Of a stretch of 64,000 bases of DNA, positions 1 to 64,000 are shown one piece after another (positions within the stretch are counted from its first letter, which is position 1; the number at the start of each line of letters is the position of its first letter). Under the pieces are notes generated by a model. That model searched no databases. It had not been told where the DNA came from and saw nothing but the letters and a program-made list of their open reading frames with translations. Position numbers and translations under genes: made by a program. Source of the DNA: Paramacrobiotus metropolitanus (Eukaryota; Tardigrada; Eutardigrada; Parachela; Macrobiotidae); contig NW_026570261.1 in the NCBI RefSeq assembly GCF_019649055.1, forward strand, positions 372,001-436,000, written 5' to 3'.

Positions 1-471
1 CTTTAGTTGGACAGGTGAGTTAAAATTCTCGTACATACTTACCTAAATGTACGCCATGGCACAAGTATTTTCGGTTTGTAGTTGATATTCTTTTTTGGGG
101 TGTACATGGTGTTAACAGTCACGAATGTGATTCTGCTGGCGCTGCTGCTTTATAACAACCGCAAAACCTCACTTGCCCTAGAAAATACTGCTCCCGAGAA
201 CAACAAAGATGCAACAAGGAGACTGCTCGCTAACTGTATTGCGTATTGTGTGTTGCATTTACCCACAATTGCCCAGAATATTCTCATCCTTATTGCCAAG
301 CCGCCTTATTGCCTGTACAGATTCGGCACCAATGAGCTACTTATTTGGTATTCCATTTCTCTGTACTTTTGCTACTGCGATTACAGCTTAAAATTTGTTT
401 TATACTTCGTATTTTCACGGCGATTTCGTAACGTCTTAGATACTCTGAAAAAAAATTTGCGGCGGCGGTAA
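1..471 (+). CDS. Rhodopsin-class GPCR, C-terminal part (gene enters from left edge)
   Basis: The window opens in an exon that ends at 14 (CAG|gtgagt). A 67-bp intron follows and the last exon runs 82-471. That exon encodes about 129 residues with three hydrophobic segments fitting TM5, TM6 and TM7. It ends with a TM7/helix-8 pattern (CDYSLKFVLYFVFSRRFRNV), where a rhodopsin-family receptor would have NPxxY and helix 8, then a basic tail (KKNLRRR) and TAA. The NPxxY itself is not conserved. The ligand cannot be inferred. A decayed copy of this exon lies about 6 kb downstream (6607-7010), so the locus has duplicated locally. The first two-thirds of the receptor lie outside the window. Confidence 0.7.
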
Positions 472-2691
472 GACGGTTTCGATACATAAAACATTTTTCA
501 TGGACATTTCTTTCTATGCGTCCAGCGACTCCACATTAATGAGATCTGGGGCCGAAGTACACGAGTATATTGTCAAAATAAATGAGTTAGGTACGTAATT
601 GTGCAGCACTTGAATTATTTGTCAATGTTTGGTCTGTCTTGAACAAAATGGTCATTTTATTGTCTATTCCTCTTACCGTTTACACTTTGCTATTACTCTT
701 ATTACACAGTACATACTCGTACAACTAAATAGTAAGTGACTGGTTGTCAATTTCGTATTCGGTCGGCACTTTGTACGTCTCACGGTAGCACTCACCATTG
801 ACGAAATAATTATAGATACTGTACTGGTACTGTAGCGATACGTAAATGGACGGTTTTATTCGTACTTTCTGTTATTTCTTCTACTGTACTTTCTCGACGT
901 TTCTCTTTTGTGTTCGGATTTACTTTTGGTTGTTCTACACGGATGCGCCGTGTCTATATAAGGGATGGTCTCATATCTATACGAGGAGGATTATAGTTGA
1001 GTCGTTAGCGAATAGCTGCTGCGAGTTAAATTGAACAACATTTCCGTAAGCTAATGACGTAACAGTCAACCGTGGATGATTGCATTTCCAACAACCGAGC
1101 AAAAGTCAGCCGTGGGGGGTAGCATTGCTTACTTACCAACCGCAGCTGTTGGCTTGTGCAACCATCCACGGTTGGCAATTACGTCAAAAACTTACGAACA
1201 CAGTGTTCAGTTTAACTCGCAGCAGCTATGCGCTACCGACTCAACTATAATCCTCCTCGTAGCGTATCTCGCTACGGTACAGCACCGTATGCAGTACAGA
1301 AATGGAACACTTTTTGGTGCGTGCCACCAAGATACGGTACAGGCAACGTACATCGAAACTGGGTTCGCTATCGGTTTCCTGTATCGAAGCTGTAGGTTTG
1401 GCGCTGCAATGCTGTATTTCCATCCCATCGCTTTGGTCGTATCTGCACTGAACAACTTTTTTGGAATGAGTAGTTTAATTACTTACGATTTTCAGTTTTT
1501 GCTGATAAAGTCTCCACTGATTTAGTTAACCTTCGTTCGAGCTTCTACGAGTTAATCAAACTGAACTGCACAATGTACATCGGCAGTGTTAAAACGCTAA
1601 TAATAGTTTTCGGGCGGGGAGATACAATATCTGCATGTGTGTGGTTAATAATTACAGAATTCAAACAGACCCACACCCACCAACCGCAATAAGCCGTGTA
1701 AACAATCGTTTCAAAAATAAATGAAATTCTACAGATTAAAAAAACCCGTCTAAAATCAAGGTTAACAAGGAACCTACATTGCCAACAATTTGCAGAATTT
1801 AATCTGGATGCCTGAAAAAGCTTGATTATTGTTATCGTTATAAAATTCGTCGTTCAACATAGTTTTAACGTTTTGTAATTACTTATAGTAAAGTAATCGG
1901 CACTTCGGCATTGCGTTCGTAATATGGTCTTGGTGCAATTATTATAATACTTGTTCAAATTTACCGTGGCCTGCTAATTGCCTACGGGCTACGAGTACGT
2001 ACTAAAATTTTGTTACATCTGACGATCTGCTTACATTGTGCACCGTAGATCTGTCATGATAAGCTCGTTACAAAATGAGGAATAAAAATATTTCAAATAA
2101 TTAAATTTTATTGATACGAAAACGAAATCATCACATAAAAATACGAAGTGCTTTAATACAAAAATACACAGTACAGATTTTATCCTACTCAGTGATGTAA
2201 GTCTCGATTTTTAAGGAATTGATTAGTCTAGGTATTTTGATGTTCTTCGCGATTAAGGATATGTAATAATGGCTGTTGACAAGCATGGCTACTCAATAAA
2301 CAATCAATTGATCAATCAATCAATCAGCAATATGGCACTATCCTGGCATGGTTAGGCTTAGCAATGCCACATTGAGATTTTAGCTCATACTCTGTCGTTG
2401 AGAAAGGTCGGTAGGATAGATTATTACGGTAATTATTCCAGTCTTACTGATCTCTCCGTCACCGTGGCAGACAGCATTAGATAAAAACATCAGCTGCATT
2501 CGCAAAGACGTTCAAAATATTCTTCTTTGGAGTAGTCACGACACTTACTTTATTTTCTAATTAGAAGCAACACCTTCGTTGTGGGACAATAAATGCATTT
2601 AATCGCTTCACAAAAACAGTAATTTCGGGTAAGCTACGGTACAAGTAGCTTTATCCACATTCAGACTGCGGAAAATGCAAGAAACTTTGAA
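472..2691. other. Intergenic, no supported gene
   Basis: AT-rich sequence. Apart from the inverted repeat at 981-1260 and a short AATC-type microsatellite near 2300-2330, I see no exon pairs, RNA genes or protein homology. Open frames at 846-1034 and 1076-1525 lie in or beside the inverted repeat and are not credible genes. Confidence 0.6.
981..1260. repeat. Foldback inverted repeat, arms of about 103 bp
   Basis: Left arm 981-1083 and right arm 1157-1260 are imperfect reverse complements. Both contain the shared core ACGAGGAGGATTATAGTTGA (plus strand on the left, minus strand on the right). The spacer is about 73 bp. A TATATAAG lies just outside the left arm near 954-961. Most likely a foldback or MITE-like element; no coding capacity. 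Confidence 0.7.
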
Positions 2692-3096
2692 CTATTTTTT
2701 ACCTTTGAACAAATTTCCCATTGACCAGTTGCAATAATCTCGGAAAATAAGTAGGTCGCAACCCTGAGGTCCACCCGGATTCATTCGCGTACTAACTGGG
2801 GGACGGAGAGCGTTAGCCGTAGCATTAGCGTTCTGGCTCGTTGTGTTAGACGCTGCAAGGCTGGGCACTGCTGGCTGGCTTGACAAAGGGTTCTGGTTGC
2901 TTATGCTGGCAGACGCGGCATTGGATGCAGGCAGACTTACATTCTTCGCACTCGATGCTGCAGATGCCGTAATATTTTTTGCATTCGATGAGGCTGCGTT
3001 AGATGTCTCCTTAACAGTACCCGCAAAGACATAGCCGGTTACTGTCCAAATCAGTATTAGAAGGAGGCAAACACTGCGGGACTGGTTATCAAGCAT
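2692..3096 (-). CDS. Small secreted Ala/Ser/Asn-rich protein
   Basis: A single-exon 134-residue reading frame on the minus strand, unrecognised. Residues about 1-25 (MLDNQSRSVCLLLILIWTVT and on to VFAG) look like a signal peptide, so secretion is predicted. Residues about 27-100 are low-complexity repeats of Ala, Ser, Asn and Val with several N-x-S/T sequons. The C-terminus is compact with two Cys (GCDLLIFRDYCNWS) and ends in basic KGKK. A TATA element lies about 140 bp upstream of the ATG, and AATAAA (minus strand, near 2551) lies downstream of the stop. The composition recalls glycosylated secreted or cuticle-type proteins, but that is only an impression. The alternative is a chance frame in repetitive sequence. 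Confidence 0.5.
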   Translation of the reverse strand: MLDNQSRSVCLLLILIWTVTGYVFAGTVKETSNAASSNAKNITASAASSAKNVSLPASNAASASISNQNPLSSQPAVPSLAASNTTSQNANATANALRPPVSTRMNPGGPQGCDLLIFRDYCNWSMGNLFKGKK

Positions 3097-3233
3097 CTTG
3101 AAATAACTAAAAAAACCGACACCGTCTGGGAAAGTGAAGTTAAAGCAGCGGCAAGCTTACACGTTGCTCTAAAACATTTATTCTTTTTGTTCACCAGTAA
3201 GAAAAGTAATAGAGTCGCTTTGTTCATGAATCC

Positions 3234-3243
3234 ATATATATAA
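3234..3243 (-). promoter_or_regulatory. TATA box upstream of the 3096 start
   Basis: Reverse strand reads TTTATATATATGG about 140 bp before the ATG of the secreted protein, implying a start of transcription near 3205 and a 5' UTR of about 110 nt. The motif is nearly palindromic, so it could also serve the plus strand, where I see no convincing gene. Confidence 0.4.
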
Positions 3244-3259
3244 ACCGGTATGCCCAATG

Positions 3260-5040
3260 TTTCTGCATTTACAAAAAAACCGGAAAATTGTAGACAAACT
3301 GCCTCGAGACAGCTATCAGGAAAGTTCCTTCAACTTCCTTGTTCCGAGTTTGTGCAACGGCAAAGGAAAACCACGAAAGCCAGGTTATGCAGTCAAGATG
3401 AATGCCAGTCAGAGTACTGGCAGTTGCAAAAAAGGTAATAAATCGCAATTATGAGTCGTTTACATTAACACATTTTCTTTAGTAACTCTCCTCTCATGTG
3501 ATGCAAAAAAAAGTCAAGCTGTGCCTACAGCAATTTCATTGTATTTTATATTCGTGCTAGAGTGCTGAATCATAAAAAGACGGTTGGACACGGATTATTT
3601 ATGGAACTTTAAAAAATTAATGGATTTATCACCAGCGTTTAGTAAAAGAGTGTAACAACCGCATTAACGCTGCACAAAAGGGCCAAAACAGGAAACAGTT
3701 GATTTTATATTTCTGCAAGGAAGCATTTCCGTTGCCGCAGAAAACTGGTACCGCGCTAAAGCAGAAGAATACTTCTATAAATACAGTAATGATAGAACTG
3801 ATGCGAAACGATTTAATAAGTTGCGGCAGAATATTTACAGTGACTTCTTTAAATAGTACTGTAATCGTAATAAAAATGTCTACTATTAAGCACTTAAACG
3901 CCGCGTTAAAGGTTAATTGTAATGCTGCTGTGTCCGTTGTTTCCTCATTTTCTGCTGTAATCATTTCCGTACTGGCGTAATGCGGCTCCTTTTAAGCTGC
4001 CGGAATGTTAATATAATGATAGAATTTGGTCATCCCAAGTGAACAGGCATTCTGAATATTTTCTTTGAAATTTCCATATGACTATGCATATTTACTCGAG
4101 TACGTCCTTTTTTCCTGCGTTTTCCGAGCAGGATGGTGAGAAAACATAAAGTATTTACTGTGCCACACACAAACTGCATATTGCACTACTAAGAAAGTGC
4201 AAATACTTCATCGATGCCAAAACATCCGTTTCTTACAGGTAGCAAACAGCTTGTACAGAAGCATTTAAAACGTTAACACTAGAGTAGACAAGGTACTGCG
4301 GCAACTGCGGTACCGCATGCATATCCACTTTGGGTGCTAACGTACTGTGTTGAGTACTCAATGGTAAATCGTTCTTCTTAAACAAATAATACTGAACGAA
4401 GATAATTACCGGTTACCTGCCATACGATCGGATACCTTTCAAGCTATACGTGCAAAAGCACAAGCTAAAAACCCAGCTCTTGTACGTATTATATGTTAAC
4501 CTCCGCTTTTGCACAATGAAGGCGCCTGTTTACTTATGTGCATGGGCATGCAAATGGGTTTCCGATAAAATGTACATTTTGAGTGCTTATAAAAGCAGCA
4601 ACAGGATAGGATGACTACCTGCACTGACATTACGCTCATCTTTCGTCGTTTAATTTCTGCAGCTGACTTTGACATAGTCGGTTGCCTGCGTCACATTTTA
4701 ATTATGGACATTTATGCAGTAATTTCCAGTACAACTTGTGGTGCGATCCGTGTGAAGATAAATGTTGGCGTCTTTCCTTCCGCTTTACATGCATTTGTCA
4801 ATATGGCGTATCCTCTACATGATTACATCTGATGATCTGCACAACCGGTAACTGAACTGTCACCTTTCTGTGGGCCAAGCTGATGCAGACATCTGCGAAT
4901 GTCTAACTAGTGCTGATTTATTAAACAACACGAGGTAAACGTTCGTGGATGTAGGCTCTCTTGTTACAGTAAATGGCTGAATGATTGAAGCTAAAATTGT
5001 TCTTCCATCCTGTGCGGTACATGCAAGAATAGATCAAGGA
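3260..5040. other. Intergenic, no supported gene
   Basis: Overlapping short frames on both strands (3250-3454, 3629-3980) show no recognisable protein. A TATAAAA-like motif near 4588 precedes a 73-codon frame (4611-4832), but the peptide is not recognisable and has no clear coding character. Confidence 0.5.
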
Positions 5041-5042
5041 TA

Positions 5043-5692
5043 CAGTGGAACCTCCCGACCCTGAACACTCTCGGTACGCAGTCTCTTGTTCAGGGTTCAG
5101 AGGTGTTCATGATTCGGAGGTACTGCCCCTAGGGGCGGAAACCTTCAATTAGGGAGGCCCCCTGGCTTTATATCAATTATATATAGCTATCTATAATGTA
5201 TTATTTGTATCCTGTTTTGATGTTCAGTTCGATACCAGGTTAAAACGACGATTAGAATTAAAAAGACAAATTTTAATATTTGTCGGCCGAAAATCATCCA
5301 GAATATAGTTTCTCTTATCAGAATAAGGAGCGGTTAGCTTGTCCGCGACGTGTTTCTTGCCGTGCTGTTCATATAAAAACTAAAAATTTGTCCACAAAAT
5401 AAAATACTAAACGGCAGACGAATAGTTACGATTAATATACTTAAACACCATGAACGCTTGATCTGCCCGGATGTTTTGCTGAACTGCTCTGTTCAAGTCG
5501 TGGAGGTCTAAGTTACTAAGAAGACACACTACGGTACGTAAGAGAGTGTTCACGGTTCAGAGTTCAGAGGTGTTCACGGTTCAGAGGTCCCCCCTAATGT
5601 TATACATTACGAGAAGCGCCGGTACGAAAAAAGTTGCTCAAGATTCGGAGGTGTTCAGCGTTCGGGGGTGTTCAGAGTAGGAGGTTCCACTG
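5043..5692. mobile_element. TA-flanked MITE with 13-bp perfect TIRs (pogo/Tc1-mariner type)
   Basis: The 650-bp element starts CAGTGGAACCTCC (5043-5055) and ends with its exact reverse complement (5680-5692). Both ends are flanked by TA (5041-5042 and 5693-5694), the target-site duplication of the Tc1/mariner/pogo superfamily. Subterminal regions at both ends carry repeats of the form GTTCAGAGGTGTTCA. No transposase frame is visible, so it is non-autonomous. A second element of the same style is at 26001-26175. Confidence 0.85.
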
Positions 5693-5936
5693 TAATCCTA
5701 ATGATTAATATGTTACGCGAGTTCTCTTCCTCGATCGTGGATCTGCAGGAATAAAATCAACGTAGTCGCGCGAAAGCGGATAAGTAGTCAAAATAAAAAC
5801 AAACAATGTGACCTTTTCGATACCATCAGTGTTGCTAGTCTATGGTTTTCATTTTTTACTCCTGTGAACGCATTGTTGACAATTCGCCTTAAGCAGACAT
5901 CTCTGCCGCAGAAGTTTCAGTGGTTTGGTTTCATGT

Positions 5937-5971
5937 GTTTGTGTATCCACAGAGTCTGTGGACACACAAAC
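5937..5971. repeat. Hairpin, 16-bp arms, 3-nt loop
   Basis: Arms GTTTGTGTATCCACAG (5937-5952) and CTGTGGACACACAAAC (5956-5971) pair with one G-T type mismatch. Confidence 0.7.
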
Positions 5972-6039
5972 GGATGCAACCACACTATTACATGAAGGTA
6001 GTTTAGGTGGTAGTTTATCCTGGCCTTCGCGCACAACGT

Positions 6040-6230
6040 GAAAGTGCTGTTAAATATCATTAGCGATTGTGGTATCGTGAGTTGCCTCCGCCTCCTTTGC
6101 AGCTTTGGTCCCGTGTTACATTTGTTGGACAAGTGGCTCACTTGTCCAATCAAAGTGACACGGGGCAAAATTGCAGAAATTGAAGTGAGTAACACTCGCA
6201 CTGTACCTAAACGCGCGATAGGCCTTTTGA
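6040..6230. repeat. Imperfect inverted repeat centred at 6137
   Basis: The core is a perfect 11-bp stem (TTGGACAAGTG 6125-6135 / CACTTGTCCAA 6139-6149) with a 3-nt loop. Similarity between arms continues outward with mismatches for at least 50 bp per side (GTCCCGTGTTAC against GTGACACGGGGC). It could fold as one long hairpin RNA if transcribed, or be a small foldback element. Confidence 0.6.
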
Positions 6231-6606
6231 AAATTACTTAACAATTTTAAGTTAACGTGCTACTGGGCAAATATCAAGGGCACTTAAAAAAAGTGTATGA
6301 AATTCTATATTCGATAATACTCGTTGTAGCCGTTTATCATAATATTCAGTTTTGGTTGATTTTCTTCCGTGGATTTTACACCAGTTACCAGTGAGTACCT
6401 ACTACCTAGTGACCAGAATACCCGTACTGCATTTTAAACGGTGCTTCAGTTGGGTTTCTTCTGTGGAGTTTACGCTGTACCTGTACTACTGCTGTTTTGT
6501 TTAAGTGTAACTGAATCTTGATATTGTTATCGCTCTATTGGAAATAAAAGAACATGCAACAAACTACAAATGTGACGGTTAATACAGTGTAAACTCCACA
6601 GAAGTT

Positions 6607-7010
6607 TCTTTGCTGGCGCTGCTGCTGTATGACAACCGCTGGAATAATATTTTTCCATGGAAATGCTGCTCCCAGTGCTGCCGGTAGTGACAAAGATACA
6701 TCTAACATTTACGTAAAAGCTAGATGCTACAAACAGTATGCAATACAGCAGGCAATGCTTGGCTGCTGTATTGCATATTGCTTGTTACATCTGCTAATCT
6801 TTGCCCTGTAATGGTTGTAAGATGGATCATGGGAGTACGGTATCAACAATCTGCATTAAATAATTTATTCCGAGTGTTGATGCCAATCTGTGTTACAATA
6901 TTGCCGATCCTTCTTATTGCCGGAACATATTCGGTAGCAGGGGAGAACCTATGTATTTTGCGCTCCGCTGTCTCCAGTTATGCTATTGTGCGCATAGTTA
7001 CATCATAATC
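6607..7010 (+). pseudogene. Decayed copy of the left-edge GPCR exon
   Basis: The nucleotide stretch GCTGGCGCTGCTGCTGTATG at about 6610 closely matches the intact exon near 137. It is followed by matching ACAACCGC and GCTCCC blocks. The peptide CCIAYCLLHLLIFAL matches NCIAYCVLHLPTIAQ of the intact gene. Frames are interrupted, there is no TM7, and the similarity fades after about 6850. This is a broken tandem or dispersed duplicate of TM5-TM6 sequence, not a functional receptor. Confidence 0.7.
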
Positions 7011-7144
7011 GCAGTAGCAAAACTGGAGATATGGTAAATGTCCTCACCCAGCAAAATTCAAATTCCGGGCTTGAAGGAGAAGGTGAGACGCTGTATAACT
7101 ACATAAATGCAGTCATTGCATCATCTGCATCATCATCAATAACT

Positions 7145-7210
7145 GCATAAATTAGTGAGCTTTTTGAGCATAAATTAGTGAGCTTTTTTTGCATAAATTA
7201 GTGAGCTTTT
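7145..7210. repeat. Three-copy tandem repeat, about 24-bp unit
   Basis: CATAAATTAGTGAGCTTTTT occurs three times in a row with slightly varying spacers. Confidence 0.8.
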
Positions 7211-7229
7211 ATTGATTCTTACCAAAGTT

Positions 7230-9396
7230 CTGTTTTTTATTCGGTCGAACGAATATTATTATTTATTAGATCAGGTTTCCCTTTGAATCTTCTGCAGTCC
7301 CCAAAAGAGAAAAAAGCTACCGCTCAATAGTAAAGAGAACTGGCCAGTTAAAACAAAACGCCCTGTGCCAGCTTTTTTTAACTAATTGTAAGTATACATA
7401 TGTACAGTATATCGTTCGTAAATGTTAGGTGTAAATAAATCTATTAAAGTATCTGATATCATGCAGTTTTCTATCAGTCAGTATTATAGATATTAGGGTC
7501 AGTAAAAGGAAAAATTACTCATTGCTTCAACATCCCTGCGTGTAGTTCAATCCCCCAGTTCTAAATACTTCTCGAAATATTTCTAGCTTCGCTTCGGTCT
7601 TTTAGTGCGAGCGAGCAGCAGCGGTGCACTTCCCTAGTTTATTACATTTATACGTTCAACGGAATAAGTAACAAGAATTTTTGCTGCCATCGGACTACCT
7701 ACTGTGGATACTGAAATGGACGGAACTACAACACGCCGTGATTGCAGTTGTGGTTGTAATACTGGCATTCGCCCTATACGCGGAAAGCATTACTTTCCAG
7801 GTTTAGCACGAATGCTAGTATTAATTAGTTAAGTCACCATAAAATACCCCCGCCTTTTTGCAGTCGAGGTCCCGTTCCACATCTACTGGATTGGTGAGTA
7901 AGACTCACACTAAATACGTACGCGATGGTTTTGCAGTGCCAATTTATATCCATGGACTACTTGTGCACAAAGCAACGGCAGTTTTTTGTAAACAGAAACA
8001 GTAAAGCCCATTCGAGTTTTGCCCACAAGCGACACTTTATTTACGCGTACAAGTGATCGGTGTCTAGTACTAGATTTACGTACATGCCCGGTGACATTCG
8101 CTTTCGCACGTACTGAAACACTTTTATGACACTGCATCGTTTTATGAAATTGTATATCCAAAATGTGATCTTTGTGCATTGGCGTGAAAATCTGTATATT
8201 GTGCGTGCAACATGCTTCTGGATAAAATGGGATGGAAAGTTCTGCATAAATTAAGATAAACAAATTCTGATGGAGATGTTTTAGGATCACCTATAGCTTT
8301 TGCAGTATGTCCAAAATTACTTGTAAAAGTTTTGACCTGAAGTAAAATGGGATAAATGCAGATAGCCCGATACAAAAACAGATGATTATATTTCCACGAA
8401 TAGAGATGCTCGTATGAAATTTGGGCATTAATGATGACTAGCATTTGTTCCTGCATGAGCGCACATTTTTACGCGGCGTGATAGAGTAGTATCACGCTGC
8501 GGTGAACAGAATGTTTGTAGAAATAATGCATAGACTTTGGGCGCAGTTTCTTGCCACATTTCTCGGTAATGTTTACAGGTTTTCGCTCGGGAACACACTG
8601 GGTAAGTGACTTTAATTTGTTGTCTGCTTTTTCTGGTGACGGCCTACGAAAACACCCTGGGGAAAGGGCGCTTGCCGTCACAGTGCAAAAAGTCAGCAGC
8701 TTTCGTCACGGCCCTTATTTGTTCGTTATTCCACTCCATTTGACTAATCATTCGCGGGTGGATGACATTCGCAGTTTTTACAATTATTTTGATCGTTGTT
8801 TTCGCAAGGTTACAACTTAAAAAGTGTACGACAGCCTTTTAAAATAATTAGGTCGCTTCCGGAATTAGCGGCAATTATACGCGCGAAAATTATACGTAGA
8901 CAGCTGACTGCGCTATTTTGTCACGCTAAAAGAAACCAACTAATCTGTCCTAGAAATTTCATGCAGAACAAATCACGGCTCATCTTTTCTAAACTATATG
9001 GGCACTTCGTTTAGCATGTATGCCTCGATCTTGATTAACACGTGACGTATCTGCGGTTATCTTTCTGGTTAATTCGGAATAAAATCACGTTTGAGCATGC
9101 GCAGTGAATAACGCTATAAACGCCCTGCACGGACGAGGACGACATCACAGTGATTACACAAACCCACGCATTAATCCACTTGACTTGATTAATCAGGTAC
9201 TAACGCCTGCGGTATCCAGATCTTTCTACAGACTCATTTAACGTAAAAGTACTCTCAGCGGAACAATAACAGGAAACAGTTTTACCAGTCCATCTCTTCA
9301 CATCAATGCATTTTGGCCTTTAACACGAAAATAGCGCCAGAAAATATACTATAGTGTTTACTTAGCCACAGTATTTTTAAAGTTCTGCTTGCAACC
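7230..9396. other. Intergenic, no supported gene
   Basis: Several open frames on the minus strand (7910-8456) and plus strand (8551-9014) overlap each other in different phases; none shows a recognisable domain. Around 7690-7800 a short stretch in one frame is hydrophobic (HAVIAVVVVILAFALYAE), but it has no ATG and runs into a stop. About 65 bp near 7585-7640 (GCTTCGCTTCGGT...GTGCACTTCC) recurs near 49465-49520 as a dispersed repeat. Confidence 0.5.
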
Positions 9397-10531
9397 ATGA
9401 ATGCTTCAAACATCTCCGCAAGACATGGTATTCAGCTGCGGCACGAAACCGCATTCCGTTCCATCGCATTCATTACCGTTTCATCGTGTCTATGCTTGGT
9501 AACATGCAGTCTAACCATTCTCCTAATGGTCGTCATTATCCGGCAAAGGTCACTCTTTAGCGGCGCCAAACTGTTAATTCTCCACCAGCTTTTCGTGGAA
9601 TCCCAACTGACCGTAATCCACTGGCCGGTGTATATCCTAGAATTCGCCTTATCCCAGCACAGTTACCACTTTTCCACGGGATTCTGTCAGCACTATAATA
9701 TGGCTTATATGACGACAATGACCGCCGGCTTATGGGGGCTGCCTGTTCTAGCAGGCAATCGTTTTCTGGCCGTGGCCAGTCCCCACAATTATTCCCACTG
9801 GAATCGCCTATCTATCAACGTGGTGTTGATCATGATTCCCTGGTTCATTGGCTTCTTCGATCATCTGCATTTTTATGTGGGCGGTGACGGCGGATTCGGC
9901 CCGACGTCGCCGTTCGGTATCTGCAGTTTTCAGCGACCGGCCATCAGCTTTGCCATCGCCAATATCTTCAGTACATATCTTCCGCTGGGTTTGGCTGGGC
10001 TCATGTATATCCTGTTGTTCCTTAAAGCCGTGGCGATTAACCGGAAACGCCAGATCTGGAATTCGTCGGGCAGTCTGTCGGCGGAGCTGGTGCAAAATTT
10101 CCGGCGACGTATCCGCTTGGCGCGACTCTTATTCGCGATGACGGTGGTGCACACGGTGTGCTTTGCCAGCATCCCGGTGCTGCAGTCGTTCTTTGCGGCA
10201 GCGTATAATCGCGATCCGATGACGCGAGTATGGGTGCGTCAGTTTTTCTGTCTCGGCTACCTGTCAACACCGGTGTGTTTACCATAGGAAGTTAACATCG
10301 TTAAACATACATAGATACGCATTTATATATTTTTAGACACTATATTTTTTAAATAACATATACGCACACATTCATTTGTTTTTACAGAAAGTTTGAAGAA
10401 TAATCGTGTGCTGACAATCTTTGCAGGTGATGTTTTTCGCTTTGAATAAGGAATGTTGGGAAGGTGCCAAAAGGATATTCATCAAGCCACCGCCCTCTAC
10501 AACCACCGTTGCGTCTGCTGATAAAGTGTAA
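9397..10531 (+). CDS. Atypical rhodopsin-class GPCR, two exons, 326 aa
   Basis: Exon 1 is 9397-10272 and exon 2 is 10427-10531 (...ACACCG|gtgtgt ... ttgcag|GTGATG), phase 0. The spliced frame gives 326 residues with seven hydrophobic segments. The N-terminus (MNASNIS) has two N-glycosylation sequons. TM1 is about residues 23-50. TM3 ends in AGNRFLAVASPH where most receptors have DRY. Loop 3 is basic (RRRIRLARL). TM7 reads LGYLSTPVMFFALNKECW after splicing, replacing NPxxY and leading into helix 8 and a short tail (SADKV). Without splicing, translation would stop inside TM7, which supports the intron. A frameshifted paralogue lies at 14680-16200. It is probably a G-protein-coupled sensory or peptide receptor of a lineage-specific family; the ligand is unknown. 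Confidence 0.85.
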
Positions 10532-11049
10532 TTCCATATTGCGTAACTTTTTTATCGATTCATTCGTAACATGGTGTTATTAGTTAACGTTCAAAGGTTT
10601 CCGCTATTCGCGAAAGTGAATCTTGTTAATTTCCGAAAATACTTTCAAATGCTCGTTAAATTTTCTCGGTGTTATAATAAGCTGGTATGGCTGTTCATCC
10701 GCTGCCAGTTATGTGGACGCTGCAAACGCAGGCTTGTAAAGCTTCAGCGCAAAAAAAGCTTGAAATCCAGTACGTTAAATTGCCACGGGTAATGAGGAAA
10801 AAATTTGCCCGTGGCAATATTCCTGTCCGCTTAATTACTTCGCAAATACTAAAATCCGTGACAACAGTTTGGGCAGCAAAACACATTAGGTAAATTGGCA
10901 TGGAGGAGCAAACATATTTTGTAAGTACGTAGTGATGTACAGTCAGTGCTTAAACATTTATAGTGCCATGCGCAAATTGTTATGTACATATACTCGATGT
11001 ACTTCTATAAGGAGAAAAACCGCTTTACTCAAACCTTATACATGTACCG

Positions 11050-11165
11050 TATATGTACCGCGCCGGCTTTAAAAATATGCACTGCCGGAACGTCACACTC
11101 CAGCCGGGTGACGGAAGCAGGGCCGTGAATTGGTTCGACTAAAATAATTTTCCCTCCTTTTTGCA
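11050..11165. mobile_element. Partial copy of the 42-kb palindromic MITE family
   Basis: Shares TGTACCGCGCC, AACGTCACACTCCAG and the GGGTGACGG/GGGTAACGG block, in the same order, with the right half of the element at 42323-42514. Only one arm is recognisable here. Confidence 0.65.
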
Positions 11166-11267
11166 ATCAATAAACCACACATTTCCCCCCTACATCGTTA
11201 GTGATGTGCATCATCCATAATGCAGATGCAGAGATAGGCAGTCATGACTCACGAGGCCTCACAACAC

Positions 11268-11308
11268 AAGATACATAAGAGATGCTCGCAGCATCTCTTA
11301 TGTATCTT
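11268..11308. repeat. Perfect 19-bp palindrome with 3-nt loop
   Basis: AAGATACATAAGAGATGCT (11268-11286), loop CGC, then the exact reverse complement (11290-11308). Function unknown. Confidence 0.9.
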
Positions 11309-11486
11309 CCATTTTTCATATGTATCCAACTGTCTTCGATTTGAACTTTAGTAGCCACATGTAACACCAGAATGCCAACGTATCCTTACCAACGTATGCC
11401 AACGTATCCACCGTATATTATTATTTACTGATTAATATTAGTTTGTTAGACTTATTGGATTAGTTTTTTAATGAAATTAATAGATC

Positions 11487-11558
11487 TTTTAGAATTCTTA
11501 ACAGGTTACATGTGGAACGGCATTTTAGAATTCTTAAAAGATTACATGTGGAACGGCA
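11487..11558. repeat. Tandem duplication of a 36-bp unit
   Basis: Two adjacent 36-bp copies (11487-11522, 11523-11558) with few differences, both containing TTACATGTGGAACGGCA. The unit is 12 codons long and keeps frames open on both strands, which explains the repetitive short peptide there. Confidence 0.85.
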
Positions 11559-12817
11559 AATATAGAGATTACTGCGGGATACGGCAGTAAAAGAAGAAGA
11601 CGACAAAGTGTTCAGATACATGCAGGATAAATACCAGTCACTAGATACAATTCCAAGAAACAAAAATTTATACTTTAACATGTGTCTGTATCTGTAGATA
11701 CCTTGCCGTCGCGACAAAATGGTGCTGCTGCTTTAAATTAAGAAAGATTCCAGATACTTTTCATTCCCCTCTGGATAGTCCATTATTATTATAACAAATG
11801 TTAACAAATCGGAAATTCATTTTGCTTTCTGTAAAACACTGGTAACAGAAGTCTGTTTCTTAGTGTTTGTATGTCTGTATGTATGTCTATCTGTATGTAC
11901 AGATACTGAACGACTGTTCCAATCGGTCTTTATCGAGAACGCGTGACAGGATGACTGCCCTTCCCGTTCCAGCGCAGCTATGGTTACTCAGCACCAGACT
12001 GGTTTCATCTGTCAAAAGTAGTCATTTAAGTTTTAAGCTGCTGTGCTCTGTAGACATCGAACAAAGCATGGTTCTAATTAAGTGAATATATACGGTTCTT
12101 AGGATGAAACGTATTAAACGCTTCATAAGGATTTAAGGATGCTGTAAGATTTGCAACGTTTAATCACGTATTGTTATTCACGTACGCAATTATGGACCCA
12201 TGTCACGCCACTATCCACCTTCAAGGATGATTATCGAAAACTTAGCTTATACTGCTTTTCTTAAAAATCTCAGCACAGAATTATCTTCCTTAAAAAGTTC
12301 AATATCCTGAACAAATTAAGTAGCATACGGATCTTAAGATTACAGTATCTGCTTGGCTTAAGCATATTTAAATAATATAGTCGTTATCCACCAGATGTGT
12401 TTTGCTCTGCAAATATTTTAACTTTTTCGTAATCTACCCTTAAAATTCTGTAAGGGGTACCGGTGCTACCGGACATTTAAAGATATTCAAGCCGTAGCTT
12501 ACGGGAGTCATAGCGCCTCCTGCACCTACCCTAAGTAGTAAATGAGCCCCTGCGTAGCCGCTAGTTAGTGGTTAATCCAAAATTAAGAAGAACAGTCAAA
12601 GCAACAGCGAAAACTAATTGAACAAATGACAAGGTTTGAGGAATGGGAGTCGTCGTATGCCGTGTCTCCGAATTTTGTCGTGCTGAAACCGGTTGAATCC
12701 CACGGGATAATACGGGATCACACACACACACCGCTAGCTTTCGCTGCATAACGACCACGTATGTCGGTGCACAACCATATCCCGGTGCGGTGCAGAGGCA
12801 TTTCCATCCCGCTTAGG

Positions 12818-12909
12818 AACAGCGGAAATCGCTTTCGTCCGCAAATGCACGGGTCCACAGTGGCCGCCGCTGTATCGTACACTTACGAATTAAAGCGATT
12901 TCCGCTGTT
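12818..12909. repeat. 18-bp perfect inverted repeat, 56-bp spacer
   Basis: AACAGCGGAAATCGCTTT (12818-12835) and its exact reverse complement (12892-12909). Confidence 0.85.
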
Positions 12910-13452
12910 TCGCCGAGAACGAGAAAAGTTCGGCCGCCGCTGATCACGGTAGTACCGGCAGCTCTGGACAAAATTAATAAAAGATGGCGTGACAGACTGC
13001 AGCAGCACAGAGAGGAACAATCTGAGATTGGGGTTGACAGTACAGCTGAGCTGCGGCATGGCAAGCCCCGGTCAGACTGAACAGACTGCAAACTTTGTGT
13101 GAGAAGCTGTATGTTTAACTAACTGTACGTGGCTGACTTCAGAAAGATTTAGGTAGTCGAAAAGTTGATACACTGCTTTTTATTCCGAGGTTGTGCGATG
13201 GCCTAAGGCAAATGATGAGGGCTGACTAACATATTAAACAGTTCAATAGTAGTCGGTATCGCGGTTAACTATTGCATATGTACAAATTATATACATACGG
13301 TGCATACATAAGGTACGTTGTACATTGCAGGTACCTATTGCTCATAATATGAATTTACCGTATAATTATCGTATTATTCTATCGACACAAACTACAGAAG
13401 TAACGCCAGTTGAAATTTCGGCAACGAAACATGCTTGGCAACGCCTTATTTA

Positions 13453-14555
13453 CAGGGGTGCTACGCCAAGTTCGGACAGTTGGGTAAAATAAATTATAAA
13501 GTATTTCAGTTGGTCTTTTCGTTTCTTGTTTTGCACTTTTCTAGTGCAACTTTTTATGGCAAATTTAATAATACAAAAATCAGATCCGTTAAGTCTGTCA
13601 GGAACGAGTTATGCCCTTAATAAGCGGGAGGGGCAGTGAGCGTTTCAGGGATGGTTATAACAGCCTTTATGAAAATTCCCCAAACGATATTTTTGCACGG
13701 AATTTTTTTAAAACTTTTGAGTGGCTCAAAAGGTGTCTGTTTTGGGTTACGAAAAGAATTTCGCATCATTGGTGATCGAAACAGCTTCGAAACAACTTGT
13801 GTCTCCCATAGACTTGTATATTATGACGTACCTACCGAAGGATGGGGCTGCCTAGCACAGAGAAGTAAGTAACGTCAAGCTGATATATTCCGTAGATGGA
13901 ACATGGTCCATTTTAAACGATTTTAACGTTTTAATTAATATCTATTGCGTAGACAGGGAGGGGAAAGCGCCGGAAAATTGGAAGGAAAAGCTAACAAAGC
14001 GACAGGAAAAAAAAGTGATGGTTGCCGTTTGGGTTTGTTAAATCAGCTTGTCTTTGGCTTATTGGGTGGACTAAAGCGTTTAAACTATCACTTAGTATCC
14101 TACAGATGAGATTTTATAAAAAAATGTCGTCGAAAACTTCACTACGTTGTAGGGCAAGCGTGTACAAAGGGTCACTCTGCACTTAAACTATGCCTATAGT
14201 TACATCCCAAAGATCACGTAGGTTTGGGTGTAACCGAACGATCTGAGATACAATTCGCAAGAGCCTTAAGTGACGAACATGTCAGACATATTTAGTTTGG
14301 AGAACGACGTCAACTGAATTTTTAAGCGAATTATAATTGGGAGGAAGGCTCCCGTGGTACATGGGTCGAACAGCATTTTGAAACTGGTCCGCTCTAGTTT
14401 CGGATAAACTGCAATTCGAAACACGATCTCAGCGTAAGGATTGATAGTCCAAAAGATAGTAGACACATATAAAAATGTAATGTGTTAGTTATTTGTAATG
14501 GGTGACCTGTGGCAGGTTTTCTAAAAAAGTGTCCGAACTTGGCGTAGCACCCCTG
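13453..14555. mobile_element. TA-flanked 1.1-kb DNA element with 26-bp perfect TIRs
   Basis: Left TIR 13453-13478 (CAGGGGTGCTACGCCAAGTT and on) and right TIR 14530-14555 are exact reverse complements over 26 bp. TA dinucleotides at 13451-13452 and 14556-14557 fit a Tc1/mariner-type target duplication. Internal frames (13636-13872 plus, 14266-14466 minus) are short and show no DDE transposase motif. Interpreted as a non-autonomous or internally decayed element. It lies between the intact GPCR and its pseudogene. Confidence 0.9.
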
Positions 14556-14679
14556 TACATTCTAATAATTTCCTGATTTTGGACGACTACTTCAAGTATA
14601 CTGCCTACCGCCAAAACAGGGGGTCATCCACAAAAACACACTCTTTGCGCTACTTTCTCACAAAGATTCTGATCAAACG

Positions 14680-16200
14680 AGACACGCTGGCCTGAACCCC
14701 AACAGCTCCGCTATCAGTCCGCTACGGCGCGAGAACACTTTCGGTTTCATCCTTTTCATCAGCGTCTCCAGCTCGTTGTGCTTAATGACCAGCATTCTGA
14801 CCGTCATCCTTCTAACCATTATTATCAAGCGCAAGTCTTTATTCGCCGGTACCCGTCTGTTACTGCTCCACCAGATGTGCACCGAATCCCAACTTGTCAT
14901 TCTCCACTGGCCCTCTTACATACTGTCACGAGGAAGGTTTAACACCCCTCAAAATAACAGAAAATCTGGATGTGGGAGAACACGGGTCTCCCACAAATGA
15001 GGAGTTTATTGTCCAAAAGGGGAAAAATACAGAAATATGGGAAAAGGGAAGCAATAAACTGATCGCTTCCACAGGAAATGCAGGAAATCTATACCGGCAG
15101 CCACCTAGGGCGGCTGCGCCATACATCTAGCATGCACCGTGACAATACTCCAATTCGGCCTCGCGCCTCTGGGCATAACGTTATCGGCGGCACTCTGCAG
15201 CTACTATATTAACACGCTATGCGTAGAAAGCGTGTATTACGTGACGTACGTGTTGTCGGTTCCGTTACGCATGACTTGCTGTTCTTATCTAACTTTTGTG
15301 ATCACTAATTCGATTAGCGATTCTGATTGCATGGTTAGTCTTTGGCTTGTCGTGTGAGAAGAGTCTGAAGACTGTGAAGTTAGCTTTTATTAGAAAGTTG
15401 GTGTGGCCTTCTGGTAGAAGTGCGTTTGTTCTGTTGATTAAACATTTGGGAAGTTCCTGAGTGTTTGGGTTTCGGTAGCTTTCGTTAGGCACATCCGCTG
15501 TACCTAGCGGAAGTAGGCTTTGTTGTGTACGACCACTCATCGGAGTCCAAGGTGTATTCCCACTGTACCGACTGTGTATGGTTGGTCATCGAGTATGGTA
15601 GTTGAGAGCAACTTCCGTATAGCATGTCAATATGCTGCTATACATGGCCACCACCGCGGTAGCCTTCTGGGGCTGTCCCTCCTGGCTGCCAGCCGTTTCG
15701 GAGCCGCCGCCTTCCCGCACATCTATCCACAGTGGAACCAGGTCAGCGTCAACGCTGCCTGCATCATCACGGCGTGGGTGATCGGATTCGCGGACTATCT
15801 GCGGTTTGCGCTGGATGATGAAGACGGATTCGCGGTGATCCCGCCGTTTGGCATCAGCGCGCTCGCTGCTCTCGGTCCCTCTTTTCAAGTCGCTACCGTG
15901 TTTAGCACGTATATGCAACTGGTGGTTAACGGGAATGATGTATTTCTTGGTGTTCTTGAAAGTTCTGGATCTTAAACGGAAACGCCAGATTCGAAATGTC
16001 TCCCGAGGGGACTTTAAACTTCCGAGCGCAGAATATTCGGCGAAGGATCCGCATAGCGAAATTATTCTGTGCTATGGCAGTGGGCATTTGGTGTTCTAGT
16101 CCCGCTACTTTCATCGGCAGCCCCAGCACTCTTTTATCGGGACCCGATGACCCGATTATGGCTCAGGCAGTTCTACCAGCTCGGTTATCTCTCCTCACCG
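14680..16200 (+). pseudogene. Frameshifted paralogue of the 9397 GPCR, with an insertion
   Basis: From about 14693 the translation matches TM1-TM2 of the intact receptor (KRKSLFAGTRLLLLHQMCTE against RQRSLFSGAKLLILHQLFVE). It then breaks after SYILSRG at about 14930. Matching sequence resumes near 15600 with TM3 (YMATTAVAFWG) and continues through TM4 (WVIGFADYLRFALDDEDGF), TM5 (MMYFLVFLKVLDLKRKRQI), TM6 and TM7 (YRDPMTRLWLRQFYQLGYLS). At least five frame breaks occur (near 15640, 15680, 15938, 16020 and 16085). The similarity ends at about 16200, where the intact gene has its intron donor. About 660 bp is inserted between TM2 and TM3. It cannot encode a receptor. Confidence 0.85.
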
Positions 16201-16384
16201 GTAAATGCTTTGATTATTCAATTACGGACTCTTTTCCATAGGATCGGTTGCGATACTGAATTCCTTCAACTTGCTACATATCTTTTTCCAGCCGGTACAC
16301 GGAAAGATTTTGATCTGTTTTTCCTATTTGGATCAATGATGTTAAAAAATTAAACTAAATTAAAAATTAAATTTTAAAAAATTA

Positions 16385-16500
16385 AATGGTGGTATGCGGA
16401 GTCAAAAGTGGTGTGCAAAAGGTGGTATTAGGAGGCAAAGGTGGTATGAAAGGTGGTACTAGGAGCCAACGGTGGTATAAAGGTGGTATGCGGAGCCTTC
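16385..16500. repeat. Degenerate minisatellite (GGTGGTAT-rich)
   Basis: Repeated AGGTGGTATNAGGAGNCAAA-type units, about 5-6 imperfect copies. Confidence 0.8.
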
Positions 16501-17126
16501 ACCTTAATTTTAGCACTCAAAATATTAATTTTAGCACAGATTCTTAGAGGTTCATTCAGCGTTCCTAAAATCGCAGCAGCATTTTATCTAGCGATCGCCC
16601 GAATTGATCATTACCTAAAAACTTTGAATCAATGTATCCTGGCGCTTCGCAAATCTCTGACAATAAACATAATACAGTATTTCATCAAAGAGCGTTCCGA
16701 AATGTTACCACCGTCTTCACTGCCACTGGATGGAAGCGAGCCACTTTTTCGTAGAAGGTATATTCAGTTACATCAAGGTTCTTTTTTTCTTCAAATGGGA
16801 CAACCTTAATGTTAAATAAATTAAACTTGTAATTCGGTATCCTTCTGATTCTGGCAAATGCAATCAGAGCTGCATGGTGATGGGTAAACCTTAACCCTTT
16901 CCTAGCCCACACAACCACAGCTCCTTCGAAGAATGGAGAAGCATTTCCAGTCAAGACGCTGTAGCGGCTGTTAGCTGAAATACCGTTACACGGGGTCGGC
17001 TACTTTCATCCTTCAAACTGAACCAAGATAGAGCACGCTTTACTAAAATCAGTAACATACATTAGGATATTATGTGATTCCGTCACTTCCACGACATGAC
17101 GGAATCAGCGCGGAATTCACTCGAGG
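16501..17126. other. Intergenic, one uncharacterised open frame
   Basis: A minus-strand frame (16685-16954, 89 codons) has a reasonably protein-like composition (FTHHHAALIAFARIRRIPNY), but I recognise no family and see no splice partners. Left uncalled. Confidence 0.3.
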
Positions 17127-17592
17127 CTTGAAGTCAGCCGGTTTCCCTTCGAGAATGGAACCAAAGGTCTATCCGTGAAAGATAAGAAAAGGCCAGTTGT
17201 GATCACCCTTATTCCGTGGAAGCGCGGAAAACCGTTGGCGGTGGATGTTACCTGTGTGGACACGCTGGCGGCCTCATATATCGACCGCACTTCCGTGAAT
17301 GTCGGCGCGGCAGCCGAACTCGCGGAAAGGGGAAAGCTAGCGAAGCATGCCTGGCTGCAACCAATGTACGATTTCGTTGCTGCAGCCATCGAAATTTACG
17401 GACCTTATGGGGACGGAACTAAAAAAGCTAGTGGAAATGGTTGGGAACGGTATTGCGACTTCCACTGGCCAGAAGCGGGCGAAAGAGTTTTTTAAGCAGC
17501 GAATATCTATGCAAATACAACGGGGAAACGCGATTTGTGTAATGGGTACGATCCCCGATCAAGATAGCATAGAGGAAGTGTTTCTGTTATAA
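17127..17592 (+). pseudogene. Retroelement C-terminal domain remnant, one frameshift
   Basis: The frame from about 17127 contains VITLIPWKRGKPLAVDVTCV, then DTLAASYIDRTS, GAAAELAERGKLAKHAWLQP and IEIYGPYGDGT. After a frameshift near 17425 it continues as FFKQRISMQIQRGNAICVMG and runs to a stop at 17592. This pattern (RPDGxTLIPW, DVTCVDT, AEERKxxKY, ETxGPxG, QRISxxIQRGNA) is familiar from the C-terminal part of reverse-transcriptase-like proteins abundant in invertebrate genomes. That family assignment is from memory. The reverse transcriptase core itself is absent here, so it is a 5'-truncated, frameshifted fragment. Confidence 0.6.
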
Positions 17593-18854
17593 ATGCTGTT
17601 TCGTTTTGGTACATAGTTTGTACTCGTATCATGATACTTATTAAAGGTCCGTTTTGATTAGGATATTATTCTGCATCTTTTGACCGTTTTATGGTTGTGC
17701 GTTATTCATTTGTTGTGTGACACTGTTATGATTTATTTTATAATTTACATATAATGAAATAATACTATTACTTATTTGTAAACCTTTTTGTTCTGCTGTA
17801 GAAGGTTGTCGCGTGTAACTGCGGTACTGTTACACGTTTCTGTATTCCTAGAAAACAATGCCAACTGACAGTATACATCGAGAAACCGTCAGTCATGCCC
17901 ATGTAATGAGTAAGTCGTCGAAGTGTGATGTAAATCCTTATGTCGCATACAGGCTGCAGAATTGCCTTAGTTGGGTTTCCTTCCGGATGCCACGCGCCAT
18001 TTTGCAGGCACAACAAACCATGCTAACATAATAGCGTACTGTCTGCAGCATGAGTCCTCAACTCACTGTTTTCTCTTTGGCGTTTCGGTATTAGGGAAAT
18101 TTAATTTTGGTGAAAGCCGGTTGATAATACGATGGCGTTTTAGGAAAATCGTGTTTCCCGGTAAATTCTTTTGTTCCTTTGAAGGAGCCAAGGTATGCTT
18201 GCCGGTTTAGTTGTAAAACGCAGATGAATATCCGTAGCGTGCACTCGTCGCACATTTCTTTTGGGTTGAAATCAAACTTTCCGTGTAGAGTAGTTTGGAA
18301 GCAACTGCACAAATGTCTCGAATAATTATGAGCAAAAATTAAAGCACGTTGCACAGAGGCGGTTTCCCTGGTCACATGTTATCACATGTTTGCAAATACC
18401 TTCGCTGGGCCGCTTTTACCCTTTAATTATCATTAAGGCAGTGAAATGGTTTCGCGGCACCGTGTCTCGCTGCAGCGATTGATGGCGTGATTACACGCGC
18501 AGCACCTTCGTGCCGACGATACACCGGTGTACAATTAATTTCTCCCGTCTCCGTTGATATCAATTCTCCCGTCTTATTTGTCGGTGTACCGATCCCATCG
18601 CTGCCAGGAACGGACTGGTTATGTTTCAGCAATCTGTTAATCGAGTGTCGGTAGCGGGTAGTTTTTCATCATAATGCAATCAAGCAAAAATACCGCTACG
18701 CTCTTGGCGTGTTTGTGCGCATTGCCTGGCATTTCCTTCACTGCGTCATGAGCCGGGTAGCCGGCAGTAATTTCCCACCTTTCTACTTGGATTTCTTATA
18801 CCCTACGCAAAACAAGATGATAGTAAACACTGAGAAGATTTTGACCGTTCTCGA
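17593..18854. other. Intergenic, no supported gene
   Basis: Frames at 17768-18016, 17971-18375 and 18423-18632 overlap in several phases and carry no recognisable motif. The right part is presumably upstream regulatory sequence of the guanylyl cyclase; no clear TATA box seen. Confidence 0.5.
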
Positions 18855-21800
18855 ATGTTTGCATTGCGAACATATTCCACGATGAACAAGCCAGCAGAAC
18901 TGTTTGCCGTCATGATTGTCGGTGTATTATGCAGAGATCTGCTGGCGTCCCGCTTGAATGTTATTACACTGACCAGCGCCAACGCCACGGGCTCCGGCAC
19001 CGAGCAGATGCTGCCGACGTTCGCTGTGGCGCTGGACGATATGCAGCGGCGCTATCCACTGGTATACGCTAATTACACCAAAGTGGATTTATACTGGGGC
19101 TCCCAAGAGCCCATTTGCCGACCGGAAGGGGACGGGTTGGTACCGACGAGGATGGCGGAATGGTACAGGCAGGATCGGTTTACCGGCGACGGCATCACGG
19201 TGATTCTCAGTGCCGGTACAGTTCTGTACTTAGTATTTTGTACTTAATACTTATTATTTTGTAGCGTAGCGATATAGTGTCCTGAGGCTACTATTTCTTG
19301 TACTCTGTATACCCTCCAGGAAGGACTTCGTTTTTGTTTTTCTCTTTTTGAAAAGGGTTTACAAGGGGCTCAATTCGAGGGGAGGGGGCGCTAATTAATA
19401 AAAACATGACAGATTAATCGGCAACACGGATTATTTTCAGTGTGCGCGCGAGCTTTCGGTGTTGTGGCCGACTTTTCACGAGGTAATGACGTGTGTAACT
19501 GACACCGGATATTGGTAATGTATTAATAATCTTGCAGAGCTGGACGTGGCAATTTTAGCATGGTGCGTATATTCCTTTAACTAATGTCCAGATTAAAGTA
19601 ATTTTATATGGGACGCAATGACGTTGGAGTTTTCGCATTTGGTACGATGAATTCTGATTGTGTCTGTACAGCGGCACGGGAGTGTATACTAACCAGACAC
19701 GCTCACCCCACGTCATCTCCCTGGCCCAGACGTCGTACATCATCTTCGGCCAAGCGGTCGGTTTAATTATGGACATCTTCAGCTGGCGCTACATCGTGAT
19801 AATCAGTGATAAACTGTCGAAGACGAACGGTAATGGACGCAATACCATTATGTGCGATGGTGCTCTGACGGATCTCCAGACGCAGAGGCAAGATCTACAG
19901 CATATCATCCTGCCCGTGGATTCCGATGCTGTCGGTTTTTCGTATCGAAGTGTCTTAGGAAAAGCGGCTGATTATAGCCATGGTATTTCTTAACTTTTGA
20001 TTGTCAATAAACTGCACAAAACAAAAGTATTACCGAATTCTTTTCTTTTAGTCATTTTATGCTGCACCATGTACAGCTCTGTGAGGCGGCTGCTGGTACG
20101 TACAGCGTGTCAGGAACATTTCCACCTGAGTTTTTAAACTTTTAAAATTTCTCTGTAGGCCACTGCTTACGACATGAACATGACAAACGGCGATTTTGTA
20201 AGTTATACTGATTATTGTGAATTTGTGATGCTGCTAGTTGTGAACACTGAAACAGTTTCCTCTAAATCAGATGTGCCTGTTTATATCAGGTGTTCATGTA
20301 TTTGTACGAAGGCGAAGTTCCCTTCGAGCCTCCACCTGCCCGCTGGCAACAAAATGATTCTTTTGACCAAGTACTGTGAGAATTTAATCAACGCGTAATT
20401 AAAATACCACGATTATTTAATCACAGAAATTTCTAGAAAGTTTTGGAAGGACTTGCCAGCCTTATCGTGATTCGCACACCCGAAACCAACTGGGCAACAT
20501 TTCTCAGTCGAGCTGACCAAATTCTCCGCTTACGCGAACGGCTTTTTGCGGCGCCATACGATGTCGAACTTCTGGTTAGCGATTTCAGAGAACGATGATG
20601 TTTTACTGAACATATTTCTTACAAGAAGATATTATTGTTGTTGCAGTACAACGACTTTTTTCTTTCTTGCACGGCAGTTGTTGAGCTGCTATCACAAGTA
20701 AGCTGACGAATCAATACTAAAAATAATTTTAACCTGTTTAATACTTAAACATAATTTATACACCTACCGAGAAAACCTCCCTGGTCAGAAAAACCACTCT
20801 GTAGTTCCATTCAAAATGTTTTGATTGGAGGTTCTGGATGAAATACGACTACAGAATCAATCACTGCCGACCGGATCATCGAAAATTATCGGTAAAATTC
20901 TTCGCCGACAGTTCTCTCTGACATACGAGAACGCCTCCATCGCCGGAAATGGTCTGAAGACACCGGCCGTTCATGTGCAGCAGTTCGACGCTGTACCCAG
21001 CCGATTCGCGGTACATACTGCGTTTAAACCTCCTTCATAGCCTTCGCTTCCAGAACGTATTTTATCACAGAATATTTTCTATTACAATCCCGTAACGAAG
21101 AAATACGATCCCGGAGCGCCGGTGCAGTGGAAGAGAGGCGTAGCTCCCGTGGACCGTGTCACGTGCGGCGTCAACGGTGCCGCCTGCCAAGCCGGTATCG
21201 CACTGCCCACTTTGGCCATCGTTCTGGTCGGGTTATTAATTGTCTTCATCATCACGACCGTTGTCGTGTCATTATGGTACGTTCCGCTATGGTTCGTAAC
21301 ACAGATGATGAGAATCGGTAATTATTTTGAGAAATGCGCATTACGGTGTTGTCAGACTGATGTAACTAGCGTATATGCAACGGAAAAAGAAAGTACACGT
21401 AGTGGATGATTTTCTGGTATTGTACACTGTAATTTTATTTTCACGGCGAGACGTAGCATATTGTTTCGTTCTTCAGGTATCAGCAGCGTAAACAGACATC
21501 CCGCCGCACTTGGTGGATCATCAACGAGACCGATTTCAAATCGACTGATATGGAACCAGTCCGACCAATGCGTCCCATGAGAAAGCTGAAGAAAGCTCTG
21601 TGTCTCTCGCAGCCGGTGATATCCGTGTCCTACTTCAGTGCCGATACCCGGCCCGGATGTTCCAGGAAGTTCCGGCAGATCGTACGTTTACAGGAGACCC
21701 TGGCATTTCGCAAGCAACTATACTGGCGCAGCAGCAATAAAACACCGCATTGTACCAGCACATTCTTAACTTATATGGCGCAGGTAAGACTGCTTTGCAC

Positions 21801-24659
21801 TAATTTTTAGGACAGTTTATATGTTATTGCTTAAAGTGTACTCAAGGGAGTATATATTCGTTCATGCTGAAGCGTACAAAGCGTAAGTATGTACAAAATC
21901 AATACGACACATGCGGCTAAAAAAAACTGCATTTTTGAACGAAGACCAGAAACGGTTTTATCGTTTGCTCAAAGCAGATAATAATAAGCCTTCCAACCAA
22001 AACTTTGGTGAGTTCATCATGGAAACTGAATATTCTTTGAACTATATATAAAAGAAGCATGTACATACTCGTGCTGGTCATGCATACCGCATCATGTCTT
22101 TTTCAACAGATGCACAAAATGGAATCCGCCAATGTTAACAAACTACTGGGCATCCATTTATTCTATGATACCTCGTCATCGTTCTATACACTGTGCCAAC
22201 GCGGCTCCATTGAAGACTGCTGGCATGGAGCGGAACCCGACTGGATGCTGAAGCTGTCGCTAATCCAGGACATTATCCGAGTACGCAACTGCATAACATA
22301 GATTTTTCCGCATAACATAGTACGGCGCTTTAATACAGGGTATGATTTTCATCCATGGATCGGCAATAAAAAAGCACGGGAATCTCAAGAGTACCAAGTG
22401 CCTTCTGGACAGCCACATGGCCGTCAAGATAACGGATTACGGCCATGAAGAAATGAGTACCCTGCTCAGTGATTCCATTCTGCCGCTGCATGAACGGCCT
22501 TTTTTTGCGTTCCATTGCTGGATGGCTCCCGAGGTCATGCGAGGGCTGGCGTCCACACAGGAAAGCGATGTGTATGCCTTCGGTTTAATACTGCACCAGA
22601 TCATTATGCACTGCCGAGTATTCGGTACCGGACCACATTGCACCCTGGGCCCATTCGGTACGTCCCAGGAAAATATTTCAAAACTTTACCTGCAGTTTAT
22701 GCAGTTGAACACTTTGAGCCCCGATATAAGCAATTATTAACCTGTTGACGGGCATTTCAATCGTGAGATTTTTCAACCGTAAACGCACAGTAATTTAAAT
22801 AGAAAAAAAAGAAAGAAAGACTGCAGAAAAAGAAGAAAGACCGTAAAAATAATCCGTTCACCCTGAAGAATTATTTTTGGCGATTACCATAATTACCGGT
22901 TTTCGGATTAAGGTTTTCAACGCTCTTCAGTGTATACTGACACTAAATAAATTGCTGCTGCATTTAAGTAACGTAAATTACAGTATCAGGTTTGCAGGTG
23001 ATACAAGAAATCTTTTTTATCAATAATATTTTGCCTGATTATTTGCAGAGATAATCGACCAAGTGCAATTAGGCGAGATGCCTTATTTTCGGCCTGTCTT
23101 TCTGGACTTTGAATACTCCAGATACGGCTGGTTAGTTGCCTTGGTAAAACGATGCTGGGATGAGGCGCCAGCTAACCGACCCACGATGCGCGATACTGCG
23201 GCTACGTTTAAGAAGGCTACAGTCGCGGAGGAAATGGAAGGCACACTGATGGACCGGGTCATCCGCTGGTTGACCAAGTACAACGCGGTACTGGAGCAGG
23301 ATGTGGCCAGTCGGACGGCTCTTCTGCTGCAAGAACACAGGAAGGCCGACGACCTACTGCGTCAAATGCTGCCCAGGTTTGTGCCGCAGAGTCCGTCCGT
23401 TTAGGCAATGTGTATGTTAATCGACTGAGATCATATTCTCTTTCCATCAGACAGCCAGGCAAAAAGACCTGCCGACTAAATAATTTTTATTACTTACTAA
23501 ATCCAGAGCACTCATTAGTCGCAGGATAAAATTGATTTTTTTCAGTCATTGCTCAGAAGACCAATTTTTCTGTACTCGCTCCAAAAACCGTTTTTTTAGT
23601 CTTCAAGCAAAAACCCGGCTTGTGCGCTACAGGCATTGCGTGCGCTTTTATGAACAAAGAATGTCTTGGTTATGCTTCCAGAATAATATGTGGCAGAAAG
23701 GGAATATTATGATACTATCCCAAACTATAAATATGTTTGTAATGGAAAAGCAATACCCAGTAATACCCAGTAAGTAATACTCAGTTATGACTGTAACTTG
23801 ATTCGGTCCCTAATTTTAGTGATGCCGTTAAGAGGCTGCGCGCTGGTTTAACGGTAGAAGCGGAATATGTCGACGCAGTGAGTATTCTCTTCAGCGACAT
23901 CTTCGGCTTCAACCAGTTCGTAGCCGGCACGCGTCCCCAGGAAGTCATGGCGTTCCTCCATGAAGTCTACACGGGTTTTGACCAAGCATCCAGCGAATTA
24001 TCCATCTACAAGATGGAAACCATCGGCAGTGTTTACATGGTAAATCGGGGCGTTATAGGAATGTTTCTGAAATGTTCCATGATTTTGTCGCAGGCTGTAA
24101 GCGGATTGGTTGAACGCATTGGCGACAGTCACGCAAACGAGATCTGTCTTCTGGCTCAGCTCTTGCTCAGCGCTTTCAACCGGGCCAATCAGCACAACAA
24201 TATGGAGATCCGTATCGGCGCCCATAGCGGTCCGGTGGCGGTGGGCGTGGTTGGCTTCAAACGACCGCGTTACTGCTTGTACGAATAGTTCTGCGGGCAA
24301 CGTCATTTAGCTAAGTGTGGCATCAAGCATTATTCTGCCGTAGATTCGGGGATACGGTTAATACGGCGGCGCGCATTGAAACTAGTGGTATGCCGTCCCG
24401 AGTCCACGTCAGCGGGACCATACAGGTTCTTGCGGTGCAATTTGGACATCACTTCGAGCAACGTGGAGAAATACAAATAAAGGTAAAAATGCATGTACAC
24501 AATTTTAAATTCTTCAGTACAAAATGCAAATTTGGATTAAAAAAATTAAAAATTATACAGCAGTAACAGCACCTTAAGCATTAACAAAATATCCTACTTT
24601 TGCAATTGCAGGGTAAGGGCAAGATCACGACGTTCTGGTTGCTGCTGAACAAATCGTGA
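18855..24659 (+). CDS. Receptor guanylyl cyclase (natriuretic-peptide-receptor type), 19 exons, about 1064 aa
   Basis: Exons: 18855-19215, 19441-19482, 19538-19562, 19672-19982, 20052-20095, 20159-20197, 20290-20370, 20437-20574, 20647-20697, 20831-21010, 21071-21276, 21477-21783, 22110-22280, 22339-22657, 23049-23376, 23820-24039, 24094-24278, 24344-24482, 24612-24659. All phases agree and the frame is open. Domains: signal peptide, a ligand-binding ectodomain (VCARAFGVVADFSR, VILCCTMYSSVRRLL), TM about 466-492, and a kinase-homology domain lacking the HRD and DFG aspartates (HGNLKSTKCL, ITDYG). A dimerisation helix and class III cyclase domain follow. The cyclase has the first metal Asp (SILFSDIFGF, D894), guanine-recognition E934 and C1002, and N1009/R1013. 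The second metal Asp is Ser938 (ETIGSVYM for ETIGDAYM), so activity is uncertain. It would make cGMP at the plasma membrane. The start could instead be the Met at 18882. Confidence 0.9.
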
Positions 24660-25390
24660 ACAAAAATTTGTTCGCGTTATTGCTTTTTATACCAGAATTT
24701 GATGTGGTGCTCGCACAGTTTTTTTCCACGGAAACTGCGTTTAAGCAGTACGCCTATACAAATTTGAAATTTCTAACTTATGCTACCTTTATTTTTTTCG
24801 GTGGTTAGAGTACAGATTTGACAAATTACTGGCAGTATAATCCGAGAAGAAAAATTAGACCAATATGGTGTTTATTTTATCCAGTAAGCCGGATTTTTCA
24901 AGGAACGAAAACACAGATCTGTAGCGCCAGATTTAGAACAGAGCTTGTATGTATATCCGAGTTAAGAGCATCCTGCATTCCGATCTCTTTCACCGGAGGC
25001 CCACCATTCGGATACCGATGAGTCAGCTCCACCAATCAGCACATCTAGAAGGTGGTTGGCCTTTCGCTTCGTGCGGAGGAGGAAGGATGTCTTGGGAAGG
25101 AAACGGTGGTGGAAGTGGAATTTGACGGCGACGGCTGAGTCGCGTTAGAAAACAACGTAGGGTCAGTGGTGAAAGGATCAGACATGCGGGAACAGCAGCG
25201 AGTGCACTAAGGAGGTTATAAACAGGTTTAGCCCATGCACCAATATATTTGTCCATTTCCAGTTTGTATTTGAGCGTGTAAATTCCAGCCGTCACATGCA
25301 CCAACAAATCTTGGCGGTGTTCTTTGCACTTGGTCCAGTTAATCAGTATTGTTACGCATTAGTATTCGCTTTGCGCTCGGTTAGATTGTA
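24660..25390. other. Intergenic / 3' UTR space between convergent genes
   Basis: Lies between the ends of the guanylyl cyclase (plus) and the C2CD2L-like gene (minus). A 94-codon minus-strand frame (25023-25307) falls just downstream of the latter's stop and is most simply its 3' UTR; no known domain. Confidence 0.45.
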
Positions 25391-28300
25391 TTAGAGGTTG
25401 ATCGCTTCCGTGCGGATGATGGTGGCCTCGTGGCTCTTTTTCCGGGAGAAGCGCGAGCGCAGTTTATCTTTCCAGGAGCGCTGCTGGGCTTTATTACCTG
25501 TGGTAGATAAAAGGAAGACAAGACTGTTGTGTAAGCGTTCATCATCGTGCATGAGACCCAGTGGCGGGGTGGGACACTCGCCGATGTACGCACTCGCTGC
25601 TGCTGCCCGGTTGACGGAAGGGTCACGTGATCCCGGTGCGGAGACGGAGCGGATGTGGCCTTTCTTGCGCTGTTTCCGTTCCTGCTTTTCGGCGCGCCGT
25701 TCCGCGGCCAGGACGTCCGGGTCGCGGTCCATGGCGTCGGTGGTGCGGTCGACGTGGGGCCCGTTGACGGAGAGGGAGCTGGCAGAGGTTACGCCGGCCG
25801 CGGCCATCTCTTCCTGGGCCGTGGCCGGGTCCAGGCTCTTGGAGCGTTTCTTGCCGAAGCTGAAGCGGCGTTTGATGCGGCCGAGAAGGGACTGCTTGCG
25901 GTCCGCACTGCGAGATCGACCTATAATTTCCAAGTTAAACTGTTCTCATCGAAAGATAAAAAGTCACACATTTTAACCTCGCTATGACAAATTGGTATTA
26001 CAGTAAAATCTGTGTAATTTGAACACCTACGGTTCCTTGAAAGTGTTCAATGTAAACAACTGTTCAATATTCGCAGTAGCGTTCGCAGTATACGAGACGC
26101 GCTGGTTCCTATGCGGACGTTCAATATTCGCAGATGTTCAGTTTTCGCAGTTGTTCAATCTCACAGAGTTTACTGTATTGTACACAATTTAAATACGCAC
26201 AGCAGTAAAGACTTGTCACGCTGATTTTTCGCAGCCATTCAGAAAGGAACTGGACCTATTTCTTGATATATTTGCAAGAGAATGTTTATAAAGTAACAAA
26301 AGTTTTGTTTGAAAGACTTAATTGCTTTTTCCGGAAAAAAAAGTTCCTAGCGTAAAAATTGTTTGAACGAGTGTAACAAATGGTGAACGGCTGGGCCGAG
26401 GAATAATGGTGCCTCTGCCTCCGGAAATATAGTTCACCTTTAGCATCCAGGTCGGAAGCGTAAAGGGATGAATCAGCACCTAACATTCCATCCGTAGCAC
26501 TCTGCAAAATATATGTTATGTAATTTTCTGTGCTACTCTAACAATTCAAGAGGCAAGACTTTCCCCACACCTTAGGTATCGCGAGAAATCTCTGCGTAAA
26601 AGCAAACACCCAGCGTTAGGTTAGTGGTCAAAGGTCACGGAAACCGCATGCAAAAGGGGGAGCGTTAACCTTATTGACAACGAGTTGAGCAGTGGTGTGA
26701 GCAAAGGTGGTAGTGGTCGCCGATCCGTTGTGCCGGCGACGGACACTATCACTGGTATCAGCAGCCTGACAGCACGACATGCAGTTGTCTACCAGGGGTT
26801 TTAATGCACCGGTTGAGCGTCTCACCGATTTCCGCTTCAGCGGTCCCGGCGACGGTAGCGGGCCGTGGTTGGTGATGGTGGTCACCCGGTGGATGGAGAT
26901 GTCCTCGCTGACGGAGCGCTGGACGGGCGGGGCACGCTCCCGCTCACCGGGTGACGCGTGGGTCTCCACCGTTTCATGTACTGTAAAGGATAAAATAATA
27001 CTGAGCGGTAAATAATTGGGCGAACGAGCCATTTAAACACACTTTTATTAAACTATCGCGTTGTCGATGTGTATTTTTATGCAAAAAATGTGTGCGATGC
27101 CTGTATTCTTTTCAGTTTTATGCAGACTCGATCTACGATTTAAAAAGAAATTAAAATTGAAAGAGATTTTAACACACACTGTGTATGAGCAATATGCAGT
27201 TAAAGAGCCCTTACAAAGAGCTCAACGCATAATTATAGCATTAAGTCATACCACTGTGTTGCATATTAGCAACTGTAAAACAAATAAATGTTACGCACTT
27301 CCGTTGTTGTACTGCAATAGGTTTCGTAAGAAATCACTATTTCAGCTAACCAGCGCTTAATTATCTAGTGTATCTGTGAGTGTGTACGTATGGATCCAAA
27401 CTTGTTTAACACCAATTTATTTCAGTAAATAACGGTTTTTATCGAGGCGGTTCCATTACGAAGATTATGAATAATTATGGTTTGTAATTGTACGCTACTT
27501 GTGGCATACAGCCATGATACAGATATGCAGACACGTAGTGTGATTGTATGCTAATGTTATGCCTTTTTCCTGAACAGTGTAAGTGTTTTGGCTGCAATCT
27601 GACTTTGCCAAATTAATGCTGCTTCATACAGCTTGATGCCAGCAAAACTGATTTACATTTAAGAAATCTTAGGAAGAATACTAAAAAAACTGTCGGAAGG
27701 ATGATGACCCATCAAAGCAGAACTCTTGGAATTCAAGAAGCAATACATTTGCATCGCATCCAAATTCCTTGAAAGTGCTACAGTATACAGGACTTACGGT
27801 AGACATGGCTGTTCCGATTGGGCGACATATTCATGCGTACATGGGTAGCGGTGGGACTGGTCTGCTGCCCGAGATCGTTCGTAGATGGGGATTTCCGGCC
27901 GCTGGCCGGTATCACGGAAAACTGCGCAAACCGACGTCGTTGTAACACAAATTAAGCGCTATGCACAAATGTTTTAATTATGCTGATTCACGCGCTGATG
28001 CATTACCTCGACCGTCAACGTCCCGGCCACCACGTCGTTCATTAGCGGCCGCGACTGCAGCGGGATAACTTGCCGCTGATGGGGATTCTTGCTCAGCTCA
28101 TGCAGACTAACGATGGCCGTGCCCAGGAAGTTCCCTGCATGGATTATTCATTAGACTGTCTAACCCGCGCTTTATTCAGCGACAACAACCGCTTACGCTT
28201 TTGTGTCTTGGTACGGTCGTACAGCTCGAACAGGATCTCATTGGATTCCGGTGAGACATCACTGCGAATAACCAGACGCAAATAAGAAATTATTTTTACA

Positions 28301-31300
28301 TCGTATCTGCTAAATCCTTGGATGACGTACAATAAGAACGTCTCATCCCAGACGGGATTAGCGCCGCGGGACTTCACAATGGAGGTGGTGTGCTTCTGTG
28401 GCGGTTCGTCCATCTCGATGACACAGTAAGGCTCGATGCCGGCTATATTGATAAGAAGCGTAAGCGAGACGTCTGATTGTCATGGTAATCGAAGATGCGG
28501 GAGAATATGTGCCGCCAACCTGAATCGCCGCCGATTCCATGGGCGCGATTAACTTTCACCACCACTTGATTGTCGCCCGGTCCGAACGGGGAACCGGTCC
28601 GGGATGTGCTGGGCTCACTGTCGGTGCCGGCGGCGGGAGCGGCGACAAACGGGAAATGCGTCTATAAATACCGAATAATTGAATTGATTTAATTCAGTTT
28701 ATTCGATCTGGAAACCGTTGGCTTAGCCTCACATAAGATCTCCTTGAAATTCCTTATAAAGATGCATTAATTTAAAATGCGTATATTTTTAGAAGATTTC
28801 AACGCAGTTATGATAATTATTATTAATGCGGCTAAGAATATGGGTTCCACGGAATAATTAAATTCAGCGTATTTAATAAGCAAATCTTTGGGTTGAAAAA
28901 CGCATATTGTAATGCTTTGGATTCGGTATAATACGCGCATTCAAATAGCATCAGTTTTGAAGAATACGAGGCAAATTGTTAAATGAATCATGGTGTTTCT
29001 AAGCGATCCACTTCAGCGCATAAACTATTAAAAAATTCTAAAGGTCTTTTGTCGTTCGACAACCTTTTGTAGCCTTCTATGCAGGCACGAGAATAACGCA
29101 TTCGGGACGCACTTAATAACAGTCTAGGGTCTTCGTCAAATGTTAAGTGCGATTAAGGGAAGATAATACAGTATTAGTAGCGGCGCGTGATGGACAGCGT
29201 GGAAAAATGGTTTATCTTTAGCCCCGTTACAGGAAATTCACCGTTTCAGCGGTACGCGTGCGCAAGTACGGCTTTTTCCCTTACCTGTTGTGGGGTGAGC
29301 GTGGACGGTGTTGACGGCGTTACCGGCCGATTGGCCAGCGCATGCCAGTACGGATAGGGGAAATCGCGGAAGCGCGCCAACTTCATCGTGGTCTTGGTGT
29401 TGAGGATGCAGTGCCGGATGACGTCCTGCAGCGGGATCGGGTCGAAGTCCTCGGGCATGGCCGCTTCCTACAGGCAAACAGATGACGTAATAATTATACC
29501 GGCCGCTCGCCGAAACGCGGATGCTAAGGCAGAGAGCGGTTTGCGCGAAATGCGCTCGATCCGGCAGCTTGATTAAGTCAAGAGGAACCACAGTCAACAT
29601 GACGGTAATTTCCGGTTGACCCTTGTCAGTATTCCCTGTGCGCGAGGCGCGGATACCGGCACACGCACTGTGCATGCCGAGTTGTTTAGTTGCATGAGTT
29701 TGCAGTTAACAACGGACGCGGGGTGATCAATACATTGTATGCCACCGGAAACAAATGACGCGGAATTGTTGCAAATGTATTATGCATCCTGTGTGCAGCG
29801 CCAGTGTGGGATATAAACAAGGGCAACGTTTAATGGATGAGGAAATGGCAGTTATTTAAGCATCGCTTGTTAAATATGCACGGGCATAAAATTGTATTTA
29901 ACGACTGTGGGATGGGAGTTCGTTCGACAAATTCATGGAAATAAATTATAAATCGTGAACTTATTCAGCAGTCAACAAAGCAGCTACGAGAATATTGATC
30001 GTAAATTTAAAATAAATCTTGAGCGCAGTACTTTATTAGAATTATTACGTGTCACAGCGGAACGGAGAGCAGTCCAATAATTTCAAGTGAAATAATAATA
30101 AAGTAAGAAATTTATTTATTATTTAGCGGACGGTAAAAATTAAGGAGTTCGCAATAAAAATATTTTTTAAGCAATGCCTAATTGTTTTTAATATGTATTA
30201 GATTAAAGTCCTTATGTATAAAATTAGTAATGTCTACAGAGATGAAATGAGTGGTTAACAATATATTTTAAAAAGACCGAGAACATTTTCGCTTAAAAAT
30301 GTCCATGTCCTTTGACCACAGCCTTTGCTCTTTTCGCGCTGGCTGGATAATTCTCTCGTGATGTAACTCATCCCATAAAAGAAGCCAGACAAAACAGTCT
30401 GGTTTCGTTGCACGATCCCGCGCTCAATCGCCCACCAGAAGAAATCCCGTTCGGCAATTAAGTAAACAATGCCGGATTACATGTAATCAAGCGCAACAGC
30501 CACTCAACATTGCCTCCGCAAACGTATATACAGGATGATGGATTCTCGAACCAGCCGGCAAAAAGCAGTTGACGAAATAAAACCAGTGCACGGATCAGAC
30601 ACGTAATACACAAACGCACATATATACACACAGACGCTGCAAACAAAACCAGACACCCACGCGAAACGGACTGTATACACACCATATACATAGTACATAC
30701 AATGAACGCCAACATTTTCAGGACACTTACAGATAACTACGCTAAACACTGCATTTCGGCACAAAAGCAGAACCATCACTCTGCTGCTAGGCTTGATACC
30801 AATTGAATCTCATTCAAAAATCGAAATCCTACTTATTTTATAAGGATAGTGCGCCGCTAATTGCCAAATCTGCGTACATGCAAAGGAATTTTTGTCCCCG
30901 GGCTTTCAACAACCCGTTTTTGTTGTTCTTTTATGAATTGTGTAGCCAAATAATTTTTCACGTGGCCTAAAAATTGCTTGTGCGCCCGAAAATCGGTTAG
31001 CAAATTGTGGGTGAAAATAAAATTCCAAAATGTCTAAATGTAAACAGGTGTACCAAAAGTTTTCGTTATCGACCGAACTTCTTTCAATTTTGCACGTAAA
31101 CGCAAATAGAAATGAAATTGGGTTTTATGCCGAACCAGACTGGCAACTTTGGTTTTAAGTTCTCAAATCTTTTTGAAAAATTTTATTTTATGTTCGTTGT
31201 GGAAAATCTTGATGGTCATTCAGAATTAATAAGAACGGACGTGTTTTCGTGCAAGTGTCCCAAAATCTGTGTCGTAAACCGTACAACTTCGGGTTATCTT

Positions 31301-34300
31301 ACCGGCCGAAGTGTGACCTTTATACTGGGCGTCGTCTGGCGCTCGAACTCACTGGACAGCATAATCTCCTTATGGGCGCTCTGGAAGATCTTCATGGCAA
31401 GCTGGAAACACTGCCTGTTATGTAGTTGACCGGGTGGTACATGGCGCATATCGTTAATATTCAGGAAACGGACCTCGCCCTGCGGATGATCGACATCCAC
31501 GTCGTACGCGTCCGTCACCACGCCCCGCTCCGGACTGTGCGTGGTGGCCAGGACGTGGAATCCCAGTTGGACGGTCTCCACGGAGCAGAAGATGCCCTGC
31601 ACAAGCGACGCATCAACAGCAACACAAAAACCGGCTTTATGCAGGGTGACAACGTTAAGGGGGGACGTTTAACGCGTATAGGGTGTAATTATTTTATGGA
31701 GGTTTCTACGTGTTACAGGCGCGGTTGACATTTTACGCCACCCGACAAAGCGACGTGATGGGGGAGTTAAATTAGGGGGGAATTATGGGCATTTTCTCCT
31801 GGTGTATTACGCAGTTTAGCGGAAGGCGGTATTTGTATTTACGTAGGCTGGCTTTTGCTGTCAGCGCATAGTCATTGGGAAAATAATAGGTTTTGAAATT
31901 GTTACAACTTCTATGTAGAATCTACTCGAAAACAGTTTATTGAGAAACACAGATTTATTATTCTACGGATAGATACTAAAATGATTAATTCAGTGACTGA
32001 ATTTCACTTATTACAATTTACAATATTATTTTGCAATCTGACTTCGCTTGTTTAAATCAAAAACACTGATCTGCAAATTTTTTAATTTTAAAAATATTTT
32101 CAAACATAATATTTTTAAACAACACAAAAATATTTTCGAACAATTACACAACTGTTTTCAACATCTTTCGCAAACCTGTTTGCCTCTAATTTTCATTTAT
32201 TTAATCTTTAAAGCATTTTTTCTCTCGCCCCTTTTAAACAAAAATATTGAAAAATTAAAATAATTTTTAAATACTGTTAAAACAACCTTAAAAATCGGTT
32301 TACATAACTGGCTTAAATAAATTAGATTTAAAAGTTAGACAACATATTTTCTGACTTTGAGCTATTGCCCTTATGAATAACAATATGAAATGAGACTGCT
32401 ATCAGTATAATAATAAACTGATTTGCTCTGCATGGTAAAGGGAAGAAGGAAGAAATGAAGTCTCACGTGCCAAGTGGCTTGTTTGTTATCCTTACCAACT
32501 GTTCATCGGCCGAGAGTTCCGCTCTGACATCGCTGATCCGCGGCGCCCGGCTACTGGGCGCGAATCGATCGAATGTGACGAGAATGCCCAACTATACAAC
32601 ACACAACAACAGCACCACTGACACAACCAATAAAGACCAATAAGTATACAGATAAATCTCTATCGTATAGATGCGGCGCTTGACCAGATTGCTACAACGG
32701 TGATATAATTATCGGGAGCTGGCACTACTCTCCAGACAATTTACGGGAGTAGACAAACATTACGGATGGTGATTTATATCACTTGAAAGTCAAGGTCAAC
32801 GACGACGAATTCATTAAGTGCGGTACAGTGTGGCGGGTTCGGTTGGGCTGGCACTGACAGATGAGTGCCGGTCATAATCACTTGGATGCGGAAGTTTGCA
32901 GTGGGAAGGGGAGTGTGCGGCGCTGGATGCCGGTTGTAATGCGAAAAAGGGAAAAATGCGCAAGGCCTTTTCTTTAATTTTCACGGTGCGTGGTTGGAGT
33001 GAAATCTGATTAAAATGCACCGGCTGCTGCCAAATTAGTGCTAGAAGCGGTATAATCTCATTAACTGCTGCTGATACAGATCAAAACAATTCCCGGAAAT
33101 TCGAAAAAAATAGAAAGGCAGCTAATTTCACTGGGAAAATGCTTCTAAATTTACCAAGCCGAATTCCGCTGCAGTTGCAATTGTTAAGCAATCTAAATGA
33201 CTTTCACGGGATTCCAGTTATTTATTTGACAAAATGCCTCCTAAGTTAAATTCATTCTCAAGACAAAAGCAAACCATTTTGTAATAAAATAGTAAAACTT
33301 ATTTTTTTGAAATAAATTCATATAATGCAAAAATAACTAGTTTTTTGGCACGCCAATTTAATTCAAAATAAAATTCATTGAAAACCGTTTTTTTAAAATG
33401 AATAGGATGCATTTTTATATAAAGAATATCTGCACAGGCATTTATCATGTTTTTTGCGTGTCACTTTAAAAACTTATTTTTCGCGTTTATTTCGGTACAT
33501 ATTTTTGCCATAATTGCAGCAGCTGGCCGGTGTACTATTCTCTCTGTAAAACAGAAAAACACAATACTTGTGAGTTGTAACTAAATAACATATTTTTTCC
33601 TCCAGCCCGTGTACATCCTGCAGTTTAACGGCTGGCAGCTGCCGCGCGGCATAAAACGTGCAAAAAGCAGCATAAAACGCCGGGGTCTTAAGTGCGCCGG
33701 CAGTGCGTCAAAGCGTGCCAAGCCGGGGCTATATCAGTTTTCCCGATGGCTACCAAAAATAATGTAAGTCTTAAATATCCATCCAAGCTCTCGATTACCA
33801 CTATACACATAGTGCGCGTCCATATAAAAATGTTAGCCGGCAATGACGGCAAATAATGTCTATAGCCCAAACTGTCAAGCGCCCGCGATCCGCGCATGTC
33901 TAAAATTAGCCGGCGATGCTGTCTCACTCTATTAAAAAAAGCGAACAAAATCAAACACTATTACATAAACTGCATCGATCTCGCTGTGTATATCGATGAT
34001 GCGCGTGTGTGTGTAAGTGCATTGGATGCTCCAACCGGAAGTGTGTTATCCCGTTGCATCAGCGGGAAGAGTAGCCCGGGTGATGGTGCGGATGGCCCAG
34101 CTAACCTTGGCCGAACCGATAATTCGCCCGCGTCGATTAAAGTAGCCGTAGTGTAAAATGCGGTAATTACGGCCGCATCATCGATCCATACCAATCGATG
34201 GTCCGCTTAATGAATCCGGCCAACTTTTTCCTTGATGGTTCGGCTTTGTGCCGGTAGATGTGCACCGGTGGTTGCGTAATAGAATTGCCGGTAAATTGTA

Positions 34301-35712
34301 CAGTTTTGCCACCGGGTGTAATTCTTCAACGCGTAGTGTGCAGGGTGGGATTAGAATTAATGATATTCGCTGAAGAAACTTGACGTCTGTAACCCAGTTA
34401 TTCCGTGGGATGAGGACTGGGGGATTGTAGCCATCAGACGTCGTCAAGTGCCGGTTATGCCCTAATTGACACTGCTGCCTTAATCGCAATATGCGCGTGC
34501 AATCGCCAGCTGAAGGGAATTATTGTGCGCGGTGCTGAGGCGATTTTTCTTCGCGCATTTTTGACATTCCAGCTGACCATGCCTGTCAAGCGCAAAAATC
34601 ACAAATCCCGCAGCTTAAAATATGCCGGCAAAATACAGGTCAAAAATTGGCGGAATTTGCAATTAAAAACCGCAACGGAATTTTGAAAAATAATTTTATT
34701 TACACGAAATATTTTCTCATCCTTTCTGCATTTTACTAACGGCATCCGTTAGCATCTTACATCAAATTAACCCTGTATCCTTTATGAATACCTAAATTTA
34801 AATATATTTAAAGAATTTTCAACACTTCTTTTACGAATATTCGAAATTGCAGGAAAGTAGGAATGTTACAGTCGTTTTCATGCAAAGAAATAACCCTGGA
34901 GCATTGCGAGGCGCTTGTCAAAAACGCATCCTACGTCTTCGGGTATTATAATATCAACAAAGGAATTTTCTCTACCGATTACACCGGAAATGCCCTGCGC
35001 GACACACGGAAATCAATACCGTGCGCATTTCTCATTTGTAGCGCACTAATCGAATTACCCAGACCCAGCCACCCTACACTGCCTATAATTCTTTCCCTGG
35101 ACAGCGCCGATCTATTTCCGTCACAAAAATGATTAGCTGGGAGGTGTAAAAAACAAGCCCAGCGCAATCAATACACAACTACACACATACCTGCTGTGCA
35201 TTACGCTTGGCGTACTCATTTAACGCCGACAACCAGATATCGGCAAACTCCGGTGTGGAATTGTATCGGTGATACAGCCAATTCAGGACATTATTCACCC
35301 AGTCCGAGCCCTCCTGACTGTAGTTGATTAATTTCACCCGGGCCTGTAAACTCTCGGTGGGCGTGGACACCAGGGAGGAGGCCGACGGGGAACTGCTGTC
35401 GGGGGTGCGGCGGTATGGGCTCTCGCGGGTGGGTAGCGGCAGCACCGTGGGCGGGTGCCGGTACTGCGGGAGAACGGCCGCCGGTGCCGGTTCCTCACCG
35501 AAATAACGGATTAACCACACCTTCAGGTGATCCGTGGTAAAGTACACAATCCCGGCTAAGACAATCCAGCCCAGGAGTAATAATCCCAAGGGATCCATCC
35601 CGGCATCCTGACCGCCGCCGGGATCCATCCACAGTTGATCGAGACGGTGTGACCAGATGCTGGCGGTTTCACGCAGACGATACCAGACGATACGGCCGAC
35701 CACATCCACCAT
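25391..35712 (-). CDS. C2CD2L: C2CD2/C2CD2L (TMEM24)-like SMP-C2 lipid-transfer protein, 12 exons, about 856 aa
   Basis: Exons in transcript order: 35712-35191, 32591-32496, 31596-31303, 29467-29285, 28661-28520, 28442-28331, 28261-28197, 28134-28007, 27921-27798, 26980-26670, 26501-26438, 25920-25391. Splice phases agree throughout. Domains: one TM helix about 41-59 (GLLLLGWIVLAGIVYF); an SMP domain from about 138 (WLSALNEYAKRNAQQ|LGILVTFDRF) to about 365; a C2 domain about 395-514 (NPVWDETFLFDVSPESNEIL, FLGTAIVSLHEL); then a Ser-rich linker and basic C-terminus (GRIKRRFSFGKKRSKSLD, DKLRSRFSRKK). TMEM24-family proteins sit in the ER and carry phosphatidylinositol to the plasma membrane, which the phosphoregulated basic tail binds. 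Domain order and tail match. An internal Met29 (MDPGGGQ) could be the true start. The second to fourth exons are the least certain. Confidence 0.85.
26001..26175. mobile_element. TA-flanked 175-bp MITE in the last intron of the C2CD2L-like gene
   Basis: Starts CAGTAAAATCTGTGTAATTT and ends with an imperfect reverse complement (ATCTCACAGAGTTTACTG), about 24-bp TIRs, flanked by TA on both sides (25999-26000, 26176-26177). The interior repeats GTTCAATATTCGCAG. Same organisation as the 5043 element (CAGT termini, TTCA-rich subterminal repeats). Confidence 0.8.
30931..31110. mobile_element. Partial copy of the 41-kb foldback element, intronic
   Basis: Shares AGGTGTACCAAAAGT, CAATTTTGCACGTAAA and CTTGTGCGCCCGAAAATCGG-type blocks in the same order as the left arm of the element at 41281-41947. 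Similarity may continue to about 31240. It lies in the intron between the SMP exons ending at 31303 and starting at 29467. Confidence 0.65.
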
Positions 35713-35770
35713 CGCACAAACTCAACAGTAACGCAGTGCAAAGCCAAGCGCTCTTTTACACACACACTGT

Positions 35771-35780
35771 GTATATATAA
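35771..35780 (-). promoter_or_regulatory. TATA box of the C2CD2L-like gene
   Basis: Reverse strand reads GATTATATATACAC about 60 bp upstream of the first ATG (35712), placing the transcription start near 35745 with a short 5' UTR. Confidence 0.55.
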
Positions 35781-35799
35781 TCCCGGTGGTTGCGTGTAC

Positions 35800-37924
35800 A
35801 GTGAGTGGGTGCAGCTTCCGGATACGGTGGCGCACTGTCAATGGTTAGATTACAGCCAGGACCCGCCTCTTGCCGGCCGCTTCATTGGAGGATCATTGAA
35901 AACTGTTTGAAAGGAGAAAACCACAATATGGTTAAATAGATAGTTTAGCGATTAACACAAACGCGACTATTTAAACTAGTATCCAGGCTGGTTAAATTCC
36001 ACCGGGGATTAATGTGCAGCGGGCGAAAAACAAAAGCCGGCTTACCACAGTGAAATGCCGGTTGGATCTGCGTTTTGCCCGGGGATTAGCCGCGCGCGCG
36101 CATTGCACTGGTTGTTTAAGCGGTGTCTAATGAGGAGACGGCGGTGATTTATACCGGATCACGGGGGAACGGGCTGCTCCTTGGTATTGCAGCCCCGCCG
36201 TCAGGGCGCGTTAGCGTGCCGGGATGGATTAGGAAGGAAAAACATAAATTATCGATCCTCAGCCAGTTAGATCATCGCACGCACTAACGGATTCCATACG
36301 GGCGCATACTACGCAGTAAAGTTTAAACATAGGGTAATTATCGCAGACCAATGGAGGAATGTTGTGCTGCTGCGTCGAGCCCGCGCTGGAATCACGGCGG
36401 ATGTGTAGGCCGCACCGATGAATACAGCTGATATCGGCGATAAATTCTTCCCTCCTTTTCAGAAACTGCCAGTTAAGCAGCTGGAAGCGGGTTTAAAAAT
36501 AAAACGCTTCGTGTACGTGTGTGTGTGTGCGCGCGCGCTCGCCGGCATTTATTTCTCTGATGCTGCAGCAGCGGATGATGGAGAAACATGCTAATTTCAA
36601 TTAGGCGCTTATTTATTCCATGAGATGCAGGAGCGGGCAATTGGTTTATATATATGCAGATGCCGGGTCTGCCTCGATCTGATCGGTGCACTTGTTTGCT
36701 GCAATGGGGATAAAATATACCGGATACAAATTATTTATAACTTGGCACAGTATTTCTTTTTTCTTATGATGTGCTTGCATGCAGATCAGATGGAGAGCAG
36801 GGCTGATTTTCATATGCTTGTACCCGCTACGGACACCGTTAACTGGATACCGAATATTTCAACAGATTTTGGCTTGGCTAACTTATAGTAATCTTATGGT
36901 TTCTTTTACTTTATTTCTAACTTTTTTTTCTTTTACTTTTACTTTCTTTTATGCGTATTTTTTTTGAAAATATTTTAATCATTTTCATGTGGGTGCGCAT
37001 TGCGCAATAAATGCTTGTGTTTTATTATTTTGTATGTTCGTTTATTGCTTGTTAGAGTGTTCTATACCAAAGTGATTATGTGAGTCAAAAATTATATTCG
37101 TGTCAGACTGTAAACTCGAAAATAACGATCGCCGTTAATGCCATCCGGTTTATTATGTAGTACTGATGGAAACGCCAGAACGCGTAAAAGTGTACGTACA
37201 TGTATCAACACTTATAAGAGTATTTGCATAATTAACAAGAACAGTGCATTAGTACGTACTTATTCCATCGGAGGTAAATTCAGCACAACATCCATGAGTG
37301 CCTTTCAGTTATACAAAAAAATGCCTAAAAAAGTACATGCTCAAGAATAGTAGGAGATACTGACTGGAAGCGTTTCAGGTATCTTCCTCATATCACGCTA
37401 GCTCATCGAAAGTTTTTGATACTACTTATACTTTTTAGTGACGCTTGTCTGGGTAAATGCTTAATAAAGACTTTATTAAAACTTGTATATCAGAAACCAG
37501 GTATACCTGTACTTTCAGTCTAATCGCCATATCGCATTGGTACTCTGATCCGTTAAATGCACTTCGCCAACCATCATGTCAATAAACTTTCTGTGGTGCA
37601 ATAAAATGCAGGCAAAACCGAAATTTAGAAACCGGTTCCGTTAACATGATGATATGTACCCCAAAGAAAAACGTATCTTCATTGCGCCGTCTGCTACAAC
37701 TGTTACAACGATGCGTGGTGGATCCGTTTTTAGTTGTTCTAAGATCTATGTACACCGACACGCGTTTTATGTTTATCACCTTGCACAGCATACCAATTAG
37801 ACCAAAAACAGTTCTGCATTATAATACTGTTTACAGAAAAGGATTCCCGCAGATTGTTATTTTCCCTCAATATATTGCTCTTTCGTATACAGTGAGGATC
37901 GCAATAACGTAAAAACGTGATAAG
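35800..37924. other. Intergenic, no supported gene
   Basis: Contains a GT/GC microsatellite (36510-36540) and a T-rich tract near 36920-36965. Short frames (36473-36967, 37138-37350, 37579-37912) show no domain. The right end is upstream sequence of the first SDR gene. Confidence 0.55.
36510..36540. repeat. (GT)n(GC)n microsatellite
   Basis: GTGTGTGTGTGCGCGCGCGC tract, alternating purine-pyrimidine and so Z-DNA-prone. Confidence 0.85.
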
Positions 37925-39197
37925 ATGGAGCGTTGGCGAGGTCGTACAGCAGTCGTTACCGGTGCGTCAACAGGTATTGGACATGCAGTTGCCGATGCAC
38001 TGGCTCATCACGGAGTGAAGGTGGTCGGATGCGCGGATCTGAATATTTCCAATATCGAGGTGAAGTTTCTTTTCAAAATTGGATAGACAACTTTTCATTT
38101 TAGATTTACGTCGTACCTTTAGAATGTTTATTGCAGGAACTAGCGAAGAAATACGAGCAAGGGCCCGGTAGCGTGGAAGCGATCGAATGTGATCTCACTA
38201 AACCGGAACAAATCACCGCCATGTTCCTGCATATTGAGAAGCAATACGGACACGTTGACATTCTCGTGAATAACGCCGGCTTAACGCATATGGATACGCT
38301 GTTAACTGGACGAACGGAGAAGTGGCGGGAAATTTTTGAGGTATCACTAGCCTTTTTAAATTCCATGTTTTGAGGGGTTTACATTCATCGTTGCAGGTTA
38401 ATGTTCTGGGATTGTGTATATGCGCTAGGGAAGCGCTGAGGCTAATGCAGAAATCTGGAGTTACCGATGGGAACGTGATCAACATTAGCAGGTACGTTTT
38501 GCATGCAACGATGCTTTATTTTTAAAAAAAACACATATGCATTTTGTTTTCACGTATACATAGTTTAACGTATGATGTCAATGAACTAATGTTTTTTCTA
38601 ATTAAAAGTGATTCTGCTTGATATTGTAGAGGTTCAAAAAACCACTTTTACAATTCAAAAGTTTAACTGCAAATCAGTAAGGCAGTACCACCAAAGGGAA
38701 ACATAGAACCTCCACAATATTCCAGAAAAAATTTGATGCTTTCCGTCAACGATCCAGTTTCTTATGTGTGTTCATAGCATTGGCGGCCATACTCACATAG
38801 ACTTTCCCGAAGGGCACTTCTACTCCGGGACCAAACATATGGTGACCGCTCTAACGGAAGCACTGCATCGCGAAGTGCGCGCCATGGAACCGAAGAACAA
38901 CATTCGCATAACGGTACAGATATGCGAAAGATTAAACTGTCTTTTCATTTACCATAAATTTAACAAAATTTGGCACCTAAGCAGGATATCAGTCCTGGTA
39001 TCGTGATTACGGAAATCGGGACCAGGGCGATGAGCCAGGCTGTCCTCCCGATGCAGCCCTCCAACGCTCTGGCCAATGACTACCAGAAGCTCGACGCCAG
39101 TGATATCGCTGACAGTGTATTGTTTGTTTTAGCGGCACCGCAGCATGTTAATGTAAAAACTCTTATTGTGTGCCCAACCCAAATGCCACAGTTGTAG
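37925..39197 (+). CDS. DHRS11: DHRS11-like short-chain dehydrogenase, copy 1 (divergent), 260 aa
   Basis: Five exons: 37925-38059, 38137-38340, 38397-38491, 38778-38913, 38985-39197; phases consistent, 260 residues, the usual DHRS11 length. Classical SDR fold: cofactor motif TGASTGIG (12-19), NNAG, catalytic Ser in NISSIGGH (formed across the exon 3-4 junction), and YxxxK as YSGTK. DHRS11 enzymes reduce keto groups of steroids and small carbonyls with NADPH. Here the end of strand beta-2 reads VVGCADLN where copies 2-4 have VIGCARN. The Arg that normally contacts the NADP phosphate is therefore Asp, which predicts a preference for NAD(H). It is the first and most divergent of four head-to-tail paralogues. 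Confidence 0.9.
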
Positions 39198-39559
39198 TAA
39201 GCCGAAAATAGAGATCAGTTGATCGGTATTTTGCAACGCGTCTCAGACTACACCGCTCGATAATAGGCCAGAATGTGCGGTTTTATTAAACCAGAATAAC
39301 AAGCTATCGTGGAAGTGCGGTAATCTTGCTAAAAATATTTGTTTAGAATATCGTACCTAGACTTAAATACAAAAATAACAAATTACTGATACTTTAAGGT
39401 ACAGACAGATTCTCACATGAAAAGCAACAGCCCATACATGTACGTACGTACATACGCTATTAATTTTGTTTCTGTACGAAAACACACACCGGTACATATC
39501 AAGAGACAAGAGTCAAACAGAAAATTGATAAGAACGATACGTCTGGGTAGTATACCATA

Positions 39560-39656
39560 ATTACAAACTGGTTCCGGCTTCGCCAGAGAGCCCGGGCCGC
39601 TGAAAACGCATACCTGCAAATGCGGTTGCACATTTTCTAGGTAAAACTGGTTTCTA
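39560..39656 (+). promoter_or_regulatory. Conserved block upstream of SDR copy 2
   Basis: TTACAAACTGGTTCCGG and, about 65 bp later, GGTAAAACTGGTTTCT, ending about 170 bp before the ATG. The same pair occurs before copies 3 and 4. Probably duplicated promoter sequence; regulatory role inferred. Confidence 0.35.
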
Positions 39657-39825
39657 TCGGCGGTGAAACCTTACTGCATGTTACTAGCTGCAGTCTGCAT
39701 CCGTTTTCGTCTGTGTTTAATAGTTATAAACCACTCGACCGTTTTGTTTGCACAGCTTATCATTCTTCGGACAGCTTCACGAACCATATACTGTATTTGT
39801 GTCTATCCTGAGATAAAAACTAATA

Positions 39826-40952
39826 ATGGAACGTTGGCAAGGTCGCACCGCACTGGTCACGGGTGCTTCGTCCGGAATTGGCTACGCCATCGCCGAGGCG
39901 TTAGCGCAGAAAGGAATGAAAGTCATCGGTTGCGCCAGGAATATCGCAAAAATTCAGGTACCATCTTGTGATATAGTAATAATTATATACCTTTTAAGGA
40001 AGTATCGTTTTCTCAGTTAAAGCGGTGTGTGTTTCAGGAACTGGCCAAAAAATATAAAGATGGACCCGGGAGCCTGGAAGCCATCCAATGTGACATCAGC
40101 AAACCGGAGCAGATCACGGCGATGTTTGAGCAGATTGCCAAGCAGCACGGGCATGTTGATGTTCTCGTTAATAATGCTGGCTTGAGCCATGCGGATACGT
40201 TGATGGCGGGTCGGACTGAAAAGTGGCGCGAAGTCTTCGAGGTGGGGCAGTTCAGCTTCTCCATTTCCTTTCTTTATGTTTTGATTTATACGGTATATGT
40301 GCAGGTTAATGTCCTTGGACTGTGTATCTGCGCAAGGGAAGCGTTGAAGCTCATGCAAAAGGACGGGATCATGGACGGCAATGTTATCAATATTAACAGG
40401 TAGAAACTGAGTAAAATAAAAATACTAATCTGAACTAATATGTATCCGCACTCCGCAGTATTATTGCCATCCGAACAAAAAATACAGCATATTTTTTTCC
40501 TTTATTATTTCGAAATTTTCTTGTGAAATGCAGCCAATCCGGACACGCAGAATTCCACTTTCCGGAAGCGCATTTTTACGCCGGGACCAAACGTATGGTC
40601 ACTTCGCTTACGGAGTCGCTGCATCGTGAGATTCGCGCCATGGAACCCAAAAACAACATCCGCGTAACGGTACGAAAACTTAGCACTGCCAATCGTTGTG
40701 GCATGTGAAGTATACCGTATGTTTTGATGGCTCCATTAGGATATAAGTCCCGGAATTGTCGTCACGGAGATTGGGGAAAGATCGGCCAGCCACGCGGATC
40801 ATGCAGTGCAACCACCCACTGCTTTTACCGCCCAGTACCAGAAGTTAAATTCCAGCGACATTGCCGACAGTGTGGTGTACGTGTTGTCTGCGCCACAGCA
40901 TGTTAATGTCAAAACTCTCATTATTTGCCCCACACAGCAGCCAGAATTGTAG
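39826..40952 (+). CDS. DHRS11: DHRS11-like short-chain dehydrogenase, copy 2, 259 aa
   Basis: Exons 39826-39957, 40038-40241, 40305-40399, 40534-40669, 40740-40952, all phase-consistent. Motifs: TGASSGIG (cofactor), GCARN with the NADP-type Arg, NNAG, catalytic Ser in NINSQSGH, and YAGTK (YxxxK). The C-terminus ends ...VNVKTLIICPTQQPEL. Intron positions are identical to the other three copies, so they arose by tandem DNA duplication, not retroposition. Predicted cytosolic NADPH-dependent 3-keto/17-keto reductase by family; substrate unverified. Exon 1 differs from copy 4 by a single residue, showing recent duplication or gene conversion. Confidence 0.92.
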
Positions 40953-41280
40953 GCCTGCTCCTACACCATCTGTAATTACAGATAATAATTCCCAATTTAT
41001 GCGTATTTTTTTTAAAATGGCGTTTGATGTACCTATGCAGGTACATTGTGTTTTCCGCTTAAGGTGGAAGCATTTGGTTTTTTTTGAAATTGGGCACAGT
41101 AGAAACTCAGCGCGAATGTTGAAAAATCGGTAACGTCTTGCGAACTAAACTACTATATGTCAGGTTTGCGTGTTTTGTAACTGTCGATTCGTAGCACTTA
41201 CCACCCCTTAGGGGAGTCCATAAAACTGCGGATATTCGATCAGTATAAGTATTAAAGTGCACTTCGAAATACTTGACTTA
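40953..41280. other. Intergenic after SDR copy 2
   Basis: No gene seen. It runs up to the TA that flanks the foldback element at 41281. Confidence 0.6.
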
Positions 41281-41947
41281 GGGGAAGTGGCCCGGTACAT
41301 GGTGCGCGAAAACTTTCGCTTTCGCACACTCCCAAACACTTCTTAGCTTTGTTTTATGACACTCTGTAGCCAGATAATTTGTACACAAAAGCATGAAACC
41401 CGTTTGTGCGCGCAACAGCCGGTTCGGGAGTTATTAAGTTAACAAAATTCTAAAAAGTTTAAATGCACAGTCCGCCGTCCGGTGTACCAAAAGTCTCATC
41501 ATGGGCCGAACTCCTTCAAATTTTGCACGTAAATGCGATAACCGTGAAGATCGTTTTTACACCGATCCAATGTTCTAACACGTTTCTCACGTTTTAAAAC
41601 GAATTTCACAAATTTTAATATTCATTTTGAAATTCATAAAAAATCGTGGAAGTCTGGATCCTTGTAAGAACGATCTTCATGGTTATGTGTATTTATCTGC
41701 AAAATTTGAAAGGGATCGGTTCGTAATAAAACTTTTGGTACACCCGAATCCATTTAAACGTTTTGGAATTTTCTTAAAGCCATAACTCTCGAACCGGATA
41801 TTGCGCGCACAAACGGTTTTCCCACCTATGTATCTGTATATCAATCATCCGGCTATTAAATGTCATAAAACAAAGCAAAAAGGTGTTTGGGAGTGCGCGA
41901 AAGTGAAAGTTTTTGTACATATACACAAATTTGGTACCATGTTCCCT
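41281..41947. mobile_element. Large foldback element, arms about 310 bp, TA-flanked
   Basis: The left arm (41281 to about 41600) and right arm (about 41640-41947) are reverse complements with moderate divergence. Shared blocks include TTTCGCACACTCCCAAACAC / GTGTTTGGGAGTGCGCGAAA, GGTGTACCAAAAGT / ACTTTTGGTACACC, and TTCAAATTTTGCACG / TGCAAAATTTGAA. Termini GGGGAAGTGGCCCGGTACATGG and GGTACCATGTTCCC are each flanked by TA. No transposase. Fragments occur at 30931-31110 and 59992-60075. Confidence 0.85.
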
Positions 41948-42121
41948 TAAGAACTGCATTTTACTGCCATGCATTCACTTACATTTAACGGTACAGAATT
42001 TCGAAGTACAAAGTACTGTACTACATGCCTACCTGCACATTTGTGCATACTTTGTACCGATAATCAAACGAATCCATAATATGTCACTTATACTATATAC
42101 TCGTATCTGTATGTACGTATA

Positions 42122-42314
42122 GGGGGAATGTAACTGCTGAGGCCAGCACTCCCTGTACTTGCTGCCGTCACCCGCCTGGAGTGTGACGTTACGGCATTAC
42201 ATACGGTTAAATCAGGCGCGGTAGATAAGCACCATATTTAGCCACAACGTAAAACTCCAGCCGGATGACGGCAGCAAGTACAGGGAGTGCTGGCCTCAGC
42301 AGTTGAATTCCCCC
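42122..42314. mobile_element. Palindromic MITE, unit 1, TA-flanked
   Basis: Starts GGGGGAATGTAACTGCTGAG and ends with its near-perfect complement. The arms pair almost exactly for over 50 bp (CCAGCACTCCCTGTACTTGC on both strands). TA duplications at 42120-42121 and 42315-42316. Confidence 0.9.
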
Positions 42315-42322
42315 TATATATA

Positions 42323-42514
42323 GAGGGCAAAACCAGGCAGCTTCCGCCGTTCCCCTGTATTGCTGCCGTCACTCGACTGGGGTTTGACGTTGTGGCTATA
42401 CATGGTGTTATGTACCGCGCCTGATTTAACCGTATGTACTGCCGTAACGTCACACTCCAGGCGGGTAACGGCAGCAGTACAGGGAAACGGGCCGAGTAGA
42501 CTTGTTTTTCCCCC
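42323..42514. mobile_element. Palindromic MITE, unit 2, TA-flanked
   Basis: Adjacent to unit 1. Same internal blocks (CCCCTGTATTGCTGCCGTCA left, GGCAGCAGTACAGGG right) and about the same length, with TA at 42321-42322 and 42515-42516. The arms are more diverged than in unit 1. Confidence 0.85.
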
Positions 42515-42516
42515 TA

Positions 42517-43446
42517 TATTTGGAAATGCAGAAAATGCTCACGTACCGTTTCTACTTGTTCGAAATTTATTAGCCCATGCCAACAAAGTTAATTCAAAAA
42601 AGAGCGGTTCTTGCTAGTGTACAGCCCATGCCTATAAGTCGATACATATTAGTACGGCAAAGAAAATGGGACAAGCCTGATCTACTCTTGTGGCGCAGTT
42701 AGTAAACGATAAAATTTTCCAGCCATGTTTTTAGACTTGTATCCACAGTATACTTAAAGTATCCTCCAAATTTTTTATTTTCTACTTATGAAACTATTAT
42801 TCTACTTACGAAACTCTTATAGACATGGATCACTGTCAGATCAGTGCTAACAAACATCGGCCAAAATGTTTTGCATGGCTAACAAAAACTATTGTACCAC
42901 GCCGGGCAACCCCAGAAGCTGAAAGCTGGAGTACAGATTTCTAGGTGAAAACCAGACGCGCATGCCAGTACATATGTCAACGTACAGATGCTGTTAGCCT
43001 CTGTACATTACTACGAAAGTCACACTCATTTCAGTTCGTATCAACAAACAAACAGAAAAATAAAATAAACGAGCTCGTAATAATAAATTACTCGTATTCA
43101 CACGGACACTAAAAATGGATATTTTACCGCAACTACAAACTTGTTCCACAACGTTTGGGAAAATAGTACGGGTTGGTGCAACTGCATGTATGTGTGGTAA
43201 AACTGATTTCTGTTCGCGCTGAAGTCTTATTACGCAGTCACCACATGTACGCGAATAGATGTTTTCAGCGAGAAAAACTGCAGTTTGTATCCGTTTTTAC
43301 CTGTGTCTAAAACGTTAAACGACTCGTCTGTTTAGTAGCTCGCATTCGATAAGGAGGCTAGTTTTTCGAAAGACGTTTGAACACTTTCACGAGATACGTC
43401 CGATATACTTGTATGATTGTAGCGCATTTATTTTCCTGATAAAATT
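42517..43446. other. Intergenic, upstream of SDR copy 3
   Basis: No gene. It contains the duplicated upstream block (ACTACAAACTTGTTCC 43132-43147 and GGTAAAACTGATTTCT 43197-43212), about 235 bp before the ATG. Confidence 0.5.
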
Positions 43447-44551
43447 ATGGAACGCTGGCGAGGTCGAACGGCCCTAGTTACCGGTGCTTCATCCGGTATT
43501 GGCTACGCCATCGCCGAAGCGTTAGCGCAGAAAGGAGTGAAAGTCATCGGTTGCGCCAGAAACATCGCGAAAATTCAGGTTCCAGTTCCTGATACAGTAT
43601 TAATTAATAAAATGTTTGATTATAGCGGTATATGTCTTTTCAGGAAGTATCGTTTTCGTAGTTGATAGTGTGTGTGTCAGGAAATTGCCAAAAAATACAA
43701 GGGGGGACCCGGGTACCTGGAAGCCATCCAATGTGACATCAGCAAACCTGAACATATCTCGGCAATGTTCGAGCAGATTGTGAAGCAGCACGGGTATGTG
43801 GACGTTCTCGTGAATAATGCTGGTCTAAACCATATGGATACGTTGATGGCGGGACGAACCGAGAAGTGGCGCGAAATCTTTGAAGTAAACAGTCGACAGT
43901 GCTCTGTTGTAAAACCAATCGGCTTTAATTGTTATCTGGATAGGTAAATGTCCTCGGACTGTGTATCTGCGCCCGGGAAGCGCTGAAGCTGATGCAGAAT
44001 AATGGAATCATGGACGGCAGTATCATTAATATTAACAGGTAAACTATGAGATAATGGTGTAATCGTTGCGTACAATTCGGCTGAGTTACTTATGTACACT
44101 GAATCGGCATTTTCCTTGCGAAGTACAGTTTATCCGGCCATGCGGAATTTCACTTCCCAGAAACGCACTTTTATTCTGGAACCAAGCATATGGTCACTTC
44201 GCTAACGGAGTCACTGCACCGTGAAGTTCGTGCCATGGAACCGAGAAACAGCATCAGAATAACGGTACAAGGAACCAACGCTAATCGGTGTATCTTATGA
44301 AGAATTTATTTCACGTGTTTTTTGTTCCGCTCTATCAGGATATAAGTCCTGGAATTGTTATTACGGAGATTACGGATAGATCGGCGAGTGACGTGGATCA
44401 TGCAGTGAAACCACCCGCTGCTTTTACCGCCCAATACCAGAAATTGGATGCCAGCGACATTGCGGACTGTGTCGTGTACGTGTTGTCGGCGCCACAACAT
44501 GTCAATGTTAAAACTCTCATCGTATGCCCCACGCAGCAGCCAGAATTGTAG
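43447..44551 (+). CDS. DHRS11: DHRS11-like short-chain dehydrogenase, copy 3, 259 aa
   Basis: Exons 43447-43578, 43681-43884, 43944-44038, 44129-44264, 44339-44551, all phase-consistent. Motifs: TGASSGIG, GCARN (NADP-type Arg), NNAG, catalytic Ser in NINSLSGH, and YSGTK. Exon 2 begins at the GTCAG at 43680, as in copy 2; a nearer CAG at 43643 is unused by comparison. Ends CPTQQPEL like copy 2. Predicted NADPH-dependent carbonyl/steroid reductase. It differs from copy 2 mainly in residues around the active-site loop (AEFHFPETH for AEFHFPEAH) and in the substrate-binding region after TEI. Confidence 0.92.
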
Positions 44552-44918
44552 GCTGGTATGAACTATGGACACTCTGACAGTACGGATGACATAACTAGTA
44601 GATTTTAAAAAATCTATCAGTAGATTTTAAAAAAAAGATATAACATCTACGGTAATTCAAATACAGTGCATTCCGCTTAGCACAGTTATGGAGGTGGCTG
44701 CCCTTTCTTGGAAATTGTGCTGGACTACGTACATGCTTGTGTTTGCACCATGTTTCATTATTCTCTGCTGTACTTTTTTGTTCGGCAACAATGAGTACTA
44801 CCACTAACACCTTGAGGTGATAATGATAATGTCACAAAACCGCGATTCTTCATCGAATATTTCACCTCCATGCTTGACTACAAAGGCTGTTATGCTAATC
44901 TGGCAAAAAGAAAAATTT
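44552..44918. other. Intergenic, no supported gene
   Basis: Only a short repeated AGATTTTAAAAAA motif near 44600-44635; no coding signal. Confidence 0.5.
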
Positions 44919-45005
44919 TCCGACGACTGAGAACTGAACTCAGGACCTGACGGTATCTGTCACCGTGCCATTTGATCAATCTACAGCCGTCCGCTCTATC
45001 ATCGG
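44919..45005 (-). pseudogene. tRNA-Tyr pseudogene, D-arm deleted
   Basis: On the minus strand it carries the same acceptor 3' half, T arm (CTGAG/CTCAG), anticodon stem and GTA anticodon with intron as the tRNA-Tyr at 52716-52812. However, the 5' part reads CCGATGATAGAGCGGACGGC. About 12 nt of D stem and loop (GCTCAGTTGGCA) are missing, and the acceptor stem has a changed base. Flanks on both sides also match the 52.7-kb locus, so it is a segmental copy. Confidence 0.8.
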
Positions 45006-45554
45006 TAACTGTACATGCAAATTAAGTCAAGCCGCAGTACGAACTGATCTTAATCACCCGTTATGGTTGCTGGTCAGCCTTTTCTCAGACAGCGTACCTA
45101 CCGACTACCGGTAATTGCTCTCAACACTCAACAGTGTTCAGCGGTGCTGTAGTTTATCCGAGTTTTAAGTTCAATACAAATCGCTGAACTATAGAGTATA
45201 GGGCAGTATCCCAAATTTTGCAACAATATTCACGTCAGTAACTTGAAAAGTATGTAGTCGTACACAATGATAGCCTTAAACAAGAAACAGCATCGGCTTC
45301 GCCTCCGCTTTTCTTGTGGTCTCCAGTCTACGGCCGGTTTATTCAAATGATTTCGATCAGCTATTTAGTTAACATCTTATTCCTTCAACGAAACAAAATG
45401 ATCCGAAAATACGCTAAAACGCAGATAGAATAAGAAGTGAATTTATGGCTTTTATTCACTTTCACTCAGAAGGGAATTTTTGTTAACTTCTCCCTCCCGC
45501 CCTTGATCGAGTCTACCAGGTACTAAATTTCCACTAAAGGATGCTTGCAATAGA

Positions 45555-45985
45555 TGCTGGTGGTAGTTCGGTTACTCGTTTACCTAGCGGTCTGTGTGCT
45601 CTGGATAGTAGCGGTAGTTCGGTCACTTGTTCACCTAGCGGGCTGTGTACTCTGGATAGTAGTGGTAGTTCGGTCACTCGTTTACCTAGCGGGCTGTGTG
45701 CTCTGTATAGTAGTGGTAGTTCGGTCACTCGTTCACCTAGCGGGCTGTGTGCACTGGATAGTAGTGGTAGTTCGGTCATTCGTTTACCTAGCGGCCTGTG
45801 TGCTCTGGATAGTAGTGGTAGTTCGGTCTCGTTTACTTAGCGGGCTGTGTGCTCTGGATAGTAGTGGTAGTTCGGTCATTCGTTTACCTAGCTGTCTCTG
45901 TGCTCTGGATAGTAGTGGTAGTTCGGTCACTCGTTTACCTAGCGGGCTGTGTGCTCTGGATAGTAGCGGTAGTTCGGTCACAGCT
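45555..45985. repeat. 51-bp minisatellite, about 8 copies
   Basis: Unit TGGTAGTTCGGTCACTCGTT + TACCTAGCGGGCTGTGTGCT + CTGGATAGTAG, repeated about 8.3 times with point changes; unit 6 is shortened. Since 51 is a multiple of 3 and the unit lacks stops in several frames, long frames exist on both strands (for example a 17-residue SSGSSVTRLPSGLCALD repeat). I do not call these genes. Confidence 0.92.
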
Positions 45986-47385
45986 TGGCTCTGTGAAACT
46001 AAAACCGTCTGGCCGGGTTTTGGAATATGGGCATTCTGATTATGGAAATGGTTTCTGCTGATTCTATACGGGAAAGCTGGGTTCGTGAATCCCTTTTTAT
46101 TTTTTGTGGTAATAAAGATCTAGAATGTACAGTAGATACTAGATACCGTACTATTATTCCGTATTATACGAAATAATTTACGGACTGTAGATACTGATTA
46201 TCATTTATCAATCACTGTCTTTAGTTTTGCTCGGACTGCAATGAAAGGTTAGCCCGTTTGAACGATTACTATGGTCAGTTTCTTTTACAGCTGCCTTCAA
46301 ATGGTTTTCAACGACAGTTCTTACTCTTAAGTTCTGTTTTTAAGCGCTTTAATTTGCTAACGATTTAAACTGTAAACGAAGCCATCCACTAGCAGTATCG
46401 TTTGTGCTACTGCTCATTGGCTTTTCCAGTTTTGTAGGAGTAAAAGTTCAAACCTTTTTGATTTGTTGATCTAAAAAGGGTAACAGTTTAAATTTACTGA
46501 TTTTTTGCTCCATGCAAGAGGACTTTGAAATTGTTTTCAAGGTCACCTTGAGCTTTCTTCTCTACCGGCACCGGCGTTTGTGCACGGGAGCCGGAGTAGA
46601 TATTACCAAAACAAAATGCATGTGACATAGTTTCCAGACATGCTGAATCGAATGGCGTTAGCAGTTTTTCGATTAATTTTTTGGTTTGTTCGGACCAGAT
46701 CGTACGGGGTTTTCCGTTGTAATATAGATCTCTACCTTGATACTCGTAATCAGGTTTTATTAGGAACTATGAGGATCTTGATGCTGAAGTGATAGGGAAA
46801 ACCAAAATAATGATTGTGTAATGTTTCAGTTGGTGTAATCGGAAAGCCGGAAAGAACATACATTATATGGCGAAAAATTGAAAATGCAGAGTATAATCGC
46901 TCATTAGGTCTCATCTCATCCAGTTCTTGCAGTTTACGTAATATGCTGCAAAGCAGAGCTCCTAAGATTACATACTTACGTAATTGCTATAGTACGGTTT
47001 TTCTATCATTCTGTGCTAAAGTCGAATACGTATCAGCAGACAGACCAAAGAATGATAAGATTAACAATACCGCAGTTACAAACTGGTTTCGGTAGGCAAA
47101 CAATACCCTTGCTGAAACTGCATGTTAAGAATTTTCTTGGCAAAACTGGTTTATGTGAACGCTTGTTGTGTATACATATCCGTATTTTAAGGCAGTGCAG
47201 TGGTCGCGACTCGTCTGTACGCACCGCCATAATAATCTGCGCTTAATGCAAACTCGTCAGCATTGTATGCAAAGTCTACTCAACATTAAATTTAATAGCC
47301 GGATTTTTTTCAGTTTTTGAGAAGGAAGTTTTACTTTTTTTGTCGACCATCGGAATCGTGCTTTAAGAGCAGTAAGAATACAATC
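45986..47385. other. Intergenic, upstream of SDR copy 4
   Basis: No gene. It contains the duplicated upstream block (GTTACAAACTGGTTTCGG at about 47075 and GGCAAAACTGGTTTA at about 47139), about 235 bp before the ATG. Confidence 0.5.
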
Positions 47386-48493
47386 ATGGAACGCTGGCAA
47401 GGCCGAACAGCCCTGGTTACCGGCGCTTCGTCCGGTATTGGCTATGCCATCGCCGAGGCGTTAGCGCAGAAAGGAATGAAAGTCATCGGTTGCGCCAGGA
47501 ATATCACGAAAATTCAGGCACAAGTTTCTAGTACTTGATGAACCACTGATCATCTGTTATTTAAAATGCTGCTTGCAGAGTAAATAACGCTCACGTTGCA
47601 GGAATGTGCGAAGCAATACAAAAATGGACCCGGCGTCCTGGAAGCCTTCCAGTGTGACGTTAGCAAGCCGGAGCAGATCACAGCGATGTTCGATCACATT
47701 GCACAGCAGTACGGGCATGTTGATGTTCTTGTGAACAATGCTGGTCTGAACCATATGGATACGTTGATGGCGGGGCGGACCGAGAAGTGGCGAGAGGTGT
47801 TCGAAGTAAAGTGAACACATTCAGTTATATTTTATTTCATCAGCATAGTGCTTAATATTTGTGCAGGTCAATGTCCTTGGATTGTGTATTGGCGCTAGGG
47901 AAGCGCTCAAACTAATGCAGAAAAAGGGGATCACGGATGGCAATATCATTAATATTAACAGGTGCGCGATGAAATGATGGCATAACGGCGTATATTTTCA
48001 TGTATCGTTGTACTTCAGCAGAATTTCAATAAACCGAAGATCGTACTTTCCGTTGCGATAATTCGGCACTTTTACGAACTTTAGTTTAGCCGGTCACGCC
48101 GAATTCCATTTCCCCGAAGCGCATTTTTACTCGGGAACCAAGCATATGGTCACTTCGCTGACGGAGTCTCTGCACCGCGAGGTCCGCGCGATGGAGCCGA
48201 AAAATAACATCAGAATAACGGTAGGTTGAGCTGGTACTTGTGCGTACGGTGAAATTAGATGCTTTTTTTGCTTTTAATAGGATATAAGCCCCGGGGTCGT
48301 GATTACGGAGATTGTTGGCCGAGCGCTCAGTCAAGCGGATCATCCACTGGAACCGTCCGCTGCTTTTACCGCCAATTACCAAATGTTGAATGCCAGCGAC
48401 ATTGCCGACAGTGTGGTGTACGTGCTGTCAGCGCCACAACATGTCAATGTGAAAACTCTCATTGTTTGCCCCACGCAGCAGCCGGTATTGTAG
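47386..48493 (+). CDS. DHRS11: DHRS11-like short-chain dehydrogenase, copy 4, 259 aa
   Basis: Exons 47386-47517, 47602-47805, 47867-47961, 48085-48220, 48281-48493. Motifs: TGASSGIG, GCARN, NNAG, catalytic Ser in NINSLAGH, and YSGTK; ends CPTQQPVL. The first intron is odd. At the position used by the other copies the donor reads CAG|GCACAAG, so either a GC-AG intron is used or splicing shifts six bases to CAA|GTTTCT, adding Ala-Gln without changing frame. Exon 3 has GLCIGARE where the others have GLCICARE. Otherwise the gene is intact and predicted to be an NADPH-dependent carbonyl/steroid reductase. Confidence 0.9.
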
Positions 48494-48831
48494 ATGCGGA
48501 CAACTGGCACTGTGTGAGTAATGTATGTAATCACGAATGATTATGTCAGACATCAGACCAACTGAGACGGTGTTAATAAACGCTTTCACTCTTCTTGTCT
48601 GCTTCTACTCTTTATTCACCTGCCTCTTGAATTTTTCGGGAATGCATTAGTTGTAAGAGGAAAGAAGGAGACTCGGGCAAGTAGACAAATTCCAAAACCG
48701 CGCCCTTGGGTCTGTCTGCCTCCATGACGCCCTTTGTTGGCTTTTTCATTACCTCGATCCCCAGTTTTTTATCCATACCGCATCAAACGAGATTTTACTA
48801 TGAGCCGCACTTAAATGTTTTAATTATTTTA

Positions 48832-49403
48832 CAATGGAAGCCAAAATTGTCTTACATTCGGTCCGGGACCGAATGACCAATAAAAATAAATGGCCAGGAC
48901 CAAATGACCACTAAACAGAAAACGCGCAAGAATACGAACACTTGTTCCTGGCGCATTACCCAACGAAAACCATCAAGCGATATCTCAAACGAAAGATAAA
49001 ACAATTTCAAGAATTTCGATACCAAACATGTCATCCTTCATGAGATCTAGGAGAAAATCGAGCCATTTTAGTTTGTCGTAGACAAAGCACACGATTTCTG
49101 TGTGAAAACTGAAACCAAACCGCGGATGCAAATCCTATGCTATGTCTACGAGAAACTTTAGATGCCTCGATTATCTCTTAGATCTTATAAAGAACAACTT
49201 ATTTGGTATCAAAATTCTTGAAATTTTTTCCTCATTCGTTTGAGATATTGGTCGATGGTTTTGGTTGGGCAATGCGCAAGGTGCAAGTGTAAATGTCAGC
49301 AGGCCGATGGCCAGTCAAAAATTTGGCTGTTTGAGTACAGAAAAGTGCTTAGTTGCGCGAGTTTTGTGATTACATAAGTGTAAGACAATTTTGGCGTCCA
49401 TTG
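48832..49403. mobile_element. Foldback element, arms about 195 bp, TA-flanked
   Basis: Left end CAATGGAAGCCAAAATTGTC and right end GACAATTTTGGCGTCCATTG are inverted with one mismatch, with TA at 48830-48831 and 49404-49405. The arms also share ATATCTCAAACGAA and TTTCAAGAATTTCGATACCA-type blocks in inverted order. No transposase frame. Confidence 0.85.
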
Positions 49404-49426
49404 TAAGTGCTTTCTTCATATACATA

Positions 49427-49467
49427 GCCGGAAAAGCCAGAATAAATTTTGTTCTGGCTTTTCCGGC
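49427..49467. repeat. Perfect 16-bp hairpin
   Basis: GCCGGAAAAGCCAGAA (49427-49442), 9-nt loop, and the exact reverse complement (49452-49467). Directly followed by the CTTCGCTTCGGTT segment also found near 7585. Confidence 0.9.
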
Positions 49468-49731
49468 TTCGCTTCGGTTTTATAGTGGTAGCCTAAATGG
49501 GTGCACTTCCATAGCTTAAATATTTCTCTCTTACGAAAGAAGGCTTAGGCAGTACTACATGCACTATTTACGCTTGACAAGCGAGCTCGTAAATTTGTAG
49601 CGCGAGTGCAAAAAACTACGCAAACTGGATCACATGCACCGAGCAAAGCTTGTCACTGAAACGTGCCATAAGAAGCGGAATTGTGGGGCTTTGCCAAGGA
49701 TCTGTCGAACCATGTCCGATCCAGCTAGTAA

Positions 49732-50229
49732 CTAGTACAGTTCGTCAAGGATTATTTGTGGCAGTATCAGAACGTGAACATATGGAACGACAGCGCAGCG
49801 CAGCAAGCAGGCGGTTTTGCAGTTATGCCGGGCGCGGTACGACATCGGCCAGAAGAGGGCCGAGGCGCGATTCAGCGTAATCAGCAGATGATAATGGATG
49901 ATCATGGGAACGACCGCATATAAGACGTACATGCGTAATGTGCATACCGGACTGCCCATCCTGGCTGCTCCGTGAGCATCCGAGACGAGGACTATGGTAC
50001 TGCCGACACTCTCATACACTATATTACAGCACAGTAAAGCTGTTACGTACAATATGTTGAACGGTGTCCGCTGCGCCTTGTTCGCCAACGTAAATACAAG
50101 TGTCAGAGAACTGAAAAGAACGGCAAGTGTCTCTGTGGTAACGAGACTTACGGATGCAGGTGCTCTTAGAAATGCGTTGTATGCTAGTTGCAAAGAGTGC
50201 GTGATGTTGAGAAGGTTCACCGAGGACAC
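49732..50229 (-). pseudogene. GPCR N-terminal half (TM1-TM4), minus strand
   Basis: A 165-residue minus-strand frame. The N-terminus has an N-glycosylation sequon (NLLNITHS). Four hydrophobic helices follow: TM1 TLAVLFSSLTLVFTLANKAQ, TM2 ILYVTALLCCNIVYES, TM3 MYVLYAVVPMIIHYHLLITL and TM4 AVVPYVHVLILPQIIL. TM3 ends in LNRASALFWPMSYR, a DRY-like region in which NR replaces DR, as in many invertebrate receptors. The frame stops at the end of TM4 (DELY). TM5-TM7 are not found downstream on this strand; a matching C-terminal half lies about 0.9 kb away on the opposite strand. A missed intron leading further left cannot be fully excluded. Confidence 0.65.
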
Positions 50230-51126
50230 ATTTCGGACACTTGCTGCGTTTTACATTGCTGTAACACATGGAAAACGATTGGTCGGTTGGCAAAAAGTGC
50301 GGCACTTTAATCAAGGAAAAAAAATTTTGTGATCCATTTACAGAGTAGAGTACACTTTAAACAAACGGACATGTGATGGATCAGGGAATAGTGGCTGTAC
50401 AATGCGCAGGCTTAAATACGATGGTTTGTTTTGATGTGCGTGTGACCTACAAGTACAGAAACCAGTAATAACTTCCGGATTTTCCAGGAAAATTAACTTG
50501 ATCACATGGCGGGAAGAAAACTGCCTTAAGAAGCTGAATCTCGATCAGCGCTATCCGCATAGTTCAAATGACGAGCTGGCCATCCAGATTAAACATCTTT
50601 TGGAGGGAATCAGACCGCTATATTGGAAACCGATTTTCCTTTTAAACCGGATAACAACAGTGTGCGATTATACTGGATGAACATATTACTGCTTGTAAAA
50701 CGAAAAAAGTTGCTTTTGTTACGCTTCGCCCATTTTTGTTCCACTTCGAAAAACAACCGGCCCGACCCTGGTGATTGAGAATCATTAAAAGTCACGTTGG
50801 GATTGGGTCGAAAGGTTATCGTGAACGCGCAACGTATTTAAAAACAAAATACTTACCGATCAGTCAGCTGACCAGACACGTTTCTCCATTTCATGAGGAT
50901 GCCTTCAATTGTACGGCATATTTTACGAATGTTATACGTTAATTGGTAATTGGAAATGTCATGTGCTAACGTGACAGGCCACCGTTAAGTACGGTTAAAA
51001 ATCATCAGTACTTTGCTTTACGGTTGCGACGGTTTCGACAACGATGATCTGTATGCACCTCTGGAAAAAGGAAGTACCGCCGGTCAACTAAATACCGGTT
51101 GACTAAATACCGCCGGTCAATTTACT
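50230..51126. other. Spacer between the two GPCR halves
   Basis: A 60-codon plus-strand frame at 50498-50680 (LKKLNLDQRYPHSSNDELAI...) looks protein-like but I recognise nothing in it. At 51074-51120, TACCGCCGGTCAA / TACCGGTTGACTAAA forms a short tandem repeat just before the TM5 sequence. Confidence 0.35.
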
Positions 51127-51614
51127 TTGACCCAGTTTACGAGCATCGGGCTGTTTGATGTGCCAGACCTGGTCATTTTTCTTGTCTACCCGTTTTTATT
51201 ATGGAATATGCTGTCCGTTTGGCGCGGCAGAGCGCTGCTAATCGGGCAACCCAGCGAGCCGATGAAAAGCGGGCGGCATTCCTTCGTCGTTTCCTGCTGC
51301 TCACTCTATACACGGGCAGCGCAATGATATGTTGGTTGCCCAGCATATTCTACTTTATGATCCCAACCTCCTTCCCCAGTGTTCGTATGGGCGCAGCAGT
51401 GGGCAAAGTCCAGTCAGTTTTGTACAGCCTGCAGCCTGTTTTGGACCCTGTGTTCTTTTATCTAACCGCTGGTAACGCCTATCGTTATGTGCTGCGGATC
51501 TGCAAAAGGAACAGGGTTGTCCCAACAGGACTGGCTGGTGACATTGGAAAACAGCCGCATGCCGCAGCGAAAAAAAAGTCTCAGCGCGTGCGTAACCAGC
51601 GGAGACGATTATGA
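51127..51614 (+). pseudogene. GPCR C-terminal half (TM5-TM7), plus strand, frameshifted
   Basis: TM5 (VPDLVIFLVYPFLLWNML) is in the frame starting at 51127. At about 51200 the reading must move to another frame to continue as EYAVRLARQSAANRATQRAD, TM6 (TLYTGSAMICWLPSIFYFMI) and TM7 (SLQPVLDPVFFYLTAGNAYR, with DPVFFY in the NPxxY position). It then ends in a basic tail (KKKSQRVRNQRRRL). There is no N-terminal half on this strand upstream. With the minus-strand TM1-TM4 half nearby, this looks like one receptor split by an inversion. Confidence 0.65.
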
Positions 51615-52715
51615 CGTTGTAGCGTGCTGCTGTGTGCTTGTGGCATGACCCATTGCTTATAGGGACTAGCAAATCAAAATTTTAAATTTTCATATAAAAT
51701 TGTTAAAAGCAAAAATTGTGGAGTCGAAGAACTGGAAAAAGCAGTTTAAAGGCATTGCTCACTAAACCACTCACTTGCGAGCCCCGTCGTACATGTTTAG
51801 TACTCCAATTTATATCAATAGGATTCATGTTTGAATTCGCAGACAATTTCACAATACAGTGTAGTCCAGTACTCGTACTGAACCTGAGCGCAGTATCGCA
51901 GAAACAGCAGAGTAGTACCTGTTACGGAAACAGTCATATCTGCTGTTCGATATTAAGATACAGATACAAGGAGCGCGATGCCCGGTGGAAAAAGCGAAGC
52001 CAGTGTCTACTCAGTAGACACTGTCTAGTGTGTATGAGTCTACAATCTCTTCTAACGGACACTACATCAAGGTCATCCAAACGAGGAGTGGGGCAAGTTG
52101 GTTCCATGCACTCGAGCCACGGGTAACAAAGCCCGTGAGTTATGTTCCATTTCCGTGGTTCGCATGGTTCGCCATCAGGTTTTATTATAACTAAAAAATG
52201 TGAAGGTACTGGGTTGACGATGGGATGTAGCTTACTGTTTGACGCAAATGTTCACTATGCTTTTATTGCTTTGATATTGTACAAGCTGCCGGTCGGCGAT
52301 GTTGCCGTTTTCATCCGTCGGTACTTTTAGAAATGTGGTTCTACAACAGGATTGAGTTTTTGCTGATTTATGACCGTTCTGCCACGGCATGCGACACGCT
52401 TTCGTCGGTTTGCTTAGAGCTTTCCAAGGTGTGTTGCCTTAGTAAGGTCAAATATCTTGGCAGGCGAGAGATAGTGATTTATTAATAAGGTGTAAATAGA
52501 TGTATAATAAGGTACTAAGGTTATTATTAAGATTAAGATTCTTCTTATTACTAAGATTTTACCAATGATGAGAGTAATTCATACCTGTCTACTTATTGAA
52601 CTTCCTAAGGCCGCTATCGAGGCTTTCGACAGCATGTTTACAGTTTTTAACATATCTTGCATTGGATTTTCTAATTAGAAAAAATTGAACAAGGTTTCGA
52701 AAAAAATAAAAATTT
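51615..52715. other. Intergenic, no supported gene
   Basis: A 136-codon frame (51716-52126) has no recognisable motif. A perfect palindrome CAGTGTCTACT-C-AGTAGACACTG lies at 52001-52023. The segment just before 52716 duplicates the flank of the tRNA pseudogene at 44.9 kb. Confidence 0.45.
52001..52023. repeat. Perfect 11-bp palindrome, 1-nt centre
   Basis: CAGTGTCTACT / AGTAGACACTG around a single C. Confidence 0.9.
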
Positions 52716-52812
52716 TCCGACGACTGAGAATTGAACTCAGGACCTGACGGTACCTGTGGCTATGCTAATTATTATCTACAGCCGTCCGCTCTGCCAACTG
52801 AGCTATCGTCGG
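52716..52812 (-). tRNA. trnY(gta): tRNA-Tyr (GTA), intron-containing
   Basis: The minus strand reads CCGACGATAGCTCAGTTGG (acceptor 5' half and A box), then GCGGACGG and the anticodon loop CTGTAG. An intron of about 24 nt follows, then ACCGTC, variable AGGTC, T arm CTGAG-TTCAATT-CTCAG, and TCGTCGG with discriminator A. The 7-bp acceptor stem pairs perfectly. Anticodon GTA and an intron 3' of position 37 are typical of eukaryotic tRNA-Tyr. A T-rich run (TTTTTATTTTTT) just downstream fits a Pol III terminator. A defective copy is at 44919-45005. Confidence 0.92.
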
Positions 52813-53477
52813 TATATGCAGATGCAGATAAAAGCAGACCGCACTACAAAAATCACTGATCCTAATCATCCGTAACGGCTGCTCGTACAGGTTGATTAAG
52901 AAAGTATACCTACCGGCTGCCGGTAGTTGCCAAGTACACCGATGGTTTATGCTGTACTTAACGGCGCTACGGTGGATCAGATAGTCGCTAACCGGTAAGT
53001 GCATTCTCAACCACAAGTGTGCTTTGTACGAGTACTGTGTTGTGAAATTTACCCGGGTAGTAATCCAAAAATTACTGTAATAAGCTGGATATTTCAAAAT
53101 TAAAATATTTTTTTTACTAACATATCGCAGATTCAGAAGCCTGTATTGATCAAAGATCTGAGATGACCGCGGCATATCTGAATACCGATGTCCTTTGAAC
53201 TATTACAGAGACATGTTCTCGATGGAATTCGAAAAGCTACAAAGAGGCCGTGCAAACAAATAAATGCATGGACGGCACATCCATTTGATAGGATGTAAAT
53301 AAACGGGATATGCATTAACGATCGCTCGGTGGACGCGAATGCGAAGGCATTACAGTTAGTTGCTGCATAAACCACATCGGATGCATCACAACATGTGTCA
53401 CCTGCTGACAAGGGAACGATATTAAAAATTAATGTAATTAATGTACTCTAAAAACAGCAAAACATTTTACCATTAAT
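52813..53477. other. tRNA upstream flank and GR-like gene upstream region
   Basis: 52813 to about 52935 resembles 45007-45120 (for example ACTGATCCTAATCATCCGT against ACTGATCTTAATCACCCGT), extending the tRNA segmental duplication. No gene in the rest. Confidence 0.5.
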
Positions 53478-55330
53478 ATGAACTGGATAATCCGTACCGT
53501 TACCGTCTGGATGCAAGTCTGCGGTCTGTTTCCATATTATCCCAATAGTGAGGCCGCGCTTAATACCAAGAACACAACCAGAAAAACAGCCAGTCGACTG
53601 CACGCGTTTTTAGCGCTGTGGGCATTTCTTCTCTTCGCTCTGTCCATCCTAGTATGCGTATCATGGACTAGTTCCTACGCCCGGATGAGCGAACACGAGC
53701 TACAAAAACTGGAGTTTTTCGCACTGCTCCGGATACTGTTCACCACCGTGATTTATCTACAAGCTCCCTTACTGATCATGATCATGACCATAAAAAGCCG
53801 GTATCTCTACGATATTGTCTGCAATCTGACGGTGTACACGGAATCCATGATATCCCAGAAAGCAGCCACCCGTATCCGCTACGTCATTTGTCTCCTGATG
53901 TCATGGAATGCCATCTACATTGCCGGCTTTATGGCTGCTATTTATAAAACGTTTCTTGAAATCCGAGGGGTTCAAGCTACGGGTTGGGTTGAAAAGTTGG
54001 AAGTTTTGGATTTAACTCACCGAAAATTCCGATGATTATCACGTGCGTTGCCTCCATGCTGGGTGGAGCCCATGCGGTCAGCTGTGAAGTAGTCCCCCAA
54101 ATGGCTCTCTTAGGTAGTAGCCAATTAAACTTCCAAAAATATTACTCATGTCAAACATTAAAACGACCAAATATCTTCAGAATCCGCTTTATGCGATTTC
54201 ATGACATAAAATGATAAAATAACGGATTAACAAAAACGAACTGACTGTTGAATAGTAATTAAAAAACTAAAATGGCATTCGTTTATTTTGAATTCTTTTC
54301 TTTGCTTATAAGTGATAACCAAAAGCTTTTGTAGATACGGTTAAAACTTATTATTTTTTATATTTTTAAAGCTATATTTTTAAAGCTTTTAAAGATGAAC
54401 GTACTAAAGTTATTCTGTTGAGTCTCAATGCTGATTTTAGGCACTGTACTTTACATGGGGGCGGCCTATCAACAGATTCGCCGTGATGTGTACAGAGTAT
54501 TACATGAATTTGCGCCAAAACAGGAAGAGCCGACCGCGCAGCAGTTGGAGGAACTACAGCTCAAGTTCAAGCGACTCCAACTGTTTGTCCACGACCTGGA
54601 TGGTGTGTTTGCGGGATTCTCGTTGTTCACTTTTGTTAAAGATATAATCTGTCTGGCCGCCGTACTGGGCGCGGCGATAACAGCACGGGATCCCACGGAC
54701 AATCCGTATGCTAAATATGTGGCTAGAGACATGACGGTTGTCATTGGTGGTCTAGGACTGGTCAATGCTTGCATCAAGTTTGGTATTTGTATCGCGTGTC
54801 AAGAAACGGTAAACCAACTATTTCTTATGCAGCAAAAAAAACAAGCATATACGTAGCGGAAAGATTTTCGTGATGATTTAAAATTTGAATGCATTGGAGG
54901 TTCCGTCGATCAAGGTGGCTCTTCAACGGACGGCGGTGTTCTTCCACGATGCACCCATAATTCGGAGCAAATGCGAAAGTTTCATCGTAGTGTGTGGTGA
55001 TCATAGTAATGCGATCACGGTGGGAGGTTTCTACCGGATCGATAGAGAATTCATCCGTGCGGTAAGTGTCGTGCCGGCGTATGTTTACTCAGCAATTACG
55101 TTGGTGTAATCAACAAACACATATCTTTATATTAGTACACAGAATGTGCAATGTGGCAGCTTATTTTGTAGATCGCTGAGATCGTGCTGACCTACGGAAT
55201 ACTCATTTACCAGACCCACGACACCAAAATGGATATTCGGGGACTAGTGTCCAATAAGCACTTTGAGATCTTCGAGGCGCGCATGGGCAAATGTGCTGGA
55301 TTCAGCAACCACAGCTTAGCATTACTGTAA
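53478..55330 (+). pseudogene. Gustatory-receptor-like (7tm_7 type) gene A, single frameshift
   Basis: Exons 53478-54113, 54441-54808, 54900-55061, 55172-55330 join in phase except for one lost base near 54007 (reading EKLEVL then GFNSPKIPM). With that aside, it aligns gap-free along most of its length with the intact neighbour at 56555. Features: N-terminal VCGLFPYYPN; several TM helices; LEFFALLRILFTTVIYLQAP; FVKDIICLAAVLGAAITARD; ITVGGFYRIDREFI; and a last helix LTYGILIYQTHDTKMD, matching the TYhhhhhQF hallmark of insect GR/GR-like receptors (Q then T here). If not frameshifted it would be about 441 residues. It has an extra intron (54114-54440) that gene B lacks. It is either a young pseudogene or a base error in the assembly. 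Confidence 0.7.
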
Positions 55331-56554
55331 TAAAGGAAGCATATCAATGAAATCATCTGGTTTAAAAGCTGCAGCAAATTTGTATTAAAATTTGCCTGTG
55401 TCATTTTTTTTTGCAATTTGTATCTCTAGTTTCGTGGTGCGCTAGATTCATATCTTGAATTATTGAAAAAATGCTCTAAAAATGGTTTCCGTTCTTAATT
55501 GGTAGTTATGGGAGTGGTATGCAACAGAACCAGGTAGGATAAGAAACGCACGTTTAGTGCACCAAAACGCGTTTAACTGTTTTGCCAAAATCTATCAAAA
55601 ATTAACGGAAGTTACTCCTTTACCCTTCTATGTATTCGAGAACGAAAATTCTCAGGAAAATGTATGCACTATACAGATTAGCTGGTTGGAACATGGAAGT
55701 AGCATCTATACTTGAAATATGAAACAACGACAAAAGATAACGAGACTTTAGATAGTCTCTAAATATAAGAAACCCATGATCCATTCACTCAGTGCTCATT
55801 TGTTTCTTTTTCCGTCTTCGTACGGCGTAATGTCATTTATGGGGCCTACGAACATTAGGCTATCTGTTGCGTACCGCCCACCCCATGGTTATACAGCGCT
55901 GGTACGGCGTTGATCGATGCTCACTTCCCAGCTAATTTCTGTTTTGCAAAGGTAGCGATAACATCTCCACCCGCCACACCCGACTTGTTTGCTGTGATAT
56001 GACTCTGTCGCCAATAAAGGGGGCTTTATGTCTTTTATGTTCGGTACAGGCCTGGAAATCGACCAACGTGCACGGCGCTGAACGCACAAGTGCGCATCCG
56101 ACACTGTTCCCTAGCCGAGAACTTCCACATGCCCACACGGCACTCGCCGTTCCGACGAAAGATGCAAAAATGCAAGTAGAACGCACTTTAGTTAGTTTTT
56201 TTTAAAAACAGGTCGGTGTGCCAGAGCGTATGTATATCACTGGAGTTGTCAGAAAGGCAAAACTTCCAAACGAAAGGCATTCCTGCCATTGCACGATGCT
56301 GTTTCTCGAATTTCGCGTAAATAATTCATCGCATGACACAATATTTCGATATTGTATTGCATATGCAGCTGTTATGGTAATTCTGTACAAACACTGTGCC
56401 TGCGAATTGACATACCATCGATCCTGAGCCTCCGCAGACCCGGAGATATTTCTTAGCTGGCAGTACTGCCAGCCTTAATCTCGGCTTCCTACAAGTCAGC
56501 AGTTTTAGGCGCGCGAGTATAAATCGTCCAAAAGTTCTTATAAACCGACCAAAA
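55331..56554. other. Intergenic between the two GR-like genes
   Basis: Frames at 55889-56205 and 56218-56427 show no domain. A TATAAAT at 56518-56524 lies 31 bp before the ATG of gene B; this is close for a TATA box but plausible if the 5' UTR is very short. Confidence 0.45.
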
Positions 56555-58050
56555 ATGACCTGGTTTGTGCGGATGATTGCGTTTTGTATGAAGCTTTTTG
56601 GCTTATGGCCATACAACAGCAGTGCCACGACAGTATACCCGAAAACCGGCGAAAGGCAGCGCTTCCAGTTCAGCCCATACCTAGCCTGCTGGGCATTTGT
56701 GATATTCGCAATGTCTCTTTTTCATTGTCTCTCGTGGACAACAACCTACCTGCACATCAATGCGAAAGACCTCCAAGAACTGGAATTTTTTGCTCTGCTC
56801 CGAATATTCTTCAGTACGGTTTTAATGGCCCAAGCGCCGCTGCTGCAGATTACCATATGCAGCAAAATCCGGCACCTTTTTGACGTCACGTTCAAATTAA
56901 TCACTTTTGTCGAAGATTTTACATCACCAGCTCTGAAGACCCGATCGCTATACGTTATTATCGTCTTGTTAATATGGAGCATTGTGTATTGCACGGGTAT
57001 TATCGGAGGTGTTTATCAGAGCTACGACGATCTGTTGCTCTACACAGACAGTTCTTGGATGATGCCAGTACCGTTATTGGGAGCCATGTCACCGCAGCGA
57101 ATCCCGATTATCGTTGCGGCAGTATTCGCGATGATATGCGGGGCGTATGCCGTACTGAGTGAATCCGTGACCCAGATGCTGCTGTTCTCTGCCATACTGT
57201 ACATTCATGCAGCGTACCAACAGATGCAAACTGAAATGGATGAATTAACGCTGGATGCCAAGAACGAAGAAGTATTGGTACAGCAGATGGAGAAAATGCA
57301 GCTTAAGTTTCAAAAGCTGCAATTATTTGTGAACGATCTCAACGACATATTTTCGGGGTTTATGTTTCTGACCTTTATCAAAGACATTATTTGCTTAGCA
57401 GCGGTTGTGGGCGCTGCGATTACCGCACTGGATCCCAGCCAGACAGACCTGTTGCAGTGGTTCGCCCGGAATATGACCTTAATTATTGGCGGTCTGGTTT
57501 TGGTAAACGCGATGATAAAGTTATGTACCTGCACCCTCTGTCACGAGAAAGTCAGTGCCACACTTACATTAGATTCGCTTTCAATAAATACTGTATAATA
57601 AAAAGATAATAAATCATTAGATTTAAAATTAAAATAATTAAGTCTACAAAAGCTAGTTTTTCTCTTCTAGATTGATGATGTCAGTTTAGCGCTGCAGCGT
57701 GCTGCCGTTTCCATTGATTGTGTGCATTTACGCCTCCAAATCGACAATTTCCTTCGGCTAATAAGAACGGGAAGTCACAGTATCACCATTGGTGGCTTTT
57801 GTAAGATTGACCGCGGCTTCATTCGATCGGTCAGTGCTGTACCGAGTGTTTCTCTTCGAGAGCCCACATATTTTCCTAATTTTCTTTGCAGTTCTTTGCA
57901 ATCCTCCTCACTTACGGTGTACTCATTTACCAAACACACGACACCAAGATGGACATCCAGAAACTGGTTTCAAATCAGCGCTTCGCTGCTTTTGAATCAC
58001 ACTTCGACAAGTGCTTCGCCAATTGTACAGTGCCGGCTGAAGCCACTTAA
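56555..58050 (+). CDS. Gustatory-receptor-like 7TM protein (7tm_7 type) gene B, 437 aa
   Basis: Three exons: 56555-57550, 57671-57829, 57892-58050, all phase 0, 437 residues. About seven TM helices, for example ACWAFVIFAMSLFHCLSWTT, LRIFFSTVLMAQAPLLQITI, SLYVIIVLLIWSIVYCTGII, FLTFIKDIICLAAVVGAAIT and NMTLIIGGLVLVNAMIKLCT. After a conserved SITIGGFCKIDRGFIRS segment, the last helix reads LLTYGVLIYQTHDTK. This matches the GR signature TYhhhhhQF in TM7 except for the final F. Three late helices split by short phase-0 introns are also typical of GR genes. Family members are membrane chemoreceptors or ligand-gated cation channels with an intracellular N-terminus. The long loop with charged residues (QQMEKMQLKFQKLQ) looks helical or coiled. 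Tandem duplicate of gene A. Confidence 0.8.
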
Positions 58051-58793
58051 GAACGGCACGTGATATACTGAGTGCATGTCAGCCGGTTTGTCGCGATCTG
58101 TTACGCCGGTCGTTGGACCGTAAGCTGATGGCATACAGTTGCACGCAAATTTACTTAATAATTTTTTGTAAGATACTGCATCAGCTGCTTTTATAAATTA
58201 TCATAGCACTCGATAACGACGTAATTCGGTTGTGTTACTGAACAATAAAAGAGACAGACTGACGCGTGCCACATGTCCACTTCGCACATCCACTTCTTCC
58301 CTGAAAGGGTGCATGTAGCGTATCAATAAATTGCCGTCAATGGCAGCACGCTTGTCGCTTGTCGGAATAACTTCTTACACTTGCTACAAAGCGCGACCAC
58401 GAAAGTTTGTTCACCTGCGGTAATCAACATGTCCCATCTACAACCCGATTGTCACAAAACACACGACAAACACTCCATAATGTGACGTATAACTCGTAAA
58501 AAATAAATTGACCGGTTTTCGCATAAGTGTGTAGTTCCTTGAAAAACCGACAACAAACAACCAGGAATAAAATAATCAGGTTGTTAAGTAGGCACCGTTT
58601 AGCATGAGCAGCTCGATAACAAGGCGTTAATGAGTCGATTACTTTCCTATAACTTTGCTGCCTGCTGGCGATTAAATGTCAGAAGCAGCGAATCTGCCGA
58701 GCATTTATTGGCGATAAATGTTCTACTGTTGGATTATATAGCTGCTCTGCGGTAAAACGTTTACGTAAGCGCCAAGCCTATAATTTTTTAATA
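58051..58793. other. Intergenic; promoter of the Ig-like gene at the right
   Basis: No gene. ATTATATAG (TATA at 58735-58740) lies about 55 bp before the next ATG. Confidence 0.5.
58735..58740 (+). promoter_or_regulatory. TATA box of the Ig-like gene
   Basis: GGATTATATAGCTG, about 55 bp upstream of the ATG at 58794; predicted transcription start near 58765. Confidence 0.5.
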
Positions 58794-59334
58794 ATGGAGG
58801 CGATACTTGTTTTTTACGTTGTGTTCATGGCTGCCTGTACATCTGCCCAGAACGGTGAGATTCGCGATTTTTTAAGAGCGTTTTTTATCGTGCTATAGTT
58901 TTTTTCTTTAATTTTGATTAGATTCCCCTTTACCAAAGAAAATCACCACTGGGAAACTTTTAACTACTGTCCCGGGCAAACAAGCCGAAAATTCGAACAT
59001 CGTGTACGCTGTGCCAGGCAACTTAGTGACCATTTCCTGTAACGCATCCATCGAGCTGAATCTCAACGAAACGACTACTTTTACCCTGCAAATTTTCAAG
59101 AATTCACAGTCCATGCGCAACGTCCTTCTCACTTATCTAAACATACCACCGCGGAAAATTCTGCTGCCGTTGAATGGGTGGAAGGACCGAAACATAACGT
59201 TGTATTTTCAAGAATACCCGTTGGTCTATCTTCCCAATACCTCGGTGCAAGATGAAGCCACCTATGTGTGCTGTGTCAACCTGGAGTCGCGGTACCGAGC
59301 ATTTGTTAGCCGCACAAAATTAAAAGTTTTATGA
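58794..59334 (+). CDS. Secreted single Ig-like domain protein, 157 aa
   Basis: Exon 1 is 58794-58854 (signal peptide MEAILVFYVVFMAACTSAQ) and exon 2 is 58922-59334. The intron is phase 1, typical of Ig-domain genes. The mature part has one Ig-like fold: PGNLVTISCNAS (first Cys), several N-glycosylation sequons (NASI, NETT, NITL, NTS), then QDEATYVCCVNLES (the D-x-A-T-Y-x-C signature before the second Cys) and a closing strand TKLKVL. No TM or GPI signal, so it is predicted to be secreted. The usual core Trp is not obvious. The function is unknown; binding or cell-surface recognition is only a family-level guess. An AATAAA signal follows at 59406. Confidence 0.75.
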
Positions 59335-59405
59335 GAATCTGTATCTCTTAGGGAATAATTTATTACGGCCATGTATCAGCGGATCTCATTCTTTTTGCTT
59401 GCTTG

Positions 59406-59411
59406 AATAAA
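59406..59411 (+). terminator. Polyadenylation signal AATAAA
   Basis: AATAAA 72 bp after the stop of the Ig-like gene. Confidence 0.5.
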
Positions 59412-59557
59412 CAATTTTTCTTAACATGCTGTACCTTTTAAAGAAGGCGATATCTGTCGTGCTGGTTTGTATTACTGGTAAAAGCTGTACTACAGACACT
59501 GATTAAACACTAAAAAAAAACAGAATTAATAAGCCATTTTTTTGGGCCAGATACATC

Positions 59558-59899
59558 TTAGGGAGCATTATAGCGACATGGATCCTGTTCAATGGACAGC
59601 TTCCCATCTTTCCCTTTCAAAACCTTCAAAATTTTTCCAAAACCACCAATTGAGCCGCGCTGCGCTGGTTTGTTGTTTAGGCTCACCTGAAAGCAGCCAT
59701 AAAATGTCATAATGCCGCAGTGCGGGATTCTACAAAATCGAATTATTTCGCCAAACTGTACTGTTACCGTGTTACGTACAATGATGGTGTACATAACACC
59801 GTCCGGTAAATTTTCTGTGCGATAGCTTTGAACAGGAATCCGCTTGCCGTTCGACACCATCATCTTACAGATGAGGTTCGGACCATGGGTCAGCGCAAA
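59558..59899 (-). CDS. Orphan minus-strand exon, secreted/Ig-like type, partial
   Basis: A 3'-terminal exon on the minus strand after a plausible acceptor (TTGTTACAG|TTTGCGCTG at 59899), ending at a stop at 59558; about 113 residues. The peptide has several Cys (LICKM, IIRFCRIPHCG, FYGCFQV) and a closing ILKVLKG strand like the Ig-like neighbour, so a divergent Ig fold is possible. I could not find its first exon, and an element fragment (59992-60075) lies just upstream, so the gene may be broken. The open frame reaches 60043 if the acceptor is not used. Confidence 0.4.
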   Translation of the reverse strand, partial: FALTHGPNLICKMMVSNGKRIPVQSYRTENLPDGVMYTIIVRNTVTVQFGEIIRFCRIPHCGIMTFYGCFQVSLNNKPAQRGSIGGFGKILKVLKGKDGKLSIEQDPCRYNAP

Positions 59900-59991
59900 C
59901 TGTAACAACATGGAAGGAGTGGATTTATACATAAAAGTGAAACATACGCTTGGTACTCTGTAGATACATAATTCATCGTCAGTTACTAATG

Positions 59992-60075
59992 GAAGTGATC
60001 CGGTACATGTCAACAAATTCGTGTAATGCAGGAAAACTTTCACTTTCGCATACGTACTGTACTCTCAAACATACC
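59992..60075. mobile_element. Terminal fragment of the 41-kb foldback family
   Basis: GGAAGTGATCCGGTACATG followed by AAAACTTTCACTTTCGCATA and CTCAAACA match the left end of the element at 41281 (GGGGAAGTGGCCCGGTACAT, AAAACTTTCGCTTTCGCACA). Confidence 0.65.
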
Positions 60076-60085
60076 GAAGCGAAAC

Positions 60086-60160
60086 ATTACGCCATATTAC
60101 AGATTTACCCGCTTGTCTGTCTTCCTAATACAACTTTGAACGACAAAGCCACTTTAAAAT
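60086..60160 (+). pseudogene. Fragment of a duplicated Ig-like gene
   Basis: The encoded stretch YPLVCLPNTTLNDKATLKF matches YPLVYLPNTSVQDEATYVC of the intact gene at 58794-59334, with matching DNA (TACCCGCTTGTCTGTCTTCC against TACCCGTTGGTCTATCTTCC). Nothing else of the gene survives here. Confidence 0.75.
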
Positions 60161-60830
60161 TCTTGCTTTCGCATACTCTCACACGTTTTCCAGCACTGAC
60201 ATTAAAATTAATGCATCTTGAAAGAACTGATCGTGATTGTGAGGTGAAGAGTCGTTTGTGCGAAAATTAGATATGCAGTGGAACCACATAATTCAATACT
60301 TCTAGCATCTTTACCATCCCCCAAGAATTTCGCAAGATAACGCGATGATGCATAAGTCTAGTAAAGCCAGTAGATGAAGAAAAGGAGATTGTGAATAGTA
60401 AAAGTCGCAAAATAACTTTGTATTAGGTATAGACTTTGGATTACTTACTGCCATGTTGACCAATTCTTATCATTATCACCTACCAGTAGGTTACTAATAA
60501 GTGATACCCGATGTGATAAGTCAGCAAATCAGAGCTCTCATAATAGTTTCGAGTCTTTTGACTATGTACTTCATATGTACAATAGGTACAATACACAGTA
60601 ATTAGCGCCACCTGAGATGTTCAGTGACCAACTGGATCGTCAAAATCAATTTCTTTTCACTTTTTATTTATTTGACAATATGCACATCAACCATGTCTGT
60701 AAAATGAGTATAATTTAAATACGAAAAAACTTACTCTTCATTCAAAAATAGTGTTGCAAGTTATGTAACTGTAACCCTCTATTAATATGTTCGGGGCAAG
60801 TGGTAGGGCCATCGCATGCATTTGTAATTC
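60161..60830. other. Intergenic, upstream of U1
   Basis: No protein gene. The last 70 bp should hold the snRNA promoter (PSE); I cannot assign a PSE without knowing the species consensus. Confidence 0.4.
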
Positions 60831-60996
60831 ATACTTACCTGGACCCGGAATGGCGCAGTTCACGATTTGCCCATCCCCATCGGAGTGGTCCCATTGCACT
60901 TCCGGGATTATGAAGGTGGCCTCTTCGGTCAAAAAGATCGGGGTAGGGGGTCAGAATTTTTGATAGTTGGGGGACTGCGTTCGCGCTATCCCCTTC
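60831..60996 (+). ncRNA. RNU1: U1 snRNA
   Basis: Starts with ATACTTACCTGG, the invariant U1 5' end that pairs with splice donors. It contains CCATTGCACTTCCGG (stem-loop II signature), the Sm site AATTTTTGATAG, and then GGGGGACTGCGTTCGCGCTA-TCCCC, the strongly conserved stem-loop IV. Total length about 166 nt, right for U1. The order and spacing of all four elements fit. The stem-loop I region (TGGCGCAGTTCACGATTTGC) is more diverged from the vertebrate form. Likely Pol II/PSE-driven. Whether this copy is expressed cannot be told from sequence alone. Confidence 0.92.
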
Positions 60997-61552
60997 CAAT
61001 TAAACAAAGAAAGGGGAGACTGGGAGGGTAGTGTCTACACTGTCTAGTTTAGACCACCGAAGTCTATTGCCGATAAGCAATACGGCGATAAATCACACTA
61101 TGCCTAGTGGCTACCGGCACGGGCTACCGAATTCTGTGATAAGCAAGTATAGGTACAGTGTGAGCAGATTCCACTAATTGACGTTGATTGGGTGTCATTA
61201 CACGAGTACTCTATACAGTATTTGCCAATGTTCATGTGGATAAGTATATCCTAGGCACTCGGGTTAGTACAATTCGGCATAAGACATTTACAGTATAAGG
61301 TGAGCAAGAGATTCCTTACGGTTAGTTATGAATGCTTATTTTAAGCAACAAAATGCTGTTCTAGGCATACGTTCATTTCAAAATTCAGTTACTCGTTTGA
61401 ACAAAAAACTTTCACTTAAATCATGGAAAAATTTCTAGTTTTATTATAGCTCATTACGTTTTTGCTATTGCGAAAACTGACACAAAAACTGATCAAAAAA
61501 TACGATGCCAACTTTTCGAAATTCCATATATTTGGTATTTTGGTTGCAACCG
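60997..61552. other. Intergenic, no supported gene
   Basis: AT-rich; nothing recognised. Confidence 0.5.
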
Positions 61553-62023
61553 TTAGGTTACAAGGTGTTTTATTGAAACAATCAGTAATGCGGAAATGAA
61601 TACCAAGATTTTTTTGCCGTTCAGTTTTGAATTTGATAACAATGTCATGTACCGGGTCACACCCTTAACTGCTGGTTGAATGTTATAGTGGAAGTTACAG
61701 GCCGCCACTGAATAACGACCCTTCCAGTCACTGTTTTTCAATAAGTAATTCGGGGGCTTCGAATAATAATACCAATTCTGTATCGCTATCGCATTGTGCG
61801 ACAACATCTGTTGCGAAAATTTACCCGCAAGTGTTGCTGCCGAGCCTTGTTAAACATCTACGCTTTAATTCCCAGCATTCTCCGCAATAAAGTTTCGAAA
61901 CTTGCAGCAAGAACATACCTTAGTTATGCTTTCGACTTCGGCATCTGGACGAAGAGAACTAACTTCCCGTGCACCACTGATTACCACAAATCCCAAGCAC
62001 AACAAGATCCTATGCCCAAACAT
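61553..62023 (-). CDS. Small secreted or GPI-type protein, two exons, 119 aa
   Basis: Exon 1 is 62023-61919 (MFGHRILLCLGFVVISGARE, a good signal peptide) and ends ACTAAG|gtatgt. Exon 2 is 61807-61553 after CAACAG, phase 0. The mature part is aromatic-rich (QNWYYYSKPPNYLLKNSDWK, VAACNFHYNIQ) with a single clear Cys. It ends in a basic residue pair and a hydrophobic C-terminal tail (KKILVFISALLIVSIKHLVT) that could be a GPI signal or a TM segment. AATAAA (minus strand) lies at the very end of the frame. I recognise no family. The splice join is supported by the signal peptide and matching phase, but the gene is short and not confirmed by a paralogue. Confidence 0.45.
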
Positions 62024-64000
62024 GGCTGCGATAACACAGGACGAGTTGTACTATGGAGTATGGAGAACGCCTTGCAAATTATAATTATGTTAGATAATCG
62101 AACAGGTTATTACTGTATTAGCGATTTAGCGTATGTACATAATATTTATTTATCCGCCAGTCTGCTAGAACACTCTGACTTGTCGTATAGAAATTATAAA
62201 CAGCCTGTGGCACACAACCGGAATTTTTGCTGGAGGTCACACAGTGTTGTACGAGTACATACAGTATATAGCATGACTTGCACTATCGCTGCAAAAAGTC
62301 GCGAAAAAACTGCAAAATGATTTTTATGTAAATTCTGATAAACGGATTTTTCGTCTTAAACTGCGGTATATTCAGTTACAAACCGGATCTAAACATGCTC
62401 CTTTCGTGTTACCGCTCATTTGAATTCGAAGTTGCACAATTTTTGGGTCGGTTTTGTTGCATTCTGCTTTATATGTGGCTTGAAGCGAAAACTGCCGCCA
62501 AGTACAGAGTACTTGTTCCGCCAGGTACTTGTTTTTATGCTTGCGTTAATTTATTAATCGCACTAATTTTCAAAGAAAACAAATTACAATTTGAAGTGCG
62601 TTCATCATGTAGAGAAATAAAAAATGGCACTTTTGACATTTTGCGCTTTTAACTCTGGACCAAACCTTCTGGTTTAGTAAAGAACTGGCAGGACCCAAAC
62701 CATCGCAGAGTCATTTTACCGCCACGATGACTTGTCACTAAACTACAAGAAATCGGTGATGACAGTGCGTCAAACCGATCAAACAACAAATTTAGCTAAT
62801 ACCCTGACGCATAGATTGATTCATTTTGGCAGCGGTGCAATATCAGTAGCTATGACCGGCTGCCATCACGTATATCCGGCGATTTAACCAGAAATCACCA
62901 CACATTTCGGTACGCAACATTAAGAGCGCCACTGGAGCGCGACAGTAGAACATTTTCCCTGGCAAACTGTTCCCGGGTTTTCTTTGTCCTCGACCGCTGT
63001 CACCGCCGCGCCGACATCTCTCTTATATGGACACATCCTGACGCGAAATTAGCCGGTGCCACGTTGACACGTGCACATGTGCGCAACCGGCATTTTTACA
63101 CACCAAAGACGGTTTTTTTCTCCCTATGCCATGCGCAACACATTCCAGCAACGAATCTAATTAAGCATTCCAGCCAGTGCGGATGCGCAAGCGAGCGCAG
63201 CCACCGCTTAATTATGATCCGCCACATTTTCCCCTGTCACAACATCCAACCGCGCAGCGCCTCGGTTTCACGTCAGTCCAAAGTGTAAGCCGCAGCGATA
63301 AGCGCTACCCATGTCAATACATTATCAATTCTAACCCGCTTCCACCGTATTTACCCATCGCAACCGCTGCTACATAAAAATGTTCGGCAGTTTGTTTGGA
63401 TCTCGCTTAACGCGGAATTAAACGACGTGTGGTTGTTGTGCGGAAAGATGGGACCATTCAAATAGCGTGTGCTGTTAATATTCCCGCCATGATGTTTTAT
63501 GTCGGTGCTAATGGATGATACGGACTATTAAGGCTGCGCCCATCACAGACAACAACTCCGGGTAAGTGTCCATACTGTTGGAAATGATGTCTCCCAACCG
63601 CTTTTTCCGGTCTGCCTCTCGTTTCCCCCGGTTGACATAACGAAGCCGGTGCATTTTCTTTTAATAACCCGATCAGAAAAATGATGTAGTTTGCATTGCT
63701 AATCTAAATATTTAGCTGTTAAGTGTATTTATTCTTGGCCATTTTCGTATCGGGGCGCTCTTGCTCTCGCTCACTCTCTCGGTGTCTCAGCACTTTCCCG
63801 CGGCACGACATGTACTTGGATGTGATGGACATGATTGAGAAATCAAAACAAAACACTGGGTTATACGCTGTGCAACACACGCAGTACATGCGCTTTAAGT
63901 AGCCTCTAAAAATGATGTCCCATCTCATAAATCTTATGCCACAGCTAAATTTGCCCGCACGTTTGTCCCCCCTAATGTTCAGTCGTGTCAAATAACCGCG
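62024..64000. other. Intergenic, no supported gene
   Basis: Frames at 62395-62652, 63064-63377 and 63719-63991 have no recognisable domain, splice partners or repeats. GC content rises after 62.9 kb, but I see no exon structure. Confidence 0.5.

Follow-up and report, generated by a model that had tools for sequence, protein, structure and literature searches.

A tandem pair of gustatory-receptor-family genes, probably encoding ligand-gated channels, in the tardigrade Paramacrobiotus metropolitanus

Introduction

What kind of protein is encoded by two neighbouring tardigrade genes whose last predicted helix resembles that of the insect gustatory receptors (GRs) but ends in threonine, and how are these genes related to each other and to the rest of the genome? 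The genes lie in the window, the whole 64-kb stretch of Paramacrobiotus metropolitanus DNA analysed here, which has a GC content of about 43%. The reading we favour, at a probability of about 0.88, is that they are an old tandem pair of GR-family 7TM channel genes, that they belong to a lineage-specific clade with a larger tandem array elsewhere in the genome, and that their products are most likely ligand-gated cation channels. In the literature searched, no paper describing tardigrade GRs was found, but the work of Vizueta et al. 2020, whose title takes in chemosensory families across Panarthropoda, may to judge by that title already catalogue them.

Results

Structure of the two genes

The two genes are on the same strand and the limits given for the pair in the earlier note proved to be exact, the first base being that of the gene 1 ATG and the final base that of the gene 2 TAA (Table 1). 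Gene 1 has four exons. Gene 2 is intact, has three exons and encodes 437 aa. The late introns had been described as phase 0 and this was borne out for both genes, each having two such introns with GT-AG ends. LTYGxLIYQTHDTKMDI is likewise present in both last exons and a segment of the type ITxGGFxxIDRxFIR precedes each of them. The exon 2 length of gene 2, 159 nt, is common to gene 2 and most of the modelled paralogues.

Table 1. Positions of the gene pair, its exons and other features in the window.
Feature	Position	Strand	Description
tRNA-Tyr(GTA)	52716..52812	-	intron in anticodon loop
Gene 1	53478..55330	+	ATG to stop
Gene 1 exon 1	53478..54113	+	S0 to S4 region; holds the one-base frame break
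Gene 1 extra intron	54114..54440	+	GT-AG, phase 1, 327 bp
Gene 1 exon 2	54441..54808	+	S4 to S6 region
Gene 1 exon 3	54900..55061	+	S7a region with ITVGGFYRIDREFIR; phase-0 introns either side
Gene 1 last exon	55172..55330	+	S7b pore helix TYGILIYQT, HDTKMD tail, sequon NHS, stop
Gene 2	56555..58050	+	intact, ends in TAA
Gene 2 exon 1	56555..57550	+	332 aa, S0 to S6
Gene 2 exon 2	57671..57829	+	159 nt, S7a region with ITIGGFCKIDRGFIR
Gene 2 last exon	57892..58050	+	S7b pore helix TYGVLIYQT, HDTKMD tail, sequon NCT, stop
Signal-peptide-like start and ORF	58813..59334	+	3' of gene 2; start MEAILVFYVVFMAACTSAQN, then ORF
ORF	58918..59334	+	Cys pattern like that of a secreted immunoglobulin-like domain
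U1 spliceosomal RNA gene	60831..60995	+	98.1 bits (gathering score 69.5)

The frame of gene 1 exon 1 is broken by one base at the AAAA run in GTTGAAAAGTTGG, near 53990-53996. The exon follows the homologous frame up to ~53990 and homology to gene 2 then resumes in another frame. Gene 1 can be aligned over its full length and, beyond the break, its frame is intact to the stop codon with good splice sites. The break stems either from faulty assembly or from gene 1 being a young pseudogene. The published assembly of Paramacrobiotus sp. TYO was made from Nanopore reads and polished with Illumina reads (PMC8277472) and, if this is the assembly used here, the break could reasonably be put down to a homopolymer error left in the sequence. 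The extra intron of gene 1 has no counterpart in gene 2 or in the modelled paralogues. Good splice sites bound these 327 bp and join the reading frame, and so an intron is a likelier account of them than a disrupting insertion. Intron gain would not be confined to gene 1, since a more distant relative on contig C154 (L048) has likely gained an intron after residue 77.

Among the other features around the pair, the tRNA-Tyr gene is found by ARAGORN when introns are allowed and is missed by a scan in bacterial mode.

Membership of the GR family

The earlier note had called the genes GR-like and had proposed the Pfam profile 7tm_7 as a check. Both proteins match this profile significantly and over almost its entire length, gene 2 with E=1.5e-15 and 57.8 bits (residues 11-401) and gene 1, with X placed at the frame break, with E=1.5e-13 and 51.2 bits (residues 6-405), the curated cut-off being 26.6. 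No match to 7tm_7 was obtained with gene 2 in reversed form or after block shuffling that keeps the hydropathy profile, and thus the match of the two proteins is not a product of chance. All ten aligned paralogues also matched. The 7tm_6 profile for insect odorant receptors gave a weaker match (E=1.4e-9) to only part of the protein, found only one of the ten paralogues and was not the best match.

When a profile built from ten paralogues was searched against all PDB sequences, the only significant matches were insect GRs, the fructose receptors Gr43a and BmGr9 (8zdz, 8jm9 and 8x82, E-values from 2.6e-5, for 8zdz, to 3.5e-4). The S7a-S7b region aligns with TY and Q conserved, the predicted topology is the same and, in the 8zdz alignment, YQT of the query lies opposite IQF of the receptor. 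The likeness is very distant as a search of the PDB with the single sequence of gene 2 matched nothing, no receptor being found, and the link to the solved GR structures comes from the paralogue profile. AlphaFold2 models of gene 2 exon 1, alone or with pieces of gene 1 and made without an alignment, had mean pLDDT values of 54.9 and 50.9; a Foldseek search of the PDB using the first exon-1 model gave nothing significant, a result without meaning at such a low pLDDT.

In 14 of 14 clean paralogue models the final two introns have phase 0, the second of them exactly six codons ahead of TY. The last exon of gene 2 has the same arrangement, with TY six codons after a phase-0 intron. A phase-0 intron six codons before the TYhhhhhQF-type motif has been reported for the GR genes of insects, Daphnia pulex and nematodes (PMC2680840); the final F of that motif is T in the tardigrade clade. 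Apart from the profile match, nothing points to common descent more strongly than the position of this intron. Judged from these sequence comparisons, membership of both genes in the GR family is well supported, and the earlier assignment therefore holds.

Predicted topology and C-terminal tail

The gene 2 protein has seven hydropathy peaks and its longest loop joins helices 4 and 5. The number of K+R residues alternates along the loops, 5,1,5,1,4,1,7,4 in order (inside 5,5,4,7; outside 1,1,1,4), and for this reason an N-in/C-out topology, opposite to that of GPCRs, is predicted from hydropathy and charge. By the same measures gene 2 has the GR type of build, with a length within about 350-500 aa, seven helices, the N terminus inside and the longer loops intracellular.

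In the clade the residues following the gate are HDTKxD or a close variant and open a tail that is at least ~30-40 residues long. By contrast, some Daphnia GRs stop right after QF (PMC2680840). An N-glycosylation sequon occurs in 15 of the 16 modelled C-terminal tails, compared with 4.2 expected from shuffles, though these tails come from related genes and are hence not independent cases. The excess fits with an extracellular C terminus.

The clade within the genome

The superfamily had been expected to be sparse outside arthropods, and in this genome it is not. A search of 169.8 Mb in 533 contigs found 61 places matching 7tm_7 with E<=10, of which about 30 exceed the curated cut-off; the places were matched exon by exon and so do not give an exact gene count. 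Nearest to gene 2 are two genes on C38 and the ten modelled genes of a tandem array at 137-175 kb on contig C114, where degenerate copies are also found near 151 and 112 kb. More distant relatives are on C72, C82, C154 and C43. The clade, referred to below as the T clade, consists of about 20 genes across contigs C41, C114, C38, C72, C82, C154 and C43, with membership taken from the relatives search and the maximum likelihood tree and with the C43 placement unsure owing to its long branch. In the tree the window pair grouped together with a support of 99/96 and was sister to the C38 and C114 genes, the whole forming a group of 14 with a support of 100/99.

Gene 1 and gene 2 are 43% identical and their synonymous sites are saturated. 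The pair is thus an old tandem duplication, and its two copies are not of recent origin. For seven pairs of close paralogues from other parts of the clade, the dN/dS ratio was 0.19-0.28; dN is well below dS in these pairs, and so this branch of the GRs is under purifying selection. For gene 1 against gene 2, dS is saturated. Single-base frame breaks were observed in several members of the C114 array (L028, L030, L034, L037, L039 and L042), with L039 and L042 appearing degenerate.

The outer-gate position

Residues 392-400 of gene 2 are TYGVLIYQT. Alignment to BmGr9 places T400 at F444 and L396 at I440 and keeps the Q; in BmGr9, F444, I440 and Q443 have gate functions, with F444 forming the outer gate (PMC11100771). 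The tardigrade clade differs from BmGr9 in having T at this position together with a conserved charged C-terminal tail. Compared with the motif (T/S)Yhhhhh(Q/K/E)(F/L/M), the T, Y and Q positions match and the last residue, T, falls outside F/L/M.

The TM7 exons of the genome were scanned with the gate position excluded from the scoring, and shuffled loci scored at most 2. The 20 clade members found have T at the gate in 18 cases, A in one and K in one, the last being a degenerate copy. They keep L/V at the inner-gate I440 position and also the gating glutamine. The pore-lining TY is kept in the clade, with GY in much of the C114 array. The other GR subfamilies of this genome (on C10, C70, C34, C3, C77, C29, C51, C8 and others) match 7tm_7 as the T clade does, and the TM7 exon begins at the same place in the members sampled. 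However, they differ at the outer gate, where 15 of the 16 places have M (six), L (five) or I (four), and one, on C49, has A, with T absent; this tally covers places scoring above 14, and more divergent subfamilies below the cut, mostly with E then I or V, fall outside it. Two TM7 exons, that of L060 on C51 (TYVLFVYQMQDQKQD) and that of L068 on C49 (TYFLLVYQAWEGKHD), seem to stand midway from the T clade to the subfamilies with a hydrophobic gate.

The earlier idea of a lineage-specific clade in which T replaces F is therefore upheld as regards the clade, but the change is not peculiar to the window pair as it characterises a clade of ~20 genes. The TM7 motif is regarded as diagnostic yet not definitive, and departures from it have been described that may still allow a protein to work as a channel (PMC7746228). 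Thus the change from F to T does not by itself make a new kind of protein.

Discussion

Each product, with itself or with a sister receptor, would form a tetrameric ligand-gated cation channel having a cytoplasmic N terminus, an extracellular C terminus and a pore built by S7b. A small molecule binding among helices S1-S6 would shift S5, and S5 in turn the pore helix S7b. The gate would be a single hydrophobic layer with a polar ring of T on top, closure being due mainly to the inner hydrophobic ring, and the conserved charged HDTKxD collar would sit outside the membrane. By analogy with known receptors we infer a putative tetramer, ligand gating, a chemosensory role and an effect of T on gating.

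Seven predicted helices alone cannot separate GR from GPCR families, and the proteins might in principle belong to a GPCR or other 7TM family and carry the motif by chance. This would be extremely surprising given that it is contradicted by the Pfam matches, the PDB profile, the shuffle controls and the position of the last intron, a hallmark of GR genes. GPCR families are absent from the Pfam matches even at E=10 and the topology predicted here is the reverse of theirs. A role other than chemosensation for a channel of GR-family origin, for example in osmotic, hydration or light sensing or in development, is harder to dismiss, though we consider it unlikely. The threonine at the outer gate and the conserved charged tail suggest altered gating, and homologues beyond insects do serve other roles, the nematode proteins LITE-1 and GUR-3 in light sensing and GRL of Nematostella in development. 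However, repeated tandem duplication and divergence, as seen in the C114 array, is the usual pattern for chemoreceptors.

The GR-family reading leaves the state of gene 1 to be considered. Gene 1 could be a pseudogene, with protein made from gene 2 only and one working receptor at the locus, and the one-base break and the extra intron make this a serious contender. Single breaks are also found in several members of the C114 array and are usual among fast-evolving receptor families. Nevertheless, the break in gene 1 is a single base within an AAAA run, the remaining frame is open to the stop codon and the splice sites are good, and homopolymer errors are common with Nanopore reads polished with Illumina reads, as used for the Paramacrobiotus sp. 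TYO assembly (PMC8277472). The branch length is 0.38 for gene 1 and 0.93 for gene 2, the reverse of what would be expected for an old pseudogene. On balance we lean somewhat away from a pseudogene and towards a pair of GR-family channel genes.

The gene pair mainly adds another case to a known family, the T at the gate being its one point of special interest. A bolder suggestion, which we make only tentatively and rate as improbable, is that the ~20 genes are a tardigrade-lineage GR subfamily in which the hydrophobic outer gate has been exchanged for threonine and a charged extracellular HDTKxD collar added. If true, these would be 7TM channels of a class that differs in its gate, its ion selectivity or its resting leak, perhaps serving tardigrade-specific cues. 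The T clade would be a natural variant at a site where mutation of BmGr9 matters, and may thus offer a ready comparison for the gating of 7TM channels.
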